The notes beneath the pieces are model-generated. The model saw nothing but the letters and a program-made list of their open reading frames with translations. It had not been told where the DNA came from and searched no databases. 64,000 nt of DNA from the NCBI GenBank assembly GCA_016790815.1, contig JAEUOG010000064.1, forward strand, positions 46,759 through 110,758, in the 5' to 3' direction. The translations under genes were made by a program, and so were the position numbers. This DNA is from Dechloromonas sp. GTDB taxonomy: Bacteria > Pseudomonadota > Gammaproteobacteria > Burkholderiales > Rhodocyclaceae. Shown piece after piece: positions 1 through 64,000 of this stretch; the stretch's first letter is position 1, and every line of letters begins with the position of its first letter.

Positions 1-408
1 GCCGTTGGCGATCAGACCTACATATTGCCGTTGTCGTATGTGATGGAGTCTTTTCAGCCGCAGATTGGAGACATCAAGACGCTGTCCAATCAAGCGCGCG
101 TCATTCAGGTGCGTGGTGAATACCTGCCCGTAGTTGTGTTGCATGAGCTATTCAACCTCAAAGCACGCTCTAGTGATTTCACGCAGGGAATCATGGTTGT
201 GATCAACGCGGATGGAATAACCGCAGCCCTCTTCGTCGATGCGTTGGTCGGCCAGCATCAGGTTGTCATCAAAAGCCTGGAGGCCAATTATCGGCGTGTT
301 CAGGGCATCTCCGGGGCGACCATTATGGGCGACGGCCACGTGGCACTCATCCTGGATGTGTCTGCCATCGCTGGCATGGCAAAGACAAGTATGCAAAAAG
401 CCGGGTAA
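1..408 (+). CDS. cheA: CheA chemotaxis histidine kinase, C-terminal part only
   Basis: This is the 3' end of a gene that begins before the window. The visible 135 residues form the end of a CheW-like (P5) regulatory domain of the CheA type, starting at AVGDQTYILPLSYV and ending with GHVALILDVSAIAG, the usual close of CheA proteins. P5 docks CheA to CheW and receptors at the membrane array. The kinase and Hpt domains lie outside, so activity cannot be judged. The cheW gene follows after 22 bases, so the two are probably co-transcribed. A second, complete cheA lies at 12915, so this operon carries two CheA genes. A CheV or CheW terminus is the alternative, but the closing pattern fits CheA best. 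Confidence 0.85.
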   Translation, partial: AVGDQTYILPLSYVMESFQPQIGDIKTLSNQARVIQVRGEYLPVVVLHELFNLKARSSDFTQGIMVVINADGITAALFVDALVGQHQVVIKSLEANYRRVQGISGATIMGDGHVALILDVSAIAGMAKTSMQKAG

Positions 409-430
409 CGGCTGAACTGAGGAGCAAGAA

Positions 431-928
431 ATGGAATCGATGACGCATGGCGGGTCGGCAATCGACGAAGATCTGGTGGCAAGTGAGTATCTGACATTCA
501 CCTTGGGCAGCGAAGAGTATGCAATCGATATTCTCAAGGTGCAGGAGATTCGCGGTTACGAGCAGCCGACTCTGATCGCCAACGCGCCACCGTTCATCAA
601 GGGGGTGATCAACTTGCGCGGCATTATTGTTCCCATCGTCGATCTGCGTATCAAGTTCAACCTCGGAAAAGTCGAATACACCCCGTTTACTGTGGTCATT
701 ATTCTCAATGTCGCCGGGCGCGTGATCGGTGCTGTGGTCGACAGCGTTTCTGACGTGTTTTCCCTGACACGATCGCAGATTCGTCCGGCGCCTGATTTTT
801 CGGGAACGTTTGATACCAAATACATCCTTGGCCTAGCGACGGTGGACGCTCGCATGATGATTGTGACGGATATCGAGCGCCTCATGACCAGTGCCGACAT
901 GGCACTCATTGATTCGGCCAGTGAATGA
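431..928 (+). CDS. cheW: CheW coupling protein
   Basis: This 165-residue protein is one CheW domain (about residues 17-155) with a short acidic N-terminus. CheW bridges CheA and chemoreceptors in the cytoplasmic array. Typical features are [21 protein letters not shown] near the start, [19 protein letters not shown] in the middle, and a late [18 protein letters not shown] strand. The length matches ordinary CheW. The ATG is preceded by a good GAGGAG ribosome site. It lies between a cheA end and a chemoreceptor gene in one operon, which supports the assignment. Confidence 0.95.
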
Positions 929-955
929 CCTCAGCCCCAATTCAGGAGCCGCGAC

Positions 956-3652
956 ATGGTGAGTTTGCGTAATTTCAAGATTGGCCCCCGACTGATGATG
1001 ACGACAGTCGGCGCGCTGGTGCTGATGGTCGTCTTTGTCGCCATTTCCCTGCTCAGTCTGAATGCGATCAGCGACAGCGTTGAACGTATTGCAAACAACA
1101 ACATCAAGAAGACTGAACTCGCGGTCGGTATGCGAACGCGGAATCTCCTGATCGGAACGCATGTGCGATCTGCGCTGCTTCATGAGGAAACCGAAAAGCA
1201 GATGGGCGAGGAAAAGAAGGTTAGCGCCGATCTGCTGGCTTATATGGAGTCGGAAAACCAGATAGGCGCGACGTTGGGTTCGGAGCGTGGAAAAGAGATA
1301 TTTGAACGTATCGTTCAGGCCAGAAAAGATGCCGAAGGAGCAACCTCCCGGATGTTCGTGTTGATCAAGGCGGGGAACCGTCCCGAGATCGAGGAACATT
1401 TTTTCAAAGAGTTTCTCCCAAAGATGCAATCCTGGTCTGACAAAACGGAGGAAATGGTCAAGCTGCAAAAAGACAATACCGCTCGAGATGTGGCAGAGAT
1501 TGACGCGGTCAAGTCTCGCGTGCAGACCACCATGTTGCTTCTCGTTGGTCTGGCAGTGGTCATCATGATTCCCGCAGGGATTTGGATTACGCGTCAGATT
1601 ACCGGGCCGTTGGGCGCTGCAGTTGCGGTGGCCGATGCAGTCGCCGCCGGAAATCTGGAAAATAGTATTGATGTTGGCGGGAGCGATGAACCTGCCCACC
1701 TGATGGCCGCACTGAACCGCATGCAGTCGGATATCAAGGACCGTTCTAAAGCAGAGCACAAGGTGGCGAACGAGGCTTTGCGCATCAAGGTTGCCTTGGA
1801 TGGGACGTCGAATAGCGTCATGGTTGCCGACCCGGACGGGGCAATCGTCTACTGCAATGCTGCAGTGCTTGAAATGATGCGTGTAGCCGAAGCGGATATT
1901 CGCAAGGAACTGCCTGCTTTTCGCGCTGCTTCCATCCTGGGTTCAAATTTCGACATCTATCACAAGAACAGAGCCCATCAGCGCAACTTGCTGGCTGCGC
2001 TCAAGGGGGTTCACCGTGCCCAGATTTCGCTGGGGGGGCGTACTTTCAAACTAGTGGCCAGCCCGATAGTCAACGAGCGCAATGAACGGCTTGGAACAGT
2101 GGTTGAGTGGACTGATCGCACTGCCGAGGTGGCTGTTGAGGAAGAGGTCAGCGGCATTATTTCAGCAGCAGCGGCAGGAGACTTCTCGCACCGTATTGAT
2201 GCAAGTGAGATGTCGGGTTTCTTCCATTCGATTTCAACCGGCATCAATGAACTGCTTGAGGTAAATGGGAGGGCGCTGGGGGATGTCGGTGCCATGCTGA
2301 CCCGGCTTTCGCAGGGTGATTTGACCACCAAGATCAGTACCGAATATCAAGGCGTGCTCGGGAAACTGAAAGACGACGCCAATGTTACGGTCGACAACCT
2401 GCAGGAGATCATTTTCTCGATCAAGAGTGCGACTGACGCCATTCACACGGCGTCGCAGGAAATCGCGAGTGGCAATCAGGATTTGTCCGGTCGTACCGAA
2501 CAGCAGGCATCCAGCCTTGAGGAGACCGCATCAAGCATGGATCAGTTGACCGGCACGGTCAAACAGAACGCCGACAATGCCCGCCAGGCCAACGAGCTAG
2601 CCAGCAAGGCACAGCACGTGGCTGAAAGAGGTGGACAGGTAGTCGGGCAGGTGGTGGAAACGATGGGCGCAATCCACCAGGCGTCGAGCAGGATTTCAGA
2701 CATCATTGGTGTGATTGACGGAATCGCTTTCCAGACAAATATCTTGGCCCTTAACGCCGCAGTCGAAGCGGCTCGCGCCGGCGAACAGGGGCGAGGGTTT
2801 GCTGTGGTGGCAACCGAGGTCCGCAATCTAGCCCAGCGCAGCGCTGCTGCAGCCAAGGAAATCAAGGGACTGATATCTGATTCGGTGGACAAGGTGCAAA
2901 CCGGTGGGCGGCTGGTTGATCAGGCTGGCCAAACCATGGGTGAGGTTGTTTCCAGCATCCAGTGCGTTGCCAAGATCATGGCTGATATTTCGCACGCCAG
3001 CCGGGAGCAAACTGCTGGTATCGAGCAAGTTGCGCTGGCGGTAAGCCAGATGGACGAGATGACCCAACAAAATGCGGCGCTTGTCGAGCAGGCTGCGGCA
3101 GCGGCGGAAAGCCTGGAAGAACAGGCGCGCAACCTGGCGAATTCAGTAGCGGTATTTCGCCTGTCAGGAGGATTGGTCGTACAAGGGCAGTCCGAGGTTG
3201 CCGGCCTCGATTTTGACGGGGCGATAAGCGCACATGGCAAATGGAAGCAACGCCTGCTCGACTATGTGGCTGGTGGTGGCGAGCAACTTGACCCTGTCGT
3301 TGTGGGTCGTGACGACCAGTGCGCGCTTGGCTGCTGGATTCATGGCGACGGGCGCGCATTGCGTGGTAATGCCAAATACACTGAACTCAAGGGGGAGCAC
3401 GCGGGATTTCATCGCTGCGCCGCAGATGTCATACGGACCCAATTGGCAGGAAATACGGAAGGCGCCCTGGAGCAGATATCCGGTGAGTTCAGCAATCGAT
3501 CGCAACGCGTCATCGGACTGCTGGAGGGTTTGCGTGGCGGGTTAAGTGGCGCTTCTCCCAAGCAATTGGCTGGCGCGACACCAAAGACCAGTTCCACCGT
3601 CAAGATGCCGGCGCTCGCTGCCCCGGATGATGACGAGTGGGAAGAGTTCTAA
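956..3652 (+). CDS. Methyl-accepting chemotaxis protein with PAS and CZB zinc-binding domains
   Basis: This is an 898-residue chemoreceptor. In order: TM1 (about 14-36), a helical periplasmic sensor (37-190), TM2 (191-213), HAMP, a cytoplasmic PAS-like segment (about 275-390), a second HAMP-like region, and the MCP signalling hairpin with its conserved tip ([20 protein letters not shown]). A CZB domain follows (about 755-850), seen in the CxLGxW-type motif CALGCWI and the HAGFH histidines; CZB domains bind zinc through three His and one Cys. The protein ends in EWEEF, a CheR-tether pentapeptide. It sits next to a second receptor with the same tail and upstream of cheR and cheD. The ligand is unknown; the CZB domain suggests zinc or oxidant sensing. 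Confidence 0.95.
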   Translation: MVSLRNFKIGPRLMMTTVGALVLMVVFVAISLLSLNAISDSVERIANNNIKKTELAVGMRTRNLLIGTHVRSALLHEETEKQMGEEKKVSADLLAYMESENQIGATLGSERGKEIFERIVQARKDAEGATSRMFVLIKAGNRPEIEEHFFKEFLPKMQSWSDKTEEMVKLQKDNTARDVAEIDAVKSRVQTTMLLLVGLAVVIMIPAGIWITRQITGPLGAAVAVADAVAAGNLENSIDVGGSDEPAHLMAALNRMQSDIKDRSKAEHKVANEALRIKVALDGTSNSVMVADPDGAIVYCNAAVLEMMRVAEADIRKELPAFRAASILGSNFDIYHKNRAHQRNLLAALKGVHRAQISLGGRTFKLVASPIVNERNERLGTVVEWTDRTAEVAVEEEVSGIISAAAAGDFSHRIDASEMSGFFHSISTGINELLEVNGRALGDVGAMLTRLSQGDLTTKISTEYQGVLGKLKDDANVTVDNLQEIIFSIKSATDAIHTASQEIASGNQDLSGRTEQQASSLEETASSMDQLTGTVKQNADNARQANELASKAQHVAERGGQVVGQVVETMGAIHQASSRISDIIGVIDGIAFQTNILALNAAVEAARAGEQGRGFAVVATEVRNLAQRSAAAAKEIKGLISDSVDKVQTGGRLVDQAGQTMGEVVSSIQCVAKIMADISHASREQTAGIEQVALAVSQMDEMTQQNAALVEQAAAAAESLEEQARNLANSVAVFRLSGGLVVQGQSEVAGLDFDGAISAHGKWKQRLLDYVAGGGEQLDPVVVGRDDQCALGCWIHGDGRALRGNAKYTELKGEHAGFHRCAADVIRTQLAGNTEGALEQISGEFSNRSQRVIGLLEGLRGGLSGASPKQLAGATPKTSSTVKMPALAAPDDDEWEEF

Positions 3653-3679
3653 CGAATTAATGCTATAGAGACCAGATAC

Positions 3680-6517
3680 ATGCGAAACAATCAGCCTGTA
3701 AGCACTATTGAAGTTGAACTGGATGAGCGTGCCTTGATCGTCTCCAAGACTGATCAAAAGGGCCAGATCACCTATATAAACAAGGATTTCATAGACATCA
3801 GCGGGTTTTCCGAAGCTGAGCTGATAGGGCAGCCGCACAACATTGTTCGCCACCCGGACATGCCTGCCGAGGCCTTTGCCGATATGTGGAGAGACCTCAA
3901 GGATGGTCGCCCCTGGACCGGCATGGTCAAGAATCGTTGCAAGAATGGTGACCATTATTGGGTGCTGGCCACGGCGACCCCGATTCGCGAAAACGGTCAA
4001 ATCGCTGGCTATATGTCCGTTCGTCGCAAGCCTGCCCGGCAACAGATCGAGGCTGCGGAAAGCGCCTATCGTCTGTTTCGCGAAAAGAAAGCGGGTGGCC
4101 TGCAGATCCGTCATGGTGAAGTGGTCAAGGGAGGCGATGGCTTACTGGCAGGGTGGTCACTGAAGAAGAGGCTGGTCGCCGGGTTTGGCGTGTTGTTAGC
4201 TGCAATGGTCTTGGTTGCTGGGTTGGGTATCTGGGGAATGTCTGATACCAACAGGGCGGTGGGTAACCTTTATAACGATCGCTTGCAGCCCACGCAGGCA
4301 CTGGCCACTATCGGCAAGCTGATGGCCGACAACCGTTCGCAGGTATTGTTGTCCCTGCAACATGACCCCGCGGGCCCATATGCCAGCTTGCATGAGCATC
4401 CACTGGATTTTCATATCAAGCAGATCGAAGCGAATATTGCCGAAATCACGCTGCAATGGGAGGTCTACAAGAAAACGGTGAATGCCGATGAGCACCGTCA
4501 ATTGGCCTTTGCGTTTGAGGAGGCCCGCAAGCGTTATGTTGCCGAGGGCTTGATCCGCGCCAAAGAGGCTCTGCAAGGTGGGCGTTTTGAGGAGGCAAAC
4601 TTGATCCTGCTCAGGCAGATCAATCCCGGCTACACAGCGGCGGCGCAAAAAGCCTCGGACCTGTTCAAGTTCCAAGTCGCGCAAGGGCAGGTTCAGTTGG
4701 CCGACAGCAGCGAAACATTTGCCAGCGAACGCCTTTGGATACTTTTGGTTGTTTTCTTGGCGCTTGCTGTCGGCGTGGCAATCGCCATGGGGATAATTCG
4801 CTCAATCACGCGCCCTATCGATTCGATTCTCGATGTCTTCCAGGCGCTGGCCAATGGCGACTTTACCCGCAATGTTGATTTGTCGCGGAACGACGAGCTG
4901 GGCAAGGTACTCCAGGGGCTTCAGTCCATGCAGATTCAGCAAGGATTCAATGTTGCGGAATCCCTCAGAATTGCCAACGATAATCTGCGTATCCGCATAG
5001 CCCTTGATTGTGTTTCATCCAATCTTCGTATTGCAGATGATGACGGAACGGTGCTTTACGCAAACAAGGGGTTGTTGAACACCTTGCGCCAGATAGAGCT
5101 AGGCTTGCGTGAGCAACAGCCCGGGTTCTCCGTTGACGGATTTGTCGGCAGCAACATCGGTGCTTTTTATCAAGACCCGGATGCCGCGCTAAAGACGCTG
5201 CGCGAGTTGCAGGGTACACGCCAGACTGAACTGGATATCGGTCATCGCATCTATAACATCATTACCAATCCGATCATCAATGATCGTGGCCAGCGCCTGG
5301 GCACAGTTGGTGAATGGGTGGATCGCACCGCCGAATTGAATGCTCAACGTTCAGTCGCTGCGCTTGTCTCGCGTGCTTCGGCCGGGGATCTGGCTGCGCG
5401 CCTCGACACCTCTAGCCTGGAGGGGTTCTACAAGGATCTCGGTACGGGTATCAACAGCCTCGTTGAAACCAGCGGAGCGGCAATTGGCGAGATTGCCGGG
5501 CTGTTATCCAAGGTTGCCGATGGCGATTTGACCCAAACTCTGACCAGTGAGTATCAGGGGACGTTCGGCGTCTTGCGTGACGATGCCAACCAGACCGTCA
5601 TCAGGTTGCGTGAGTTGGTCGGCGAGATCCAGTTGTCGGCACAAACAATCAATACGGCGGCAAAGGAAATAGCTTCGGGTAACCAAGATCTGTCGAGTCG
5701 TACTGAGGAGCAGGCGAGCAGTCTGGAAGAGACTGCCTCGAGCATGGAGCAGCTGACGAGTACGGTGAAGCAGAATGCTGACAACGCACGCCAGGCCAAC
5801 CAACTGGCAGGTACGGCGCAACAGGTTGCGGACAAGGGGGGCGAGGTGGTCAGCCAGGTCGTCCACACCATGAGCGCCATTCATCAATCGAGCAGCAAGA
5901 TCGCCGACATCATTGGCGTGATCGACGGGATCGCCTTCCAGACCAATATTCTCGCTCTCAACGCAGCGGTCGAAGCGGCCCGAGCGGGGGAGCAGGGGCG
6001 TGGTTTTGCCGTGGTCGCTACGGAGGTGCGTAATCTCGCCCAGCGTAGCGCGGCGGCTGCCAAGGAAATCAAAGGGCTTATCTCCGACTCGGTAGAAAAG
6101 GTCGAGAACGGCAACAAGCTGGTCGATCAGGCAGGTCGGACCATGGAGGAGGTGGTCTCGAGTATCAAGCGGGTCGCGAAGATCATGGGCGACATCGCCG
6201 ATGCGAGCAACGAGCAGAGCGCGGGTATCGAGCAGGTCAGTTTGGCGGTCAGCCAGATGGATGAGGTGACGCAGCAAAATGCGGCGCTGGTTGAACAGGC
6301 TGCTGCTGCGGCCGAAAGCCTCGAAGAGCAGGCTCATCAACTGGCACAGACTGTTTCCGTTTTCCGGATAGCCGATAGCAAGGAAGCCCCGCGTTTAGCG
6401 TCGCCACAGCGTCGCTTAGAGCGTGAGACTGCCCCGGCAAAAAGTAGCGAACGGCCTCGTGCCCAAAAGGCTGCGGCGCCGCAGATCAGTCTCGACGATG
6501 AATGGGAAGAGTTCTGA
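3680..6517 (+). CDS. Aer-like PAS methyl-accepting chemotaxis protein
   Basis: This 945-residue receptor starts with a cytoplasmic PAS domain of the Aer type (about 10-120; signature NIVRHPDMP followed by a KNGDHYWV strand), which in Aer binds FAD and senses redox state. It continues with TM1 (about 169-190), a periplasmic helical region (190-350), TM2 (351-373), HAMP, a second PAS-like segment (about 435-550), another HAMP-like region and the MCP signalling hairpin. Its C-terminus is DDEWEEF, the same CheR tether as the preceding receptor. The signalling halves of the two receptors are nearly identical. The start has a weak ribosome site. Aerotaxis or energy taxis is the likely role, inferred from the N-terminal PAS. 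Confidence 0.93.
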
Positions 6518-6519
6518 CC

Positions 6520-7422
6520 ATGGTTGATTTCCGTAATCCCATACCGCCCGTATCTCAGGGTAGAGCGTCACCCACGGCGATCTTGCCAGCCCGCGATGGC
6601 GGTGCACGGGAGTTTACGTTTTCGATGACCGACTTCGAGCGTGTTCGCAAGCTGATTTACCAGCATGCGGGGATTTCGTTGTCACCGGTCAAGCAGGACA
6701 TGGTGTACTCGCGCCTGGCGCGACGTCTTCGCGCGACGGGCATGCCCTCTTTCGCGGCCTATCTTGACGGCCTTGAACGGAACGGAGGGGACGAGTGGGA
6801 GCGTTTCGTCAATTCCCTGACCACCAATCTGACTTCGTTTTTCCGCGAGCCGCATCACTTTCCGATCTTCGCCGAACATCTCCGCAAACTGGGCACGAAG
6901 CGCCCTGTCCGGGTGTGGTGTTCCGCTGCGTCGACCGGTGAGGAGCCATACTCGATCGCGATAACTGTGGCGGAAACATTTGGAGCCGACGTCTCGCACG
7001 TATCGATCGTAGCCTCGGATCTTGATACCAATGTGCTGGCGACGGCTGAGAAGGGGATTTACCCGATTGAGCGGGTTGAAAAGCTCTCGCCAGAGCGGCT
7101 GCGGAAATTTTTTCTACGCGGCACCGGCACCCAGGAGGGTTTCGTGTCCGTTCGCCCTGAACTAAAGCGGATGATCACGTTTCAGCGGCTGAATCTTCTG
7201 GATGCGAGTTATGCGGTCAAAGGTCCGCTTGATGTCATCTTTTGCCGGAACGTGATGATCTATTTCGATAAGCCTACGCAGTACAAGATTTTGGCTCGCT
7301 TCGCCCCGATTCTGCAGCCCGATGGCCTGATGTTCGCTGGGCATTCGGAGAGTTTCCTGCACGCGGCTGATCTATTCAAATCCCAAGGGAAGACCGTGTA
7401 TACCTTGGCGAATGCCCGATAG
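6520..7422 (+). CDS. cheR: CheR chemoreceptor methyltransferase
   Basis: CheR methylates glutamates on chemoreceptors using S-adenosylmethionine. The 300-residue protein has the N-terminal helical domain (FERVRKLIYQHAGISLSPVK) and the SAM-binding domain with VRVWCSAASTGEEPYSIAI and DVIFCRNVMIYFDKP. I chose the ATG at 6520 because a GGAAGAG ribosome site sits 8 bases upstream; an in-frame start at 6502 would overlap the preceding receptor. The gene directly follows two receptors whose C-terminal EWEEF motifs should bind the CheR beta-subdomain, and it precedes cheD and cheB. Confidence 0.97.
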   Translation: MVDFRNPIPPVSQGRASPTAILPARDGGAREFTFSMTDFERVRKLIYQHAGISLSPVKQDMVYSRLARRLRATGMPSFAAYLDGLERNGGDEWERFVNSLTTNLTSFFREPHHFPIFAEHLRKLGTKRPVRVWCSAASTGEEPYSIAITVAETFGADVSHVSIVASDLDTNVLATAEKGIYPIERVEKLSPERLRKFFLRGTGTQEGFVSVRPELKRMITFQRLNLLDASYAVKGPLDVIFCRNVMIYFDKPTQYKILARFAPILQPDGLMFAGHSESFLHAADLFKSQGKTVYTLANAR

Positions 7423-7434
7423 GAAAGGTACCTG

Positions 7435-8040
7435 GTGCAACACGCCTACGACGAGCAATTAGCAACGAATCGGTATTTCGACCGCAAATTCGGGCTTGAT
7501 GCTGCCAAGATTTTACCGGGCGAATACTTCGTCTCGAGCAAGGAAGCATTGCTGGTCACAGTTCTTGGTTCATGCGTTGCAGCCTGTATTCGTGACGCGG
7601 ATTCCGGCATTGGCGGGATGAACCATTTCATGTTGCCGGATGATGGCGGCAGGAACCCGACGGGCATGTCAGCTCGCTACGGCACCTATGCCATGGAGGT
7701 TCTGATCAATCACTTGCTGAAGTTGGGGGCGCGACGCAACCGTCTCGAGGCCAAGGTGTTTGGTGGTGGGTCCGTCATGGCGAGCCTGTCGAGCAGCAAT
7801 GTGGGCGCGAGGAATGCGGAGTTTGTGCTGGATTTTCTGAAGATGGAAAAAGTACCCGTTGTGGCCAAGGACCTTCTCGACTCGTATCCGCGAAAAGTTT
7901 ACTACTTTCCACATTCGGGGCGGGTGCTGGTCAAGAAGTTGCACCGGGTTCATAACGAAACCTTGTTCAGTCGCGAAAATGATTACAAGGTACGTCTGAG
8001 CGGTTCCAACATAGAAGGCGACGTCGAGTTGTTTGTTTGA
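7435..8040 (+). CDS. cheD: CheD receptor glutamine deamidase
   Basis: CheD deamidates receptor glutamines. The 201-residue protein carries the catalytic cysteine in VLGSCVAAC (Cys47) and the histidine in GMNHFMLP (His64), followed by RYGTYAMEVLI, which supplies the conserved threonine. Translation starts at GTG 7435, downstream of AGGAAAGG. It lies between cheR and cheB, a standard adaptation-enzyme order. The protein runs a little longer than the smallest CheD proteins because of extensions at both ends. Confidence 0.96.
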   Translation: MQHAYDEQLATNRYFDRKFGLDAAKILPGEYFVSSKEALLVTVLGSCVAACIRDADSGIGGMNHFMLPDDGGRNPTGMSARYGTYAMEVLINHLLKLGARRNRLEAKVFGGGSVMASLSSSNVGARNAEFVLDFLKMEKVPVVAKDLLDSYPRKVYYFPHSGRVLVKKLHRVHNETLFSRENDYKVRLSGSNIEGDVELFV

Positions 8041-8087
8041 TGCGGTCGACTCGAAAAAAAAGCCTAAATTCAAATTTGCCCTGATAG

Positions 8088-9152
8088 ATGCTCATGAAAA
8101 CTCGAGTCCTGGTTGTAGATGATTCGGCCTTGATGCGTGGTTTGCTCAGCCAGTTGATCGGCTCGGCACCAGACATGGAGGTGGTGGGGGCGGCGCCTGA
8201 TGCCCAGGTCGCCCGCGAAATGATCAAATCCCTTAATCCGGATGTTATGACGCTGGATGTGCAGATGCCGAAAATGGGTGGCCTCGAGTTTCTCGAGCGC
8301 TTGATGCGTTTGCGGCCAATGCCTGTTGTCATGGTGTCATCATTTACGGCATCTGCTTCGGATACCACGCTCAAGGCGCTTGAGTTGGGCGCCATTGATT
8401 TCATCGGCAAGCCTCGGGCCGAAAATGGCAAGAGCATGGAAAGCTACGCTGAGGAACTCGTCGAGAAAATTCGTGCCGCCAAAGGTGCTCGATTGCGTAG
8501 CGCCCTGAGTTTTTCAGCCACATCGCGACCGGTATCGTCGCCTGCTCCATCGCCATTCCCATCAAGACCTGGCTTGGCAGCGAGCGGGAAAATCATTTTT
8601 GTCGGTGCCTCGACTGGTGGTACGGAGGCAATCAAGGAGTTCCTCCAAGGCATTCCGGCTGATTGTCCACCCATTCTTATCGTTCAGCATATGCCTGAAT
8701 CGTTTACGGCGTCATTTGCTCGTCGACTGGATTCGCTTTCTGCACCACGCGTCATCGAGGCGCAAGGGAATGAAAAGATTGAGCCGGGTACGGTATATAT
8801 TGCCCCCGGACATTCGCATTTGCTCATTCGGCGAGGAAATGCCGGCTTCGTTACCGAGCTGGCGGCGACGCCCCCGGTCAATCGCCATCGTCCGTCAGTC
8901 GACGTCCTGTTCGACTCCGCCACGGCGCTTGTCGGGCGCAAGGCCGTTGGCGTTATCCTTACCGGGATGGGCAAGGACGGTGCGCAAGGCTTGTTGCGCC
9001 TTCGTCAGTCGGGTGCCAGAACATTTGGGCAGGATGAGGCGAGTTGTGTGGTCTACGGCATGCCGCGCGAGGCCTTCCTGATCGGTGCGGTAGAAGAGCA
9101 GTGCCCACTGGATGATATTGCGCGGCGGGTGATCGCGACAGTTTGTGCCTGA
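8088..9152 (+). CDS. cheB: CheB receptor methylesterase/response regulator
   Basis: CheB removes receptor methyl groups when phosphorylated by CheA. The 354 residues comprise a receiver domain (about 5-125) with phospho-acceptor Asp57 (TLDVQMP), a proline- and serine-rich linker (about 140-165), and a methylesterase domain with the triad Ser175 (VGASTGG), His201 (VQHMPESF) and Asp297 (TGMGKDGAQG). Start at 8088; the second ATG at 8094 is an equally possible start. It completes the cheR-cheD-cheB adaptation set. Confidence 0.97.
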   Translation: MLMKTRVLVVDDSALMRGLLSQLIGSAPDMEVVGAAPDAQVAREMIKSLNPDVMTLDVQMPKMGGLEFLERLMRLRPMPVVMVSSFTASASDTTLKALELGAIDFIGKPRAENGKSMESYAEELVEKIRAAKGARLRSALSFSATSRPVSSPAPSPFPSRPGLAASGKIIFVGASTGGTEAIKEFLQGIPADCPPILIVQHMPESFTASFARRLDSLSAPRVIEAQGNEKIEPGTVYIAPGHSHLLIRRGNAGFVTELAATPPVNRHRPSVDVLFDSATALVGRKAVGVILTGMGKDGAQGLLRLRQSGARTFGQDEASCVVYGMPREAFLIGAVEEQCPLDDIARRVIATVCA

Positions 9153-9169
9153 TGGGCTTGTTGGACTTG

Positions 9170-9183
9170 TTGCCCATGGGCAA
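9170..9183. repeat. Perfect 14-bp palindrome between cheB and the STAS gene
   Basis: TTGCCCATGGGCAA is a perfect 14-base palindrome in the 76-base gap between cheB and the STAS gene. It is not followed by a T-run, so it does not look like an intrinsic terminator. It could be an operator or chance. Confidence 0.5.
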
Positions 9184-9228
9184 AAGATTAAACTAGGACC
9201 GTACTGATTTTTTGCGATAGGAAAATAA

Positions 9229-9534
9229 ATGCAGGCAAGTATTCTCAATGAATCCGGCAAGGTGATCATCAAGTTGGTTGGGCGTTTTGATTTCAATACG
9301 CATCGCGAATTTCGTTCTGCATATGAGCCCCTTGTTCTGGATCCAGCAGTTCGGTCGGTTGCAGTGGACTTTGCTGGAGTCGATTATCTTGATAGTTCCG
9401 CGTTAGGTATGTTGTTGATGTTGCGAGATAAGTTGGGTGGCGCGAGTAAAGAGGTTGCACTGACCGGCGTGCGGGGTAACGTAAAACAGGTGCTAGATAT
9501 TGCTAATTTTGGTAAATTGTTTCAAATTTCCTAA
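9229..9534 (+). CDS. STAS-domain protein, anti-sigma-factor antagonist family
   Basis: This 101-residue protein is one STAS domain of the SpoIIAA type. The phosphorylation loop reads DYLDSSALGMLL, with Ser56 as the expected phospho-acceptor. In the family such proteins bind a partner kinase or anti-sigma factor when unphosphorylated. No cognate HATPase kinase or PP2C phosphatase is visible in the window. Its position between cheB and cheV implies it is expressed with chemotaxis genes; its target is unknown. Confidence 0.9.
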   Translation: MQASILNESGKVIIKLVGRFDFNTHREFRSAYEPLVLDPAVRSVAVDFAGVDYLDSSALGMLLMLRDKLGGASKEVALTGVRGNVKQVLDIANFGKLFQIS

Positions 9535-9684
9535 ATGTTCGGTGTGGTACAGCCTGAATGGGATATGGTGAGGGTGCCTGAATAGTGTGGCTAGCAGGTT
9601 CGTTTCCGGATAAGGCGGGGCTGTAAGTTTTGATTTATTGGCTCCAGCCAGGTGGCCCGGCAGGCAACACGCGAGAGGATGACA

Positions 9685-10653
9685 ATGTCAGAGTTATTAA
9701 AGAATATTGACGCGCGAACAAAATTGGCGGGCACGAACAAGCTCGAGATTCTTTTGTTCTTTCTCGGCGTAGATCAGCGCACCGGGCGTCGTGAAACATA
9801 TGGCATAAATGTCTTCAAGGTTCGAGAAGTCATGCGCACGCCCGTGATTACTGCGGCGCCCGATATGCCATCCTCAGTTGAAGGCATGGTTAGTTTGCGT
9901 GGCTCGCTGGTCCCAGTCATCGACTTGGCCAAATACTCCGGCATATCGCCCGAGACGCCCCGCGAAATCATGATTGTGACCGAATACAACGGCCACACGC
10001 AGGGGTTCCTGGTCGAAGGCGTCGATACCATCCTGCGCCTGGACTGGAGCAAGATGCGTGTTCCGCCGGAAATGTTGACTTCGCAGACTGGCGGGCTGGT
10101 AACAGCGGTCACCGAACTGGAGGACAACCGTCTGGTGATGATGATGGATGTCGAGAAGGTGCTTTCCGAAACCTCCGGAATTGACAACGAGATCATGTTC
10201 CGTGGGGTTGTTACGGTCGACCGTCCGGATAGCACGGTTTTCTATTGCGATGACTCAAGCGTAGCCCGCAAGCAGATAGAGCGTACGCTCGCCGCTATGG
10301 GCGTAAAGGGTTTGTCTGCAGTCAACGGCCGCCAGATGTGGGAAGAGATGGAGAAGGTCGCTACCTATGCCCAGTCGATTGGCAAACCAGCCTCGTCAAT
10401 TATCAGCCTGATTTTGACTGACATCGAAATGCCCGAAATGGATGGGTATATCCTGACCAAGAAAATCAAGTCTGATCCACGATTCAACGGGATTCCGGTG
10501 ATTATGCATTCGTCTTTGTCCGGGATGTCCAACCAAAAGCTAGGGGTATCAGTTGGTGTGGATGAATACGTCCCAAAATTTGAACCGTTGCGTCTGTCCG
10601 AAACACTGGCTAGGCGACTGGGCGTGGAAACTACGCCGGTTCGTTTGGCGTAA
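9685..10653 (+). CDS. cheV: CheV-type hybrid coupling protein (CheW-receiver), first copy
   Basis: This 322-residue protein joins a CheW domain (about 15-165, with MVSLRGSLVPVIDLAKY) to a receiver domain (about 180-315) whose phospho-acceptor is near residue 246 in LTDIEMPEMDGY. CheV couples receptors to CheA and aids adaptation when phosphorylated. The ATG at 9685 was chosen because GAGAGG lies 6 bases upstream; GTG 9652 and ATG 9679 are in frame but poorly placed. A second cheV follows after 20 bases. The receiver ends in a SVGVDEYVPKF stretch that keeps the conserved lysine. Confidence 0.95.
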   Translation: MSELLKNIDARTKLAGTNKLEILLFFLGVDQRTGRRETYGINVFKVREVMRTPVITAAPDMPSSVEGMVSLRGSLVPVIDLAKYSGISPETPREIMIVTEYNGHTQGFLVEGVDTILRLDWSKMRVPPEMLTSQTGGLVTAVTELEDNRLVMMMDVEKVLSETSGIDNEIMFRGVVTVDRPDSTVFYCDDSSVARKQIERTLAAMGVKGLSAVNGRQMWEEMEKVATYAQSIGKPASSIISLILTDIEMPEMDGYILTKKIKSDPRFNGIPVIMHSSLSGMSNQKLGVSVGVDEYVPKFEPLRLSETLARRLGVETTPVRLA

Positions 10654-10673
10654 ATGGATAGCGGGAGTTGACG

Positions 10674-11609
10674 ATGGAACTCGTTGAAAACAAAAACCTG
10701 CTTGATAGTGTTGATGCCCGGACACGTCTTGCGGGTTCCAACAAGATGGAAATCCTGCTTTTCTCGTTAGGGACGCGCGAGATTTTTGGCATCAATGTCT
10801 TCAAGGTCCGAGAGGTCGGCAGGACGCCGCATATAACCAAAACTCCCAACATGCCTCGTGGCGTAGAGGGATTGATTTCGTTGCGCGGGAACGTGATTCC
10901 GGTGTTGTCCCTGGCCCCCTTCATGCAGTTGGATGCGCCAGCGGGTCTCGGCAAGACCATGATGGTTGCCGAGTACTCGAAACGTACGCTGGGATTTTTG
11001 GTTCACGATGTTGATCGCATCATTCGTGTCGATTGGGAGCGTGTGAAAGCGCCGGAAAGTGTTCTGGCGACCAATCAGGGCTTGATCACGGCCGTAATCG
11101 AGCTAGAAAGTGGTGGTCTGGTTTCCATTCTCGATGTCGAACAAATTCTGGCCAATGCATTTGGCGAAGCAATGATTGTGGATATCACTCCGGCGCGGGT
11201 TGATCCTGATACGAGCGTATTTTTCGTCGATGATTCGATCGTGGCGCGGCGCAAGATCGCCGAGGTGCTTGATAAACTGGGCGTTCGCCACAAGCACGCA
11301 ACAAATGGTATGGAGGCGTGGACGCGCCTTCAGGGTATTGCAGCGCATGCCACACAAATGGGGCAGAATGTTCGACAGGATGTCCGCCTTATTCTGGTTG
11401 ACGCCGAGATGCCTGAAATGGACGGCTATGTTTTGACCAAGAATATCAAGTCAGACCCGCGCTTTGCTGGCGTCCCCGTGGTTATGCATTCATCACTGTC
11501 TTCCGAGGCCAACCGTGCCATGGGGAAGTCGGTTGGCGTGGATGCATATGTCGCCAAGTTTGATGCCGAGGCGCTGGCCGACACGCTGCGCCCGCTGATT
11601 GAACGATAA
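10674..11609 (+). CDS. cheV: CheV-type hybrid coupling protein (CheW-receiver), second copy
   Basis: This 311-residue paralogue of the preceding gene has the same CheW-receiver layout. The CheW part carries GLISLRGNVIPVLSLAPF, and the receiver Asp is near residue 243 in LVDAEMPEMDGYVL. Translation probably starts at ATG 10674, six bases after GGGAG; an upstream TTG is in frame but less likely. The two CheV proteins share their N-terminal opening (DARTxLAGxNKxEILLF) and receiver signature, indicating tandem duplication followed by divergence, perhaps with different receptor preferences. Confidence 0.95.
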   Translation: MELVENKNLLDSVDARTRLAGSNKMEILLFSLGTREIFGINVFKVREVGRTPHITKTPNMPRGVEGLISLRGNVIPVLSLAPFMQLDAPAGLGKTMMVAEYSKRTLGFLVHDVDRIIRVDWERVKAPESVLATNQGLITAVIELESGGLVSILDVEQILANAFGEAMIVDITPARVDPDTSVFFVDDSIVARRKIAEVLDKLGVRHKHATNGMEAWTRLQGIAAHATQMGQNVRQDVRLILVDAEMPEMDGYVLTKNIKSDPRFAGVPVVMHSSLSSEANRAMGKSVGVDAYVAKFDAEALADTLRPLIER

Positions 11610-11633
11610 CAACCCCAGTTTCCGGAGTACTGC

Positions 11634-12029
11634 ATGGCTGCTGATCCCAAAATGAAATTTCTGGTGGTGGATGATTTTTCCACTATGCGTCGAATTGTCA
11701 GAAACCTGCTGAAGGAGCTTGGTTTTACGAACGTCGATGAGGCTGAGGATGGTGCGATAGCATTGCAGAAGCTTCAGTCAGGCGGTTTCGAGTTCGTCGT
11801 GACTGACTGGAATATGCCGAATATGGATGGACTCACCTTGTTGCAGTCCATTCGTGCAACTCCAAACCTCAAGCATCTGCCAGTGCTGATGATTACCGCT
11901 GAAGCAAAGAAGGAAAACATCATTGCTGCAGCACAGTCCGGGGCCAGTGGTTACATCGTCAAGCCGTTTACTGCAGGGACTCTTTCGGAAAAATTGAACA
12001 AGATTTTCGAAAAAATGGGCCAGGCGTAA
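11634..12029 (+). CDS. cheY: CheY chemotaxis response regulator
   Basis: CheY-P carries the signal from CheA to FliM at the motor. The 131-residue single receiver domain has the acidic pair VVDD, phospho-acceptor Asp58 ([11 protein letters not shown]), the conserved threonine in [10 protein letters not shown] and lysine in YIVKPFT. The DWNMPNMDG signature is typical of motor-binding CheY. It is followed after 9 bases by cheZ, its phosphatase. Confidence 0.97.
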
Positions 12030-12038
12030 GGGGAAAAA

Positions 12039-12902
12039 ATGTCTGCCAATAACGATTCCGATGATCTTGAAGCCCTCTTCGACTCCATTGCGGCTGGTAG
12101 TGCGGCCGCTCCGGAACAGTCCAGCAAGGTGGTCGTAGAACCTCCGGCTAACGCAGCATCCTCTGATGGGGATAGCGATGATCTGCAAGCCTTGTTCGAC
12201 AGCGTTTCCGCGCAAGCCGAGGTTGCGAATGCAGATACCTCAGCGTTTGCTGATTCTGTCCAGCATCCCGGCGGCTCCGCCGAGAATTGGTCTCAGCAGG
12301 AAGCTGTCTTCAATCGGATAGGGCATATGGCGCGTGCGTTACACGACACGCTCGGGCAGCTCGGCTACGACAAGCTGATAGAGAAGACTGTCTCGGCACT
12401 CCCTGACGCCAAGGACCGACTTGCCTACGTTGCTAATTTGACGGAGCAAGCGGCTTGCCGAGTCCTGAATGCAACCGATATAGCCAGTCCGCTGATTGAG
12501 GGCATGGAGAATGGTGCTCTTGCCCTCGGCAAGCGCTGGGACAAGGTTTTTGCCAATCAAATGAATCCTGCCGAATTCAAGGCGTTGGCGGCTGAGACGC
12601 GTGCGTTTCTGAACGAGCAGCTACCTCAGAAAGCACAGGCTACACATGCCCAGTTGACAGAAATCATGATGGCCCAGGATTTTCAGGATCTGACGGGGCA
12701 AGTTATCAAGAAAATTGTTGCCCTTGCTCACGAGCTTGAGTCTGGACTGATGACCGTGCTGTTGGAGGTCCTGCCGGAAACCAAGCGCACGGAAGAGGTT
12801 GCCAGTTTGATGAATGGTCCGGTAGTGAACGCCGAAGGGCGTACCGATGTCGTGGTTAACCAAGAGCAGGTTGATGACCTGCTGGACAGCCTCGGGTTCT
12901 GA
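12039..12902 (+). CDS. cheZ: CheZ CheY-P phosphatase
   Basis: CheZ dephosphorylates CheY-P. The 287-residue protein contains the catalytic motif AQDFQDLTGQ (glutamine-bearing helix) and the C-terminal CheY-binding peptide QVDDLLDSLGF. It is longer than the enterobacterial protein because of an acidic, low-complexity N-terminus with two similar DDLxALFDS repeats. It sits between cheY and cheA with short gaps. Confidence 0.96.
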   Translation: MSANNDSDDLEALFDSIAAGSAAAPEQSSKVVVEPPANAASSDGDSDDLQALFDSVSAQAEVANADTSAFADSVQHPGGSAENWSQQEAVFNRIGHMARALHDTLGQLGYDKLIEKTVSALPDAKDRLAYVANLTEQAACRVLNATDIASPLIEGMENGALALGKRWDKVFANQMNPAEFKALAAETRAFLNEQLPQKAQATHAQLTEIMMAQDFQDLTGQVIKKIVALAHELESGLMTVLLEVLPETKRTEEVASLMNGPVVNAEGRTDVVVNQEQVDDLLDSLGF

Positions 12903-12914
12903 GGGAGGTAAAAA

Positions 12915-14822
12915 ATGAGCGACTTTGGCGGAATGGAAGATCTGCTGCAGGATTTTCTGCAGGAGGCCAACGATCTGTTGTCGGATGTTGATAACAAGCT
13001 CGTCGATCTTGAAAAGATGCCCGATGATCGTGCGTTGCTGAACGATATCTTTCGCGGCTTCCACACCGTCAAAGGCGGGGCTGGGTTTCTCAATGCCACC
13101 GAACTGGTGACACTGTGCCATTTGACCGAAAATCTCTTCGATCGACTGCGTAACGGCGAACTCGAGCTGACTGCCGAGTTAATGGATGTAATCATGGATG
13201 CTACAAAGGGCGTCCGTGAAATGTTCGGCGAACTGGGACAGATGGTTCAGCCGCAGCCAGCAGACCCTGCAGTCATTGCTGCACTCAAAGGGGTTTTGAG
13301 CGGCGATGCTACTGGCTTAGCCCATAGTGAGGCTGCTCCTCCGCCCGCAGCTGAAGTTACCCCAGTGTCTGCGCCCGTAGCAGGGGAGCCTGACTGGAAT
13401 GCGCTGCATGCCGCCGTAACCGGTCAGCCGGCTGCGGAACCAAGCCTGAGCGAAGTTATCACTAAAGCGGAAACAGCGATTGTTGAGTCTGTCGTTACGC
13501 CAACTGCGGTTGTGGCGCAGGCGCCGGCAGCGGCATCACCATTTGGTCGGCGGGCAACAGATAAACCGGGTGGCCAGCCGAGTTCGGCGCGGCGAGCTGA
13601 AGAACGTGGGCGTGAGAATACCATCCGCGTGGATACATCCCGACTGGACCAGGTCCTGAATCTGTCGGGTGAAATTGGCTTGACCAAAAACCGTTTGACC
13701 AGCTTGCGCGCCGATATCCTTGCCGGGAAGAGTGACTCGGAAACCTTGCACGCACTGGATCAGGCGGTTAGCCAACTGGATTTGCTGGTATCTGATCTGC
13801 AGAACTCGGTAATGAAAACGCGGATGCAGCCAATTGGTCGGCTATTCCAGAAATACCCGCGAATTGCCCGTGATCTGGCTCGCCAACTTGGCAAGGATGT
13901 CGAGCTTGTTCTTGCGGGTGAAGAGACAGAGGTCGACAAGACCATGATCGAGGACTTGGCCGATCCTCTGATTCACCTGATTCGCAATGCGGTGGATCAC
14001 GGCGTGGAGATGCCCGAGGAACGCCAGGCTGCCGGCAAGCCGCCGAAGAGCCTGGTTCGCTTGGAGGCAAGGCAGGAAGGCGACCACATCGTCCTGATCA
14101 TCGCCGATGATGGCAAGGGAATGAATGCAGAGCGTATTCGTGCGAAGGCGACGGAAAAAGGTTTGATTTCTGAAGAGGAGGCCAATACGCTTGATGAGCG
14201 CCAGAGCCTCAACCTGATCTTCATGCCGGGTTTCTCCACCAAGACGCAAATTTCCGATGTTTCTGGGCGAGGCGTTGGCATGGATGTGGTCAAGACCAAC
14301 ATCCAGAAATTGAATGGATCCATCGAGATTCGGTCGGAGCCCGGTAAAGGCTCGGTTTTTATCATTTCCTTGCCGTTGACCCTGGCGATTTTGCCAGTAC
14401 TGCTTGTCTTGCTTGGCGATCAGCCGTTTGCATTGCCGCTGTCACTGGTTCGGGAAATATTGCCGATCGAGCAGAATCGGATTCAGGAAGTGGGTGGCAA
14501 GGAGACCCTGGTTGTCCGTGGCGAGGTTCTGCCGGTAATCACGCTGGCGCGATTGCTAGGTTGGCCGGTTGAGCGATACCCGGAGTACGGCGTGTTCATG
14601 CAGACAGCGGAGCGCAGTTTCATTTTGGCGGTTGATAGTTTTGCCGGACGGGACGATGCGGTGATTAAATCGCTTGAAGATTTTCGGCCGAAAGGCGTGG
14701 CCGGTGTCACAACACTGTCGAACGGCCAGATTGTCCTGATTCTGGACATGAAGGAGTTGTTGTCCGATCTTGGCCAGCATCCCGATTTCGGGTCGGGAGT
14801 CAGGGCGCTCGACTTCGCCTGA
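12915..14822 (+). CDS. cheA: CheA chemotaxis histidine kinase (complete, second copy)
   Basis: The 635-residue kinase has an Hpt domain with phospho-acceptor His50 (FRGFHTVKGGAGF), an alanine/proline-rich linker (about 115-230), a dimerisation region, an HATPase domain (HLIRNAVDHGVE, DDGKGM, GRGVGMDVV) and a C-terminal CheW-like P5 domain. I see no clear P2 CheY-binding domain in the linker, so docking of CheY and CheB may differ from E. coli. A good GGGAGG site precedes the ATG. It is the last gene of the chemotaxis operon; an intrinsic terminator follows. Confidence 0.96.
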   Translation: MSDFGGMEDLLQDFLQEANDLLSDVDNKLVDLEKMPDDRALLNDIFRGFHTVKGGAGFLNATELVTLCHLTENLFDRLRNGELELTAELMDVIMDATKGVREMFGELGQMVQPQPADPAVIAALKGVLSGDATGLAHSEAAPPPAAEVTPVSAPVAGEPDWNALHAAVTGQPAAEPSLSEVITKAETAIVESVVTPTAVVAQAPAAASPFGRRATDKPGGQPSSARRAEERGRENTIRVDTSRLDQVLNLSGEIGLTKNRLTSLRADILAGKSDSETLHALDQAVSQLDLLVSDLQNSVMKTRMQPIGRLFQKYPRIARDLARQLGKDVELVLAGEETEVDKTMIEDLADPLIHLIRNAVDHGVEMPEERQAAGKPPKSLVRLEARQEGDHIVLIIADDGKGMNAERIRAKATEKGLISEEEANTLDERQSLNLIFMPGFSTKTQISDVSGRGVGMDVVKTNIQKLNGSIEIRSEPGKGSVFIISLPLTLAILPVLLVLLGDQPFALPLSLVREILPIEQNRIQEVGGKETLVVRGEVLPVITLARLLGWPVERYPEYGVFMQTAERSFILAVDSFAGRDDAVIKSLEDFRPKGVAGVTTLSNGQIVLILDMKELLSDLGQHPDFGSGVRALDFA

Positions 14823-14846
14823 ATCCTGTTTTCAGTCAACGAGTTG

Positions 14847-14876
14847 AGAGGGGGCGCTGCCCCCTCTTTTCTTTTT
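14847..14876 (+). terminator. Intrinsic terminator after cheA
   Basis: An eight-base GC-rich stem (GAGGGGGC / GCCCCCTC) with a GCT loop, extended by one A-T pair, is followed by a run of T with one C. It lies 25 bases after the cheA stop and closes the chemotaxis operon. Confidence 0.92.
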
Positions 14877-14947
14877 GCAGGTTTACTCTGTTGTCATGGG
14901 TTTGCGGTCGTCACCTAAGAAACGAAGTAAATAAACGCACGTACCTA

Positions 14948-14975
14948 TATAATTTTTCTGGTTTTTTCCTATAAT
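14948..14975 (+). promoter_or_regulatory. Possible -10 elements upstream of flhB
   Basis: Two TATAAT hexamers (14948-14953 and 14970-14975) lie in the AT-rich 120 bases between the cheA terminator and flhB. No good -35 is seen at 17 bases for either, and no sigma54 or sigma28 consensus was found here. This is the natural place for the flhB operon promoter, but the exact element is uncertain. Confidence 0.35.
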
Positions 14976-14995
14976 AGCCATAACGTAAACCAAAG

Positions 14996-16135
14996 ATGGC
15001 TATGGCCGAAGATAGCGACCTCGAGAAAACAGAAGAGCCTACAAGTAGGCGAATCGAGCAGGCTCGGGAGAAAGGGCAGGTCCCTCATTCTCGTGAGCTG
15101 AGTACCTTTCTTGTGTTGATCGTCGCTGGCGCTTCTTTCTGGATGATGGGGGGCTGGTTTCTTGAGCGCTCCATCGCAATTCTGAAGAAAGGGTTTGCCG
15201 TTGAGTCGGAGGTGATGCGTGAGCCGGCCCTGATGTTGCCGCGCTTGGCTGAGATTTCCGGCGACGCCTTGTTTGCGTTTTCTCCCTTGCTTGGCCTATT
15301 GTTGCTGGCCGCAGTCCTACCCCCATTTTTCCTGAATGCATGGGTGTTTTCCCCTCAGGCACTCGTTCCCGATTTCAATCGACTCAATCCGCTGACCGGC
15401 TTCGGTCGGATGTTCTCCTGGAACAGTCTCATGGAGTTGGGCAAGGCTACGCTCAAGGCTGGCTTGCTGGGTGGGGTTGCGGTTGCGTTGATCTGGGGCG
15501 AGCGCGACGAGATATTCGGATTGTTGGGCGAGCCTCTGGAGGCTGCGCTGGTGCATGCAGGAAATCTCGTTTCCTTCTCTTTCTTGATTATGGCTGCAAC
15601 GCTGCTGTTGGTTGTTGCAGCGGATGTGCCTTTTCAGTTGTGGCAATACTTTGACAAGCTGAAGATGACCAAGGAAGAGGTCAAGCAGGAAATGAAGGAA
15701 ATGATGGGTGACCCACACGTCAAGGGTCGCATTCGCAGTCTGCAGATGCAGGCTGCGCGCAAGCGCATGATGTCTGCAGTCCCGACGGCAAACGTGGTTG
15801 TGACGAACCCGACCCATTTTGCTGTTGCACTTGTCTATCAGACCGGTATGGCTGCGCCGAAGGTTGTTGCCAAGGGAACGGGCATGATCGCCCTGAAGAT
15901 TCGCGAAATTGCCAACGAAAATGCGGTACCGATCATGGAGGCGCCGCCACTGGCCAGGGCGCTCTACAAGCATGCAGAGCTGGATTCGGAAATTCCCTCT
16001 GCCCTGTATAACTCCGTAGCAGAAGTGCTTGCCTATATCTACCAGCTGGCCACCTGGCGTCAGGTGGGTGGTGTCTATCCGGTGCCTCCCCGCGACTTGC
16101 CGGTGCCTGCAGAACTGATTCCGGAGGCGGCGTAA
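14996..16135 (+). CDS. flhB: FlhB flagellar type III export switch protein
   Basis: FlhB is a membrane component of the flagellar export gate that switches substrate class from rod/hook to filament. The 379 residues have a charged N-terminus, four membrane segments (about 35-60, 90-117, 150-168, 190-212) and a cytoplasmic domain with the autocleavage motif NPTH (Asn271). Start at ATG 14996; the second ATG at 15002 is also possible. It abuts flhA. A separate homologue of its cytoplasmic domain lies at 50161. Confidence 0.97.
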   Translation: MAMAEDSDLEKTEEPTSRRIEQAREKGQVPHSRELSTFLVLIVAGASFWMMGGWFLERSIAILKKGFAVESEVMREPALMLPRLAEISGDALFAFSPLLGLLLLAAVLPPFFLNAWVFSPQALVPDFNRLNPLTGFGRMFSWNSLMELGKATLKAGLLGGVAVALIWGERDEIFGLLGEPLEAALVHAGNLVSFSFLIMAATLLLVVAADVPFQLWQYFDKLKMTKEEVKQEMKEMMGDPHVKGRIRSLQMQAARKRMMSAVPTANVVVTNPTHFAVALVYQTGMAAPKVVAKGTGMIALKIREIANENAVPIMEAPPLARALYKHAELDSEIPSALYNSVAEVLAYIYQLATWRQVGGVYPVPPRDLPVPAELIPEAA

Positions 16136-18220
16136 ATGGCAGCCTCGTCGGTTGGTATGCAAGATTTCCTGGCACGACTGAATGTCTCGCAGTTGGCGGC
16201 GCCGGTCTTGATCATGATGATTCTGGCGATGATGGTATTGCCACTTCCGGCATTCGCGCTGGATGTGTTCTTTACCTTCAACATCGCAATATCGGTGATG
16301 GTTCTGCTTGTTGCGGTCAACACGCAAAAAACATTGGATTTCTCGGTTTTCCCGACCGTGCTCCTCGTCACCACCTTGCTTCGTTTGTCGTTGAACGTAG
16401 CTTCGACCCGGATTGTGATGCTCGAGGGGCACAACGGTCCTGATGCTGCTGGAAAAGTTATCGAAGCTTTTGGCCATTTCATGGTGGGCGGAAACTTCGC
16501 TGTTGGCATCCTTGTATTTCTGATCCTCGTCGTCATCAATTTTGTGGTTATAACCAAGGGTGCCGGTCGTGTGGCGGAGGTGTCTGCGCGGTTTACGCTT
16601 GATGCCATGCCTGGCAAGCAGATGGCGATCGATGCGGATCTGAATGCAGGGCTGATTGGCGAGGAGGACGCTCGCAGGCGTCGTTCCGAAATTTCCCGTG
16701 AAGCCGAGTTTTTTGGTTCCATGGATGGTGCCTCCAAGTTTGTCCGTGGCGATGCGATCGCCGGCATCATCATCATGCTGCTCAATGTTGTGGGCGGGCT
16801 GATCGTCGGGGTGCTTCAGCACAACATGGAACTGGCACAGGCGGCAAAGAACTACACCTTGTTGACAATCGGCGATGGCCTTGTTGCGCAAATTCCAGGG
16901 CTTATCATTTCCATCGCGGCAGGCATGGTTGTGACACGGGTTTCGGATGATCGTGACATCGGTCAGCAGGTCTTGGTACAGATGTTCCGAAGCGCCAAGG
17001 TGATCGGCATCACGGCGGGGATCATCGGGATTCTTGGTCTCATTCCGGGTATGCCAAATCTGGTCTTTCTCGGATTGGCGTCCGGTATGGGCTGGATATC
17101 CTGGCGAATGATGGAAAAAGAGAAGCGGATCGTCGAGGCGCCGGTCAAGGTGGCCCCCGCACCCGTTCAGGAGGCGATGGAGGCAAGCTGGGGCGATGTG
17201 GCTCCGCTGGATGTCCTTGGACTCGAGGTCGGTTATCGCCTGATTCCTCTGGTTGATAAGTCTCAGGACGGCGAGTTGCTGCGTCGTATACGCGGTATTC
17301 GCAAGAAATTTGCGCAGGAGGTCGGGTTCCTGGTTTCCCCGGTCCACATCCGCGACAACCTTGAATTGAAACCCAATGCCTACCGAATCCTTCTGAAGGG
17401 GGTTGAGGTTGGCCAGGGAGAAGCCTTGGCCGGACAACTGATGGCGATTAACCCGGGACGGGTGGCGGGGACGCTGAACGGCACAGCCACCAAAGATCCG
17501 GCGTTTGGTTTGCCGGCGGTCTGGATCGATGCTGGCCAGCGTGAGCAGGCGCAGGCTTACGGATACACCGTAGTGGATGCCTCCACGGTGGTGGCGACAC
17601 ACCTGAATCACCTGATCCTGACGCATGCAGGCGAGCTGCTTGGGCGTCAGGAAGTTCAGCAGTTGCTGGACCACCTTGCCAAGGATATTCCCAAGTTGGT
17701 CGAGGATTTGGTGCCCAAGGTATTGCCGCTCGGTACCCTGCAAAAAGTTTTGCAGTCGATGCTCGAAGAAGGTGTTCATATCCGCGACATGCGGACCATC
17801 ATCGAGACGGTCGCCGACCATGCCGCGCGCACACAGAATGCCGATGACCTCGTCAGCCAGGTGCGCATCGCCCTTGGCAGGGCCATTGCGCAACAACTGT
17901 TCCCCGGTAATACCGAAATGCAGGTGATGTCGCTCGATCCGACCCTGGAGCGTCTGTTGTCACAGGCTGTGGCTGGGGGATCGGAAAATACAAGTTTCGA
18001 ACCCGGGCTGGCCGATACGCTGCTGCGCGAAACGGCTTCTGCTGCCGGGCGTCAAGAGGCGCTGGGATTGCCTGCCGTGTTGTTGGTGCCGGCCAGTCTC
18101 CGCCTGCTTTTGTCCAGATTTTTGCGACGTACCGTTCCCCAGTTGAAGGTGCTGTCGCACAACGAAGTACCTGAAACCCGAATCATCAAGGTGACCTCGA
18201 TCATCGGAGGTAGAGCATGA
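16136..18220 (+). CDS. flhA: FlhA flagellar export gate protein
   Basis: FlhA forms the nonameric export-gate ring. The 694-residue protein has about eight membrane segments in its first 330 residues, the FHIPEP-family region between them (ARFTLDAMPGKQMAID, then DARRRR), and a large cytoplasmic C-terminal domain that receives chaperone-substrate complexes. The start codon follows the flhB stop immediately, and the stop overlaps the flhF start (ATGA), indicating translational coupling. Confidence 0.98.
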   Translation: MAASSVGMQDFLARLNVSQLAAPVLIMMILAMMVLPLPAFALDVFFTFNIAISVMVLLVAVNTQKTLDFSVFPTVLLVTTLLRLSLNVASTRIVMLEGHNGPDAAGKVIEAFGHFMVGGNFAVGILVFLILVVINFVVITKGAGRVAEVSARFTLDAMPGKQMAIDADLNAGLIGEEDARRRRSEISREAEFFGSMDGASKFVRGDAIAGIIIMLLNVVGGLIVGVLQHNMELAQAAKNYTLLTIGDGLVAQIPGLIISIAAGMVVTRVSDDRDIGQQVLVQMFRSAKVIGITAGIIGILGLIPGMPNLVFLGLASGMGWISWRMMEKEKRIVEAPVKVAPAPVQEAMEASWGDVAPLDVLGLEVGYRLIPLVDKSQDGELLRRIRGIRKKFAQEVGFLVSPVHIRDNLELKPNAYRILLKGVEVGQGEALAGQLMAINPGRVAGTLNGTATKDPAFGLPAVWIDAGQREQAQAYGYTVVDASTVVATHLNHLILTHAGELLGRQEVQQLLDHLAKDIPKLVEDLVPKVLPLGTLQKVLQSMLEEGVHIRDMRTIIETVADHAARTQNADDLVSQVRIALGRAIAQQLFPGNTEMQVMSLDPTLERLLSQAVAGGSENTSFEPGLADTLLRETASAAGRQEALGLPAVLLVPASLRLLLSRFLRRTVPQLKVLSHNEVPETRIIKVTSIIGGRA

Positions 18221-19659
18221 ACGTCAGAAAATTCATAGCGGCTAACGCAAGGGATGCCTTGCGAAAAGTGAAGGAAACCCTCGGCAACGACGCGATCATT
18301 CTGTCGAATCGCGGCGTTCCTGGTGGGGTGGAAATCATGGCCGTGGCGGCGCGCGACATGGCGATGATTGTTCCGACCCAGGTTCAGGAGCACGCTACAT
18401 CGGAGCGAAAGCTGCCTGACAGCCTTCATGAGGATGACTATCGTGTCGTTCTGAGTTCAGCGCGAGCAAGGGTTTCTCAGCTGCCACCGCCTACTGTGGT
18501 TCCGCCGCAGGTCGCCACGCAGCATCAGGCGAATACGCAAAGGCCTGCAACAGGCGCCGTCAACGCTGGAATTCCGCGGACCGGTGCACTGAGGCAAATG
18601 GAAAATGGCCGTTCCGGACCGTCGACCGCAGCACCTGCACGCGTTGCGCCGATTGCTCCTCCTTCAACTGCCGCGCCCGCGAACGCGCCAAGGCGCTCCG
18701 AAGCTGACGTCGTGCCGATGGAGGTGATGGACGAAATTCGCTCGTTGCGCAAGATCGTCGAGCAGCATCTGGCCGGTTTTGCCTGGGGCGAATCCGCCCG
18801 TTCGGAGCCGGTGAAGACGGATATCCTTCGTCAAATGCTGGATGCTGGCTTTTCCCCGCAGTTTTCGCGCGATTTGCTCTCGGAATTGCCGCGCGAAATG
18901 AACGGCTTGGAGGCAATGGCGTGGGTAAAGGGTGCAGCCGATCGCTCGCTTCTTACCATCGGCAATGAGGGTGACATCGTCGATCGGGGTGGTGTTTACG
19001 CGTTGGTCGGACCGACCGGGGTGGGCAAGACAACGACAACGGCCAAGCTGGCTGCACGTTGCGTACTACGCCATGGCCCGAGCAAGGTGGCATTGGTTAC
19101 CACCGATGGCTACAGGATTGGCGCCCATGAGCAACTGCGCATCTACGGTCGGATCCTTGGAGTGTCGGTGCATCTGGTCAAGGATGCCAGCGAGTTGCGG
19201 CGGACACTCGGAGAGCTGCAGCACAAGCACATGGTATTGATTGATACGATGGGAATGAGTCAGAGAGACAAACTGGTGCCTGAGCTGACGGACATGCTCG
19301 CCGGCTGCGATGTGCAGAGGCTGCTTTTGCTGAACTCGACTTCGCGCGGCGATACTCTGGATGATGTCGTTCGTGCCTATGCGGGCGACACCTTGGCCGG
19401 ATGCATCCTGACCAAGATAGACGAAGCGGCTAGTCTGGCAACAGTCCTCGATGTCATCATGCGCCACGGCTTGAAGCTTCAGTACGTTTCCAACGGGCAG
19501 CGTGTCCCCGAGGATTTGCACATGCCGAATCGAAGCTATCTTCTGCATCGTGCTTTCAAGGATGTGCCTGAAACTTCGCCGCACAAATTTGATGGGCTTG
19601 AGCCCGGTTTGATGATGGCGAGCGCCGGTATGGTCGCCGCTGGAGGCCGCCGTGGCTGA
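18217..19659 (+). CDS. flhF: FlhF SRP-type GTPase for polar flagellum placement
   Basis: FlhF is a signal-recognition-particle-like GTPase that sets the site of polar flagellum assembly. The 480 residues comprise a basic N-terminal B domain (MNVRKFIAANARDALRKVK), a long low-complexity alanine/proline-rich linker (about 80-170), and an NG GTPase domain with P-loop GPTGVGKT (about 265-272) and LIDTMGMSQRD. It overlaps flhA at its start and flhG at its end. Confidence 0.96.
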   Translation: MNVRKFIAANARDALRKVKETLGNDAIILSNRGVPGGVEIMAVAARDMAMIVPTQVQEHATSERKLPDSLHEDDYRVVLSSARARVSQLPPPTVVPPQVATQHQANTQRPATGAVNAGIPRTGALRQMENGRSGPSTAAPARVAPIAPPSTAAPANAPRRSEADVVPMEVMDEIRSLRKIVEQHLAGFAWGESARSEPVKTDILRQMLDAGFSPQFSRDLLSELPREMNGLEAMAWVKGAADRSLLTIGNEGDIVDRGGVYALVGPTGVGKTTTTAKLAARCVLRHGPSKVALVTTDGYRIGAHEQLRIYGRILGVSVHLVKDASELRRTLGELQHKHMVLIDTMGMSQRDKLVPELTDMLAGCDVQRLLLLNSTSRGDTLDDVVRAYAGDTLAGCILTKIDEAASLATVLDVIMRHGLKLQYVSNGQRVPEDLHMPNRSYLLHRAFKDVPETSPHKFDGLEPGLMMASAGMVAAGGRRG

Positions 19660-20542
19660 TTTTTGCGTTGATCAGGCTGCTGGGTTGCGCCGCCTGTTGG
19701 GGGGCGGCCAGCAATTGCAGGTCGTTACGTTTGTTGCCGGATGCGATGGCGTCGGTCGTAGCGTGGCGGTGGCGAATATTGGGGTGGCGCTGGCACGGCT
19801 GGGAAAAGAGGTCTTGATCATCGATGAACATTCGCCCGGAGACGATATAGCGTCAACTTTCGGTATGACTGCCAGGCATGACCTTCTCAACGTGGTTCAG
19901 CGCGAGATGCCGCTTTCTCAGGTCTTGCTGCAGCCCATGCTTGGTTTGCGTGTCTTGCCAGCACCGCGGGCAGCAAAAAAGCTGGGACGACTGTCGTTGC
20001 CGCAGCAGCAAACGCTGCTGGATGCCATGTCCAGTCTCGAAAGGCCAATCGACGTGATTCTGGTCGATGCCAGCATGGCTCACCCGGGTGGGTTTTCGCC
20101 GTTCGGCTTGGTTGCTCAGGAGGCAGTGGTCGTGCTGTCAGGGAGTAGCGCATCGATCACCGAGGCCTACTCGTTGATCAAGAAAGTCAGCCATGCTTTC
20201 TCGCGGAAGCATTTCCGAATTCTGGTGAACAAGGTTCGTAGCCAAGCCGATGCGCGCTCCATCTTTGAAAATATTGCTCAGGTTGCTGCGCAACGCGGCG
20301 TAGCGCGCCTGGAGTACGCTGGCGCCATTCCGCTGGATGACGCGCTACGGCAGTCTACGCAGCTATGCCGGCCAGTACTGGTTCAGGCTCCTGACTCACT
20401 TGCAGCAGAAGCATTCCGGGATATCGCTTCGGACATGTCGTACTGGCAGCGTAGCGAATGCGAAGCTGGTGGTGTCGGTCAGTTCATGCAGCAACTGTTA
20501 CACTTGAGCCAACGCATAACCCCCGAAATACTACGAGCCTGA
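19652..20542 (+). CDS. flhG: FlhG/FleN MinD-like flagellar number regulator with degenerate P-loop
   Basis: This 296-residue protein is a ParA/MinD-family ATPase homologue that normally limits flagellar number and activates FlhF. The N-terminus carries DQAAGLRRLL, matching the DQAxxLR motif by which FlhG stimulates FlhF. The nucleotide loop reads GCDGVGRSVAVAN in place of the usual KGGVGKT, with Arg at the P-loop lysine position and no signature lysine, so ATP binding may be weak or lost. Later MinD-like strands (VLIIDEHSPGDD; VDVILVDAS-like) remain. It starts at GTG 19652 inside the flhF end and overlaps fliA by one base. Confidence 0.88.
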   Translation: MADFCVDQAAGLRRLLGGGQQLQVVTFVAGCDGVGRSVAVANIGVALARLGKEVLIIDEHSPGDDIASTFGMTARHDLLNVVQREMPLSQVLLQPMLGLRVLPAPRAAKKLGRLSLPQQQTLLDAMSSLERPIDVILVDASMAHPGGFSPFGLVAQEAVVVLSGSSASITEAYSLIKKVSHAFSRKHFRILVNKVRSQADARSIFENIAQVAAQRGVARLEYAGAIPLDDALRQSTQLCRPVLVQAPDSLAAEAFRDIASDMSYWQRSECEAGGVGQFMQQLLHLSQRITPEILRA

Positions 20543-21294
20543 TGTACACCGCTGCCGGGCAGCCTGATAGAGACCAGTTGGTCCAGCGCTTCATGCCGCT
20601 GGTGAAACGTATTGCCTATCACCTGATGGCAAGGCTGCCGCCAAGCGTGCAGTTTGATGACCTGGTCCAGAACGGGATGCTTGGGCTGCTTGATGCCATC
20701 GATCGCTATCAGGAAGGCTTTGGCGCCCAATTTGAAACTTACGCCACGCAAAGAGTGCGTGGCGCCATGCTGGACGGGCTCAGGGAGAATGATTGGCTCC
20801 CGCGGAATTTGCGTCGCGAGTTGCGGCGTATTGAAACGACGATCAACCAGCTAGAGCATGAGCACGGTCGGGCACCATCGGAAAAGGAATTGGCGGACGC
20901 TCTGGGCATGTCCTTGAGTGACTATCAGCGGACTTTGCAGGATGCGCGTGGGCACCAGATTGTCTATTACGAAGATTTTTCGGGTAGTGATGACGAGGAT
21001 TTTCTGGAACGCCACTTTACCGACAACGATGCTGACCCGGTTAGTATTCTCGAAGATCGCGGGGTAAAGGAGCAGTTGGTTCTGGCCATTGGCATGTTGC
21101 CGGAACGCGAGAAACTGATGATGGCTTTGTACTACGAACAGGATCTCAACTTGAGGGAAATCGGTGAGGTGATGGGCGTTACCGAATCACGTGTTTGCCA
21201 GTTGCATACACAGGCCATCGCACGGCTGCGTGCTCGTATCGTCGGTGAAATTCCCTCTGCCGCGAAAAAGCGCAAGGAGAAGGCTGGTGGATAA
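20542..21294 (+). CDS. fliA: FliA sigma-28 flagellar RNA polymerase sigma factor
   Basis: FliA directs RNA polymerase to late flagellar promoters and is held inactive by FlgM. The 250-residue protein has region 2 (VKRIAYHLMARLPPSVQFDDLVQNG), region 3 and region 4 (LREIGEVMGVTESRVCQLHTQAIARLR). The start is ATG 20542, overlapping the flhG stop as TGATG. Sites matching its consensus are visible upstream of flgM, flgK and fliC in this window. Confidence 0.97.
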   Translation: MYTAAGQPDRDQLVQRFMPLVKRIAYHLMARLPPSVQFDDLVQNGMLGLLDAIDRYQEGFGAQFETYATQRVRGAMLDGLRENDWLPRNLRRELRRIETTINQLEHEHGRAPSEKELADALGMSLSDYQRTLQDARGHQIVYYEDFSGSDDEDFLERHFTDNDADPVSILEDRGVKEQLVLAIGMLPEREKLMMALYYEQDLNLREIGEVMGVTESRVCQLHTQAIARLRARIVGEIPSAAKKRKEKAGG

Positions 21295-22027
21295 GATCAG
21301 CCTGGCCGGTCTCGCCATTAGCATCGTGGCGATCATTGGCGGTCAGTACCTCGAGGGTGGTAGCATTGGCTCTCTGGTCCAGCCGACAGCCTTGCTGATC
21401 GTGCTTGGTGGTACCTTGGGTGCTGTGCTTCTGCAGAGTCCGATCCATGTGTTCAAGCGTGGAATGAAGATGGCCAAGTGGGTCTGGGTTCCCCCTGTTA
21501 TAGAGCAGAAACGCCAGATCGAGCAGATTTTGAACTGGAGTCAGATGTCGCGCCGCGAAGGCTTGCTTGCCCTTGAAAACTATATCCCTGGAATCAAGGA
21601 TGAATTTGCTCGCAAGGGCTTGCAACTGTTGGTTGATGGTGCCGACCCGGAACGAATCCGGGAGTTGCTGGAGGTTGAAATAAACACCTTCGAAGACGAG
21701 TGGCGCCAGTCAGCCAAAATTTGGGACGCAGCCGGTGGTTACTCACCAACGATCGGTATCCTTGGCGCTGTAATGGGGCTCATCCATGTCATGGAAAACC
21801 TCTCGGATCCGACCAAGCTTGGTGGCGGCATCGCGGTCGCATTCGTCGCTACGATCTATGGCGTTGGCTTGGCGAACCTCGTCTACCTCCCAATTGCCGG
21901 CAAGTTGAAGTATTACGTCACGCGCATGGTTTCTTCGCGGGAAATGCTGGTCGATGGCCTTGTCGGTATCGCCGTCGGAGATAACCCCAGGATTATCGAA
22001 GGGCGCCTGAAGGGCTATTTGCACTGA
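21287..22027 (+). CDS. motC: MotC (MotA-type) stator channel subunit
   Basis: This 246-residue protein is a MotA/TolQ-family stator subunit with four membrane segments (about 4-24, 30-50, 147-167, 178-202) and a cytoplasmic loop between the pairs. Translation starts at GTG 21287, eight bases inside fliA, with AAGGAGAAGG upstream. It pairs with the OmpA-type protein encoded next; the fliA-proximal order resembles motC-motD of Pseudomonas rather than motA-motB. Proton coupling is assumed from the family. Confidence 0.92.
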   Translation: MDKISLAGLAISIVAIIGGQYLEGGSIGSLVQPTALLIVLGGTLGAVLLQSPIHVFKRGMKMAKWVWVPPVIEQKRQIEQILNWSQMSRREGLLALENYIPGIKDEFARKGLQLLVDGADPERIRELLEVEINTFEDEWRQSAKIWDAAGGYSPTIGILGAVMGLIHVMENLSDPTKLGGGIAVAFVATIYGVGLANLVYLPIAGKLKYYVTRMVSSREMLVDGLVGIAVGDNPRIIEGRLKGYLH

Positions 22028-22830
22028 TGGCTCGTAAGCGCCGTGAAGAGGAACACGAGAACCACGAACGCTGGTTGGTCTCCTACGCCGATTTCATTAC
22101 CCTGCTGTTCGCATTTTTTGTCGTCATGTACGCTGTTTCATCGGTGAACGAGGGAAAATACAAGGTCTTGTCCAATTCGCTGAACAACGCGTTCAGCAAC
22201 AAAACCGGCGAGCCGGGTGGTCAGCCGATCGCGGTCATGCCCGGTGCTCTTCCCATGCCGCCAAAGCCAGCCATCAAGGTAGATAAGGTGCCAGAGACGG
22301 CCAAGAACGAGGCCAAAAAGGTAGAGCAGCGACAAAAGATGAAGAACGTGGCGGGCAACATCATGGATGCGTTGCAGCCTCTTGTCGCTGCTGGAAAAGT
22401 TCGTCTGCTGGAGACAAGTCGTGGCGTAACAATAGAAATAAACGATAGCGTGCTCTTCTCTGCTGGGCAGGCGCGTCTTCAACCGGCATCGATTAGTGCC
22501 ATGGGCGTCATCGCCCAAGTGCTTGCAGGCACGGATTTTCCAATCACGATCGAAGGCCATACCGACAATGTGCCGATTGCAACCCCACAATTCCCGTCCA
22601 ATTGGGAATTGTCCGCCATGCGGGCGACAACGGTGCTGCGGCTATTCAATGATGGCGGTGTCGGGGCGGAGCGCCTGACGGCCATTGGGTACGGCGAAAC
22701 ACGGCCAGTGGAAACCAATACCACCCCGGAAGGTCGTGCCAGAAACCGCAGAGTCAGCGTCCTGATTGACTCAAATCGTCCGGAAGAGCCCACTGAGATC
22801 AACGAGGCGCCCAAGGCGCCGGTCCGCTGA
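22027..22830 (+). CDS. motD: MotD (MotB-type) stator anchor subunit
   Basis: This 267-residue protein has one membrane segment (about 18-40) that contains the ion-binding aspartate in SYADFITLLFAFFVVMYA, a plug/linker region rich in Pro and Lys, and an OmpA-type peptidoglycan-binding domain (IEGHTDNVPI, GYGETRPV, ARNRRVSVLI). With MotC it forms the torque-generating stator. Its first base is the last base of motC's stop codon. Confidence 0.93.
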   Translation: MARKRREEEHENHERWLVSYADFITLLFAFFVVMYAVSSVNEGKYKVLSNSLNNAFSNKTGEPGGQPIAVMPGALPMPPKPAIKVDKVPETAKNEAKKVEQRQKMKNVAGNIMDALQPLVAAGKVRLLETSRGVTIEINDSVLFSAGQARLQPASISAMGVIAQVLAGTDFPITIEGHTDNVPIATPQFPSNWELSAMRATTVLRLFNDGGVGAERLTAIGYGETRPVETNTTPEGRARNRRVSVLIDSNRPEEPTEINEAPKAPVR

Positions 22831-22847
22831 CTATCCGATTATGGTTG

Positions 22848-23309
22848 TCAGGCTGAATCGATGATTCGGCTGCCGGTGCTTAGCGATGCCTGGCCATCGC
22901 TACCATACAGCGATTGATCTGCTTTTCCCTGCGTCAGAATGAAGAGAGCGTCGCTGGTTTTCTGGTGTAGGACCTGAATCAGGTTGCCGTTCAATTCATT
23001 GATGTCGCGCGCTTCTCGCGCGGTCTCAAGCAAATTGTTCCACTCCTCGGCAGCCTCTTTTTCTGATGGGCGCGAAGCGAACCAAGCCTGCATATCAATA
23101 GTGTCTATGTCGCCGGAAGAAAGGGCGTGGGCGCGCTCCACACCTGCAATATTCAGGCTCTCAACCAGTGAGAGCTTTTCTGCATTTACCTCGGCCAAGC
23201 CATCCGATGTGCCAGACTGAAGAATGTGCTGTTCGCGCAACAACGTATCCCGAAAGCGCATGACCAATTCGGCCTCGCGCTTAAGCATTTTGGCAGCTGT
23301 GGACATCAA
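22848..23309 (-). CDS. flgN: FlgN export chaperone for FlgK/FlgL
   Basis: This 153-residue, mainly helical, acidic protein has the size and style of FlgN, the chaperone for hook-filament junction proteins. Features include a coiled N-terminal half (LVMRFRDTLLREQHIL) and the C-terminal ARDINELNGNLIQVLHQKTSDAL segment that binds client proteins in the family. It overlaps the end of flgM by four bases and is read with it from a sigma28 promoter. Confidence 0.88.
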   Translation of the reverse strand: MMSTAAKMLKREAELVMRFRDTLLREQHILQSGTSDGLAEVNAEKLSLVESLNIAGVERAHALSSGDIDTIDMQAWFASRPSEKEAAEEWNNLLETAREARDINELNGNLIQVLHQKTSDALFILTQGKADQSLYGSDGQASLSTGSRIIDSA

Positions 23310-23584
23310 GCCTTGCGCTGGGAGTCGAGCAGATCGCGCGCGGACTGGATCAGTCCATCGGCAATTGCTTCCGGGTTGATCTTGAAACGCCCTTGGGCGA
23401 TGGCTTCCTTGATCTCTTGGATGCGCGCCGAATTGATGGGCGGCCTGTCAGCCCCCTGCATGGTGCTGGACAACTGGCTCAGGCTCACCGATTCAGCGGA
23501 TGACGACACCCCTTGCGAAGGCCGGGCGGCCGGGCGGGAGGTGATCTGCGTATTGGCAGGAGTGTATGTGCTGTCGATTTTCAT
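23306..23584 (-). CDS. flgM: FlgM anti-sigma-28 factor
   Basis: FlgM binds FliA and blocks late gene expression until it is exported through the completed hook. The 92 residues start with an unstructured Ser/Pro-rich part opening MKIDSTYTPA and end with the sigma-binding helices (INSARIQEIKEAIAQGRFKINPEAIADGLIQ region). A strong sigma28 promoter lies just upstream, giving FliA-dependent feedback. Confidence 0.95.
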   Translation of the reverse strand: MKIDSTYTPANTQITSRPAARPSQGVSSSAESVSLSQLSSTMQGADRPPINSARIQEIKEAIAQGRFKINPEAIADGLIQSARDLLDSQRKA

Positions 23585-23620
23585 GATGTGGCTCGCAATA
23601 CTTTTTTGGTCTCAGACGGT

Positions 23621-23647
23621 ATATCGGCCGCCTACGCCGAAACTTTA
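23621..23647 (-). promoter_or_regulatory. Sigma28 (FliA) promoter of flgMN
   Basis: On the minus strand, TAAAGTTT (23647-23640), an 11-base spacer and GCCGATAT (23628-23621) match the sigma28 consensus TAAAGTTT-N11-GCCGATAA at 15 of 16 positions. It sits 37 bases upstream of flgM, at the end of flgA. Confidence 0.93.
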
Positions 23648-23649
23648 GC

Positions 23650-24327
23650 TCAAAATTCGATTTCTACAGTGCCATCAGCACGGGTTGTGCCAGTTATTGT
23701 TTGTCCAGAGTTCATGCGAATCTGGGCGGGTTGGCCAATAGCGGCATTGTTTACCGCCTTGCCCTCGGCGCTGACCGAGAATCCGCTGCCTTTTGAGATA
23801 ACCCTGACCGTCTGGCCCTGACGGATGACGATGGGTGCGAGCAATTGATCGAAACGGATGGTCTGACCAGCGCCCAATGAATTGCGGAGCGTCTTGCCGA
23901 CCACGCCGGAAGGATCACTGGCTACGCCGGCGGGCAAGTGGGAAACGTCGCCACTTAGCGTGACTAGATCTGACTCGCGGATAATCTGACCGGCAATTAA
24001 TGGTCGGCTTGTCGTGACATAGTTGCCGGAGACGGCAATTTGAGCCGGTACCAGAACTGACCAGCTATTAGGTGACAGGCAACGGACGCCGATGTGGGTG
24101 CGTCCGATGATCTTGCTCCCCTGTGGCGTGAACGCCTCAAGCGCAGAACAAGGGGGAAGTTTGCTGGCATCAAATTGCCCCATTGTGATCGTTGTTTTTC
24201 CGGCGAGGTTTTTCGTCTGGAGGCGAATATGTTGTTCAGCGGTATCGAGGATCGTGGTCGCGTCAGCCGAAAGGGCCGGCAAAGGCAGTGAGAGGAGGCA
24301 GAGCAAGGAAAGAAGACGCATCAACAT
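23650..24327 (-). CDS. flgA: FlgA P-ring assembly chaperone
   Basis: FlgA is a periplasmic chaperone needed for FlgI P-ring assembly. The 225-residue protein has a Sec signal peptide (MLMRLLSLLCLLSLPLPALSA) and a C-terminal SAF domain (RPLIAGQIIRESDLVTL, RQGQTVRVISKGSGFSVSAEGKAVN). The start at 24327 places the signal peptide at the N-terminus; ATG 24321 is an alternative. It is divergent from flgB. Confidence 0.93.
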   Translation of the reverse strand: MLMRLLSLLCLLSLPLPALSADATTILDTAEQHIRLQTKNLAGKTTITMGQFDASKLPPCSALEAFTPQGSKIIGRTHIGVRCLSPNSWSVLVPAQIAVSGNYVTTSRPLIAGQIIRESDLVTLSGDVSHLPAGVASDPSGVVGKTLRNSLGAGQTIRFDQLLAPIVIRQGQTVRVISKGSGFSVSAEGKAVNNAAIGQPAQIRMNSGQTITGTTRADGTVEIEF

Positions 24328-24375
24328 GTGCTCATTTTGCCCCAACGCCACACCAGCGGCACATCAATTTTTTTA

Positions 24376-24391
24376 TGGCATGAAGTGTGCT
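24376..24391 (+). promoter_or_regulatory. Sigma54 promoter of flgB operon
   Basis: TGGCAT-GAAGT-GTGCT fits the sigma54 -24/-12 consensus TGGCAC-N5-TTGCW, with GG and GC ten bases apart. It lies 31 bases before the flgB start and is oriented with the gene. FlrC, encoded at 47623, is the likely activator. Confidence 0.85.
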
Positions 24392-24422
24392 TTTTGTAGA
24401 GCATCAATTGTTGGAGGCAACC

Positions 24423-24833
24423 ATGGCAAGTATCGCGCAAAGCTTCTCTGTTCTAAGCAAGGCACTCGATATGCGCACGCAACGCCATCAAGTGCTGGCA
24501 TCCAATATTGCCAATGCGGACACGCCGAATTACAAGGCTCGCGATATCGACTTCAAATCGGCCATGCAAAATGCCTTGGCCGGTCGCACTGATGGTGGCT
24601 CTTTGCCGATGGCAGTAACTGCTCGTTCCCACCTGGCAGGCAGCGACGCCGGTGCTCCCGGTGCTTTGCAATATCGTACGGAGACGCAGTCTGCTGTTGA
24701 TGGCAATACGGTCGATATGGATGTCGAGCGTGCCCAGATTACCGATAACGCCCTGCAGTACCAGATTCTTACCCAACTGATCAGCAACAAGTTCCAGGGC
24801 TTGCGTAGCGCGATGGCTTCGACTCAGAGCTAA
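24423..24833 (+). CDS. flgB: FlgB proximal rod protein
   Basis: FlgB is a proximal rod subunit. The 136-residue protein has the rod signature at its N-terminus (HQVLASNIANADTPNYKARDIDF) and a C-terminal helix. The ATG at 24423 follows a TTGGAGG site; an in-frame GTG at 24387 lies inside the sigma54 promoter and is rejected. First gene of the flgBCDEFGHIJKL operon. Confidence 0.96.
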   Translation: MASIAQSFSVLSKALDMRTQRHQVLASNIANADTPNYKARDIDFKSAMQNALAGRTDGGSLPMAVTARSHLAGSDAGAPGALQYRTETQSAVDGNTVDMDVERAQITDNALQYQILTQLISNKFQGLRSAMASTQS

Positions 24834-24844
24834 GGAGAGATTGA

Positions 24845-25255
24845 ATGAGCCTGTTTAACGTATTTCAGGTGTCGTCTAGCGCCATGACTGCCCAGTCGAT
24901 GCGCCTCAACGCCGTGGCCTCCAATCTGGCCAATGCCGACAGTATCGTGTCGTCGGATGGCAAGCCCTACCGCGCCAAACAGGTGGTGTTTGAGGCGACG
25001 CCCATGGGCGGTAACGGCGACATCTCTAAGGGGGTGCGGGTACGTCAGGTGGTTGATGATGCCTCGCCTCCGCGCATGGTTTACGACCCCAAGAATCCGG
25101 CAGCTGATGCAAAGGGGTATGTCGCTTTTCCGAACGTCAATGTGGTCGATGAGATGACCAACATGATTTCTGCCTCGCGCTCCTATCAGACGAACGTCGA
25201 GGTTATGAACACCGCAAAGACCATGATGCTGCGAACGCTGCAGATTGGCCAATAA
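24845..25255 (+). CDS. flgC: FlgC proximal rod protein
   Basis: FlgC is a proximal rod subunit of 136 residues. It has the N-terminal rod motif ([15 protein letters not shown]) and the C-terminal motif [25 protein letters not shown] typical of axial proteins. It starts 11 bases after flgB with a good AAGGAGA site and is followed by flgD. Confidence 0.97.
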
Positions 25256-25266
25256 GGAGATGAATC

Positions 25267-25938
25267 ATGAGTAGTGTTACGAGTACTTCCACGGTCAACT
25301 CGGTTTTAAAGCAACTTTCTGAGTCCAAGACCGCCTCGGCAAGCGAGACCGACCAACTGAGCGACCGCTTCATGACCCTGCTTGTGACTCAGATGCAGAA
25401 TCAGGACCCGCTCAATCCTCTGGATAATGCGGAGCTCACAAGTCAACTTGCACAGATCAATACCGTCAAAGGTATCGACAGCCTGAACAGCACGCTGCAA
25501 AAGTTGCTTACCTCCTATAGTGATGCGCTTTCGATGCAATCTTCCTCCCTCGTCGGCAAAAATGTCCTTGCCGCCGGCAATTCTCTCCAGTTGGGTGATG
25601 CCGGGGCGCTGGGGGGCGTCAAGCTGGCCGGCGATGCGGACAAGGTCAGCATCACCATCACCGATGCCAAGGGGGTCAAGGTCGCACAGCAAGACCTGGG
25701 GGCGCAAAATGCCGGCGTGCTTGATTTTGGCTGGGATGGCAAGAATTCGGATGGTGTTCGCGTGCCCAACGGCAGTTACCAGTTCTCCGTTCAGGCCACC
25801 CAGGGTGCCAACAAGGTAACAACGACGGCACTGGAAGTTGGCACGGTATCTGCTCTTGTTAGAGGACAGAACGGCTTCCAGCTTGAAATCCCGGGCACCG
25901 GCCTGGTCGATTTCAATTCGGTCCAACAGATTTACTGA
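25267..25938 (+). CDS. flgD: FlgD hook capping (scaffold) protein
   Basis: FlgD caps the growing hook. The 223 residues include the N-terminal export segment (DRFMTLLVTQMQNQDPLNPLDNAELTSQLAQI, conserved in FlgD) and a FlgD Ig-like domain (about 105-190, WDGKNSDGVRVPNGSYQF). Preceded by flgC and followed by flgE. Confidence 0.96.
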   Translation: MSSVTSTSTVNSVLKQLSESKTASASETDQLSDRFMTLLVTQMQNQDPLNPLDNAELTSQLAQINTVKGIDSLNSTLQKLLTSYSDALSMQSSSLVGKNVLAAGNSLQLGDAGALGGVKLAGDADKVSITITDAKGVKVAQQDLGAQNAGVLDFGWDGKNSDGVRVPNGSYQFSVQATQGANKVTTTALEVGTVSALVRGQNGFQLEIPGTGLVDFNSVQQIY

Positions 25939-25959
25939 GATTGATTCAAGGAGTACATC

Positions 25960-27183
25960 ATGGCATTCCAACAAGGTTTGAGCGGGTTGAATTCTTCTTC
26001 CAAGGCGTTGGACGTAGCCGGCAATAATATTGCCAATGCATCGACTGTCGGTTTCAAGTCCTCGGCTACTCACTTTGCCGATGTTTATGGTGCTTCTCTG
26101 CAAGGGGGCGGCGGTTCGCAGATCGGTATCGGCGCGACGCTGGGGGCCGTTGCGCAGCAATATACCCAGGGCAACATCACAACAACGAACAATCCGCTGG
26201 ATATCGCGATCAACGGTTCCGGTTTCTTCGGCATGTCCCTGAATGGCGCCACGAGCTATACACGAAATGGCCAGTTCCATCTGGACAAGGACGGTTACAT
26301 CGTCAATGACCAGAGTCGGTCCTTGTTGGGCGTGATGGCCGACTCGACCGGATCGATTCCACAGACACCGCCGACCGATCAGCTCAAGGTGGATTTCGTG
26401 ACCGGAACGCCGGCTGCTACCACCGACGCTTCTATTACGGCCAACCTGGACTCCCGTAAGTCTGCACCCACTGTTTCGCCCTTCACTACGGCGAATCCGG
26501 ATAGCTACACGAGCTCTACAGCGATGACAGTTTATGACTCGCTGGGGAATCCGCATACGCTTTCCTATTATTTCGTTAAGTCGTCCACGGCCAATCAGTG
26601 GGATTTATATACCGGGCTGGATGGCGCAGCACTTACTGCCGCGACATCGACACCGAGTCTTTTGACGTTTTCAGCCTCTGGTGTTCTCACTTCAGCGGCA
26701 ACATTGGCCAAATCCTTCACCGTTACCACTGGTGCAAGCGCGTTAAATTTCGATATTAACGTATCGGACATGACCCAGTTTGGCAGTGGATTTGCCGTTA
26801 ATGACCTGAGTCAGAATGGTTTCGCGCCAGGAAATCTGGCGGGGGTTAGCGTTTCTGATGACGGCATTGTCCAGGCCAGTTACGACAACGGTCAGGTTCG
26901 TGACATCGGTCAGGTGGCCCTGTTCAACTTTCGTAATCCGAATGGCTTGGCTGCGATTGGTAACAACCAATGGACGGAGACCGGGGATTCCGGCCAGCCG
27001 ACGCCGGGCAATCCGAATACCGGCATTTTCGGGGTGCTACAAGCATCTGCAGTCGAAGAGTCGAACGTCGACCTGACGGCAGAACTGGTCAATCTGATTG
27101 TCCAGCAGCGTAACTACCAGGCGAGCGCCCAGTCGATCAAGACCCAGGATGCGATTCTCCAGACCCTGGTCAATATTCGTTAA
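25960..27183 (+). CDS. flgE: FlgE hook protein
   Basis: FlgE builds the hook. The 407-residue protein has the conserved N-terminus ([33 protein letters not shown]), FlgE/F/G-like beta domains and the C-terminal motif (SNVDLTAELVNLIVQQRNYQASAQSIKTQDAILQTL region). Length is normal for hook proteins. Strong AAGGAG site. Confidence 0.97.
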   Translation: MAFQQGLSGLNSSSKALDVAGNNIANASTVGFKSSATHFADVYGASLQGGGGSQIGIGATLGAVAQQYTQGNITTTNNPLDIAINGSGFFGMSLNGATSYTRNGQFHLDKDGYIVNDQSRSLLGVMADSTGSIPQTPPTDQLKVDFVTGTPAATTDASITANLDSRKSAPTVSPFTTANPDSYTSSTAMTVYDSLGNPHTLSYYFVKSSTANQWDLYTGLDGAALTAATSTPSLLTFSASGVLTSAATLAKSFTVTTGASALNFDINVSDMTQFGSGFAVNDLSQNGFAPGNLAGVSVSDDGIVQASYDNGQVRDIGQVALFNFRNPNGLAAIGNNQWTETGDSGQPTPGNPNTGIFGVLQASAVEESNVDLTAELVNLIVQQRNYQASAQSIKTQDAILQTLVNIR

Positions 27184-27211
27184 TAGTTACTGAGCCGTCA
27201 GGGACTGCACC

Positions 27212-27955
27212 ATGGATCGTCTGATCTACACCGCCATGACCGGCGCCAAGCATGTCTTCATGCAGCAGGCCGGGACAGCGAACAATCTGGCCAATGCCAG
27301 CACGGTGGGATTCAAGGCGCAGGAGCATCGTTTTCGGGCGGTGCCTGTCCTGGGCGAAGCCATGCCTACGCGGGCGTTTGTAGTGGACGCTTCGGTCAGC
27401 GATGTCATGGACGAAGGTCCATTGATGTTTACCGGCAACAATCTTGATGTCGCAGTCAATGGCAAGGGCTGGCTGGCCGTGCAGTTGCCGGATGGTAGCG
27501 AAGCCTATACCCGTGCCGGTAGCCTCGAAGTCGATGTAACAGGCTTGCTGCTGACCAAAAGTGGCTATCCGCTGGTTGGTGATGGTGGCCCAATCAATGT
27601 GCCGCCGGACAATCGGGTTGAGATTGCGCCCGATGGAACTGTCTCCGTCATTCCCAAATTTGGCACGCCGAATAACGCCAGCGCGATCGGCAGGATCAAG
27701 CTGGTCAATCCGCCTGAGGCTGCGCTGGTTCGCGGGGCTGATGGATTGTTCCGGGTGAACAACGGCCAGCCGGCGGCGAGGGATGATGGCGTCAAGCTGA
27801 CCGCTGGCACGCTTGAGGGCAGCAACGTCAATGTGACCGATGCCATGGTCAATCTGATCAGTTTGTCCCGCCAATTCGAAATGCAGATAAAGCTCTTGCA
27901 GACGGCTGATACCAACGCCCAGCGGGCTGATCAGCTGCTGTCATTAAACGCCTGA
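27212..27955 (+). CDS. flgF: FlgF proximal rod protein
   Basis: FlgF is a rod subunit of 247 residues. It begins [21 protein letters not shown] and then [14 protein letters not shown], and ends with the rod C-terminal helix ([26 protein letters not shown]). The MDRxIYxAMTGA opening distinguishes FlgF from FlgG. It lies 28 bases after flgE. Confidence 0.96.
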
Positions 27956-27968
27956 TAGGACCCGCCTC

Positions 27969-28751
27969 ATGATTCGCTCCCTGTGGATTGCCCGAACCGG
28001 ACTCGATGCCCAGCAGACCCAACTGGATGTCATTGCAAACAACCTGGCCAACGTCAGCACCAACGGTTTCAAGCGTTCGCGGGCGGTGTTTGAGGACTTG
28101 TTGTATCAGACCATCCGGCAACCCGGCGCCCAGTCCTCGCAACAAACCCAGATTCCGACCGGTCTGCAACTGGGCACGGGGGCTAGGCCGATTTCTACAG
28201 CCCATCTCTTTTCTCAGGGCAATTTACAGAAAACGGACAATTCGCTCGACGTGGCGATTCAGGGTGAAGGTTTTTTCCAGATCCTGCTGCCCGATGGTAC
28301 GACCGGTTACACCCGCGATGGGTCCTTCCAGAAGGATAACCAGGGGCAGATCGTGACCTCGAACGGTTATCCGCTGTCGCCGAACATTACCATCCCCGCC
28401 AATGCCCTCACGGTCTCGATTGGCACTGATGGCACGGTGAGCGTGACGCAGTCCGGAAGTGCTGCATCGACCCAGATTGGCAGCATCCAGGTGGCGACTT
28501 TTATCAATGCCGGTGGTTTGCAGAGCATGGGCCAGAATTTGTTTCTGGAGACGGCGGCGAGCGGAACGCCAACGCCGAATACACCTGGATCGAATGGCGC
28601 TGGCCTGGTGAATCAGGGCTATGTCGAAACATCAAATGTCAACGTCGCCGAGGAGTTGGTGAGCATGATCCAGACGCAGCGTGCCTACGAACTCAACTCG
28701 AAGGTGATATCAACTTCCGATGCCATGCTGGGGCGTCTGACCCAGCTGTGA
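27969..28751 (+). CDS. flgG: FlgG distal rod protein
   Basis: FlgG forms the distal rod. The 260 residues open [20 protein letters not shown], a diagnostic start, with [25 protein letters not shown], and close with [24 protein letters not shown]. Length equals that of typical FlgG. Confidence 0.98.
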
Positions 28752-28760
28752 GGTAAAGCC

Positions 28761-29423
28761 ATGAAATCCATTTTTTGGCTATTTGTCGCGTTGACCGCAG
28801 CTGGTTGTTCGACCGTCCCCGCGACCAACGTGCACCAGCCGATGTCTGCGCGCCCCGCGGTACGCTATGACACTCCGATGGCCAACGGCGCAATTTTCCA
28901 AGCGAATGCCAGCCGTCCGATGTTTGAGGACCGGCGAGCCCGTTTCGTCGGTGACACCATTACTGTGACCATCACCGAAAGCACTTCGGCGTCAACTTCT
29001 TCGAACGCCTCACTCGATAGGTCGAGTACCGCAACTGCCTCAATCTCGGGTTTGAGCAAGGTCCCGGCGAGTAAGTTGTTGAATGGAGTGAACCTTAATG
29101 CCAGTAGCGCCAACGCCTTTAGCGGCGAAGGTGAGGCGGCCAACAAGAATGCCTTTTCCGGCAACATGACAGTGACCGTGATCGACGTGATGCCCAATGG
29201 AAACCTGTTGGTTTCAGGCGAAAAACAGGTTTCGATTGGTCGTGAGCAGGAGTTCGTGCGGATTTCCGGCATCGTTAACCCCAGTTTTGTCAGCGCCTTC
29301 AACGTGATCGAATCGTCAAAAATAGCCGATGCTCGGATCGAGTACAAATCGTCCGGGCAAGTGGCTGATGGCCAGATGATGGGTTGGCTGGCACGGTTCT
29401 TCCTTACAGTCATGCCATTCTAG
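28761..29423 (+). CDS. flgH: FlgH L-ring lipoprotein
   Basis: FlgH forms the outer-membrane L-ring. The 220-residue protein has a lipoprotein signal (MKSIFWLFVALTAAGC, lipid Cys16) and the L-ring domain (RARFVGDTITVTITESTSAS; GNLLVSGEKQVSIGREQEFVRISGIVNP segment). It is followed by flgI. Confidence 0.97.
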   Translation: MKSIFWLFVALTAAGCSTVPATNVHQPMSARPAVRYDTPMANGAIFQANASRPMFEDRRARFVGDTITVTITESTSASTSSNASLDRSSTATASISGLSKVPASKLLNGVNLNASSANAFSGEGEAANKNAFSGNMTVTVIDVMPNGNLLVSGEKQVSIGREQEFVRISGIVNPSFVSAFNVIESSKIADARIEYKSSGQVADGQMMGWLARFFLTVMPF

Positions 29424-29445
29424 GAAAATTCTTCGGAGAGGCATC

Positions 29446-30540
29446 ATGAGAGCGAGTTGCGGCAAACTGTTCCGGCATACGGCAATTCTGGCCGCGTTCC
29501 TGTTGCCGCTCTGGTCGCAGCCTGTGCTGGCCGAGCGCATCAAGGATCTGGCCAGTATTCAAGGTGTCCGCAGTAACCAGTTGATCGGCTACGGCATTGT
29601 CGTCGGGCTCGATAGTACAGGCGACCAGACGACGCAAACGCCATTCACCACACAGGCCATCAGCAATATGCTGTCTCAACTGGGGGTCAATCTGACAGAG
29701 GCCCAGTCGCGGGCGCTACAACTCAAGAATGTCGCTGCTGTCATGGTGACAGCCAGCCTGCCGGCTTACTCGCGGCCGGGCCAGACCATCGACGTGACGG
29801 TCTCGTCAATGGGTAACGCCAAGAGTATTCGTGGTGGCACCTTGCTGATGACCCAGTTGAAAGGTGCTGACGGACAGGTCTATGCCATTGCCCAGGGTAA
29901 CGTGCTGGTTGGCGGTGTGGGTGCCTCTTCGGGCGGTTCCAAGGTGGCAGTCAACCACCTTTCTGCAGGCAGGGTTCCTGGTGGAGCAACGGTCGAACGT
30001 GAAGTGCCAACTGCGGTGGGCCAAGGTGGTTTTGTCTATTTGGAACTGGTTAATACAGATTTCGGAACAGCGCAAAATATGGTTGAGGCGATCAATAGAG
30101 CTGTTGCGCCAGGGACGGCGCGAGCCATCGATGGTCGCCGGATTGCGGTACGTGCGCCTGACGATATGGACGCCCGTGTTGCCTTTCTTGGTCGCCTGGA
30201 AAATCTGGATGTCAAACCGGCAGTCGGCAGTGCGCTGGTGGTCATCAATCCGCGAACCGGTTCGGTGGTCATGAATCAGAAAGTAACCCTCGAACCCTGC
30301 GCGGTGGCGCATGGCAGCCTTTCCGTGGTTGTTGACGCGGGGAATCAGGCGACCGGACAACCGGCGGATATTCAGGTAACCCAAGCCAACGGCAGCCTGA
30401 TGAACATCAAGGCCGGGGCCAATCTGGCAGATGTGGTCAAGGCGCTCAACGCGCTTGGCGCCAACCCACTCGATCTTCTGGCCATTCTTCAGGCCATGAA
30501 GGCGGCGGGCGCCTTGCGCGCCGAGCTTGAAGTGATCTGA
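29446..30540 (+). CDS. flgI: FlgI P-ring protein
   Basis: FlgI forms the periplasmic P-ring around the rod. The 364-residue protein has a Sec signal peptide ending near residue 30 (QPVLA) and the family's start of mature protein (ERIKDLASIQGVRSNQLIGYG). Later conserved segments include GGTLLMTQLKGADGQVYAIAQG. Assembly depends on FlgA in the family. Confidence 0.98.
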   Translation: MRASCGKLFRHTAILAAFLLPLWSQPVLAERIKDLASIQGVRSNQLIGYGIVVGLDSTGDQTTQTPFTTQAISNMLSQLGVNLTEAQSRALQLKNVAAVMVTASLPAYSRPGQTIDVTVSSMGNAKSIRGGTLLMTQLKGADGQVYAIAQGNVLVGGVGASSGGSKVAVNHLSAGRVPGGATVEREVPTAVGQGGFVYLELVNTDFGTAQNMVEAINRAVAPGTARAIDGRRIAVRAPDDMDARVAFLGRLENLDVKPAVGSALVVINPRTGSVVMNQKVTLEPCAVAHGSLSVVVDAGNQATGQPADIQVTQANGSLMNIKAGANLADVVKALNALGANPLDLLAILQAMKAAGALRAELEVI

Positions 30541-30555
30541 GCGGTAGTCGGCCAG

Positions 30556-31512
30556 ATGAAAATTCAAGATACGCCTAACCGGGCCGCCTTTGATGTCAAG
30601 GGAACGCAGGATATTCGAGCCCAGTTTCAGAAAGATCCGCAGCAAGGATTGAAAGCAGCCGCCCAGCAATTCGAGGCGCTTTTCCTGCAGATGGTAATGA
30701 AGAGCATGCGTGATGCCACGCCGCAGGATGGGTTGCTCAATAGCGATCAATCCCGTTTTTACACGGGCATGCTTGACCAGCAGATGGCGCAGAACATGGC
30801 ATCGAGTCGCGGCGGGGTCGGCTTTGCTCGTCTGATTGAACAGCAGCTTGGCCAGCACATGACGACCGCCAAAGGGCAAGGCGAACTGACCGCACCGGCA
30901 ACTGCTGCCGCCAAGGACTTGCCGCTTGCCGTTTCCGACGTGAGCCATTTGCAGCACAGACCGGTGCCCAGTGGCCTGCCGACTTCCGCATCCTATGGCA
31001 CCAACGCTGCAGTAGCGCCAGCCGTCAGTCAGGAGGCGCCTGCGTCGTCGAAAGAGTTCGTCAATCGCGTTTGGCCACATGCAGTCGAAGCCTCACGGTC
31101 AACCGGAATTCCGCCCGTATTTCTGGTTGGTCATTCGGCCCTTGAGAGCGGCTGGGGCCGGGGCGAGATACGCAAACCGGACGGTTCCAACAGTTTCAAC
31201 CTGTTCGGGATCAAGGCAGGAAAAAACTGGACGGGCGATACCGTCGATGCAGTTACCACCGAATACGTCGATGGCCAGCCTGTCAAGGTGACGGAACGTT
31301 TTCGCGCCTACGCTTCCTATGAGGAGAGCTTTCGCGACTATGCCAATCTGCTTCGGAATAGCCCACGCTATACCGGGGTGATTGGCTCGCAGGATGGCAC
31401 AGAGTTTGCTCGACGTTTACAACAAGCAGGGTATGCCACTGATCCCATGTATGCCGACAAACTCTCGCGCATCATCAATGGACCTACGCTGCGCCAGGCC
31501 CTCATCGGTTAA
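30556..31512 (+). CDS. flgJ: FlgJ rod cap / peptidoglycan hydrolase
   Basis: This 318-residue two-domain FlgJ has an N-terminal rod-binding domain (AAQQFEALFLQMVMKSMRDA, about 30-105), a linker, and a C-terminal glucosaminidase-type muramidase domain (about 155-315) with a catalytic glutamate in HSALESGWGRGEI. It caps the rod and opens the wall for it. The full-length fusion form is typical of beta- and gammaproteobacteria. Confidence 0.97.
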   Translation: MKIQDTPNRAAFDVKGTQDIRAQFQKDPQQGLKAAAQQFEALFLQMVMKSMRDATPQDGLLNSDQSRFYTGMLDQQMAQNMASSRGGVGFARLIEQQLGQHMTTAKGQGELTAPATAAAKDLPLAVSDVSHLQHRPVPSGLPTSASYGTNAAVAPAVSQEAPASSKEFVNRVWPHAVEASRSTGIPPVFLVGHSALESGWGRGEIRKPDGSNSFNLFGIKAGKNWTGDTVDAVTTEYVDGQPVKVTERFRAYASYEESFRDYANLLRNSPRYTGVIGSQDGTEFARRLQQAGYATDPMYADKLSRIINGPTLRQALIG

Positions 31513-31519
31513 TCCGCCC

Positions 31520-31546
31520 TCAATATTTCGGATTTGCGGCCGTTAT
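31520..31546 (+). promoter_or_regulatory. Sigma28 (FliA) promoter of flgK
   Basis: TCAATATT (31520-31527), an 11-base spacer and GCCGTTAT (31539-31546) resemble TAAAGTTT-N11-GCCGATAA, with the GCCG core exact. It lies 27 bases before flgK, in the 60-base gap after flgJ, so flgKL can be boosted as late genes. Confidence 0.75.
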
Positions 31547-31572
31547 TGGAGTTGTAGAGTAAAGGAATTGCT

Positions 31573-33594
31573 ATGGGCAGCGGAATGCTTTCAATCGGGA
31601 TTACCGGGATACAAGCGGCGCAAATTGGGCTTGAGACGACTCAGCACAACATCGCAAACGCCAATACGCCTGGCTATAGCCGCCAATACATTCAGCAGTC
31701 GGCGGGCATTCCGCGGCTGACTGGTTCTGGCTACTTCGGTAGCGGTACGACGGTAGACACGGTTCGTCGTGCTTACGATAAATATCTGACGGCCCAGACT
31801 TTTGCAGCCCAGGCAACCGCCTCCGAATATCAAACTCAGTTGGCCAAGCTTAGCCAGGTGGACAATATGTTGGGCGATCCGACATCTGGCCTGGCCCCGG
31901 CCATGCAGGATTTCTTTTCCGGCGTACAACAGGTGGCCGCGAATCCGTCACTTGTCTCCGCGCGTCAGAGCATGTTGTCCTCAGCAGAGTCTCTGGCCAG
32001 TCGCTTTAACTCAATGTCTGGTCGCCTAAGTGAGCTATACGATAGCGTCAATGGCGAGATAGCCAGTGAAATCGAGTTGATTAACGTTTACGCCGAGCAA
32101 CTGGCGGAGGTGAATGGCCAGATCACGCGTGCGATAGCCTCGACCAACCAGTCGCCAAACGATTTGCTGGATTTGCGCGACCAGATGGTCGCCGATCTGA
32201 ACGAGCACGTGCGGGTGACGACTGTCGAAGACTCGATAGGCAACTTCAATGTTTTTATCGGCAATGGTCAGCAATTGGTGGTTGGCTCCGTCGTGAATGG
32301 GCTTGTCCCGATGACCTCGAGTTCAGATCCAGAGCGTATCATCGTTGGCTTGCGTGGGCAGTCAGGTGTTGTCCAGGAGTTGTCGGAGTCCCTGATTGAA
32401 GGAGGTGCTCTCGGCGGTTTGATGAAGTTTCGCGCCAACTCTCTTGATGATGCGACGAATACGCTGGGGCAGATCGCTGCGTCGCTGGCCCTGACCTTCA
32501 ATGCCCAGCATGCGCTAGGACAGGATCTGGAGGGATTGAACCAGACTTCTTCGACAGCAGGCTTTCAGGCAGATTTTTTCACTGTTTCCCAGCCCAAGGT
32601 GCTCGCCAGCAGTACGTCGGCCGCTACCGTGACTGCCAGCTTCTTGCCGCCTGCAGGTGACCCTGCGACGGGAAACTTCAAGACGAATTTGACGGGTAGT
32701 GACTATGTCTTACGAGGTGACGGAAGCAACCTGACGCTGACCCGCCAGTCCGACGGAAAGGCATGGACAGCGGCAACAGTTGCGGCCTTGAATACCTCCA
32801 TCGCGACTGAAGGTTTCAGTATTACGGGATCGCCGACGGCCAATGTCGATTACCTCATTGAGCCTACCCGCGATGCAGCGAAAAATCTTCAGATCAATTC
32901 TGCGATAGCCGCTGATGTCAAGCGTATCGCGGTGGCTGCGCCAAGCGTAACTTCGCTGGGTTCAACAAATACTGGTTCGTTGGAGGTGGGTCAAGGAACT
33001 GTTTCAGATGGTTATTCGCTCTCTAGTTTGCCGACGTTTACCTACACAACAGGCACTACAGCAGCCAACGGAACATTTAGCATCAGTGTTGCTGGGGCAG
33101 TCACGGCGTACTATGCCGATGGAAGCTCTGTTTCCGGTGCCGCAGTGTCTTCAGTCAATCGGCTGAATGGTACTTCTGAGTTGGCACGGATCACCTACAA
33201 TGGCATTTCGGTCGATGTTTCCGGATTGCCGGCTGGAGGCGATACCTTCAGCATCGCAGCGAATACCGGTGGCGTTTCCGATAGTCGTAACGCGGTAAAG
33301 CTGGCGGCATTGCAGACGCAAAATACGATGGAAGGCGGTAAAGCAACTTTCCAGGGTAGTTATGCCAGTCTGGTCAGCGGTGTTGGTTCGGTAACCCGCC
33401 AGGTCAAGATCAGCGGAGAGTCACAGAAAGCCCTGCTCAAACAGAATGAATTGGCGCGTTCGGCAGTATCGGGTGTTAATCTTGATGAGGAGGCGGCAAA
33501 TTTGATCCGCTATCAGCAGGCCTATCAGGCATCAGCCCGATCACTTGACATTGCTTCGAAGCTGTTTGATACGCTTCTCGGCATCAGCAATTAG
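31573..33594 (+). CDS. flgK: FlgK hook-filament junction protein 1
   Basis: FlgK joins hook to filament. The 673-residue protein has the conserved N-terminus (GITGIQAAQIGLETTQHNIANANTPGYSRQ), long coiled segments, a variable central domain of about 350 residues rich in Ser/Thr/Gly, and the C-terminal NLDEEAANLIRYQQAYQAS motif. It is longer than enterobacterial FlgK (about 550) because of the central insertion. AAAGGAA site upstream. Confidence 0.96.
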   Translation: MGSGMLSIGITGIQAAQIGLETTQHNIANANTPGYSRQYIQQSAGIPRLTGSGYFGSGTTVDTVRRAYDKYLTAQTFAAQATASEYQTQLAKLSQVDNMLGDPTSGLAPAMQDFFSGVQQVAANPSLVSARQSMLSSAESLASRFNSMSGRLSELYDSVNGEIASEIELINVYAEQLAEVNGQITRAIASTNQSPNDLLDLRDQMVADLNEHVRVTTVEDSIGNFNVFIGNGQQLVVGSVVNGLVPMTSSSDPERIIVGLRGQSGVVQELSESLIEGGALGGLMKFRANSLDDATNTLGQIAASLALTFNAQHALGQDLEGLNQTSSTAGFQADFFTVSQPKVLASSTSAATVTASFLPPAGDPATGNFKTNLTGSDYVLRGDGSNLTLTRQSDGKAWTAATVAALNTSIATEGFSITGSPTANVDYLIEPTRDAAKNLQINSAIAADVKRIAVAAPSVTSLGSTNTGSLEVGQGTVSDGYSLSSLPTFTYTTGTTAANGTFSISVAGAVTAYYADGSSVSGAAVSSVNRLNGTSELARITYNGISVDVSGLPAGGDTFSIAANTGGVSDSRNAVKLAALQTQNTMEGGKATFQGSYASLVSGVGSVTRQVKISGESQKALLKQNELARSAVSGVNLDEEAANLIRYQQAYQASARSLDIASKLFDTLLGISN

Positions 33595-33605
33595 GGAGTG
33601 ACATC

Positions 33606-34829
33606 ATGCGCATCAGTACTTCGATGATGTTCGAAACCGGAACGCAGAATATGCTGCAGTTGCAGACTGGTTTGTACAAGCTGCAAAATCAGCTCTCCAC
33701 CGGGCGCCGTATTCTGACCCCGGCGGACGATCCTGTTGCGGCTGCACAGGCACTTGTAATTCGTCAGCGTCAGTCGATCAATACCCAGTTTATCGACAAT
33801 CAGGGCAATGCCGAGAGTCAGCTCGCCAGTCTGGAAAGCCGCCTCGCAGGGGTTGGTGATCTGATTCAGGCGGTCAAGACTCGTGCTGTCGAGGCCGGCA
33901 ATGGGGCCTATAGTGACAGCGACCGGCGAACGATTTCAGCCGAAATTCGAGAGCGTTTTGACGAGTTGGTGGGTTTGGCCAATAGTTCCGATGCCATGGG
34001 CAACTACGTGTTTTCCGGATTCCGTGGCGACACACAACCCTTCTCCACGACAGGCGCTGCCGGCAGCAGAACGACAGCATATGACGGAGACGATGGTAAG
34101 CGGCAATTACAGGTTGAGACTGGGCGTTTTATGGATGTCACCGAGTCGGGGCGCGATGTCTTCATGAATATACCGCAAGGTAACGGTCAGTTCATGTTCA
34201 AGGCAGATTCGGCAAATACGGGAACCGGTGTCGTGGGAGCTTCATCGCTTATCACCGGGTACGATGACAGCAGCTATCAATTGAAATTCAACGCGAACAG
34301 TACCTACGATCTGACGGTGACCACCAATGGGGTTTCAACCGTTACTGCGGGGGTGGGTTACACTAGCGGGGCGGATATTACCCTTGGTCCTGTCGGTCAA
34401 CAGTTCAAGATCAGTATCTCCGGTACGCCGGCTGCCAACGATACATTCGAAATTGAACCGGCCACCAACCAGGATATTTTCAAAACGCTGGACAACATGA
34501 TCAAGGCGCTGGAAGGGAACGTTTCATCCAGCGCAGCAAGTCGTGCTGCTTTTCAGAACCAGATGACTGGCATCGGTGAAAGTCTGGATCAGGCGCTGGA
34601 CCATATTCTCACCAAGCAAACTTCGATCGGTGCCCGGCGCATTGAGTTGCAGTCTCTGACAGATGTCGCCACCGATTTGAACATTCAGTACAAGCAGGAT
34701 ATCTCCAAGCTTCAGGACCTTGATTACACCGAAGCAATTTCCGATTTGACCAATCAGAAAATGGTCCTTGAAGCCGCTCAGCTTTCCTTCAAGCAGGTTA
34801 GCCAGTTGTCGCTGTTCAATTTCCTATGA
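33606..34829 (+). CDS. flgL: FlgL hook-filament junction protein 3
   Basis: FlgL is the second junction protein. The 407 residues start with the flagellin-like MRISTSMMFETGTQNMLQLQ and LQNQLSTGRRILTPADDPVAA, and end in a flagellin-like C-terminal helix (EAISDLTNQKMVLEAAQLSFKQVSQLSLFNFL). The start is 12 bases after flgK. Its stop overlaps the next lipoprotein gene by four bases. Confidence 0.96.
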   Translation: MRISTSMMFETGTQNMLQLQTGLYKLQNQLSTGRRILTPADDPVAAAQALVIRQRQSINTQFIDNQGNAESQLASLESRLAGVGDLIQAVKTRAVEAGNGAYSDSDRRTISAEIRERFDELVGLANSSDAMGNYVFSGFRGDTQPFSTTGAAGSRTTAYDGDDGKRQLQVETGRFMDVTESGRDVFMNIPQGNGQFMFKADSANTGTGVVGASSLITGYDDSSYQLKFNANSTYDLTVTTNGVSTVTAGVGYTSGADITLGPVGQQFKISISGTPAANDTFEIEPATNQDIFKTLDNMIKALEGNVSSSAASRAAFQNQMTGIGESLDQALDHILTKQTSIGARRIELQSLTDVATDLNIQYKQDISKLQDLDYTEAISDLTNQKMVLEAAQLSFKQVSQLSLFNFL

Positions 34830-35284
34830 AGCGGATTGGCGCCGCTGTGATCGCAGCCACCTTGCTGGCTGGTTGCGGGGGGACTCCCCTTGTTCCGAAC
34901 AAGACTATTCAGCTGACCGCCACAACCGGTGTCAGCCTGTCTACGCTGGCTACTGCCGCGGTGGTTGGCGCGGCGATATATGTGGTCTACGATCCGCTAG
35001 CACCGAACTGGGAGATCGAGGAATCCAAGCTGTCGCCTGATGTGTATCGTTTCTCCATGAAGATGAAGCGTTACCACACCGGCGGCGCAGGGGAGTCCGT
35101 GCAGATTCTCAAGCGGCGCGCCAGCCAGTTGCAATACGAAAATGGTTATTCCAGCTACCAGATTCTGGAATACGCCGAGGGTATCGACTCTCAAACAATT
35201 GGTGCCCGGCGCATGGCCGAAGGGACAATACGGCTGGTTCAGCGTCAGGATGCTGATTCCTACAAAATGAATGAGCGCTACTGA
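34826..35284 (+). CDS. Small lipoprotein of unknown function coupled to flgL
   Basis: This 152-residue protein has a lipoprotein signal with lipobox LLAGC (Cys17), then a hydrophobic stretch (VSLSTLATAAVVGAAIYVVYDP, about 34-56) and a soluble part with KRYHTGGAGESVQILKRRA and EYAEGIDSQTIGARRMAEGTIRLVQ. I do not recognise a named family. Its ATG overlaps the flgL stop (ATGA), so it is translationally coupled to the flagellar operon, and it converges on fliR with a 7-base overlap of their ends. A role in the flagellum is inference from position only. Confidence 0.85.
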   Translation: MKRIGAAVIAATLLAGCGGTPLVPNKTIQLTATTGVSLSTLATAAVVGAAIYVVYDPLAPNWEIEESKLSPDVYRFSMKMKRYHTGGAGESVQILKRRASQLQYENGYSSYQILEYAEGIDSQTIGARRMAEGTIRLVQRQDADSYKMNERY

Positions 35285-36063
35285 TTGGCGGGAACTGCGA
35301 AGCCCAGTATTGCGCTGAGGGCGTATTCGTAGAGCCCTTGAAGCGGAGTCGCCAGGTAGTTCATGCTGATAGTCAGTGCGACGAAACCGCCGATCATCGT
35401 GATCGGAAAACCCAGTGCGAAGATGTTCAGTTGCGGCGCAGCTCGCGTCAAAACCGCGAGCGCAATATTGGTGATCATCAGCGCGACCACGACGGGCAGT
35501 GCTAGCAAGACTCCGACCGAGAACATTTTTGTCCCGAGTTCGACCAGGTTAAGCCAGCTCGCTGCCAGCAATGGCGTTGTGCTGACCGGGATGGCATAGA
35601 AACTCTGGGCCAGGGTCGCGATGTACATGAGATGCCCATTAAGGGATAGAAACAGCAGGAAGCTGATCAGGCCCAGAAACTCGCCCATGACAGGTGTCTG
35701 TGAGGCACTCATGGGGTCGTAAGCCGTCGCGAAGCCGAGACCCATCTGGGCGCTGATGAACTCTCCGGCTACATCCACAGCAGCAAAGACGATGCGGGCA
35801 GCAAAACCCATTCCTATGCCGATCAACATCTGCTGCGCCATTATCCAGAGGCCAGCCAGCGAACCCGGCGCAACGTCAGGCATCGGAGGAAGTGCCGGGG
35901 CGATCGCCATGGCGATGCCCAGACCGAGTATGAGGCGTGTGCGACGGGGGATGCCGGCAGAGCCCCAGAGCGGAGATGTCGCAATGAAGGCCAGGATCCG
36001 GGTCAGCGGAAAGGCAAAAGCGACGATCCAGGCGTCTAGTTGTGCCGTGGTTATGTCGAGCAT
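35278..36063 (-). CDS. fliR: FliR flagellar export gate protein
   Basis: FliR is part of the FliPQR export channel. The 261-residue protein has about six membrane segments and typical features (WIVAFAFPLTRILAFIATSPLWG; GLGFATAYDPMSASQTPVMG). It is the last gene of the fliF-to-fliR minus-strand array, directly after fliQ. Confidence 0.96.
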   Translation of the reverse strand: MLDITTAQLDAWIVAFAFPLTRILAFIATSPLWGSAGIPRRTRLILGLGIAMAIAPALPPMPDVAPGSLAGLWIMAQQMLIGIGMGFAARIVFAAVDVAGEFISAQMGLGFATAYDPMSASQTPVMGEFLGLISFLLFLSLNGHLMYIATLAQSFYAIPVSTTPLLAASWLNLVELGTKMFSVGVLLALPVVVALMITNIALAVLTRAAPQLNIFALGFPITMIGGFVALTISMNYLATPLQGLYEYALSAILGFAVPANQ

Positions 36064-36065
36064 GA

Positions 36066-36335
36066 TCAGCCGATCAGCTGCGGAATGCTCTCGAACAGAC
36101 GCTGGATGTAGTCAATCATGTATTGCAGCATCCAGGGGCCGACGAGGATCAGAACCAGGAACATGACGACCAGCTTCGGGACAAACTGCAACGTTGCTTC
36201 GTTAAGCTGGGTTGCTGCCTGAAAAATGCTGACGATAAGGCCGACAATCAATGCCGAGAGCAACATCGGCGCAGCCATGATCAGCGTAACCTCAATGGCC
36301 TGGCGGCCGATTTCCATGACGACGCCCGGGGTCAT
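36066..36335 (-). CDS. fliQ: FliQ flagellar export gate protein
   Basis: This 89-residue protein has two membrane helices (about 15-38 and 48-72) and the FliQ opening [23 protein letters not shown]-like sequence. Length and order between fliP and fliR are standard. Overlaps the fliP end by four bases. Confidence 0.96.
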
Positions 36336-37078
36336 GGGTTGAAGCTTTTGACCAGTGAGCCGATAACGAGATGCCAGCCATCGACGAGGACGAAGAGCAT
36401 CAGCTTGAAGGGCAGTGCAACCATGACCGGCGACATCATCATCATACCCATCGACATCAGCAGACTGGCTACCACCATGTCGATGATCAGGAAGGGGATG
36501 AATATGATGAATCCGATCTGAAACGCCGTTTTCAACTCACTGATGACGAAGGCAGGCACCAGGACGCGCAGAGGAATGTCGTCCGGTTTCTCGAATTTGT
36601 CGACCTTGGCAACACTCGCCAGCATGGCGATGTCCGCCTCTCGGGTTTGGCGCAGCATGAAGCTGCGCATTGGTACCGCTGCCCGCTCGCCAGCCTGGGC
36701 GATGTTGATCTTGTTCTCAGATAGCGGAAGATAGGCGTCGGTATAGACCTTGTCGAGGGTCGGCGACATGATGAAAAAAGTCAGGAACAGGGATAGCGCA
36801 ACCAGAATCTGATTGGGCGGCGATGTCTGCGTGCCCATGGCGTGGCGGAGCAGGGAGAGCACGATGATGATGCGGGTGAAGCTCGTCATCATCAAAATGG
36901 CGGCCGGCAGGAAGGTCAGCGCCGTAAGGAAGAGCAGCGTCTGGATGGTCAGGCTGTAGGTGGTGCCGCCGCCGCTCGAAGGCGTACTCGTAACCGATGG
37001 TAGTCCGCCTGCAGCCTGGGCAAGTGCGATGATCGGAGGGAGCAGCAGGGCGAGCCCAAATGTGACTCGCTTAAGCAT
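36332..37078 (-). CDS. fliP: FliP flagellar export gate protein
   Basis: FliP forms the core pentamer of the export channel. The 248-residue protein has a cleavable-looking signal (about 1-22), membrane segments (about 45-70, 88-105, 185-210, 220-245) and FliP signatures ([43 protein letters not shown] region). It overlaps fliO by eight bases. Confidence 0.97.
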
Positions 37079-37481
37079 TGTTCTGGCGTTCCTTGATGGA
37101 CTTTAGCCACTGCGCAAATGGCGCTTCAACGCTGCCGGTGGCGGCCTCAATATCCACGCTGCTTCCCTTTGGGAGTTGATGCAGTGTTCGAATCTGTCCT
37201 GGGACGATGCCAATGACCAGCCAGGTTTCGCCCACTTCGACCAGTACGATACGCTCGCGCGGACCCAGTGCAACGCCGCCGACGATCTTCATGCCACCCT
37301 GGCCGAACCCTTTGCCTCCCGAGAGTTTGCGGGCTAGCCAGGCGGTCCCGAAAAGCAGCCCGACGATGAGCAGAAGGGCGAGCATTGCCTGGACGTAGGT
37401 GCCGGCCGGAATGCCAGGGTTGGCGGCGTCGGCAGCCCACGCGGTGATGGGCAGCAGCAGTGGAAATGTTAGACGCAGCAA
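37071..37481 (-). CDS. fliO: FliO export apparatus assembly protein
   Basis: FliO helps FliP assemble. The 136-residue protein has an N-terminal signal-like segment, one membrane helix (about 30-50) and a small cytoplasmic domain ([29 protein letters not shown]), the usual FliO core. A 136-base gap separates it from fliN, larger than other gaps in this array. Confidence 0.9.
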
Positions 37482-37617
37482 GTCGGGAACCGTATTCAGA
37501 TGGTGTCAGGGCGCTATCTTAAACCCAAACCCGAAAATTGGCTTTGCTACGGTCAACCTGAAAAAATGCCCGAAATTGAAATGGTGGGCGACGTTGCCAT
37601 TGGCTACGCCGAGGCGC
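37482..37617. other. Intergenic gap between fliN and fliO, nothing recognised
   Basis: This 136-base stretch breaks an otherwise tightly packed operon. I see no coding region of convincing style, no sigma28 or sigma54 consensus and no intrinsic terminator in it. Confidence 0.5.
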
Positions 37618-38058
37618 TTAGCGGTTGAGCTTGCGCATGCGCTCCGAGGGCGTGATGATGTCAGTCAGCCGGATGCCGAACTTGTCATTGACGACAACAA
37701 CCTCGCCCTGTGCGATGAGCGTGCCATTGACCAGAACATCCATCGGCTCGCCTGCCATTGCATCAAGTTCGACGACTGAGCCGTGGGCGAGTTGCAAGAG
37801 ATTCTTGATGGTGATTTTGGTCCGGCCAAGTTCGACGGTGATCTGGACGGGGATGTCGAGAATCATGTCGAGTTCGTTCATGATCCCGCCCTGGCCCTGA
37901 GGGGTTGAGAACGAGGGGAATATGTCAGCCGGTTGGACGCTTGCGGTGGCGGCTCCTTCGCTAACGACCTGCTCGGCCATGGCGGCAGCCCAATCGTCCT
38001 CGCTGATCTGGCCGTCGTCCTCGGCGGGGGTTTCCATGTTTTCGATTTCGTCAGCCAT
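37618..38058 (-). CDS. fliN: FliN motor switch protein
   Basis: FliN is a C-ring switch protein. The 146 residues have an acidic N-terminal extension (about 1-55) and the SpoA domain (LDMILDIPVQITVELGRTKITIKNLLQLAHGSVVELD, then EPMDVLVNGTLIAQGEVVVVNDKFGIRLTDI region). It overlaps fliM by eight bases. Confidence 0.97.
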   Translation of the reverse strand: MADEIENMETPAEDDGQISEDDWAAAMAEQVVSEGAATASVQPADIFPSFSTPQGQGGIMNELDMILDIPVQITVELGRTKITIKNLLQLAHGSVVELDAMAGEPMDVLVNGTLIAQGEVVVVNDKFGIRLTDIITPSERMRKLNR

Positions 38059-39067
38059 TTTTTTCTCCCATCACCGGTTCCCCGGGCGGTGCGTCGGGCG
38101 AAGCAGCAATGAATCGCTCGACTTTAAGTGCGTACTGGCCATTTTGCTGGCCATAGGAACATTCCATCAAAGGGACGCTATCTACCTGCGCTTCGATGTG
38201 TTGCGATAGATTGAGGGGGATCACGTCACCCTCCTTGAGATTCAGGATTTCGCGCAGCGAAATTTTCCCCGTGCCAAGATGCGCAACGATCTCGACTTCC
38301 GCACCTTGCAACTGCTTGCGTAGCGTGCCGATCCAGCGTTTGTCAGTTGATAGCTGATCGCTTTGCATGGTGCTGTAGAGCAGATCCCGGATCGGTTCAA
38401 GCATCGAGTACGGGAAGCAGATATGCATGTCCGCTGTTGCGCCACCAAATTCAAGCGTGAAGGTCGTTGAGACGACGATTTCGGACGGTGTCGCAATGTT
38501 CGCGAACTGCGAGTTCATTTCCGAGCGAATATATTCGAAATTGATGTCGTAGACCGGTTTCCACGATTTGCTGTACTCGGTGAAGACGACACTGAGCAAG
38601 CCCTGGATGATGCGCTGTTCGGTGGCAGTGAAGTCACGTCCCTCAACGCGGGTGTGAAAGCGACCATCGCCGCCAAACATGTTGTCGACAACCAGGAACA
38701 CCAGATTCGGATCGAAGACGAACAGTGCTGTGCCACGCAATGGTTTCGCAATCACCAGGTTCAGATTGGTCGGAACGACCAGGTTCCGGATGAACTCGCT
38801 GTACTTCTGCACGCGGATCGGGCCGACCGAGATTTCCGCATTGCGATGCATGTAGTTGAACAGGCCGATACGCAGATAGCGCGCGAAGCGCTCGTTGACC
38901 AGTTCCAGTGTCGGCATCCGGCCGCGGACGATCCGCTCCTGGGTGCCGAGATTGTACGAACGTATCCCGCCGCCTTCCCCTTCGTTTTCGTCGGGTTCGT
39001 CGGTTTCACCGGTGACGCCCTTGAGCAGGGCATCAACCTCGTCCTGGGATAGGAAATCTCCCGCCAT
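38051..39067 (-). CDS. fliM: FliM motor switch protein
   Basis: FliM receives CheY-P and sets rotation direction. The 338-residue protein starts with the CheY-P-binding peptide MAGDFLSQDEVDALLKGV, continues with the CheC-like middle domain (LVNERFARYLRIGLFNYMHR; VVDNMFGGDGRFHTRVEGRDFT segment) and ends with a SpoA domain. Length is normal. Confidence 0.98.
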   Translation of the reverse strand: MAGDFLSQDEVDALLKGVTGETDEPDENEGEGGGIRSYNLGTQERIVRGRMPTLELVNERFARYLRIGLFNYMHRNAEISVGPIRVQKYSEFIRNLVVPTNLNLVIAKPLRGTALFVFDPNLVFLVVDNMFGGDGRFHTRVEGRDFTATEQRIIQGLLSVVFTEYSKSWKPVYDINFEYIRSEMNSQFANIATPSEIVVSTTFTLEFGGATADMHICFPYSMLEPIRDLLYSTMQSDQLSTDKRWIGTLRKQLQGAEVEIVAHLGTGKISLREILNLKEGDVIPLNLSQHIEAQVDSVPLMECSYGQQNGQYALKVERFIAASPDAPPGEPVMGEKNG

Positions 39068-39073
39068 GGAACC

Positions 39074-39640
39074 TTACTGAATAATGAATGAGGTGAAGAG
39101 AACGGCTTTGACCGGGCCATCGGGTGCAACCACAACACCTTTCTTGTTCTTCACGGGAGGATCGATGACGGAATTGATCTCGTCCTTGAGCGCGTCAGCC
39201 AGTTGCTCCTTGCCTTCCTTGGGCAAGAGTTCGGATGCTTTCTTGGAGGACAGCAGCAGCGTCAGGTTGTTTCGAATCTTGGGCATCTTTGCCTTGATGT
39301 CAGGCTCAGCAGTCGCATCTTCGACTTCAAGGGAGAGCGCCACCTGCAAATACTGATCGCCCGTTTCCGGCACTAGATTGACGGTAAATGCATCCAGGCT
39401 GATGAAGACCGGCGGGGCGTCCTTGTCTTTTTTCTTGTCTTTCTTCTTGGCAGGCTTGGCAGTTTCTTCTGCAGCCTCCTCGTCATCCTCGGCGTGGTCC
39501 CCCTTTTTGAGCAACATGAAGGCAGCGCCTCCGCCCAGAACCACCAGAAGAACGACGGCAAGGATGATGATCAACATTTTTTTGCTTTTTTTCGGGGGGG
39601 CTTCTGCCCCTTCTTCCGCTGGCTTGGCATCCTTGGCCAT
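39074..39640 (-). CDS. fliL: FliL basal-body stator-associated protein
   Basis: FliL is a single-pass inner-membrane protein that supports the stator. The 188-residue protein has a lysine-rich cytoplasmic N-terminus, one membrane helix (about 22-44), an acidic/lysine-rich linker (GDHAEDDEEAAEETAKPAKKKDK region) and a periplasmic FliL domain starting at VFISLDAFTVNLVPETGDQYLQ. It starts the fliLMNOPQR block, 35 bases after fliK. Confidence 0.95.
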   Translation of the reverse strand: MAKDAKPAEEGAEAPPKKSKKMLIIILAVVLLVVLGGGAAFMLLKKGDHAEDDEEAAEETAKPAKKKDKKKDKDAPPVFISLDAFTVNLVPETGDQYLQVALSLEVEDATAEPDIKAKMPKIRNNLTLLLSSKKASELLPKEGKEQLADALKDEINSVIDPPVKNKKGVVVAPDGPVKAVLFTSFIIQ

Positions 39641-39675
39641 TGTCTCTCCCTAATTACTCGATCGTGACGATCCGG

Positions 39676-40941
39676 TTACGCGAACAGGTCAACCAAACCT
39701 CGTCCCCGCTGAATTGGCATTCCAGCAGGATTGGTGCTTGCGTGGCTATCGGGCGAAAGTATAGCGTTTTCCCCGGAGGTGCGGGCCTCATTGGCAAACT
39801 GAAAGGCCGCCTCGCGGTTCTGCGATGGCATATGGCTGCCAACGTTGGCTTGACCGAGATTAATCCCGGCAGTCGAGAACATTTCACGGAGCTGTGACAA
39901 CGACTCCTGAATGGCTTGGCGAACTTCCTGATGTGGGGAGGCGAAAATGGCTGTGGCCTGATCGCCGCTTATCGAGATGGAGATTTGCACGGGCCCCAGC
40001 TGTGGCGGATTGATGCTGATCTGGGCGAGCTGCTGGTCATTTTTTGCTAGCCAGACAACTCGGCTACCAAAGTCCCCGCTCCAGTTTGGTGAATGGAGCG
40101 GCGTGTTGACGCTGGACTGCTGGGTAGGTGGCATGGGCGCTGCGCTGGTACTCGCGGCGCCGGCAGCGGCAAGTGCCGATGCAAAGGCTGGCGTGCTGCC
40201 GCTGTTGCCGGGATTGGCGTCGCCGGCAAGAATTGCCGCATTTGCGGTTTCGGACCGCGGACTGATCTTTGGTTCGCTGGCGTGGGCCGCTGGAGGTACC
40301 GTGGCGCCGTTAGCGGCAGCAAGGATCCGTTCTGATTGGGCAGAGCGCCCTTCTTTTGAATCCGCTTCCAGACTGTCAGCTTTGGCTGTTGTTCCTGGGA
40401 GAGGCTGCTTGTTGCGGTCGACGTTGTCTGGAAGGCGATTTTGAGAAGGCGCCGTCGCCAGTGGAATGATGTACTGGGCTGCCATGCCTGGATCGATCGG
40501 AATGCCCTCTGGATCAGTGGCTGAATTCCTGTCCTTGTCCTCGATTTTCCGTTCGCCTTCAGGGTTTATGACCGGTTGGGCTGCGCCTTGTTTAGCGTTC
40601 GGGACAAGCGCTGCCAGAACGCTCTCCGCATTTTTTTCCGCAACCTGTGAGACTGAGGGTAGCGTGTCGGGAGCAGGCAGCTTGCCGTCCTTTGAAGGGC
40701 TTGCGCTAGCAATAATTTCACTGAGCAGCTCCCCATCCGGTTTGGAGGCGACCGCGGTGCCTGCGGCTGCATCCGTGGTCAGCAACGCAGGGGTCGACTG
40801 GCCCGTGGGCGTAAACTGGTCCGCCAGAAGCGTGGCAAAATCCAACGGCAAACCGGAATCCGGAAGTGTATCGCCAAGTCCAGGCAGGGCCGTTTTACCC
40901 CCCGTGGCCACAGTCAAACTGGGGATTGCCGCAATAGTCAT
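39676..40941 (-). CDS. fliK: FliK hook-length control protein
   Basis: FliK measures hook length and triggers the FlhB switch. The 421-residue protein has a long low-complexity Ala/Pro/Ser-rich N-terminal part and a compact C-terminal domain (about 290-400; QISINPPQLGPVQISISISGDQATAIFASPHQEVRQAI region), the typical FliK_C pattern. The ATG at 40941 with AAGG upstream is preferred over an upstream in-frame TTG. A second FliK-like gene lies at 50453. Confidence 0.93.
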   Translation of the reverse strand: MTIAAIPSLTVATGGKTALPGLGDTLPDSGLPLDFATLLADQFTPTGQSTPALLTTDAAAGTAVASKPDGELLSEIIASASPSKDGKLPAPDTLPSVSQVAEKNAESVLAALVPNAKQGAAQPVINPEGERKIEDKDRNSATDPEGIPIDPGMAAQYIIPLATAPSQNRLPDNVDRNKQPLPGTTAKADSLEADSKEGRSAQSERILAAANGATVPPAAHASEPKISPRSETANAAILAGDANPGNSGSTPAFASALAAAGAASTSAAPMPPTQQSSVNTPLHSPNWSGDFGSRVVWLAKNDQQLAQISINPPQLGPVQISISISGDQATAIFASPHQEVRQAIQESLSQLREMFSTAGINLGQANVGSHMPSQNREAAFQFANEARTSGENAILSPDSHASTNPAGMPIQRGRGLVDLFA

Positions 40942-40998
40942 GATCGGACCTTGAAGTGCGTGAAGATGCTTCAAGGTAAGCAAGGCATATGCCTGAAA

Positions 40999-41454
40999 TC
41001 AGTCGCTGTCTTCGTCGTTGCGTACGGCGTATTTGCGTGTCGAATGTTCTTCGAGGATTTTTTGTTGCTGCTTGTTGTCGAGTACCTTTTCTCGCGCATT
41101 GTGCCGATGAGATAGGGTATCAATGGCCTTCAATCGCTTGTTCTGCTCTTTCCAGTTTTCCTGGCCGCTGACCGTGCTTTGCTCCGAATGGCGAACGGCC
41201 AGCGCTTGCTGGTTGATAGCCTCATCAATACGAGCCAGAAAGTCCTGATAGTTGCGCAGTGCGATTGGCGTGACTCCTTGAGCGCAGGCTTCCCGTAGCT
41301 TGATTGCGTATTCAGCCCGATAGTCCTCCAGCATCTGCAGCCGGCTTCGTGCACTGTGTTCAGCGGCGATCAGTCGACCGAGCTGGCGTGTGGCTTCATC
41401 TGTGCGGGTCTGCATCAGTTCAAGCAGTGGTTGCAAGGAGAATTTGCTGGTCAT
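40999..41454 (-). CDS. fliJ: FliJ export chaperone-escort protein
   Basis: FliJ is a coiled-coil protein that connects FliI to FlhA. The 151 residues are almost entirely charged helix (MTSKFSLQPLLELMQTRTDE; ENWKEQNKRLKAIDTLSHRH), the standard FliJ look. It follows fliI by three bases. Confidence 0.92.
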   Translation of the reverse strand: MTSKFSLQPLLELMQTRTDEATRQLGRLIAAEHSARSRLQMLEDYRAEYAIKLREACAQGVTPIALRNYQDFLARIDEAINQQALAVRHSEQSTVSGQENWKEQNKRLKAIDTLSHRHNAREKVLDNKQQQKILEEHSTRKYAVRNDEDSD

Positions 41455-41457
41455 AAC

Positions 41458-42876
41458 TTATGGGAAAAGGGCTGATAGTGCGCTGACGCTACTCGGGAAA
41501 TCGGCCTGCTCGGTCAATTGCTGCTGAAGAAACCCTTCCATGCGTGGATAAAGGTTGATGGCCTGGTCCAGGACAGGATCGGAGCCGGGTGAATATGCCC
41601 CTACCGAAATCAGGTCGCGTGAGCGCTGGTAGCGGGCAAAAAGCACCTTGAAACGGCGAATTTGATCCATTTGCGAGGGGTCAATCAGGTTGACCATGGC
41701 CCGGCTGATCGATTGCTCGATGTCAATCGCCGGGTAGTGCCCAGCGTCAGCGAGCGTTCGGGATAGAACGATGTGACCGTCGAGAATGGCACGCGCCGAG
41801 TCGGCAATCGGGTCCTGCTGGTCATCGCCTTCGGCCAGAACTGTATAGAAGGCGGTCATCGATCCACCGCCTTCGGGGCCGTTGCCAGCGCGTTCCACGA
41901 GTTGCGGCAAGCGTGCAAAAACCGATGGCGGATAACCACGCGTAGCCGGAGGCTCGCCGATGGCCAAGGCAATCTCACGTTGCGCCATGGCGTAACGGGT
42001 CAGGGAGTCCATGATCAGAAGAACCTGCTTGCCCTGGTCGCGGAAATACTCGGCAATGGTCGTGGCGTATGCTGCTCCCTGAAGTCGCATCAGCGGCCCG
42101 GTATCCGCTGGCGCAGCAACAACAACAGCCCGGCGCATACCTTCCTCGCCGAGAATCTGTTCGATAAACTCCTTAACCTCGCGACCGCGCTCGCCGATGA
42201 GCCCAACGACGATAACTTCCGCTTCGGTGTAGCGAGCCATCATGCCGAGAAGTACGGACTTGCCTACACCAGAGCCTGCAAACAGCCCCATGCGCTGCCC
42301 TCTGCCAACGGTCAACAGGGCGTTGATGGAACGAATGCCGACGTCGAGCGGGTGCTCGATTGCGGCCCGTGTCATCGGGTTGATCGGGCGACTTTGCAGG
42401 GGGCGGGTCAGGTTCGAACGAAGTGGGCCTTTGTTGTCCAGCGGGCGGCCGACTCCGTCGAGCACACGACCCAGCAGTTCGTCGCCAACCGGCCCTTGCT
42501 TGGCCCGATCAATGGCCCGGCGTTTGTGCTTGACCGGGAAGTCGACACGTGGAGCAGGGTTCGGCGGATCGCAGGCAATGACGCGTGCGCCAGGAGCCAG
42601 TCCGAAGACATCATCGGAGGGCATCAAGTAAAGCTTTTCGCCGGCGAATCCCACCACTTCGGCCTCAACCGGCGCGCCACTGGCCGGGAAAATGTGGCAC
42701 GAACTGCCAAGTGGCAGCTTCAGGCCCGATGCTTCCATGACCAACCCGTTAATCCGCGTCAGGCGACCGGCTGGCCAGAGAGGCTGCGCAGAAGATGCCG
42801 AATGTTGGCAGCCGTTCAGAAAGCGCAGCCAACGCCCGACGTGGTCGGGAAGAGGCGTCAGGGTTTTGTCATCCAT
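41458..42876 (-). CDS. fliI: FliI flagellar export ATPase
   Basis: FliI is the export ATPase, related to F1-beta. The 472-residue protein has Walker A ([20 protein letters not shown], about 185-205), Walker B ([36 protein letters not shown] region) and an N-terminal beta domain. The start overlaps the fliH end by 19 bases. Confidence 0.98.
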
Positions 42877-43577
42877 TCGGACGGAGTGACCCCAATGGAT
42901 TCAAGAACGCGCTTCCAGCGTGTCTCGATAGTGGCATCCACTTCGCTAGTGCCTGCTACAAGCAGGCATCCGCCTAGCGAAATTTCAGTGTCGTCAACGA
43001 TCTGCGCGCCCGTCTGTGAGAGTTGCTCGCCGATACGCTCGCGAATCAACTTGGCATCTGCTGGATTCAGTCGTACGACAATATGGGCATGGTGCAGTGG
43101 CAATGCCGTGATTGCCTCGCGAATGACCGGTAGCAGCAGCTCGGGCCGTGTGCTGATGGCGCTACGGAGTACCTGAGCAGCGACCTCAAGGGCCAGGTCA
43201 AGTATCTGGTCAGCGATGTGCTGGTCGATGTGTGCCAGCGAAACCTGCAGGTTGCCAAGGAGTTCCGCGAATCGTGCTGTCGCTTCAGTAACGGCTGCTG
43301 CGGTGGCCTCTTGGCCCGCTTCCAGTCCTTCTCGATAGCCGAGGCTGCGGCCGGTTGCTCGTGCCTCCTCGTGAATTCGCTCTATCTCCTCAGCACTCAC
43401 CTGGCTCTGAGTGCCATGAGCTTCTGTTTGGACAGACGGGGCGGCTGGCGGGCTGGACGCAATGGTCACACCATCAACGGGCGACCTTGTTTGTGATGCG
43501 GCATGCTTTGCATCGAGTGAGCCGATATTCCACCGCTGATAGCCGGTGAGTTTGTCCTTGGGAATGACGCCAGCCAT
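42858..43577 (-). CDS. fliH: FliH export ATPase regulator
   Basis: FliH is the stator-like partner and inhibitor of FliI. The 239-residue protein has a variable N-terminus opening [16 protein letters not shown], a helical middle with AxxxG-type spacing ([26 protein letters not shown]), and a C-terminal domain ([58 protein letters not shown] region). Neighbours fliG and fliI confirm it. Confidence 0.95.
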
Positions 43578-43583
43578 CTCGAG

Positions 43584-44585
43584 TTAGACCATTTGCTCGC
43601 CACCTGCGCCACCAAGGACGATTTGTCCCTCGTCGGCCAGTCGACGTACCACCTTGAGGATTTCCTTCTGCTCGCCTTCGACTTCGGAAAGACGGACGGG
43701 GCCCTTCGACTCCAGGTCTTCGCGCAGCATTTCTGCCGCCCGTTGCGACATGTTTTTGAAGATTTTTTCGCGGAGATCGGGGGAGGCCCCCTTCAGTGCC
43801 AGGATCAGGGAGTCGGACTGCACTTCGCGCAAAATGAGCTGGATTGAGCGATCGTCGATTTCCAAGAGATTTTCGAAAACGAACATCTCGTCGAGAATCT
43901 TCTGGGCGAGGTCCGGGTCGTACTCACGAATGGCGTCGACAACGGAAGTTTCGTTGGCCGTGCCGATGAAGTTGAGAATTTCAGCTACCGTGCGAACGCC
44001 GCCCATCGCCGTCCGTTTGACACTGGTGGAGCCGGACAGGATGCGCATCATGGCTTCGTTCAACTCGCGCAATGCGGTGGGCTGAATCCCTTCAAGCGTG
44101 GCAATGCGCAAGACGACGTCGTTGCGCAGGCGCTCAGTGAAATGATTGAGAATTTCGCTGGAGTGGTCGTGTTCGAGATGGACGAGGATCGTCGCAATAA
44201 TTTGCGGGTGCTCGTTCTTGATCAGGTCGGCAACCGTTGTCGCATCCATCCATTTCAGTCCCTCGATCCCCGAGGTCTCGCCTCCCTGCAAAATGCGGGA
44301 GATAAGGTTTGACGCCTTGTCGTCGCCCAGGGCCTTGGTCAGCACGGAGCGGATGTAGTTGTCAGTGTCGACGTGAACGGCGGTGTGCTCCTCGGCATTT
44401 TTATGGAACTCGTCGAGTACGTTTTCGACGGTTGTTCTTGGCACGCTCTTTAGCGCTGCCATGGCGTGTCCGAGTTTTTGCACCTCTCGTGGTCCGAGGT
44501 GCTTGAGCACCTCGGCAGCATGATCCTCGCCGAGCGCGATCAGCAGGGTCGCACTCTTCTCCAGGCCGTCGTCGCTAGGTGGCAT
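43584..44585 (-). CDS. fliG: FliG motor switch protein
   Basis: FliG couples stator force to rotation. The 333-residue protein has the N-terminal FliF-binding domain, the middle armadillo domain (EHPQIIATILVHLEHDHSSEIL) and the C-terminal charged motor domain (MFVFENLLEIDDRSIQLILREVQSDSLILALKG region). It overlaps the fliF end by 11 bases. Confidence 0.98.
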   Translation of the reverse strand: MPPSDDGLEKSATLLIALGEDHAAEVLKHLGPREVQKLGHAMAALKSVPRTTVENVLDEFHKNAEEHTAVHVDTDNYIRSVLTKALGDDKASNLISRILQGGETSGIEGLKWMDATTVADLIKNEHPQIIATILVHLEHDHSSEILNHFTERLRNDVVLRIATLEGIQPTALRELNEAMMRILSGSTSVKRTAMGGVRTVAEILNFIGTANETSVVDAIREYDPDLAQKILDEMFVFENLLEIDDRSIQLILREVQSDSLILALKGASPDLREKIFKNMSQRAAEMLREDLESKGPVRLSEVEGEQKEILKVVRRLADEGQIVLGGAGGEQMV

Positions 44586-46329
44586 TGGTGCCCATCCAGT
44601 CCTTGATTATGTTGGCTACAGCTTTCGGGTCTGCCTGCGCTATGTCGCGGGCCTTTTGTACCTTGACCGCATAGTGGTCGATCCGAACGGTGTCTTCTCC
44701 CGGCTCGCCGTCGACGCCGGCAATCGTGACGTGACCCGCGGCGCCGGCAACACCCTCGGCGGTCGTTGGCGAATGGCGGTGATCGGCTGGGGGCGGGAAC
44801 ATTGTCTTCAGTGAAGGCTGAATGACCTTCAGGAAGAGGAATGCGACGATCAGGGCGATCAACAGGTACTTGAGAATATCCTTGGCGTAGGAAATCGTTT
44901 CCGGATCCTTCCAGAGCGGGATGCTGTCGTCGATTTTTTCGCTGGCTGTGAAGGGGGCGTTGGCTACCGAAATGGAGTCGCCCCGTTCCTTGTTGAAGCC
45001 CATGGCTTCGCGGACAAGATCGTTGATCTGTTTCATCTCCGCTTCGGGAAGCGCTTTGGTTACGGGCTGGCCATTCTTGTCCACATCTTTGCGATGATTG
45101 ATCACGATGGCGGCTGAGAGGCGCCTGATGTCGCCCATGCCTTGCTTAGTGTGCCGGATGGTTTTGTCGATCTCGAAATTGACGGTGGCAGTTTTGTTGG
45201 TATTGATCGGCTGGCCAACGGCATTGAGTGGCGCCGTGACACCGGCCGCATCCAGCCTCCCCTGAATATCACCCGGTTTTGCCGGTTGACCGGGAGCGGT
45301 TCCCGTGGCTGGTTGCGTCAGTGGTGCGGTCGCGGGAACTGGCGGCTGATTGGTCAGGGCGCCCGGAACGCCTCCGGCCGACTGGTTGATGCTGGCCGAC
45401 TCGTTGGTCTGGCGGCTGCGGATGGCCGTTGTTTCCGGCGTGTTGTTGGGTCGGTAGCTCTCGGCCGTTTGCTCACTTTGGGAAAAGTCGATGTCCGCAG
45501 CTACCTGAACCTTGTAGTTCTCGCTTCCCAGCATCGGCTTGAGGATGTCCTCGATGCGCTTGATGATGCTGCCCTCGATATCGCGAACATACTTGACCTG
45601 GGTGGCGTCCAGGCCTGCCTCGGTCAGCTTGTTTTTCAGTTGCGAGAGCAGGGCGCCGCTCTGGTCGATGACGGTGACGTTGCTTGCCGGCAAGTGCGGC
45701 ACACTGGAAGAAACCAGATGCGTGATGCCGGCAATCTGCGCGCTATCCAAGGCACGACCGGCAAAGACGTTGAGCATCACGGAGGCCGTCGGTTTCTGCT
45801 CTTCGCGGACGAATACCGAAGGCTTGGGAATGGCCAGATGGACGCGTGCCGACTGCACGGCGCCAATCGACTGGATGGTACGGGCCAGTTCGCCTTCCAG
45901 CCCGCGCTGATAATTGACCTGCTCGGCAAACTGGCTGACGCCGAATTTCTGGTTTTCCATCAACTCGAAACCGACCATACCGCCGCGCGGCAGGCCTTGT
46001 GAAGCCAGTTTCAGCCGAATGTCGTGAACGCGCTCGGAGGGAACCTGTACTGCGCCGTTGTCGCTGAAGCGGTGTGGGATATTCTGTTGTTCAAGAATGG
46101 CGACGATAGCCCCGCCATCCTTTTCATTGATGTTTGAGAAAAGCGTTTTCCAGTCTGGCTGCCGGCTCCAGAGGATCGTGCCGACGACAATGGCGATCAA
46201 AGCAGCCGTTGCCACCATGAAGACTAGCTTTTGTTGACTCTCGAGCCGGTTGAAGGCGTCGCGCAGACGCTCCAGCGGATTTCCGGCCGGTGCATTTCCT
46301 GCTGTCGTCTCAGTTGTTGCTGCCATCAA
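44575..46329 (-). CDS. fliF: FliF MS-ring protein
   Basis: FliF forms the MS-ring on which the flagellum is built. The 584-residue protein has two membrane segments (about 37-57 and 460-480), ring-building motifs (FSNINEKDGGAIVAILEQQNIPHRF; RVHLAIPKPSVFVREEQKPTASV), and a C-terminal cytoplasmic tail for FliG. It is the first gene of the minus-strand array and is divergent from flrB. Confidence 0.97.
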   Translation of the reverse strand: MMAATTETTAGNAPAGNPLERLRDAFNRLESQQKLVFMVATAALIAIVVGTILWSRQPDWKTLFSNINEKDGGAIVAILEQQNIPHRFSDNGAVQVPSERVHDIRLKLASQGLPRGGMVGFELMENQKFGVSQFAEQVNYQRGLEGELARTIQSIGAVQSARVHLAIPKPSVFVREEQKPTASVMLNVFAGRALDSAQIAGITHLVSSSVPHLPASNVTVIDQSGALLSQLKNKLTEAGLDATQVKYVRDIEGSIIKRIEDILKPMLGSENYKVQVAADIDFSQSEQTAESYRPNNTPETTAIRSRQTNESASINQSAGGVPGALTNQPPVPATAPLTQPATGTAPGQPAKPGDIQGRLDAAGVTAPLNAVGQPINTNKTATVNFEIDKTIRHTKQGMGDIRRLSAAIVINHRKDVDKNGQPVTKALPEAEMKQINDLVREAMGFNKERGDSISVANAPFTASEKIDDSIPLWKDPETISYAKDILKYLLIALIVAFLFLKVIQPSLKTMFPPPADHRHSPTTAEGVAGAAGHVTIAGVDGEPGEDTVRIDHYAVKVQKARDIAQADPKAVANIIKDWMGTNAT

Positions 46330-46362
46330 TAGCCGGTCAAATTGCGGTGAAACAGAAGAAGA

Positions 46363-46378
46363 ATCAATCGAGAAGCCA
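46363..46378 (-). promoter_or_regulatory. Weak candidate sigma54 promoter of fliF
   Basis: On the minus strand, TGGCTT-CTCGA-TTGAT resembles a -24/-12 element but has GA instead of GC at -12. Its position, 34 bases before fliF, suits the hierarchy, but the mismatch makes this tentative. Confidence 0.35.
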
Positions 46379-46436
46379 AATTATCCTAGAAATATTCTAC
46401 TATTACCCGGGCTGAATTCACCCTTTCTTTTTCGAT

Positions 46437-47630
46437 GTGGCCGCGCTGATCAATCCCTTGACTCCCGATCCCGATACCAAGACTGCTGAATTGCAACGGG
46501 CATTTGCCATGTTCAATCAGGTGTCTGCCGAGTTGACTCAGGCATACGAATCCTTGCAAGTTCGTGCCGCCTCCCTGACAGAGGAGCTGGCGGTGGCAAA
46601 TGGCGAATTGCGTCGGCAGTATCAGGAGAAGGAAGCGCTTTCCGAGCGTCTGTCATCCCTGCTCGATGCCTTGCCGGCTGGCGTGGTGCTGCTTGATGCC
46701 TCAGCTATCGTTGCTGCGGTCAACCCCGCTGCGATGGCCATTTTTGGCGACGATATGGTCGGGCGGCATTGGGGTGATGTGGTTCGGGCCAGCCTGGAGC
46801 CCACGATGGCAGTCGGTGAGTGGTTGCATGGCGAAGGGCGCTTGTCGATCGGCGAGAGCGCTTTGCCTTCCGCTGGCGGAAAAATCCTTCTGATTCACGA
46901 CGTGACAGCCGCCCACCGGATGAAAACCGAACTGGAGCGTAATCAGCGCCTTGCTGCCATGGGTGAAATGGCCGCTTCGCTGGCCCATCAGCTCCGTACG
47001 CCGCTGGCTGCGGCGCTGCTCTATACCTCCAATCTCGGCGAAGCTGGCGTTTCGGACGAGGCGCGTGCCCGATTTTCAGAGAAGGCGAGCGGGCAGCTAC
47101 GGCGTCTTGAGCGCTTGATTCAGGATGTTCTTCTTTTTGCCAGGGGCGAGAGTATCGGGCGCGATGTGATTTCCGTCTCGGATTTGCTGGCCGAAGCGGC
47201 TCAAACGGTCGAGCCGCTGATGCGTGAGCATGGCCACGTCTTTTCCGTGGAAGAATCCTGTAGCGGGGCGATTATCGTCGGTAGTCGCAAGGCCTTGTTT
47301 GGGGCGCTCGTCAATTTGCTGGAGAATGCCATGCAGGCAACGGTAGCGGGCGGCAAAATTTGCCTCTCCGGCAATTGCCGTGGCGATCTGGTGGTAATTG
47401 GTGTGCGCGATAGCGGCCCGGGGATTGCGCGTGAAATGCAGGCACGCATCTTCGAGCCCTTTTTTACCACAAAGGGGCAGGGAACCGGCCTGGGTCTGGC
47501 GATTGCCCTCGGCGTGGCAAGAGCACATGGTGGCACAATCGACCTGCTTTCGGAGGCGGGCGCTGGCGCCGAGTTTGTCATCACCTTGCCGGTGTCGCCG
47601 GCAGAGAGCGAGTCTGAACACCATGGCTGA
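46437..47630 (+). CDS. flrB: FlrB/FleS-type sensor histidine kinase
   Basis: This soluble 397-residue kinase has an N-terminal coiled region (about 20-75), a PAS domain (about 76-165), a phospho-acceptor His184 (MAASLAHQLRTPLAAAL) and an HATPase domain (LVNLLENAMQA, DSGPGIA, TTKGQGTGLGLAIA). No membrane segment is visible, as in FlrB and FleS, which sense flagellar assembly from the cytoplasm. The GTG at 46437 is used, with no strong ribosome site. Its end overlaps flrC by eight bases, and fliF is divergent. Confidence 0.9.
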   Translation: MAALINPLTPDPDTKTAELQRAFAMFNQVSAELTQAYESLQVRAASLTEELAVANGELRRQYQEKEALSERLSSLLDALPAGVVLLDASAIVAAVNPAAMAIFGDDMVGRHWGDVVRASLEPTMAVGEWLHGEGRLSIGESALPSAGGKILLIHDVTAAHRMKTELERNQRLAAMGEMAASLAHQLRTPLAAALLYTSNLGEAGVSDEARARFSEKASGQLRRLERLIQDVLLFARGESIGRDVISVSDLLAEAAQTVEPLMREHGHVFSVEESCSGAIIVGSRKALFGALVNLLENAMQATVAGGKICLSGNCRGDLVVIGVRDSGPGIAREMQARIFEPFFTTKGQGTGLGLAIALGVARAHGGTIDLLSEAGAGAEFVITLPVSPAESESEHHG

Positions 47631-48972
47631 ACATAGTTTGCCCATACTCGTAGTCGAAGATGATCCCAGCCTGCGCGAGGCGATTGGCGACACATTGGAA
47701 CTGGCAGGGCGCCCCTACGTGGCTGTCGATGGCGGAGAGGCAGCCTTGAAGGTGCTCGGCGAGCAGGCGTTTTCCATCGTCGTCAGCGACGTCCGCATGA
47801 TGCCGATGGACGGGATTGCATTGTTGAAGGAGATTCGGAATCGCCTGCCGCATCTGCCAGTCGTTCTAATGACCGCGTATGCCGAAGTGGACAAGGCGGT
47901 CGACGCCATGCGATCTGGTGCCTGTGACTTCCTGCTCAAGCCTTTTGAGCCAAAAGCCTTGCTGGCCCATGTCAACAAATATGAATTGCCGAATTGTGAC
48001 GACGGCGCGGGGGTCGTCGCCATCGATCAGGCCAGTCGCGATCTGTTTGCCATCGCCCAGCGCGTGGCGCAAACCGATGCAACGGTTCTTTTGACAGGAG
48101 AGTCAGGCGTTGGCAAGGAAGTGGTCGCTCGCTTCATTCACCGGCAGTCGGCGCGAAGGAACGGTCCTTTTGTCGCGATCAACTGCGCCGCGATTCCGGA
48201 TAGTTTGCTTGAAGCCACCTTGTTTGGTTACGAGAAAGGCGCGTTTACCGGCGCCCAGCAGGCGCAGGCCGGCAAGTTCGAGCAGGCTCAGGATGGCACT
48301 TTGCTGCTAGATGAAGTCACTGAGATGCCGATGGGCTTGCAGGCCAAGTTGCTCCGTGTGCTGCAGGAGCGCGAGGTGGAGCGGGTCGGTGGCAAGAAGC
48401 CTGTGGCACTGAACATCCGGATTGTTGCAACTTCTAATCGTGATATGGCCGAGGCGGTAGCCAGAGGCGTTTTTCGCGAGGATCTGTATTACCGGCTGAA
48501 TGTATTTCCGGTGGCGATACCGCCGCTCCGTGATCGGCCGCTCGATATCGTACCGATTGCACGCTATTTTTTGGTCGAACACGGTGGGCGATTTGGGCGA
48601 AACGGCGTCAGTTTTGGTGCGCAGGCAGAGCAGGCGCTATTGCGTCATTCGTGGCCGGGTAATGTTCGCGAATTGGAAAATGTGATCCAGCGCGCCCTGA
48701 TATTGTCGACTGGGCCGGAAATTGGCGGCGAACACCTCAATTTGGCATCTGCTCCAGGGAGAGAATTGCCGAGGGGTATCGCTGAGATGCCGGTGCAAGA
48801 AAGCGACAAAAAGGTCGATAATATGAAGGATCTCGAGCGCGAACATATCCTTCGAACCTTGGCAGAGGTTGATGGCTCTCGAAAAATGGCTATTGAGCGT
48901 CTCGGTATTTCGGAGCGTACCTTGCGCTATAAGTTGCAGCAGTACCGGGATGAAGGGTATTTCAAGGATTAG
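47623..48972 (+). CDS. flrC: FlrC/FleR-type sigma54-dependent response regulator
   Basis: This 449-residue NtrC-family activator has a receiver domain with Asp56 (VSDVRMMPMDG), a sigma54-interacting AAA+ domain (Walker A GESGVGKE; GAFTGA loop; NVRELENVIQRA) and a C-terminal Fis-type helix-turn-helix (SRKMAIERLGISERTLRYKLQQY). The start is ATG 47623. With FlrB it should activate sigma54 promoters such as those before flgB and fliE. A master regulator of the FlrA/FleQ type is not seen in this window. Confidence 0.94.
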   Translation: MAEHSLPILVVEDDPSLREAIGDTLELAGRPYVAVDGGEAALKVLGEQAFSIVVSDVRMMPMDGIALLKEIRNRLPHLPVVLMTAYAEVDKAVDAMRSGACDFLLKPFEPKALLAHVNKYELPNCDDGAGVVAIDQASRDLFAIAQRVAQTDATVLLTGESGVGKEVVARFIHRQSARRNGPFVAINCAAIPDSLLEATLFGYEKGAFTGAQQAQAGKFEQAQDGTLLLDEVTEMPMGLQAKLLRVLQEREVERVGGKKPVALNIRIVATSNRDMAEAVARGVFREDLYYRLNVFPVAIPPLRDRPLDIVPIARYFLVEHGGRFGRNGVSFGAQAEQALLRHSWPGNVRELENVIQRALILSTGPEIGGEHLNLASAPGRELPRGIAEMPVQESDKKVDNMKDLEREHILRTLAEVDGSRKMAIERLGISERTLRYKLQQYRDEGYFKD

Positions 48973-48974
48973 AT

Positions 48975-48990
48975 TGGCCTGACTATTGCT
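48975..48990 (+). promoter_or_regulatory. Sigma54 promoter of fliE
   Basis: TGGCCT-GACTA-TTGCT matches the sigma54 -24/-12 consensus, with GG and GC ten bases apart. It begins two bases after the flrC stop and lies 30 bases before fliE. Confidence 0.88.
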
Positions 48991-49019
48991 TATGTTTAGG
49001 CAGGTTTAAGGAGCTGGCT

Positions 49020-49346
49020 ATGGACACCCAAGGTATTGATCAAATGTTAAGCGTTCTGCGGTCGACCGCAGCACAGGCCTCTGGCAAGCCGGCCGAAAGC
49101 GCCGCGACGGGCGCCAGCGGCGGCGTGGACTTCGCGCAGGTGCTGAAGTCGTCGATCGACAAGGTCAACCAGACTCAGCAGCAGGCTAACGGGATGGCGG
49201 AAAAACTTGCCGCCGGCGATACATCGCAGAATCTGCATGAAGTGATGATCGCCCTGCAGACGGCCAGCGTTTCATTTCAGGAAATGGTTCAGGTGCGCAA
49301 TAAACTGGTCACCGCCTATCAGGACGTGATGAACATCCAGGTTTAA
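49020..49346 (+). CDS. fliE: FliE MS-ring/rod adapter protein
   Basis: FliE links the MS-ring to the rod. The 108-residue protein has the family core DFAQVLKSSIDKVNQTQQQA and the C-terminal AGDTSQNLHEVMIALQTASVSFQEMVQVRNKLVTAYQDVMNIQV region. It is transcribed alone from its own sigma54 promoter and sits on the opposite strand to fliF, away from the usual fliE-fliF order. Confidence 0.96.
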   Translation: MDTQGIDQMLSVLRSTAAQASGKPAESAATGASGGVDFAQVLKSSIDKVNQTQQQANGMAEKLAAGDTSQNLHEVMIALQTASVSFQEMVQVRNKLVTAYQDVMNIQV

Positions 49347-49355
49347 GGCTAAGGA

Positions 49356-50150
49356 TTAGTCCGGAACCGAGTAGAGCGACTTTCGCTCGCGCTCCAGTCG
49401 GGTGATATAGCGCTCGATAAAGGCGAGTCGGGTTCCCGGCAAGCTGACGAATTCGCAGCCGAGTCGGAATTGCTGCTCGCCAGAGGGGTGTTCCATCTTC
49501 AATACTTCACACACGCGCAGATTGACGGACAGCACGCTTTCCCCTGGAATTTCCAGTCGGCAGTCATGAAACAGTTCGCCTAGGGAAAACAGTTCAGCGT
49601 CGCCGATGGGGCCTAACAGGCTGAGTCCGCCGCCGCTGAGGTCGAAAAGCGGATAGTCCAATACGTGGTGACCGCCCGACGCGTTTGGCAGGGCGAGTTT
49701 GCAGCGCAGCGGGTTGATGTGGCGAGGTGTTTCGACACGAAAAAACTCACGTCGCTGCAGACGCAGGATTGACGTCGGGAGACGGGAAGTCAGGGCTTTT
49801 TTGCCATCGATGGTCACCATTGACAGGCCATGCACGCGAATCTGGATTTTGACCCGGTCCAGCGGGGCAGAAAGGGTAATGCGGGCGGATTTCAGCGCAG
49901 CGTCGTTGCTCGCTGCATGGTTCGAGCCGTCAAGTATCAGCAGGTTGGTTTCTTCGTCAATTGAGAGCAGCGTCGAGAGAAAAAATTGCTCCCCGTCGTC
50001 CAGGTAGACGGTAATCAGGGTGTGATTTTTGAGCAGGGCGCGCAGATAAACGAGGATTTCAGCGCGGTTATGGAGCAGGTACTTGGCGTAGGCGGCGGGC
50101 TGGTCGATTTCGAAAACAGGAACCGAAACTTCGTTCTGTGCAAGGGTCAT
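49356..50150 (-). CDS. YcgR-like PilZ protein (c-di-GMP flagellar brake)
   Basis: This 264-residue protein has an N-terminal YcgR-type domain (about 1-110) and a C-terminal PilZ domain with the c-di-GMP-binding RREFFR motif and DLSGGGLSLLG. In the family, c-di-GMP-bound YcgR slows the flagellar motor. ATG 50150 avoids a 56-base overlap with the upstream gene that a longer in-frame start (50216) would cause. It lies in a late flagellar block, and a GGDEF gene sits nearby at 56131. Confidence 0.92.
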   Translation of the reverse strand: MTLAQNEVSVPVFEIDQPAAYAKYLLHNRAEILVYLRALLKNHTLITVYLDDGEQFFLSTLLSIDEETNLLILDGSNHAASNDAALKSARITLSAPLDRVKIQIRVHGLSMVTIDGKKALTSRLPTSILRLQRREFFRVETPRHINPLRCKLALPNASGGHHVLDYPLFDLSGGGLSLLGPIGDAELFSLGELFHDCRLEIPGESVLSVNLRVCEVLKMEHPSGEQQFRLGCEFVSLPGTRLAFIERYITRLERERKSLYSVPD

Positions 50151-50160
50151 GAAGCCTGAA

Positions 50161-50472
50161 TCATCGTGGAGGTTGAACGGGAAGGCTGATCTGGTTGCCG
50201 GGGGTGCTGTGCTCAAGCCGATACAGCCAGGCCAGAAGTTCAGCTACTGCCATGTATAACTGCGGGGGGATGCGTTCGTCAATATCCACCTGGGTTAGCA
50301 GTGCCACCAATTCCGGAGATTCATGGACATAAATGCCGTGCTCCTTGGCGCGGGCGATGATTTGTTCGGCAATCAGCCCCTTGCCTTTGGCGACGACGCG
50401 GGGTGCCGCATCGGTCTGGCTATAGGCCAGCGCAACCGCCTCGCGGGTGGCGTCACTCCCCGGTTTGGCCAT
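50161..50472 (-). CDS. FlhB C-terminal-domain homologue (FhlB-type)
   Basis: This 103-residue protein resembles only the cytoplasmic export-switch domain of FlhB/YscU (REAVALAYSQTDAAPRVVAKGKGLIAEQIIARAKEHGIYVHESPELVALLTQVDIDERIPPQLYMAVAELLAWLYRLE region). It lacks membrane segments and has no NPTH autocleavage motif. Such stand-alone proteins occur beside flagellar genes and can partly replace cleaved FlhB-C in some bacteria. It overlaps the second FliK-like gene by 20 bases. Confidence 0.88.
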   Translation of the reverse strand: MAKPGSDATREAVALAYSQTDAAPRVVAKGKGLIAEQIIARAKEHGIYVHESPELVALLTQVDIDERIPPQLYMAVAELLAWLYRLEHSTPGNQISLPVQPPR

Positions 50473-51772
50473 GATCTACTCGTAACTGGGTTAGCGTTAG
50501 CCCGGCTGCTGCCAGCTGCTCACGAAGCGGCTGACTGCTATCGCGAAGCGTGGCTTCACTCTCCGGATTCTCCGCGTTGAGCGAAATCGCCAGGCTGCCT
50601 CCAGCACCCAGTCGCAGCGTGACATCGATACCGCCTAGCGCAGGGAGGTCGAGTTTGAGTCGGGTCTGCCACTGGCTGGCGGGCTCGTTTTCATGGGAAG
50701 CTTGCGATTCAGGGTCGCTGGAAATTTCCCACCACATGGGTTGTCCGGGCCAGACTTGGCCTTGCCAGACAAAGTTCTGCGTAGCCAGCCCGTTCAATTG
50801 TTGTTGAACCAGCGGGACTAATTCGCGCGGCACCGGATTTTCGTTCGGTACCGCCATCGCGCTCGTTGAAACAGGGGCTTGTGGTGCAGAGGGGCCTGTC
50901 GCGAGCGGTTTGTCTGTTAACCTCGAATTCTCGCCAAAATTCCGGTTGACCGCAGAATCGGCAGCCTGAGTAGCCAATTTGTTGCCTGCTTCGCTGCTGA
51001 GTGCCGGAAGCGAACCTTCAGCGTCCGGCGAGAGGGATGAGGGTGTCTGCGTTGTCGAAAGCGTGGGGCGAAGGAGCGCTTCGGCAGACACGTCATTGCC
51101 CGGATTGCCGGGCGTAAAGTTCGAACTGCGGTTAATGAATTCAGGTGCATTCAAGGGCGCCGGGGACAGCTTTCCCTGTGGCTCCTGCAGCAAGGCGGCG
51201 GTAGGTAGTTGCCCGCTAACCCAGCGAGCCTGATGTGCTTCATAGAACATGCCACTCTGGGTGAGCGCCTGCTTCAATACAGGCGCCAGATCCGCTGCAG
51301 TTTTTGGCATCGTTTCGACCAAGGGCTGGCTGCGATTCAGGGCGGCAGGTGCAGCCTGCTTCCCTTCACCTTCAAGCGGATTCAGCAGGTTTCCGATGAC
51401 CTTGCCGGCTGTGCTCAGTGAGGTGCTTGCCGATTCGGTCGGGCTTGCGGCACTTTTTCCCGAGGTGCGATTGGCCACGAAGGCGAGGATCAGCTTGCCG
51501 TCACTCTCGGTAACTTCAAGTTCGAGGGTGTCGCCGGGTTTTGCCGAAAATGGCAGGGCTAGCGTTATTTCGCGTTGAGCAACCACCGCGCGGTAGGTGC
51601 CGTTCGGCAACATTACCTGAATTTCAGCCAGGATACGCTGGCCGGGAACCGCGTTGCTGAGAACGTCGGCAATACGCTGCGCCGCAGGAACGGGGGCGGT
51701 TTGCTGGGACTGTAGCGCGTTGGTGTCGGGTAATACCAGACGCAAACTGCTGGCAACGTCGGGCGGTATCAT
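50453..51772 (-). CDS. Second FliK-like hook-length-control family protein
   Basis: This 439-residue protein has an N-terminal domain (about 35-110, NGTYRAVVAQREITLALPFSAKPGDTLELEV), a long disordered Ser/Pro/Thr-rich middle and a C-terminal FliK-type domain (LKLDLPALGGIDVTLRLGAGGSLAISLNAENPESEATLRDSSQPLREQLAAAGLTL region). A bona fide fliK lies at 39676. Coupling to an FlhB-C homologue suggests an accessory export-switch pair, but its job is unproven. Confidence 0.8.
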   Translation of the reverse strand: MIPPDVASSLRLVLPDTNALQSQQTAPVPAAQRIADVLSNAVPGQRILAEIQVMLPNGTYRAVVAQREITLALPFSAKPGDTLELEVTESDGKLILAFVANRTSGKSAASPTESASTSLSTAGKVIGNLLNPLEGEGKQAAPAALNRSQPLVETMPKTAADLAPVLKQALTQSGMFYEAHQARWVSGQLPTAALLQEPQGKLSPAPLNAPEFINRSSNFTPGNPGNDVSAEALLRPTLSTTQTPSSLSPDAEGSLPALSSEAGNKLATQAADSAVNRNFGENSRLTDKPLATGPSAPQAPVSTSAMAVPNENPVPRELVPLVQQQLNGLATQNFVWQGQVWPGQPMWWEISSDPESQASHENEPASQWQTRLKLDLPALGGIDVTLRLGAGGSLAISLNAENPESEATLRDSSQPLREQLAAAGLTLTQLRVDHGQTGE

Positions 51773-51781
51773 CCGGGACGA

Positions 51782-52063
51782 TTATGGAGAAGGGGAAAGG
51801 CGGGGCAGCAGCTTTGCCACATCTTCGCGCCAAGGCGTTACATACGCCAGAATCTCGCTGTCCAGCCCCTGGATTTCTTGAATACTCAGGCGCATGGCTG
51901 CCTGTTCGGCCGGCGTCATGCTGGCCAAGGCCGGGGGCAGTCCCGCGATCAGCCTGGCGCGTTGCTCCTGGACTTGGGCAAGCGACTCCCAATCCTGCTG
52001 TTTGGCTAGCGCCAGCATTTGGCAGGAAAGCGCCAGCAAGGTGTCGTAACCTGACGTGTTCAT
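51782..52063 (-). CDS. fliT: FliT-like flagellar export chaperone
   Basis: This 93-residue helical protein (YDTLLALSCQMLALAKQQDWESLAQVQEQRARLI) has the size and context of FliT, the FliD chaperone. It lies four bases after fliS, in the order fliD-fliS-fliT. Sequence signatures of FliT are weak in general, so context carries much of the call. Confidence 0.85.
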   Translation of the reverse strand: MNTSGYDTLLALSCQMLALAKQQDWESLAQVQEQRARLIAGLPPALASMTPAEQAAMRLSIQEIQGLDSEILAYVTPWREDVAKLLPRLSPSP

Positions 52064-52066
52064 CGA

Positions 52067-52474
52067 TTACGCGGCAGCTTGTTCGCCCGGGGCAATCTGC
52101 GCCCAGGCTTCGCGCAGGCTGGTCAGCAGTTCTGAAACCTCATCGAGTGCAGCAACGCTGTTTTTCAGATTGGCGAACAACAAGCGCTGCGCCATGTACT
52201 CATACAAGGCCGCCAGGCGCTCGGCCAACTCGCCACCCGCTTCCATGTCGAGACTGGCGCGCAGGCCGTTGGTGATCAGATCGATGGCCTTGGAGATGGC
52301 AGCCCCTTTTTCGGGAATCTGGCCGTTCTGCATTTGGATGCGAGCCAGTGAAATGGCCGTCATGGCGCCATCGAAAAGCATCAGTACCAGACGGTGCGGA
52401 TCTGCAGTCTCGACTGCAGCATCGACGCCAACTTTGGCATAACTCTCTGCGGGGCTACGCATCATCCCGAACAT
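52067..52474 (-). CDS. fliS: FliS flagellin export chaperone
   Basis: FliS binds the flagellin C-terminus and prevents its premature assembly. The 135-residue protein shows the family pattern (SYAKVGVDAAVETADPHRLVLMLFDGAMTAISLARIQMQNGQIPEKGAAISKAIDLITNGLRASLD region). It follows fliD by 12 bases. Confidence 0.96.
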   Translation of the reverse strand: MFGMMRSPAESYAKVGVDAAVETADPHRLVLMLFDGAMTAISLARIQMQNGQIPEKGAAISKAIDLITNGLRASLDMEAGGELAERLAALYEYMAQRLLFANLKNSVAALDEVSELLTSLREAWAQIAPGEQAAA

Positions 52475-52486
52475 TGTTGATTTCCT

Positions 52487-53935
52487 TTAACTTGAAGCGG
52501 CGCCGGGCAGGTTGGCGAGTTGTTGTGTCAGATACGAGCTGGTCTTGTTCATGCTGGCAACCAGCGTGTCCAGTGCAGAGAACTGCTTGCGGTAGCGTTC
52601 CTCGACTTGGGTAAGGCGATCAAGCAGGGCCGTCTGTCGTTTGCCTAGCTCCTTGATCAGCCGGTTGGCGCTATCAGTTGCTGCCGTAATGTTGCCGGAG
52701 GTGCCGACCAGACCCTCAATACTTTCCTTAAAACGCGTTCCCACTGTGGATACCAGGCTGGTCACGCCGGCATAATCAGCGGCAACGGCTGCATTCAGTT
52801 TTGTGGTATCGAGCTTGAGCGTACCGTCGGTTTGCAATGCAATCCCGATGTTGGAAAGTGTCTGGTACGCAGAGCTTCCGCCCGCCGTAGTTTGCAACAG
52901 CGATCTAACCTGGCTCGTGGCGCCGCGCAGCGTGCTGTTGCCCTGAAGCGCACCCGCCTGTTTGGTGTCGGCGTTGAAATATCCGAGGTCTTTCATCGAT
53001 TTTGCTGCTTCGTTAAAGGCCTTGACGAAGCTGTTGATCGCAGCAGTCAACGAAGTTGTGCTGTCCTTGGTGACAGTCAGGTTGGTCGGGGTGCCAACAT
53101 TGGTCTTGCTCAGTGTCAGGGTTACCCCATCCAGCACACCGGTAACCGTATTCGTGCTGCTGGTGGCAGCAATACCGTTCAGTTTGAAGGCCGCATTCGA
53201 CGCGGCTTGGCCGCCTTTGGCCGTAGCCTGGGAAAGTGCGCCGGTGCCAGCACCGGCTGGATTGAAATCAAGCCCGCCAATGCCGGACAGTTTCAGTACA
53301 TTTTCGGTGCCCGTCTTGGCGCTGGACAAAACCAGCTGTTTGCCATTGGTGCCGTTAACTATTGTGGCGCTGACCCGGCCATCGGTCGCCGCCGTGTTGA
53401 TAGCGTCGCGCACATTTTCCAGCGTGGCGCCCGCTGCTACCGTGACATTCAACTCGCGCGCCGTGTCCGCGGCAAAAGCCAGAGCCGGGCTGGTGCCCGT
53501 CAAAGCACCCAGCTCGATTTTCAGCGTGCCGCCGGCCGCCAGGCCAGCTGTCAGGGCTGCTGCGCCAACGAGGTCGGTCGAGTCAGGGCTGGTCAGTCGG
53601 TGTCCGGCTGCCAGGGCGCTGACTTCAAGACTATAAACGCCGGCTACTGCGCCTGTTGATGCGGATGCCGAAGCAATGGTGGTATCCGCTAGCGTGGCCG
53701 AAAAACTGGCGTATTTGTTCAGCGCAGTTTGGCCAGTGGCAGGAATGAAGCCTTGAGCGGCCGTTTGAAGTGACGACAAGGCCCCTTTGAGCGAACCTAG
53801 CGCCGAGATTCGTGCCTGATAGGAGGCTTCTTTGGTTTGCAGTGCGAGCAAGGGTTGTTGCTCAGCCTGCATCAGGCTGGTAAGCAGGCTGTTGAGGTCC
53901 AGCCCTGACCCTACACCGAGAGAAGAAACGGCCAT
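52487..53935 (-). CDS. fliD: FliD filament cap protein
   Basis: FliD caps the filament and folds flagellin at the tip. The 482 residues open with the family sequence SLGVGSGLDLNSLLTSLMQAEQQPL, have a variable Ala/Thr/Gly-rich middle and end in the FliD C-terminal coiled region (ALLDRLTQVEERYRKQFSALDTLVASMNKTSSYLTQQLANL region). Followed by its chaperones fliS and fliT. Confidence 0.97.
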   Translation of the reverse strand: MAVSSLGVGSGLDLNSLLTSLMQAEQQPLLALQTKEASYQARISALGSLKGALSSLQTAAQGFIPATGQTALNKYASFSATLADTTIASASASTGAVAGVYSLEVSALAAGHRLTSPDSTDLVGAAALTAGLAAGGTLKIELGALTGTSPALAFAADTARELNVTVAAGATLENVRDAINTAATDGRVSATIVNGTNGKQLVLSSAKTGTENVLKLSGIGGLDFNPAGAGTGALSQATAKGGQAASNAAFKLNGIAATSSTNTVTGVLDGVTLTLSKTNVGTPTNLTVTKDSTTSLTAAINSFVKAFNEAAKSMKDLGYFNADTKQAGALQGNSTLRGATSQVRSLLQTTAGGSSAYQTLSNIGIALQTDGTLKLDTTKLNAAVAADYAGVTSLVSTVGTRFKESIEGLVGTSGNITAATDSANRLIKELGKRQTALLDRLTQVEERYRKQFSALDTLVASMNKTSSYLTQQLANLPGAASS

Positions 53936-53967
53936 GGTGGGCCTCCACGTTTAACGTTGGCGTCAGT

Positions 53968-54357
53968 TTACGCCTTTTGCTGCACCAGCAAACCCTTCAT
54001 CTTGTCGATGGCCTTGGCGATGCCCAGCATTTCCTCTGAGGGGAACTGCCGGATAACGTCCTTGGTGGCCAGGTCGATCACCTTGACGATGGTCTTGCCG
54101 GTATCGTCGTCCAGATTGAACTGGATCGAATTGTTGATCGGCTTGAGAAAGTCGTTGACCTGCTTGACCGCCTCTTCAAGCTCCTGGCGGGTGGCGTCGG
54201 CCTTTTGTGTCTGGCTGGGTGCCTGTTCGGTCTGAACGTTGGACGCGCTGCTGGCCTGTGCGGCGCGTGCCTGGCGAACCTCTGTAGCCGATGCTTCGGC
54301 GGCGACGGGGCGCGGCGTGGTGCCGGGCAGGTTGTTGTTGATGGACGAGATGTTCAT
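53968..54357 (-). CDS. flaG: FlaG family protein
   Basis: This 129-residue protein has a disordered Ala/Gln-rich N-terminus and the conserved FlaG domain (EAVKQVNDFLKPINNSIQFNLDDDTGKTIVKVIDLATKDVIRQFPSEEMLGIAKAIDKMKGLLV region). FlaG affects filament length in some species. ATG 54357 has a good AAGGAG site; an upstream in-frame start lacks one. It lies between fliC and fliD. Confidence 0.93.
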   Translation of the reverse strand: MNISSINNNLPGTTPRPVAAEASATEVRQARAAQASSASNVQTEQAPSQTQKADATRQELEEAVKQVNDFLKPINNSIQFNLDDDTGKTIVKVIDLATKDVIRQFPSEEMLGIAKAIDKMKGLLVQQKA

Positions 54358-54400
54358 TGCCAACTCCTTGATTGACGGGCGAAGGGCGCGGGGCGTTTCC

Positions 54401-54437
54401 GCCACCGCGCCCGGTTCGTTGCAGCCGGGCGCGTGGC
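54401..54437 (-). terminator. Large GC-rich stem-loop downstream of fliC
   Basis: A long inverted repeat (GCCACCGCGCCCGG, 54401-54414; CCGGGCGCGTGGC, 54425-54437) forms about 13 pairs with one bulged C and a 10-base loop. It lies 17 bases past the fliC stop. On the minus strand no T-run follows, so it may act as an mRNA 3' stabiliser or attenuator rather than a classical intrinsic terminator. Confidence 0.65.
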
Positions 54438-54453
54438 CTGGCTAGCCTCGGGA

Positions 54454-55953
54454 TTAGCCGCGCAGCAGGGTCAGTACGTTCTGCGGCAGAGCATTGGCTT
54501 GGGCCAACATGGCGGTGCCAGCCTGTTGCAGAATCTGCGCACGGGTCAGGTTGGCCGTTTCTGCTGCGAAGTCGGCATCCTGGATGCGACTGCGGGAGGC
54601 AGAGAGGTTTTCGGAGGTTGCGCTTAGGTTGCTGACGGTTGCTTCAAGGCGGTTTTGAAGAGCGCCGTAAGATGCACGTTGTCCGCTGATCAAGGCAAGT
54701 GCTGAGTCGATGGTGGTTATTGCTTTGTTAGAGCCGGTCGTTGATGAGATATCAATATCGGATACTTTGTTAAGGGCAGATGCAGTCGTAACAAGACCTG
54801 CTGCACCAAGTAGATTTGTACCGCCTGCTGCTTGGGAAACCGAGAACGTTTTCTCCGAATTGAACGAAATCTGTCCAACTACAATCGATGTGTCGGCAGT
54901 GGTGTCAGCCGCCAGGGTTCTGGCGGTACCAAGGGCCGTCGTTCCATCGACTGCAAGGGCGGTGAGTACGGTTGTTCCTGCATTTGCCGTAGCAGTGTCG
55001 GCGATGCTAATGTCGTTGCCGGTTGCGTTGGTCAGGATAATCCCTGATTTGTCAGCGTTAAGAGTGGCTGTAACCCCAGTTTTTGCAGACTTGTCGTTAA
55101 TAGCTGAGATAGCTGTCGAAAGTGCATCTCCACTGCCTGCAGTCAGTGAGAAAGTGACTGTTTCAGCGGTACTGTTATCACTCTTGATGGTTAATGCGTA
55201 GTTGCCAGCAGCGCTGAAAACAGCTTTAACATCAGTGCGTGCCGTTGCTGAGACGCCAGTCTCCCCTGATACATTATTGATCTGAGCAGCAATTGTTTTC
55301 GCGCTTGTGGCTGCAACGACGGTAACATCCTTTGATCCCACCGAGCCATTAATCGTAAGGGCGCCGCCAGTTACAGCTTGGGCTGTGGCCAACGCACCTG
55401 CACCACCGCCTGAGCCAGTTGCACCACTAGTCACCTGATTGTTGCCGTAGTTGGTCGTGCGGAGATTGCTTGTGGCTGCAGTAATGGTTTGATTGGCATT
55501 TGCCCCTACTTGAAATTGGGCGGTGCCAAAACTGCCGTCGAACAAAGTGCGACCGTTGAAGTTGGTGGTTGTGGCGATTCGATCCAATTCTTGCGCAAGT
55601 TGTGCAACTTCGTTTTGGAGCGAGTTACGGTCACTGGCGGAGTTCGTTGCATTGGCGGACTGAACTGCAAGTTCACGCATGCGCTGCAGAAGATCGCCAG
55701 CAGAGGAGAGGGCTCCTTCCGCCGTTTGAGCCAAAGAAATACCATCGTTGGCATTTCGAGCGGCTTGATTCAAGCCACGAATCTGTGAGGTCATGCGGTC
55801 TGAAATGGCCAGGCCTGCTGCGTCGTCCTTGGCGCTGTTGATGCGCAAGCCAGTTGAGAGGCGCTGCAGCGATGTCGCCAGGGAGCCTTGGGACGTGTTC
55901 AGGTTACGTTGCGCATTCAGCGACGAGATGTTGGTGTTGATAGTTTGTGCCAT
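54454..55953 (-). CDS. fliC: FliC flagellin
   Basis: Flagellin forms the filament. The 499-residue protein has the conserved D0/D1 N-terminus ([42 protein letters not shown]) and C-terminus ([32 protein letters not shown] region), with a variable middle of about 200 residues. ATG 55953 follows CCAAGGAGA. A sigma28 promoter lies about 100 bases upstream. It is the only flagellin gene in this window. Confidence 0.97.
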
Positions 55954-55982
55954 TTTGAATCTCCTTGGATCGTTGATCTGTT

Positions 55983-56002
55983 GGCTAGCGCTGGGCGCTG
56001 CC
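55983..56002 (-). promoter_or_regulatory. Hairpin in the fliC 5' leader
   Basis: A compact inverted repeat (GGC-T-AGCGC, TGG loop, GCGCT-GCC on the plus strand) lies in the fliC untranslated leader, 30 bases before the start codon. It could affect flagellin mRNA stability or translation. This is inference from folding only. Confidence 0.45.
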
Positions 56003-56050
56003 CGCTTTAAATCTGGGAGGAGCAATCAATTTGTTCCGCCGTTGAATCAA

Positions 56051-56077
56051 TTTACGGAACTGGCAGAAAAAACTTTA
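56051..56077 (-). promoter_or_regulatory. Sigma28 (FliA) promoter of fliC
   Basis: On the minus strand, TAAAGTTT (56077-56070), an 11-base spacer and TCCGTAAA (56058-56051) resemble the sigma28 consensus; the -35 is exact. The expected leader is about 90 bases. Confidence 0.88.
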
Positions 56078-56098
56078 GAGGTATTTTTGGTGTTTTTT

Positions 56099-56127
56099 GC
56101 GGTTGACCGTGGCAAGCGGTCAACCGC
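56099..56127 (-). repeat. Inverted repeat between GGDEF gene and fliC promoter
   Basis: GCGGTTGACC (56099-56108) and GGTCAACCGC (56118-56127) form a perfect 10-bp stem with a 9-base loop, just after the GGDEF gene stop. The minus-strand transcript continues with A rather than T, so it is not a standard intrinsic terminator, but it may still end the upstream transcript. Confidence 0.6.
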
Positions 56128-56130
56128 CGC

Positions 56131-57912
56131 TTAGTTGGCTTGGTTGCCGGCGGTGACGACGCGGTTCTTGCCGGTTTGTTTGGCTTGGTACATCGCCTCA
56201 TCGGCCCGTTTGATGACCGTTGCCTGCGTGTCGTCCGGTTTCATCTGGGTGACCCCGGCGCTAAAAGTGATCAGGACTTTGTCGTTGCCGTGCAGGAAGA
56301 ACTTTTTGGTGAGTTCTCGCTGGAGGCGGGTGAGGGCGCTGGCGGCGTCGTTCAGCGGCGTGTCCGGGAGCAGGATGATGAATTCTTCGCCGCCGTAGCG
56401 GGCGACGGTGTCCTGAGGGCGGAGCGTTTCGCGGCAGATGGTGGCGAGGTGGATAAGCGCTTCGTCGCCGGTGTCGTGGCCCATCGAGTCGTTGAGTTTC
56501 TTGAAGTTGTCGATGTCTATCAGGGCGACGCAGAGTGAGGTTTCGTGACGTGTTGCCCGCGCGGCTTCCTTGGTGAAGATTTCCTCCAGGCCGCGCCGGT
56601 TGAGGACGCCCGTGAGCTGGTCGTGGCGGACAAGGTCGCTGGTGGTTTCGAGTTCGCGTTCCAGCTCAGTGATGCGCGCTTCGGATTCCTGGACTTTTTT
56701 CTGGGTCGACCGCAGCTCGTCGCGGGAGCGTTGGGCGTTTATCTGGATTGTCCGGGTTTCACGCATGACTTCGCCGAGCACGCTTTCGAGTTCGGAGATG
56801 TCATTGGCTGCGCTGATTTTCTCGGCGCAGCTTTCAATTTTGTCGTGGTAGTCGGAGGTGGCATCGGCGAAGTCGGCAAGTTGGTCGACGAAGCCGGCAA
56901 GCATGCTCTTGATGGCTTCACGCGCTTCTGAGAGGCTGGCCTTGAGCTGGCTTTGTTTGTAGAGAACTTCCTTGAGCCGCCGTTCGGCGTCATCCAGGGC
57001 GCGCTGCGATAGCGGCTTGTCGATGATCTCCCGAACCACGTCGATCTGTCCGTGCAGCCAGTTGTCGTCCAGAACCAGATCGGTGATGTTGCCGACCAGC
57101 AGGCGGAGCAGGCCAAGGAGGCTGTGCCGGAGTTCGGTCTGGTCTTCCGCGAGCAGTTCGAGCTTGAAGGCAAAACGCTTCAGTCGGGTGAGAAATTCCT
57201 GCAGCTGGTCTGGGCTGTTGGCGTTACGTATCTCCGTGGCCAACGCCTTGGCATCTGTCGATAGCTGTGGGCTTTCAATCAACTGGGTGGCCATCGCTGT
57301 TTCGAGCGTAAAGGCAAAGAGTTCGCGCAATTCGGGCAGCAGATCATTGGATGCTACGGTCGACTTGGAAATTGGGGCAATTTCGGAATAGTCTGCCTCG
57401 GTTGCAATGATCGCATCCGTGGGCTCCGCCTCCCTGCCTTGCCCCCACGAGCGCAGCAGGCTTTGCATTCGGGTGAACAGGGTGTCGGGATTCGCAACGC
57501 TGGTTTTCAGTACATGTTCTAGCGACTCGCGCTTGCGGGCCGATGTCAGCCCGGCATGCTTTGCATCCCACTGTCGCAACAGGTCGGCGATAAGTTCTGA
57601 CCAGCCGAGCTTTTGAGATTCGACGAGGGCTGCAACAAAGTCGGTGAGGTGTTTCTTGTAGTCATCCCAGTTCGCAGCTTTGACAGCTTCATCGAGTTGT
57701 CGGGCCAGCCGTAGCTGGTCAGGCGATGTCTTGGGAAGCGCAGCTGCCAGAGAGCGCAACTGCACCTCCGGAAACAAGCCGCCGCCCGCCTTTGTCCCGG
57801 CTATCTCATGATAAAGCGTCTGGTAGTTTTCCGGCGAGGGCGGAATGCGGCGAGCGGCCAGTAACCGGAGCGTTTCCCGGGCGATCTCGAATGGATTGGT
57901 AAGTGTGCTCAT
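56131..57912 (-). CDS. GGDEF diguanylate cyclase with large helical N-terminal region
   Basis: This 593-residue protein has a GGDEF domain at its C-terminus (about 425-590) with the active-site motif RYGGEEF and, five residues before it, RPQD, matching the RxxD product-inhibition I-site. It should make c-di-GMP. The N-terminal 400 residues are predicted to be helical, soluble and partly coiled-coil, with no membrane segment or named sensor domain that I recognise. Its position beside fliC and the YcgR gene suggests a motility role. Confidence 0.92.
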   Translation of the reverse strand: MSTLTNPFEIARETLRLLAARRIPPSPENYQTLYHEIAGTKAGGGLFPEVQLRSLAAALPKTSPDQLRLARQLDEAVKAANWDDYKKHLTDFVAALVESQKLGWSELIADLLRQWDAKHAGLTSARKRESLEHVLKTSVANPDTLFTRMQSLLRSWGQGREAEPTDAIIATEADYSEIAPISKSTVASNDLLPELRELFAFTLETAMATQLIESPQLSTDAKALATEIRNANSPDQLQEFLTRLKRFAFKLELLAEDQTELRHSLLGLLRLLVGNITDLVLDDNWLHGQIDVVREIIDKPLSQRALDDAERRLKEVLYKQSQLKASLSEAREAIKSMLAGFVDQLADFADATSDYHDKIESCAEKISAANDISELESVLGEVMRETRTIQINAQRSRDELRSTQKKVQESEARITELERELETTSDLVRHDQLTGVLNRRGLEEIFTKEAARATRHETSLCVALIDIDNFKKLNDSMGHDTGDEALIHLATICRETLRPQDTVARYGGEEFIILLPDTPLNDAASALTRLQRELTKKFFLHGNDKVLITFSAGVTQMKPDDTQATVIKRADEAMYQAKQTGKNRVVTAGNQAN

Positions 57913-57934
57913 GTCGAAATTTCAATGTTCAAGC

Positions 57935-57940
57935 TATAAT
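57935..57940 (+). promoter_or_regulatory. Possible -10 element of the tRNA gene
   Basis: TATAAT lies 18 bases before the mature tRNA 5' end. The hexamer 17 bases upstream (TGTCGA) is a poor -35, so this is a partial promoter call. Confidence 0.4.
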
Positions 57941-57957
57941 CGCGCCCCATCGCTCGG

Positions 57958-58031
57958 GCCCCCGTAGCATGAAGGTCGTGCAGTTGATTTGTAATCATCA
58001 GGTAGCGGTTCGATTCCGTTCGGGGGCACCA
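57958..58031 (+). tRNA. tRNA-Thr (anticodon TGT), CCA encoded
   Basis: The sequence folds as a cloverleaf: seven-pair acceptor stem (GCCCCCG with CGGGGGC), four-pair D stem with a short 7-base loop, anticodon loop TTTGTAA with TGT at 57990-57992, a short 4-base variable region, T arm with TTCGATT loop, and encoded ACCA. The anticodon stem has one T-T mismatch. The short D and variable loops are unusual, but the fold holds. It is followed by an apparent integrated element, so its 3' end is the probable attachment site. Confidence 0.88.
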
Positions 58032-58047
58032 GTAAAATCAAACAGTT

Positions 58048-58074
58048 AAGCCATTCTTCGGAGTGGCTTTTTTG
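58048..58074 (+). terminator. Intrinsic terminator after tRNA-Thr
   Basis: AAGCCATTC and GAGTGGCTT form a nine-pair stem (one T-G wobble) closed by a TTCG tetraloop and followed by T's. It lies 16 bases past the CCA end. Confidence 0.9.
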
Positions 58075-58087
58075 TTTTCTGGCTTCC

Positions 58088-58106
58088 GTGTACGCCATGT
58101 GTACGC
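58088..58106. repeat. Direct repeat GTGTACGC, possible recombinase arm sites
   Basis: Two perfect GTGTACGC copies (58088-58095 and 58099-58106) lie 11 bases apart, just inside the element next to the tRNA. Tyrosine recombinases often bind short repeats of this kind near attachment sites; this assignment is inference. Confidence 0.4.
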
Positions 58107-58175
58107 AAATTTCATCGATGACTCCCGGGCAGCGATTTGATATGGAGTCTGATGATAGCAATATCCTCTCCCTCA

Positions 58176-59264
58176 CTACTGGGGATAATTCGCTGTTGTT
58201 TCAAATACAACGCTCATCGGTTGTGTTCCTTGATGGCTGCGATAGAGAACCGGGCCAAAATAGACAAATGGTGCCGCTTTCCCCGCTGCAAGCTTGTGCT
58301 CTCGAATGAACATGTGAATTTTTCTGCCGACGCTTTGGTGCTCGATAATTTCCTTGCCACGCTTGCTGCTGGGGCTGGTTGAATTCTGTGACTGCCAGTG
58401 GAAGGTCTTTTCGTCGATCCAGTAATCGGTGTAACGATGGTCTGCTGATTTGCCTTGCTTGTTCAATGTGATCAGCAGCACGTGGCTATTCTTCTGGCTG
58501 AGAACAACATGGCCGCTGTGCCAATTGCCGGCATTAAAGATTTCACCGAATAGGCCAGGAATCTCCTCTCGCATAAACGATTGCCCAATTGCAAGATCCA
58601 GCGGATCGATTACCCGTTTGAGTCGTGCCAGCGTACGCATGTTTTCATCGGCGGCTAGATCGCTGTAATCCGGATTGTTGGCTTTTAGTAGGTAGCTGCC
58701 ATCGCGATTCTTGTTTACAACGCGTAGTAAATACTGGTTATCGCCGGTTTCATCCTGACGTTCGATAGCGACAATGTGGCCACTGATCGAACCGGCATTG
58801 CTTGATGTTAATAGCTCCAAAAGAAGCAAATCTCCATCGCAGATCGGCGTTTTTCCGCCATTCATCGAATTTCCAATAGCGCGTGCGATGAAATGTCGAG
58901 CTGGGTCGAGTTGACCGTAAGAGACCGGAATTGCGCGGTGTTCTAGTACTTCTGATGTGCTGGTACGGAAATGGCCGCAAGCAATACGTAAGTCATCGAA
59001 ATAGGGAAGCTCGATGCTTGGAAGCTTATTGGTTTTTGTGAAAGGAATGACTTGTGCAGATTCCGGTTGGCTAGCCTGGCGCGATTCGTAGCATGCGAAA
59101 CGGTAATCGATCAGTTCTTGAACGAGACTAGTCAGAGCTTCGGTTTGGCTGGGCGAAACAGGCAGTGTGGTTTTGAAAAAATCGCCTTCTAATGTGAAAA
59201 ATGCGCGACTTTGTTCGGTGCGATTCCCTCCTATCCAAGCGTTCACTGGGTTGTTAAGGGCCAT
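58176..59264 (-). CDS. S24-peptidase-like / DUF3427 fusion protein
   Basis: This 362-residue protein has three parts. Residues 1-85 are unassigned. Residues about 88-225 look like a LexA/S24-type domain, with Ser133 in ARAIGNSMNGG followed by ICDGDLLLLE. Aligning by eye to LexA, the catalytic lysine position is Arg181 (YLLRVVNK), so self-cleavage may be lost. Residues about 235-358 resemble DUF3427 (YTDYWIDEKTFHWQSQNSTS; GRKIHMFIREHK; FVYFGPVLYRSHQGTQPMS), a domain usually found at the end of DEAD-box helicase-nuclease proteins. It is the first gene of the island. Function unknown; a DNA-damage or defence-linked sensor is possible. Confidence 0.75.
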   Translation of the reverse strand: MALNNPVNAWIGGNRTEQSRAFFTLEGDFFKTTLPVSPSQTEALTSLVQELIDYRFACYESRQASQPESAQVIPFTKTNKLPSIELPYFDDLRIACGHFRTSTSEVLEHRAIPVSYGQLDPARHFIARAIGNSMNGGKTPICDGDLLLLELLTSSNAGSISGHIVAIERQDETGDNQYLLRVVNKNRDGSYLLKANNPDYSDLAADENMRTLARLKRVIDPLDLAIGQSFMREEIPGLFGEIFNAGNWHSGHVVLSQKNSHVLLITLNKQGKSADHRYTDYWIDEKTFHWQSQNSTSPSSKRGKEIIEHQSVGRKIHMFIREHKLAAGKAAPFVYFGPVLYRSHQGTQPMSVVFETTANYPQ

Positions 59265-59295
59265 TCATTTTTTTCGAGCTTGCGCGCAAATTGTC

Positions 59296-59856
59296 CTAGT
59301 TCGCGTAGTTGACCTCATCTTCGACAACGTCCGTAAGCCAGCGCTCCAGGTCGGATTTGCCCTGACGAATCATCTCTTCTTTCGCCTCGGTGACCGGCGC
59401 GTTCCCCTTGGCGTTGAAACCGGTGAGATCGAGTTTGAGCAGATGGTCCATCAACGCTTCCGCACCGCCTCGGTTATCCCGCCAATCGACAAAGTTGCCT
59501 CCTGCACTAACCATGCGTGCGACGTGCCTCTCAGCACTCTTCACCGTGCGAGCCAATTCCTTGTGATCAAGCGGCGGGCTGTTGCTGAGATTCCAGCCGT
59601 TCATTGCCTCCAGGACCTCTTCTGTCGAGTGACCATTCTCGAAGAGGGTGCAGGAGCGCTTAAAGGCTTCGCTGTTGCGCAAACCTTCTGCAACGCCTGT
59701 GGTCGGCGGCGGCAGCAATGCGGCTTCAGGCTGCGAAGGAGCTACTGCCTCACGTTCGCAATAGCTTCGTTCTTTCCGTGTGTACGTAAGCTGCACTCCA
59801 AGAACATACAGTTTTGCCTGAACCTCCCAGGTAAGAGGGGGGTATCTCGAAGGCAC
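59296..59856 (-). pseudogene. Remnant of phage/plasmid primase-helicase
   Basis: This 186-residue frame joins a primase C-terminal-like segment (SEAFKRSCTLFENGHSTEEVLEAMNGWNLSNSPPLDHKEL region, PriCT-like) directly to the end of a DUF5906/D5-type helicase (RGGAEALMDHLLKLDLTGFN, NAPVTEAKEEMIRQGKSDLERWL). In intact proteins several hundred residues of ATPase separate these parts, so an in-frame deletion is likely. The start (GTG) has no ribosome site. It could still be translated as a small protein, but replication activity is not expected. Confidence 0.65.
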
Positions 59857-59920
59857 GTTTTTTCGCTTTTTCGGATACCTGTGCGGAACTGCGCCCTGAT
59901 GGCATCGATCAAAGCGTTCG

Positions 59921-59955
59921 TAATGGTGTTTTTATTGGTGCTACTATTGGTGCTA
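59921..59955 (+). promoter_or_regulatory. Tandem 12-bp repeats upstream of toxin-antitoxin genes (probable operator)
   Basis: TATTGGTGCTA occurs twice (59933-59943 and 59945-59955) with one base between, and a looser copy, TAATGGTGTTT, precedes them at 59921. The 12-base period places three similar boxes 20 bases before the antitoxin start. Phd/YefM-type antitoxins autoregulate through such upstream repeats. Confidence 0.65.
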
Positions 59956-59974
59956 TTGCGAACGGGAGGCGGCT

Positions 59975-60223
59975 ATGGCCCACCAAATATTGTCTGAAAC
60001 AGCAGCGAGCATTTCCGAGTTGAAGCGCAATCCCATGGGCACGGTTGCGGCCGGCGAGGGCTTTCCTGTAGCGATTCTGAATCGGAATGAGCCGGCGTTC
60101 TATTGCGTTCCTGCTCAGGCCTTCGAGGCAATGATGGAGCGTCTGGAAGACTTGGAATTGAATGCGCTGGCAGATGCTCGTGCTGGTCAAAGGAGCGTGA
60201 AGGTCAAACTCGATGAGCTATGA
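59975..60223 (+). CDS. Phd/YefM-family antitoxin
   Basis: The 82-residue protein has a Phd/YefM-type DNA-binding N-terminus (ETAASISELKRNPMGTVAAGEGFPVAILNRNEPAFYCVPAQAFEAMMERLEDLE region) and a charged C-terminal tail for binding the toxin. GGGAGG lies five bases upstream. It overlaps the toxin start by 11 bases, typical of antitoxin-toxin pairs. The StbD branch is a good guess for the subfamily. Confidence 0.92.
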   Translation: MAHQILSETAASISELKRNPMGTVAAGEGFPVAILNRNEPAFYCVPAQAFEAMMERLEDLELNALADARAGQRSVKVKLDEL

Positions 60224-60494
60224 GCTCGAATTCCTGGAAGTGGCTCTAGCCGAATGGCACCGACTGGACGGTTCGGTCAAAGCACAATTTAAAAAGAAAC
60301 TGGCTGAACGACTTGTTGAACCGCGTATGCCGTCGGCCAAGCTATCAGGGCATCCTGATCGCTACAAGATCAAGTTGCGCACTATCGGTTATCGGTTGGT
60401 TTATGAAGTTCAGGATGGAAGGTTGGTTGTGCTTGTCGTTGCCATTGGTAAGCGCGACAAAAATGCAGTGTACAAGGCCGCCGAGGGACGCTGA
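60213..60494 (+). CDS. RelE/StbE-family toxin
   Basis: The 93-residue protein has the RelE fold pattern: EFLEVALAEWHRLDGSVKAQFKKKLAERL, then KLSGHPDRYKIKLRTIGYRLVYEVQDGRLVVLVVAIGKRDKNAVY. RelE-family toxins are ribosome-dependent mRNA endonucleases. The basic and aromatic residues needed by the family (K/R and Y in the second half) are present. It overlaps the antitoxin gene. Confidence 0.92.
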   Translation: MSYELEFLEVALAEWHRLDGSVKAQFKKKLAERLVEPRMPSAKLSGHPDRYKIKLRTIGYRLVYEVQDGRLVVLVVAIGKRDKNAVYKAAEGR

Positions 60495-60584
60495 CATCAC
60501 CTATGTTGCGTCAATGCGGGCTGAAATAATTGCTCTATAGTCGGTCTATAGTTGTCTATAAAGTTATATATTTTCAGCTAGGTA

Positions 60585-61931
60585 TCAGGCCTGATCGAGG
60601 CTCAGGAAGCGTTCTGCAAGATTGTCGGTGGTATAGAACACGAATGCGTTGCCTTGTTTGAGCTTCACAAGCAAGCCGAGTTCTTCCAAGCCCAACAGAT
60701 CGGCACGGGCGGTCTGGTAAACGACATTGTGCACAGCCTGGTGCTTTGCAACCCGATAGACTTCACCGGGGTGTTTCAGTGCGTGCGTCAGTAATGCGAG
60801 CTGTCGATGGTTCAGTTGAGCACGTAGCTGACCTGTCTTGATCAGCAGACTCTCCGCTTCTTTTTGTTCCGCGAACTTGCGGCCAAGGTATTCGTGAAGG
60901 GTGGCGATGGATCGCCGAATGATGTCTAACTGATAGAGGACGAAGTAAGTGGTGTCGTTCCGGTCGGTTTCTGTGTGCAGGTAAGCCTGGACGTATTGTC
61001 TTGGGGCGCTACGCAGGAACTGTGAGATCGAGAGAAATTCCATCAGCCAATAGCCACTCCGTGCCATCGACCAGTAGAACAAGGCGCGCGCAGTACGGCC
61101 GTTGCCATCGGCGAACGGGTGGTCGTATCCGATCATGAAGTGCAGGAGGATCGCCCGGACTACTGGATGGACGAAGGGAGAGCTATCGGCATCAGCATTC
61201 GCGAATGCGCACAGCTTTTCCAAACGTTCGGGAAGCTCCTTGAAGTTGGGTGGTTGGTGCAGGAGCTTGCCGTCACGATTGTCGACCACGTTAACGTCAT
61301 CGGAGTCTCGCAGTCTGCCTGCATCAGCAGGATTGTCCAGCGTATCCTGCGTGATGACACGGTGCAGTTCGAGGATGTGTTCTGGCGTGATCTTCTCGTC
61401 TTTCAGGTGACGTAACTGCTCCATCGCCTGATAGTTGTTGAAGATCATTGTCTCGCTGCGATCCCGAGGTTGCCGTCTGTCGCGCAGCATGGCCTCGGCG
61501 ACCTTTCGGGTGGTCGAAGCTCCTTCGAGCTGACTTGAGGTGATCGACTCCTCGATCAATGAGTGCAGCAGGTAGCGTTCCCGATTCTCGTGAATCGAAC
61601 TCGACGTTGGTGTCTTGATTTGTCCTGCAGCATCGCGATCGATGTGATGGAGATGTACAAGCAGTGGCTCCGGGGTTGCCAACCGGAACGGATTTCCTTC
61701 TTTGTCTGTGAATGGCAGTGGCTGAAGGATTGAGCCCCTGGCTAGCGATACGGCAAGCCACCACTTTTCTGAAGAGAGTCCCTCGGGTGGCGGGCGGTGC
61801 CGTAGATCATCCCAATGCAGATATTTACCCACAGGCAGAGGGTTCGAGTGTTGGAATATCTTCGCGAGCTCGTTTGGTACGAGCTGCGCGAGCAAGCGTT
61901 CCACAGTCGGTGGGCTCATTGGGATTTTCAT
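60585..61931 (-). CDS. Fic-domain protein (probable AMP-transferase) with winged-helix C-terminus
   Basis: The 448-residue protein has the complete Fic active-site motif HPFADGNGRTAR (271-282) and, before it, SSQLEG (132-137), matching the inhibitory helix motif [S/T]xxxE[G/N] of class II Fic proteins. The N-terminal 100 residues resemble the Fic N-terminal extension. The C-terminal part (about 365-445) reads as a winged-helix DNA-binding region (LNHRQLALLTHALKHPGEVYRV). Fic enzymes usually attach AMP to a protein hydroxyl; the target here is unknown. It may regulate its own promoter. Confidence 0.93.
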   Translation of the reverse strand: MKIPMSPPTVERLLAQLVPNELAKIFQHSNPLPVGKYLHWDDLRHRPPPEGLSSEKWWLAVSLARGSILQPLPFTDKEGNPFRLATPEPLLVHLHHIDRDAAGQIKTPTSSSIHENRERYLLHSLIEESITSSQLEGASTTRKVAEAMLRDRRQPRDRSETMIFNNYQAMEQLRHLKDEKITPEHILELHRVITQDTLDNPADAGRLRDSDDVNVVDNRDGKLLHQPPNFKELPERLEKLCAFANADADSSPFVHPVVRAILLHFMIGYDHPFADGNGRTARALFYWSMARSGYWLMEFLSISQFLRSAPRQYVQAYLHTETDRNDTTYFVLYQLDIIRRSIATLHEYLGRKFAEQKEAESLLIKTGQLRAQLNHRQLALLTHALKHPGEVYRVAKHQAVHNVVYQTARADLLGLEELGLLVKLKQGNAFVFYTTDNLAERFLSLDQA

Positions 61932-62113
61932 GTTTACTAATCTGTATGTGTTTTAGTAGATATTAGTTTCCGAACCTAGCAAAGTCTACTAATGATTAGA
62001 TGAATTAGTATACATTGTGAGAGTCATGTTCCTCTTGAAGGGTAGCCTCTCTCTTTACTTGTTTTTATTGTTGGTTAATAATTATTCGTCAGCAATAATT
62101 AAGGATAAAGAGC
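61932..62113. promoter_or_regulatory. Divergent intergenic region with ACTAAT/ATTAGT inverted repeats
   Basis: This AT-rich 182-base region between the divergent Fic and ATPase genes holds several ACTAAT/ATTAGT boxes: 61936-61941, 61962-61967, 61988-61993 and 62004-62009. The last pair forms an inverted repeat TACTAAT-N10-ATTAGTA. These are good candidates for operators of the Fic protein's winged helix. Confidence 0.6.
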
Positions 62114-63277
62114 ATGAGCGATATTTACCTTAGGCCGCAACTTGCGGCCCAGATGGCTCAGCAACTCTTGAAGCCAACAGGGCTTGATGTAGGGCTGCGC
62201 TCTGGACTTTTCCTGTCTGGTCTCCGTCGAACCGGCAAGACGACATTCTTGCGAAATGATCTGATACCCGCGCTGGAAGCGGCAGGGGCACTCGTTATTT
62301 ACGTTGACCTGTGGAGCGACACCCAGACAAACCCTGCAAAATTAGTGCACTCGGCGATCCGGAAAACCTTGGAGGATTTGCTGACGCCAGCGTCATCGCT
62401 TTTGGAAAAGCTCAAGTGCATCAAAGGAGCTGACTTTGGTGCATTTGGGTTCAAGTTTGGCTTCAAGTTGGAGAGTGTCGGTCTTGAAGGTGGCGCAACG
62501 CTTGCGGAAGCGCTGACAGAGGTGGTCGATCAGGCAAAGACGGATGTGGTACTGATCGTGGATGAAGTGCAGCACGCGATAACTACTGATGAAGGCAATC
62601 AGCTTCTGCTCGCACTCAAGGCCGCTCGTGATGCGATCAATCCTCGTCCTGCTACGCCTGGCCACTTCGTATTCATCGGGACCGGGTCGCATCGAGCCAT
62701 GGTCAGCGAACTGACAGCACGTAGAAATCAGGCTTTTGTAGGGGCTACGTCGGTTCCTTATCCCGTATTGGATGAGGATTTCGTGAGGTTTTTGCTGACG
62801 AGACTGGAGAAGGATGGGTTTGGACCCTTACCCTCCATCAGTGTCGCAGCCGAGGCATTCAAAATGCTGGGAAGTCGTCCTGAAGAGCTTATCCGCGCAC
62901 TACGGCAACTCCTGTTGAACTCCCCAAAAGACAAAAATCCTGACGAGATGCTTCCTCTTATTGCATCGACACTGCGCTCCGCTGCTGCAGATGTCGAACT
63001 CACGAAAGTCGAGGAGTTGGGGAGCCTTGCGCAGGCGATCTTTGATCGAATCGCATCAACTGATGGAGATGCGCGTGGCGTATTTTCAACTGAGGCTGCC
63101 GCGGAATATTCCAAGTTGGTTGGTCGCGAAGTTCGAGTCGAGGAAGTTCAGCCTGTTGCTAATGAGTTGCTGGCTGCTAACCTCATCATGCGCCGAGGAC
63201 ACGGTATTTATGGAATCACAGATCCGTTCGTCCAGGAAATCTGGCGCGAAAAGCAGATCATGTTGGGAAAGAGTTAG
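62114..63277 (+). CDS. AAA-type ATPase of unknown function
   Basis: The 387-residue protein has Walker A GLRRTGKT (36-43), Walker B VVLIVDE (145-151), and a sensor-like HFVFIGTGSH strand near 187, giving an archaeal-ATPase/Orc1-like layout. A Gly/Phe/Lys-rich segment (FGAFGFKFGFKLESVGLEGG) lies between the Walker motifs. The C-terminal third (about 290-380) appears to be winged helix. No nuclease or transposase motif is visible. It is transcribed away from the Fic gene and may be regulated with it. Function cannot be assigned. Confidence 0.85.
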   Translation: MSDIYLRPQLAAQMAQQLLKPTGLDVGLRSGLFLSGLRRTGKTTFLRNDLIPALEAAGALVIYVDLWSDTQTNPAKLVHSAIRKTLEDLLTPASSLLEKLKCIKGADFGAFGFKFGFKLESVGLEGGATLAEALTEVVDQAKTDVVLIVDEVQHAITTDEGNQLLLALKAARDAINPRPATPGHFVFIGTGSHRAMVSELTARRNQAFVGATSVPYPVLDEDFVRFLLTRLEKDGFGPLPSISVAAEAFKMLGSRPEELIRALRQLLLNSPKDKNPDEMLPLIASTLRSAAADVELTKVEELGSLAQAIFDRIASTDGDARGVFSTEAAAEYSKLVGREVRVEEVQPVANELLAANLIMRRGHGIYGITDPFVQEIWREKQIMLGKS

Positions 63278-63289
63278 TTCGTTGCTGAG

Positions 63290-63861
63290 CTAACTGAGAG
63301 ATTTTCTTCTCTTCATCGGCAAGACATTGCTGTCCGATGTATTGCCCTTGGCAATGTCATCGAGGCGGCGTTCCCAAGCCTCTAGCGCGTTTCGTTTCTC
63401 GGTAATGTATTCGTAGCGGTCATAGTGGGCCGCCTGCACACCCGAGAGACCATGGCTGAGCAGTTGGGCTCGAACGTCCTTGCTCACTCCCATGCCGGCC
63501 AGCATGGTTTCGCATGTCCGGCGAATGTCGCGCAGGTCGAACGCTTCACAGCCCATAACCTGGCAAATCGAGAAGACGCGCTTGCCGGGTGTGGTTTCCA
63601 CCATGGGGGTGCTGCCATTGGAAGAAAACAGCAGATCGCTTTTCTTCTTTTTCGCCATCGCAAGCAGCTTCTCGACAATTGCGGCTCCTTTGGGCGCCAG
63701 CGGAAGAAGATGCTCGCGTGGCGTGATCCGTTTTCCCTTCTTATCCCATAATCGGAGCGTCTCAGTTTCCTGGTCATAGTCGCTTACCTTGGCTCGAAGT
63801 AGCTGAGCCATGCGTTGACCGCCGGCAAACAGCGCTAGCTGTAGCGCCAGGTCGGCAATGC
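63290..63861 (-). pseudogene. Tyrosine recombinase (integrase), 5' truncated
   Basis: The frame holds the catalytic half of a P4-type tyrosine recombinase: the first arginine in LFAGGQRMAQLLRA, the second arginine in DLRDIRRTCET, histidine in LLSHG and the tyrosine in AAHYDRYEYI. Its upstream part is missing: the frame leaves integrase-like sequence (SIADLALQLALFAGGQR) at about 63861 and enters sequence that looks like an IS end. It probably once integrated this island at the tRNA. The remaining fragment lacks the N-terminal DNA-binding domains. Confidence 0.85.
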
Positions 63862-64000
63862 TGTTGACGCTCGTTGAAAACTGACCAGAAAAGCGAGGTT
63901 GTGCGCGCTGAAAATTGACCAGGGTGATTAACTCGTCCGCTCATTTTTTGAGCAGGATTTTAGGAGATGATCACCATGAAGGATCTGGGAAGGATTCGGC
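63862..64000 (+). mobile_element. Left end of an IS21-family-like insertion sequence (partial)
   Basis: The integrase frame stops making sense here. From TGTTGACGCTCG the sequence carries two near-identical boxes, TTGAAAACTGACCAG (63874-63888) and CTGAAAATTGACCAG (63909-63923), resembling the repeated transposase-binding sites at IS21-family ends, followed by an open frame reading MKDLGRIR. The element continues out of the window. The exact boundary and target duplication cannot be fixed with one end visible. Confidence 0.6.
63976..64000 (+). CDS. Start of probable IS21-family transposase (IstA-like), cut by window end
   Basis: Only the first eight codons (MKDLGRIR) are present. A TAGGAG site precedes; ATG 63976 has better spacing than the in-frame ATG 63967. 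The assignment to IstA rests on the repeat-bearing end upstream and is tentative. Confidence 0.5.

Follow-up and report, generated by a model that had tools for sequence, protein, structure and literature searches.

The 64-kb stretch of Dechloromonas sp. DNA that we analysed as a whole (the window) carries a 362-aa open frame on its minus strand, with a helicase-like scrap directly upstream, an adjoining primase fragment and a tRNA gene facing its other side (Table 1). The interval is open on the minus strand only; its plus strand is broken by stops. Both Pfam matches of this frame, Peptidase_S24 and DUF3427, exceed their curated cut-offs, and thus the fusion of these two domains, which an earlier sequence-only reading had proposed, is real. 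The DUF3427 match is nevertheless partial, covering profile positions 126-245 of 280, and neither a PLD nuclease nor an SF2 ATPase was found by Pfam in the chain, which holds only S24 and part of DUF3427. Residues 258-358 match the end of PADLOC mREase_IV (SauUSI type) with an E value of 4e-18. The AlphaFold2 model of the frame is weak (mean pLDDT 64.7, pTM 0.49, residues 66-118 below 50), but the structure prediction suggested by the earlier reading agreed as to the folds: Foldseek searches with this weak model returned the lambda-repressor C-terminal domain, UmuD', SauUSI and SUVH6, at E values from 9.5e-5 to 1.6e-2.

Table 1. Features of the locus, in window coordinates
Feature	Position	Strand	Remarks
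tRNA-Thr (TGT)	57958..58031	+	3' end points towards the remnant; probably the border of the island
362-aa open frame	58176..59264	-	almost certainly what remains, at the C-terminus, of a methyltransferase-PLD-SF2-S24-DUF3427 protein of restriction type; homology from ~59255
DUF3427, residues 223-344	58233..58598	-	Pfam E 6e-19; Foldseek SauUSI 7clg, SUVH6
Peptidase_S24 domain, residues 93-212	58629..58988	-	Pfam E 1.1e-10; Foldseek lambda repressor C-terminal domain, UmuD'
Arg181	58722..58724	-	aligns with LexA Lys156
Ser133	58866..58868	-	aligns with LexA Ser119
Cys96-Gly97	58974..58979	-	aligns with UmuD Cys-Gly / LexA Ala84-Gly85 cleavage site
Junction of internal deletion and frame change	59254..59258	-	~158 codons gone, equal to G020 residues 774-931
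20-residue helicase-domain scrap	59255..59314	-	in another frame than the ORF; tblastn, 75-85% identical to G010/G020
Primase fragment (PriCT_1)	59296..59856	-	adjoins the truncated gene; Pfam

Truncation and decay of the window gene

The best matches to the window frame outside its own genome, among 76 genomes of the genus of which 8 gave any match, are 72-73% identical and lie in G010, G455 and G020. In all three the matching stretch is the C-terminus of a far longer open frame, of 1365, 1270 and 1288 aa respectively (the G455 frame starts at a contig end). In G010, the one of these three relatives on which Pfam was run, the domain order is methyltransferase, PLD, ResIII/Helicase_C, S24 and DUF3427. 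When the G020 and G010 proteins were searched against the window, G020 residues 932-1282 matched 59255-58203, and residues 754-773 matched the helicase scrap at 59314-59255 (85% identical, tblastn E 4.8e-5; 75% and E 0.001 for G010), which is flanked by stops; nothing significant before G020 residue 754 matched in the window. Because two collinear pieces of one gene stand in two frames, we regard the open frame, with near certainty, as the 5'-truncated, internally deleted and decayed remnant of a large restriction-type enzyme. The helicase-free architecture described by the sequence-only reading is therefore a product of truncation, and a helicase-free sensor protein is rejected in view of the scrap directly upstream in another frame.

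The ATG of the frame, at 59264, falls out of frame within the helicase scrap, has a stop immediately before it, and is an accident. The C-terminal part (350 codons) is stop-free, with a dN/dS of 0.086 against G010 that is only rough, the synonymous sites being near saturation. At positions that are constant in the other five sequences the window copy differs in 7 of 166 cases, all conservatively; in the same comparison G020 differs at 6 of 165, and the near-sisters G010 and G455 at 2 of 161 each. To judge from these substitutions the decay looks recent, and ongoing selection on the fragment is possible too. It is most improbable, however, that truncation gave birth to a working helicase-free S24-DUF3427 protein. 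The 362 open codons and the mostly synonymous divergence would fit such a protein, but recent decay explains the conservation equally well, the start codon is the one just described, and no ribosome-binding site is visible by eye. Moreover, no other helicase-free S24-DUF3427 frame was found among the genus, class, phylum and order matches: the shorter S24 frames are HNH-S24 (G592) or keep the helicase (577 aa in G366, 784 in G1138, 824 in G1154), and the remaining short ones are fragments, some at contig ends (L010, L046, G663, G1057 and the second copy in G1138). An assembly error is a highly unlikely source of the truncation. The draft assembly consists of 81 contigs, its completeness is 76% and the window runs up to the end of its contig, but the junction lies inside the contig, beside the primase fragment, and a search of this draft turned up no further copy of the S24-bearing gene. 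As a pseudogene, the window copy is of little interest alone.

The remnant appears to sit in a degraded mobile island beside tRNA-Thr, a placement that forms part of the overall explanation we favour below. The tRNA gene is probably the island border; a 20-base piece of it was not found a second time in the window. The island cargo comprises a Phd/ParE-type pair (59975-60494), a Fic protein (60585-61931) that matches PADLOC SoFic with an E value of 6e-42, an AAA ATPase (62114-63277) and an integrase-family frame of 173 aa (63290-63811) near the contig end, where the island ends as well.

Intact relatives

Among 369 genomes of the class, alignment A1 gave S24-covering matches in 7, a count that includes the genome of the window, and matches to DUF3427 only in another 7; in a phylum sample of 398, S24-covering matches occurred in 7 (G000, G406, G622, G787, G611, G592 and G663) and DUF3427 only in 13. 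The S24 alignment A3 gave matches in 17 of 390 genomes of G592's order; these class, phylum and order samples overlap. A phage origin was rejected: viral contigs gave no match with query P0001 and a single contig, HNH-S24, with A3, and annotated phages gave none for the HNH-S24 protein P0002.

The domains occur in several orders. The complete arrangement is methyltransferase-PLD-SF2-S24-DUF3427 in a single chain, and a second arrangement, PLD-SF2-S24-DUF3427, has the methyltransferase as a neighbouring gene. A third, PLD-SF2-S24, has nothing after S24 (L041, L042, L045, L070, L071 and L102; L043 is alike, with its start cut by a contig end). HNH-S24 proteins have a methyltransferase gene directly upstream (L072 and L093), and L074 encodes a ResIII helicase that gave no PLD match and breaks off within S24. 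Pfam searches of 12 helicase-S24 proteins found ResIII in all 12, Helicase_C above cut-off in 11 (L074 falls just below), and PLDc_2 in 11 (L035, L002, L038, L040, L041, L042, L045, L071, L094, L102 and L103, with L002 at the 27-bit cut-off and L042 just below it) and not in L074. DUF3427 was found in six (L035, L002, L038, L040, L094 and L103) and not in L041, L042, L045, L071, L102 or L074. A search for the window DUF3427 part in nine S24-terminal or short S24 loci found none, except as a separate gene in L045. In the S24-terminal G204 and G787 the profile match extends slightly beyond the stop, so these ends may be recent. In G663 (L074:1124-8421) the S24 match stops after about residue 159 beside ORFs that by eye resemble Mu-type transposition genes, and a second S24 piece (query 148-214) lies ~38 kb off in that contig, a layout that would fit the insertion of a Mu-like element.

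We built a tree of the helicase-coupler region from 43 proteins, after leaving out three short rows (L008, L010 and L074); its root is arbitrary. The presence of S24 (20 rows) needs 2 changes on this tree, and none of 500 shuffles was as low. Four S24-free rows fall on the S24 side, L047 from an alphaproteobacterium and L052, L054 and L062 from outside the window's class; since the root is arbitrary, the tree fits a gain plus one loss as well as it fits a nearby gain. S24-terminal members occur in at least two places: L042, which is sister to DUF3427-bearing Alteromonas-type rows (100/100), and the group of L045, L070 and L071 (99/94), with L041 and L043 unplaced. Because the S24-free rows carry DUF3427, the simpler reading of the tree is that the S24-terminal members probably lost DUF3427 and retained S24.

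The closest known system is SauUSI, which cuts 5mC DNA with a PLD nuclease, an SF2 motor and an SRA-fold reader joined by a coupler (PMC7913695; PMC3874153; PMC7159879); DUF3427 is described there as the SRA-fold target-recognition domain (PMC7913695). The S24 relatives resemble SauUSI and PADLOC mREase_IV in having a PLD nuclease, an SF2 motor and, in the members that carry it, a C-terminal DUF3427/SRA domain in a single chain, and the four that were scanned with PADLOC matched mREase_IV with E values from 4.7e-127 to 6.7e-89. Unlike SauUSI, they carry S24 between the motor/coupler and DUF3427, many have a methyltransferase fused or adjacent, several end at S24 without DUF3427, and the window copy is without nuclease and motor. 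The intact relatives, whose full layout runs from a class I methyltransferase through the PLD nuclease, SF2 helicase motor, coupler and S24 to the DUF3427 base reader, are probably SauUSI-like restriction enzymes. By analogy with SauUSI, DUF3427 would recognise modified DNA, the SF2 motor would translocate and the PLD domain would cut.

The S24 nuclease usually has a class I methyltransferase in its own chain or next to it. This methyltransferase was matched in 17 of the 21 longer S24 loci and not in L001, L008, L043 or L046; in the first three of these the gene is interrupted by a contig end, and the last is a remnant. In L040 the methyltransferase is convergent, on the far side of the helicase. 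Among loci L093-L104, 7 of 12 gave a match and L094, L096, L097, L101 and L103 gave none. Both HNH nucleases fused to an Arg-type S24 (L072:4866-7007 and L093:4280-6411) have a class I methyltransferase gene directly upstream. The methyltransferase is, however, not tied to S24: methyltransferase-HNH gene pairs without S24 occur on Pseudoalteromonas plasmids (L105:3408-5095 and L106:4408-6149), their methyltransferase being 82% identical to that beside the L045 S24 helicase; the S24-free DUF3427 helicase locus L056 also has a methyltransferase match (in most S24-free loci the flank is too short to judge); and 5 of the 12 S24 loci gave none. In the Paraglaciecola locus, the methyltransferase encoded upstream of the S24 helicase (L009:2805-3779) carries a fused NUDIX domain.

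The S24 active site

The active site was aligned by three MAFFT strategies, with E. coli LexA and UmuD, the genome's own LexA and 20 family rows. The equivalences of Ser119 with Ser133, Lys156 with Arg181 and Ala84-Gly85 with Cys96-Gly97 hold in all 20 family rows and under all three strategies, and both residues singled out by the earlier reading, the retained serine and the arginine in place of the catalytic lysine, are as it described them. Across 43 S24 loci, a set that was not de-duplicated and includes close relatives and a few broken copies, Ser is present at the Ser133 position in all 43, Arg at the LexA-Lys156 position in all 41 that reach it, and Cys-Gly at the cleavage-site position in all 42 that reach it. 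The conservation of the Lys-to-Arg change among homologues, which that reading had asked about, is thus borne out, and decay of the window copy is ruled out as the source of Arg181. It had also raised the case of a conserved lysine elsewhere in the active site. This was not clearly found: Lys138, near Ser133 in sequence, is present in 40 of the 43 loci, the others having Ser (two) or Asp (one), and Lys185 is present in 40 of 41; because Arg181 is more constant than either, neither seems a good candidate for a catalytic substitute.

For comparison, S24 matches were collected from 60 genomes of the window's order. All 29 of the best-scoring S24 loci are Ser-Lys. From 60 lower-scoring stretches, which are part of all such matches, the profile recovered 50 and left 10 unrecovered; counting the best match per stretch, 40 are Ser-Lys, 9 Ser-Arg and 1 Tyr-Arg. 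Nine of the ten Arg cases show no aligned residues at the cleavage site, perhaps in part an effect of trimming, and one has Leu-Gly. Arg is therefore not unique to the nuclease family, and because other Ser-Arg S24 proteins exist it is not special by itself; judged from the alignments, Ser-Arg pairs recur, and it is Arg together with the constant Cys-Gly site that appears to mark the S24 nucleases. Seven loci of the order (L176-L181 and L183) encode small, similar S24 proteins that carry the Ser-Arg pair and have no residues aligned at the cleavage-site position.

Since the catalytic Lys is missing, classical Ser-Lys chemistry is absent from the family, and one alternative is that its S24 domain is catalytically dead and serves only to dimerise or bind, Arg being there to fix the fold. 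The replacement of Lys in every locus that reaches the position would agree with this, as would the Ser-Arg domains of the order, which suggest that non-cleaving domains of this kind probably exist. A domain that only binds, however, would have no need to preserve Ala-Cys-Gly (42 of 42 loci) and Ser (43 of 43), and we consider this alternative rather doubtful. The constancy of Cys-Gly, Ser and Arg suggests instead that the site may still be shaped for the domain's own loop. The LexA Lys156Arg mutant has been studied earlier and reportedly keeps some autodigestion at high pH. The fixed catalytic positions around a Lys-to-Arg change make the family a test of whether a Ser-Arg pair works in an S24 active site.

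Possible roles of the S24 domain

S24 domains are known for self-cleavage and protein interaction. The family S24 shares with the C-terminal domains of LexA, UmuD and lambda repressor the fold, the Ser and the UmuD-type Cys-Gly site, but differs in its Arg for the catalytic Lys, in its fusion to a nuclease and in having no repressor or polymerase partner. We lean slightly towards a control domain with a maintained site, because S24 occurs on unrelated nucleases (PLD-SF2 and HNH) and persists in enzymes that have lost the DUF3427 reader; the S24 would then be a C-terminal control domain of the nuclease and not a base reader. A second target-recognition domain that can replace DUF3427, and would give the S24-terminal enzymes a different DNA or phage mark to read, is improbable. 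S24 is indeed the last domain in seven loci, where SauUSI has its target-recognition domain, but it coexists with DUF3427 in 14 of the 20 S24 tree rows (motif flag), keeps the LexA-type catalytic positions except Lys, and belongs to a class of domains whose general associations are those named above.

As a control domain, the S24 might work like the switch in LexA, by docking the Cys-Gly loop of its own chain in the Ser/Arg site, which would tie activity to DNA damage (through the RecA filament) or to the partner methyltransferase. Cleavage at Cys-Gly would part motor and nuclease from the base reader and would thus act as built-in restriction alleviation. We put forward control by slow or triggered cleavage only tentatively, and control by non-cleaving docking more tentatively still. 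Speculative as well is a wider proposal, that the Arg-type S24 is a transferable, methyltransferase-linked control module of PLD-SF2 nucleases, with or without an SRA reader, and of HNH nucleases, in which triggered slow Ser-Arg self-cleavage at Cys-Gly would couple cutting to the DNA-damage state. Taken as a whole, the explanation that we favour, with moderate confidence, is that the window holds the remnant of a single-chain restriction enzyme with an S24 control domain.

To our knowledge, there is so far little explanation of how a cell protects its chromosome from its own modification-dependent restriction enzymes. In the case of EcoKI, a type I enzyme, restriction alleviation involves ClpXP (PMC4231737; PMC11109961). 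The evidence presented here suggests that the intact S24 relatives may have a built-in control switch; if so, they would be restriction enzymes with their own LexA-type off or on switch, and a LexA-like domain in a type IV-like enzyme would allow a direct test of a built-in damage switch. In the open-access collection searched, the two papers that mention DUF3427 were without S24 or LexA in their main text, no paper joining S24 with helicase, restriction and phospholipase D was found, among the matches listed for S24 with HNH and anti-phage terms none was evidently on this fusion, and the one match for SauUSI together with S24 was a staphylococcal review. Because most subscription papers lie outside this search, it is weak evidence that the S24-nuclease fusion is new to the literature.

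The earlier reading had asked whether the neighbours are defence genes, and this proved true of some loci and not of others. We considered ten neighbouring proteins from the loci of six relatives, hand-picked as promising (the other loci were viewed by eye), a set that gives no rate. PADLOC defence matches were found in four of the six: Hma (L003), Lamassu (L045), PD-Lambda-2 (L036) and a DpdE/ZorD-like helicase (L070). The PD-Lambda-2 match of L036 is in Pfam a HigB-type toxin with an HTH protein, possibly an ordinary toxin-antitoxin pair. The neighbours in L005 had no PADLOC defence match, and those in L009 had matches only on the NUDIX-methyltransferase (candidate family PDC-S07, and mad2).

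A C-terminal S24 also occurs on a helicase of another kind, an 820-aa Schlafen-group-3 protein in G038 (L194:4399-6858, minus strand). It is like the family in joining a helicase to a C-terminal S24, but the helicase is unrelated and the S24, by eye, is of the Lys type, keeping Ser, Lys and an Ala-Gly site.
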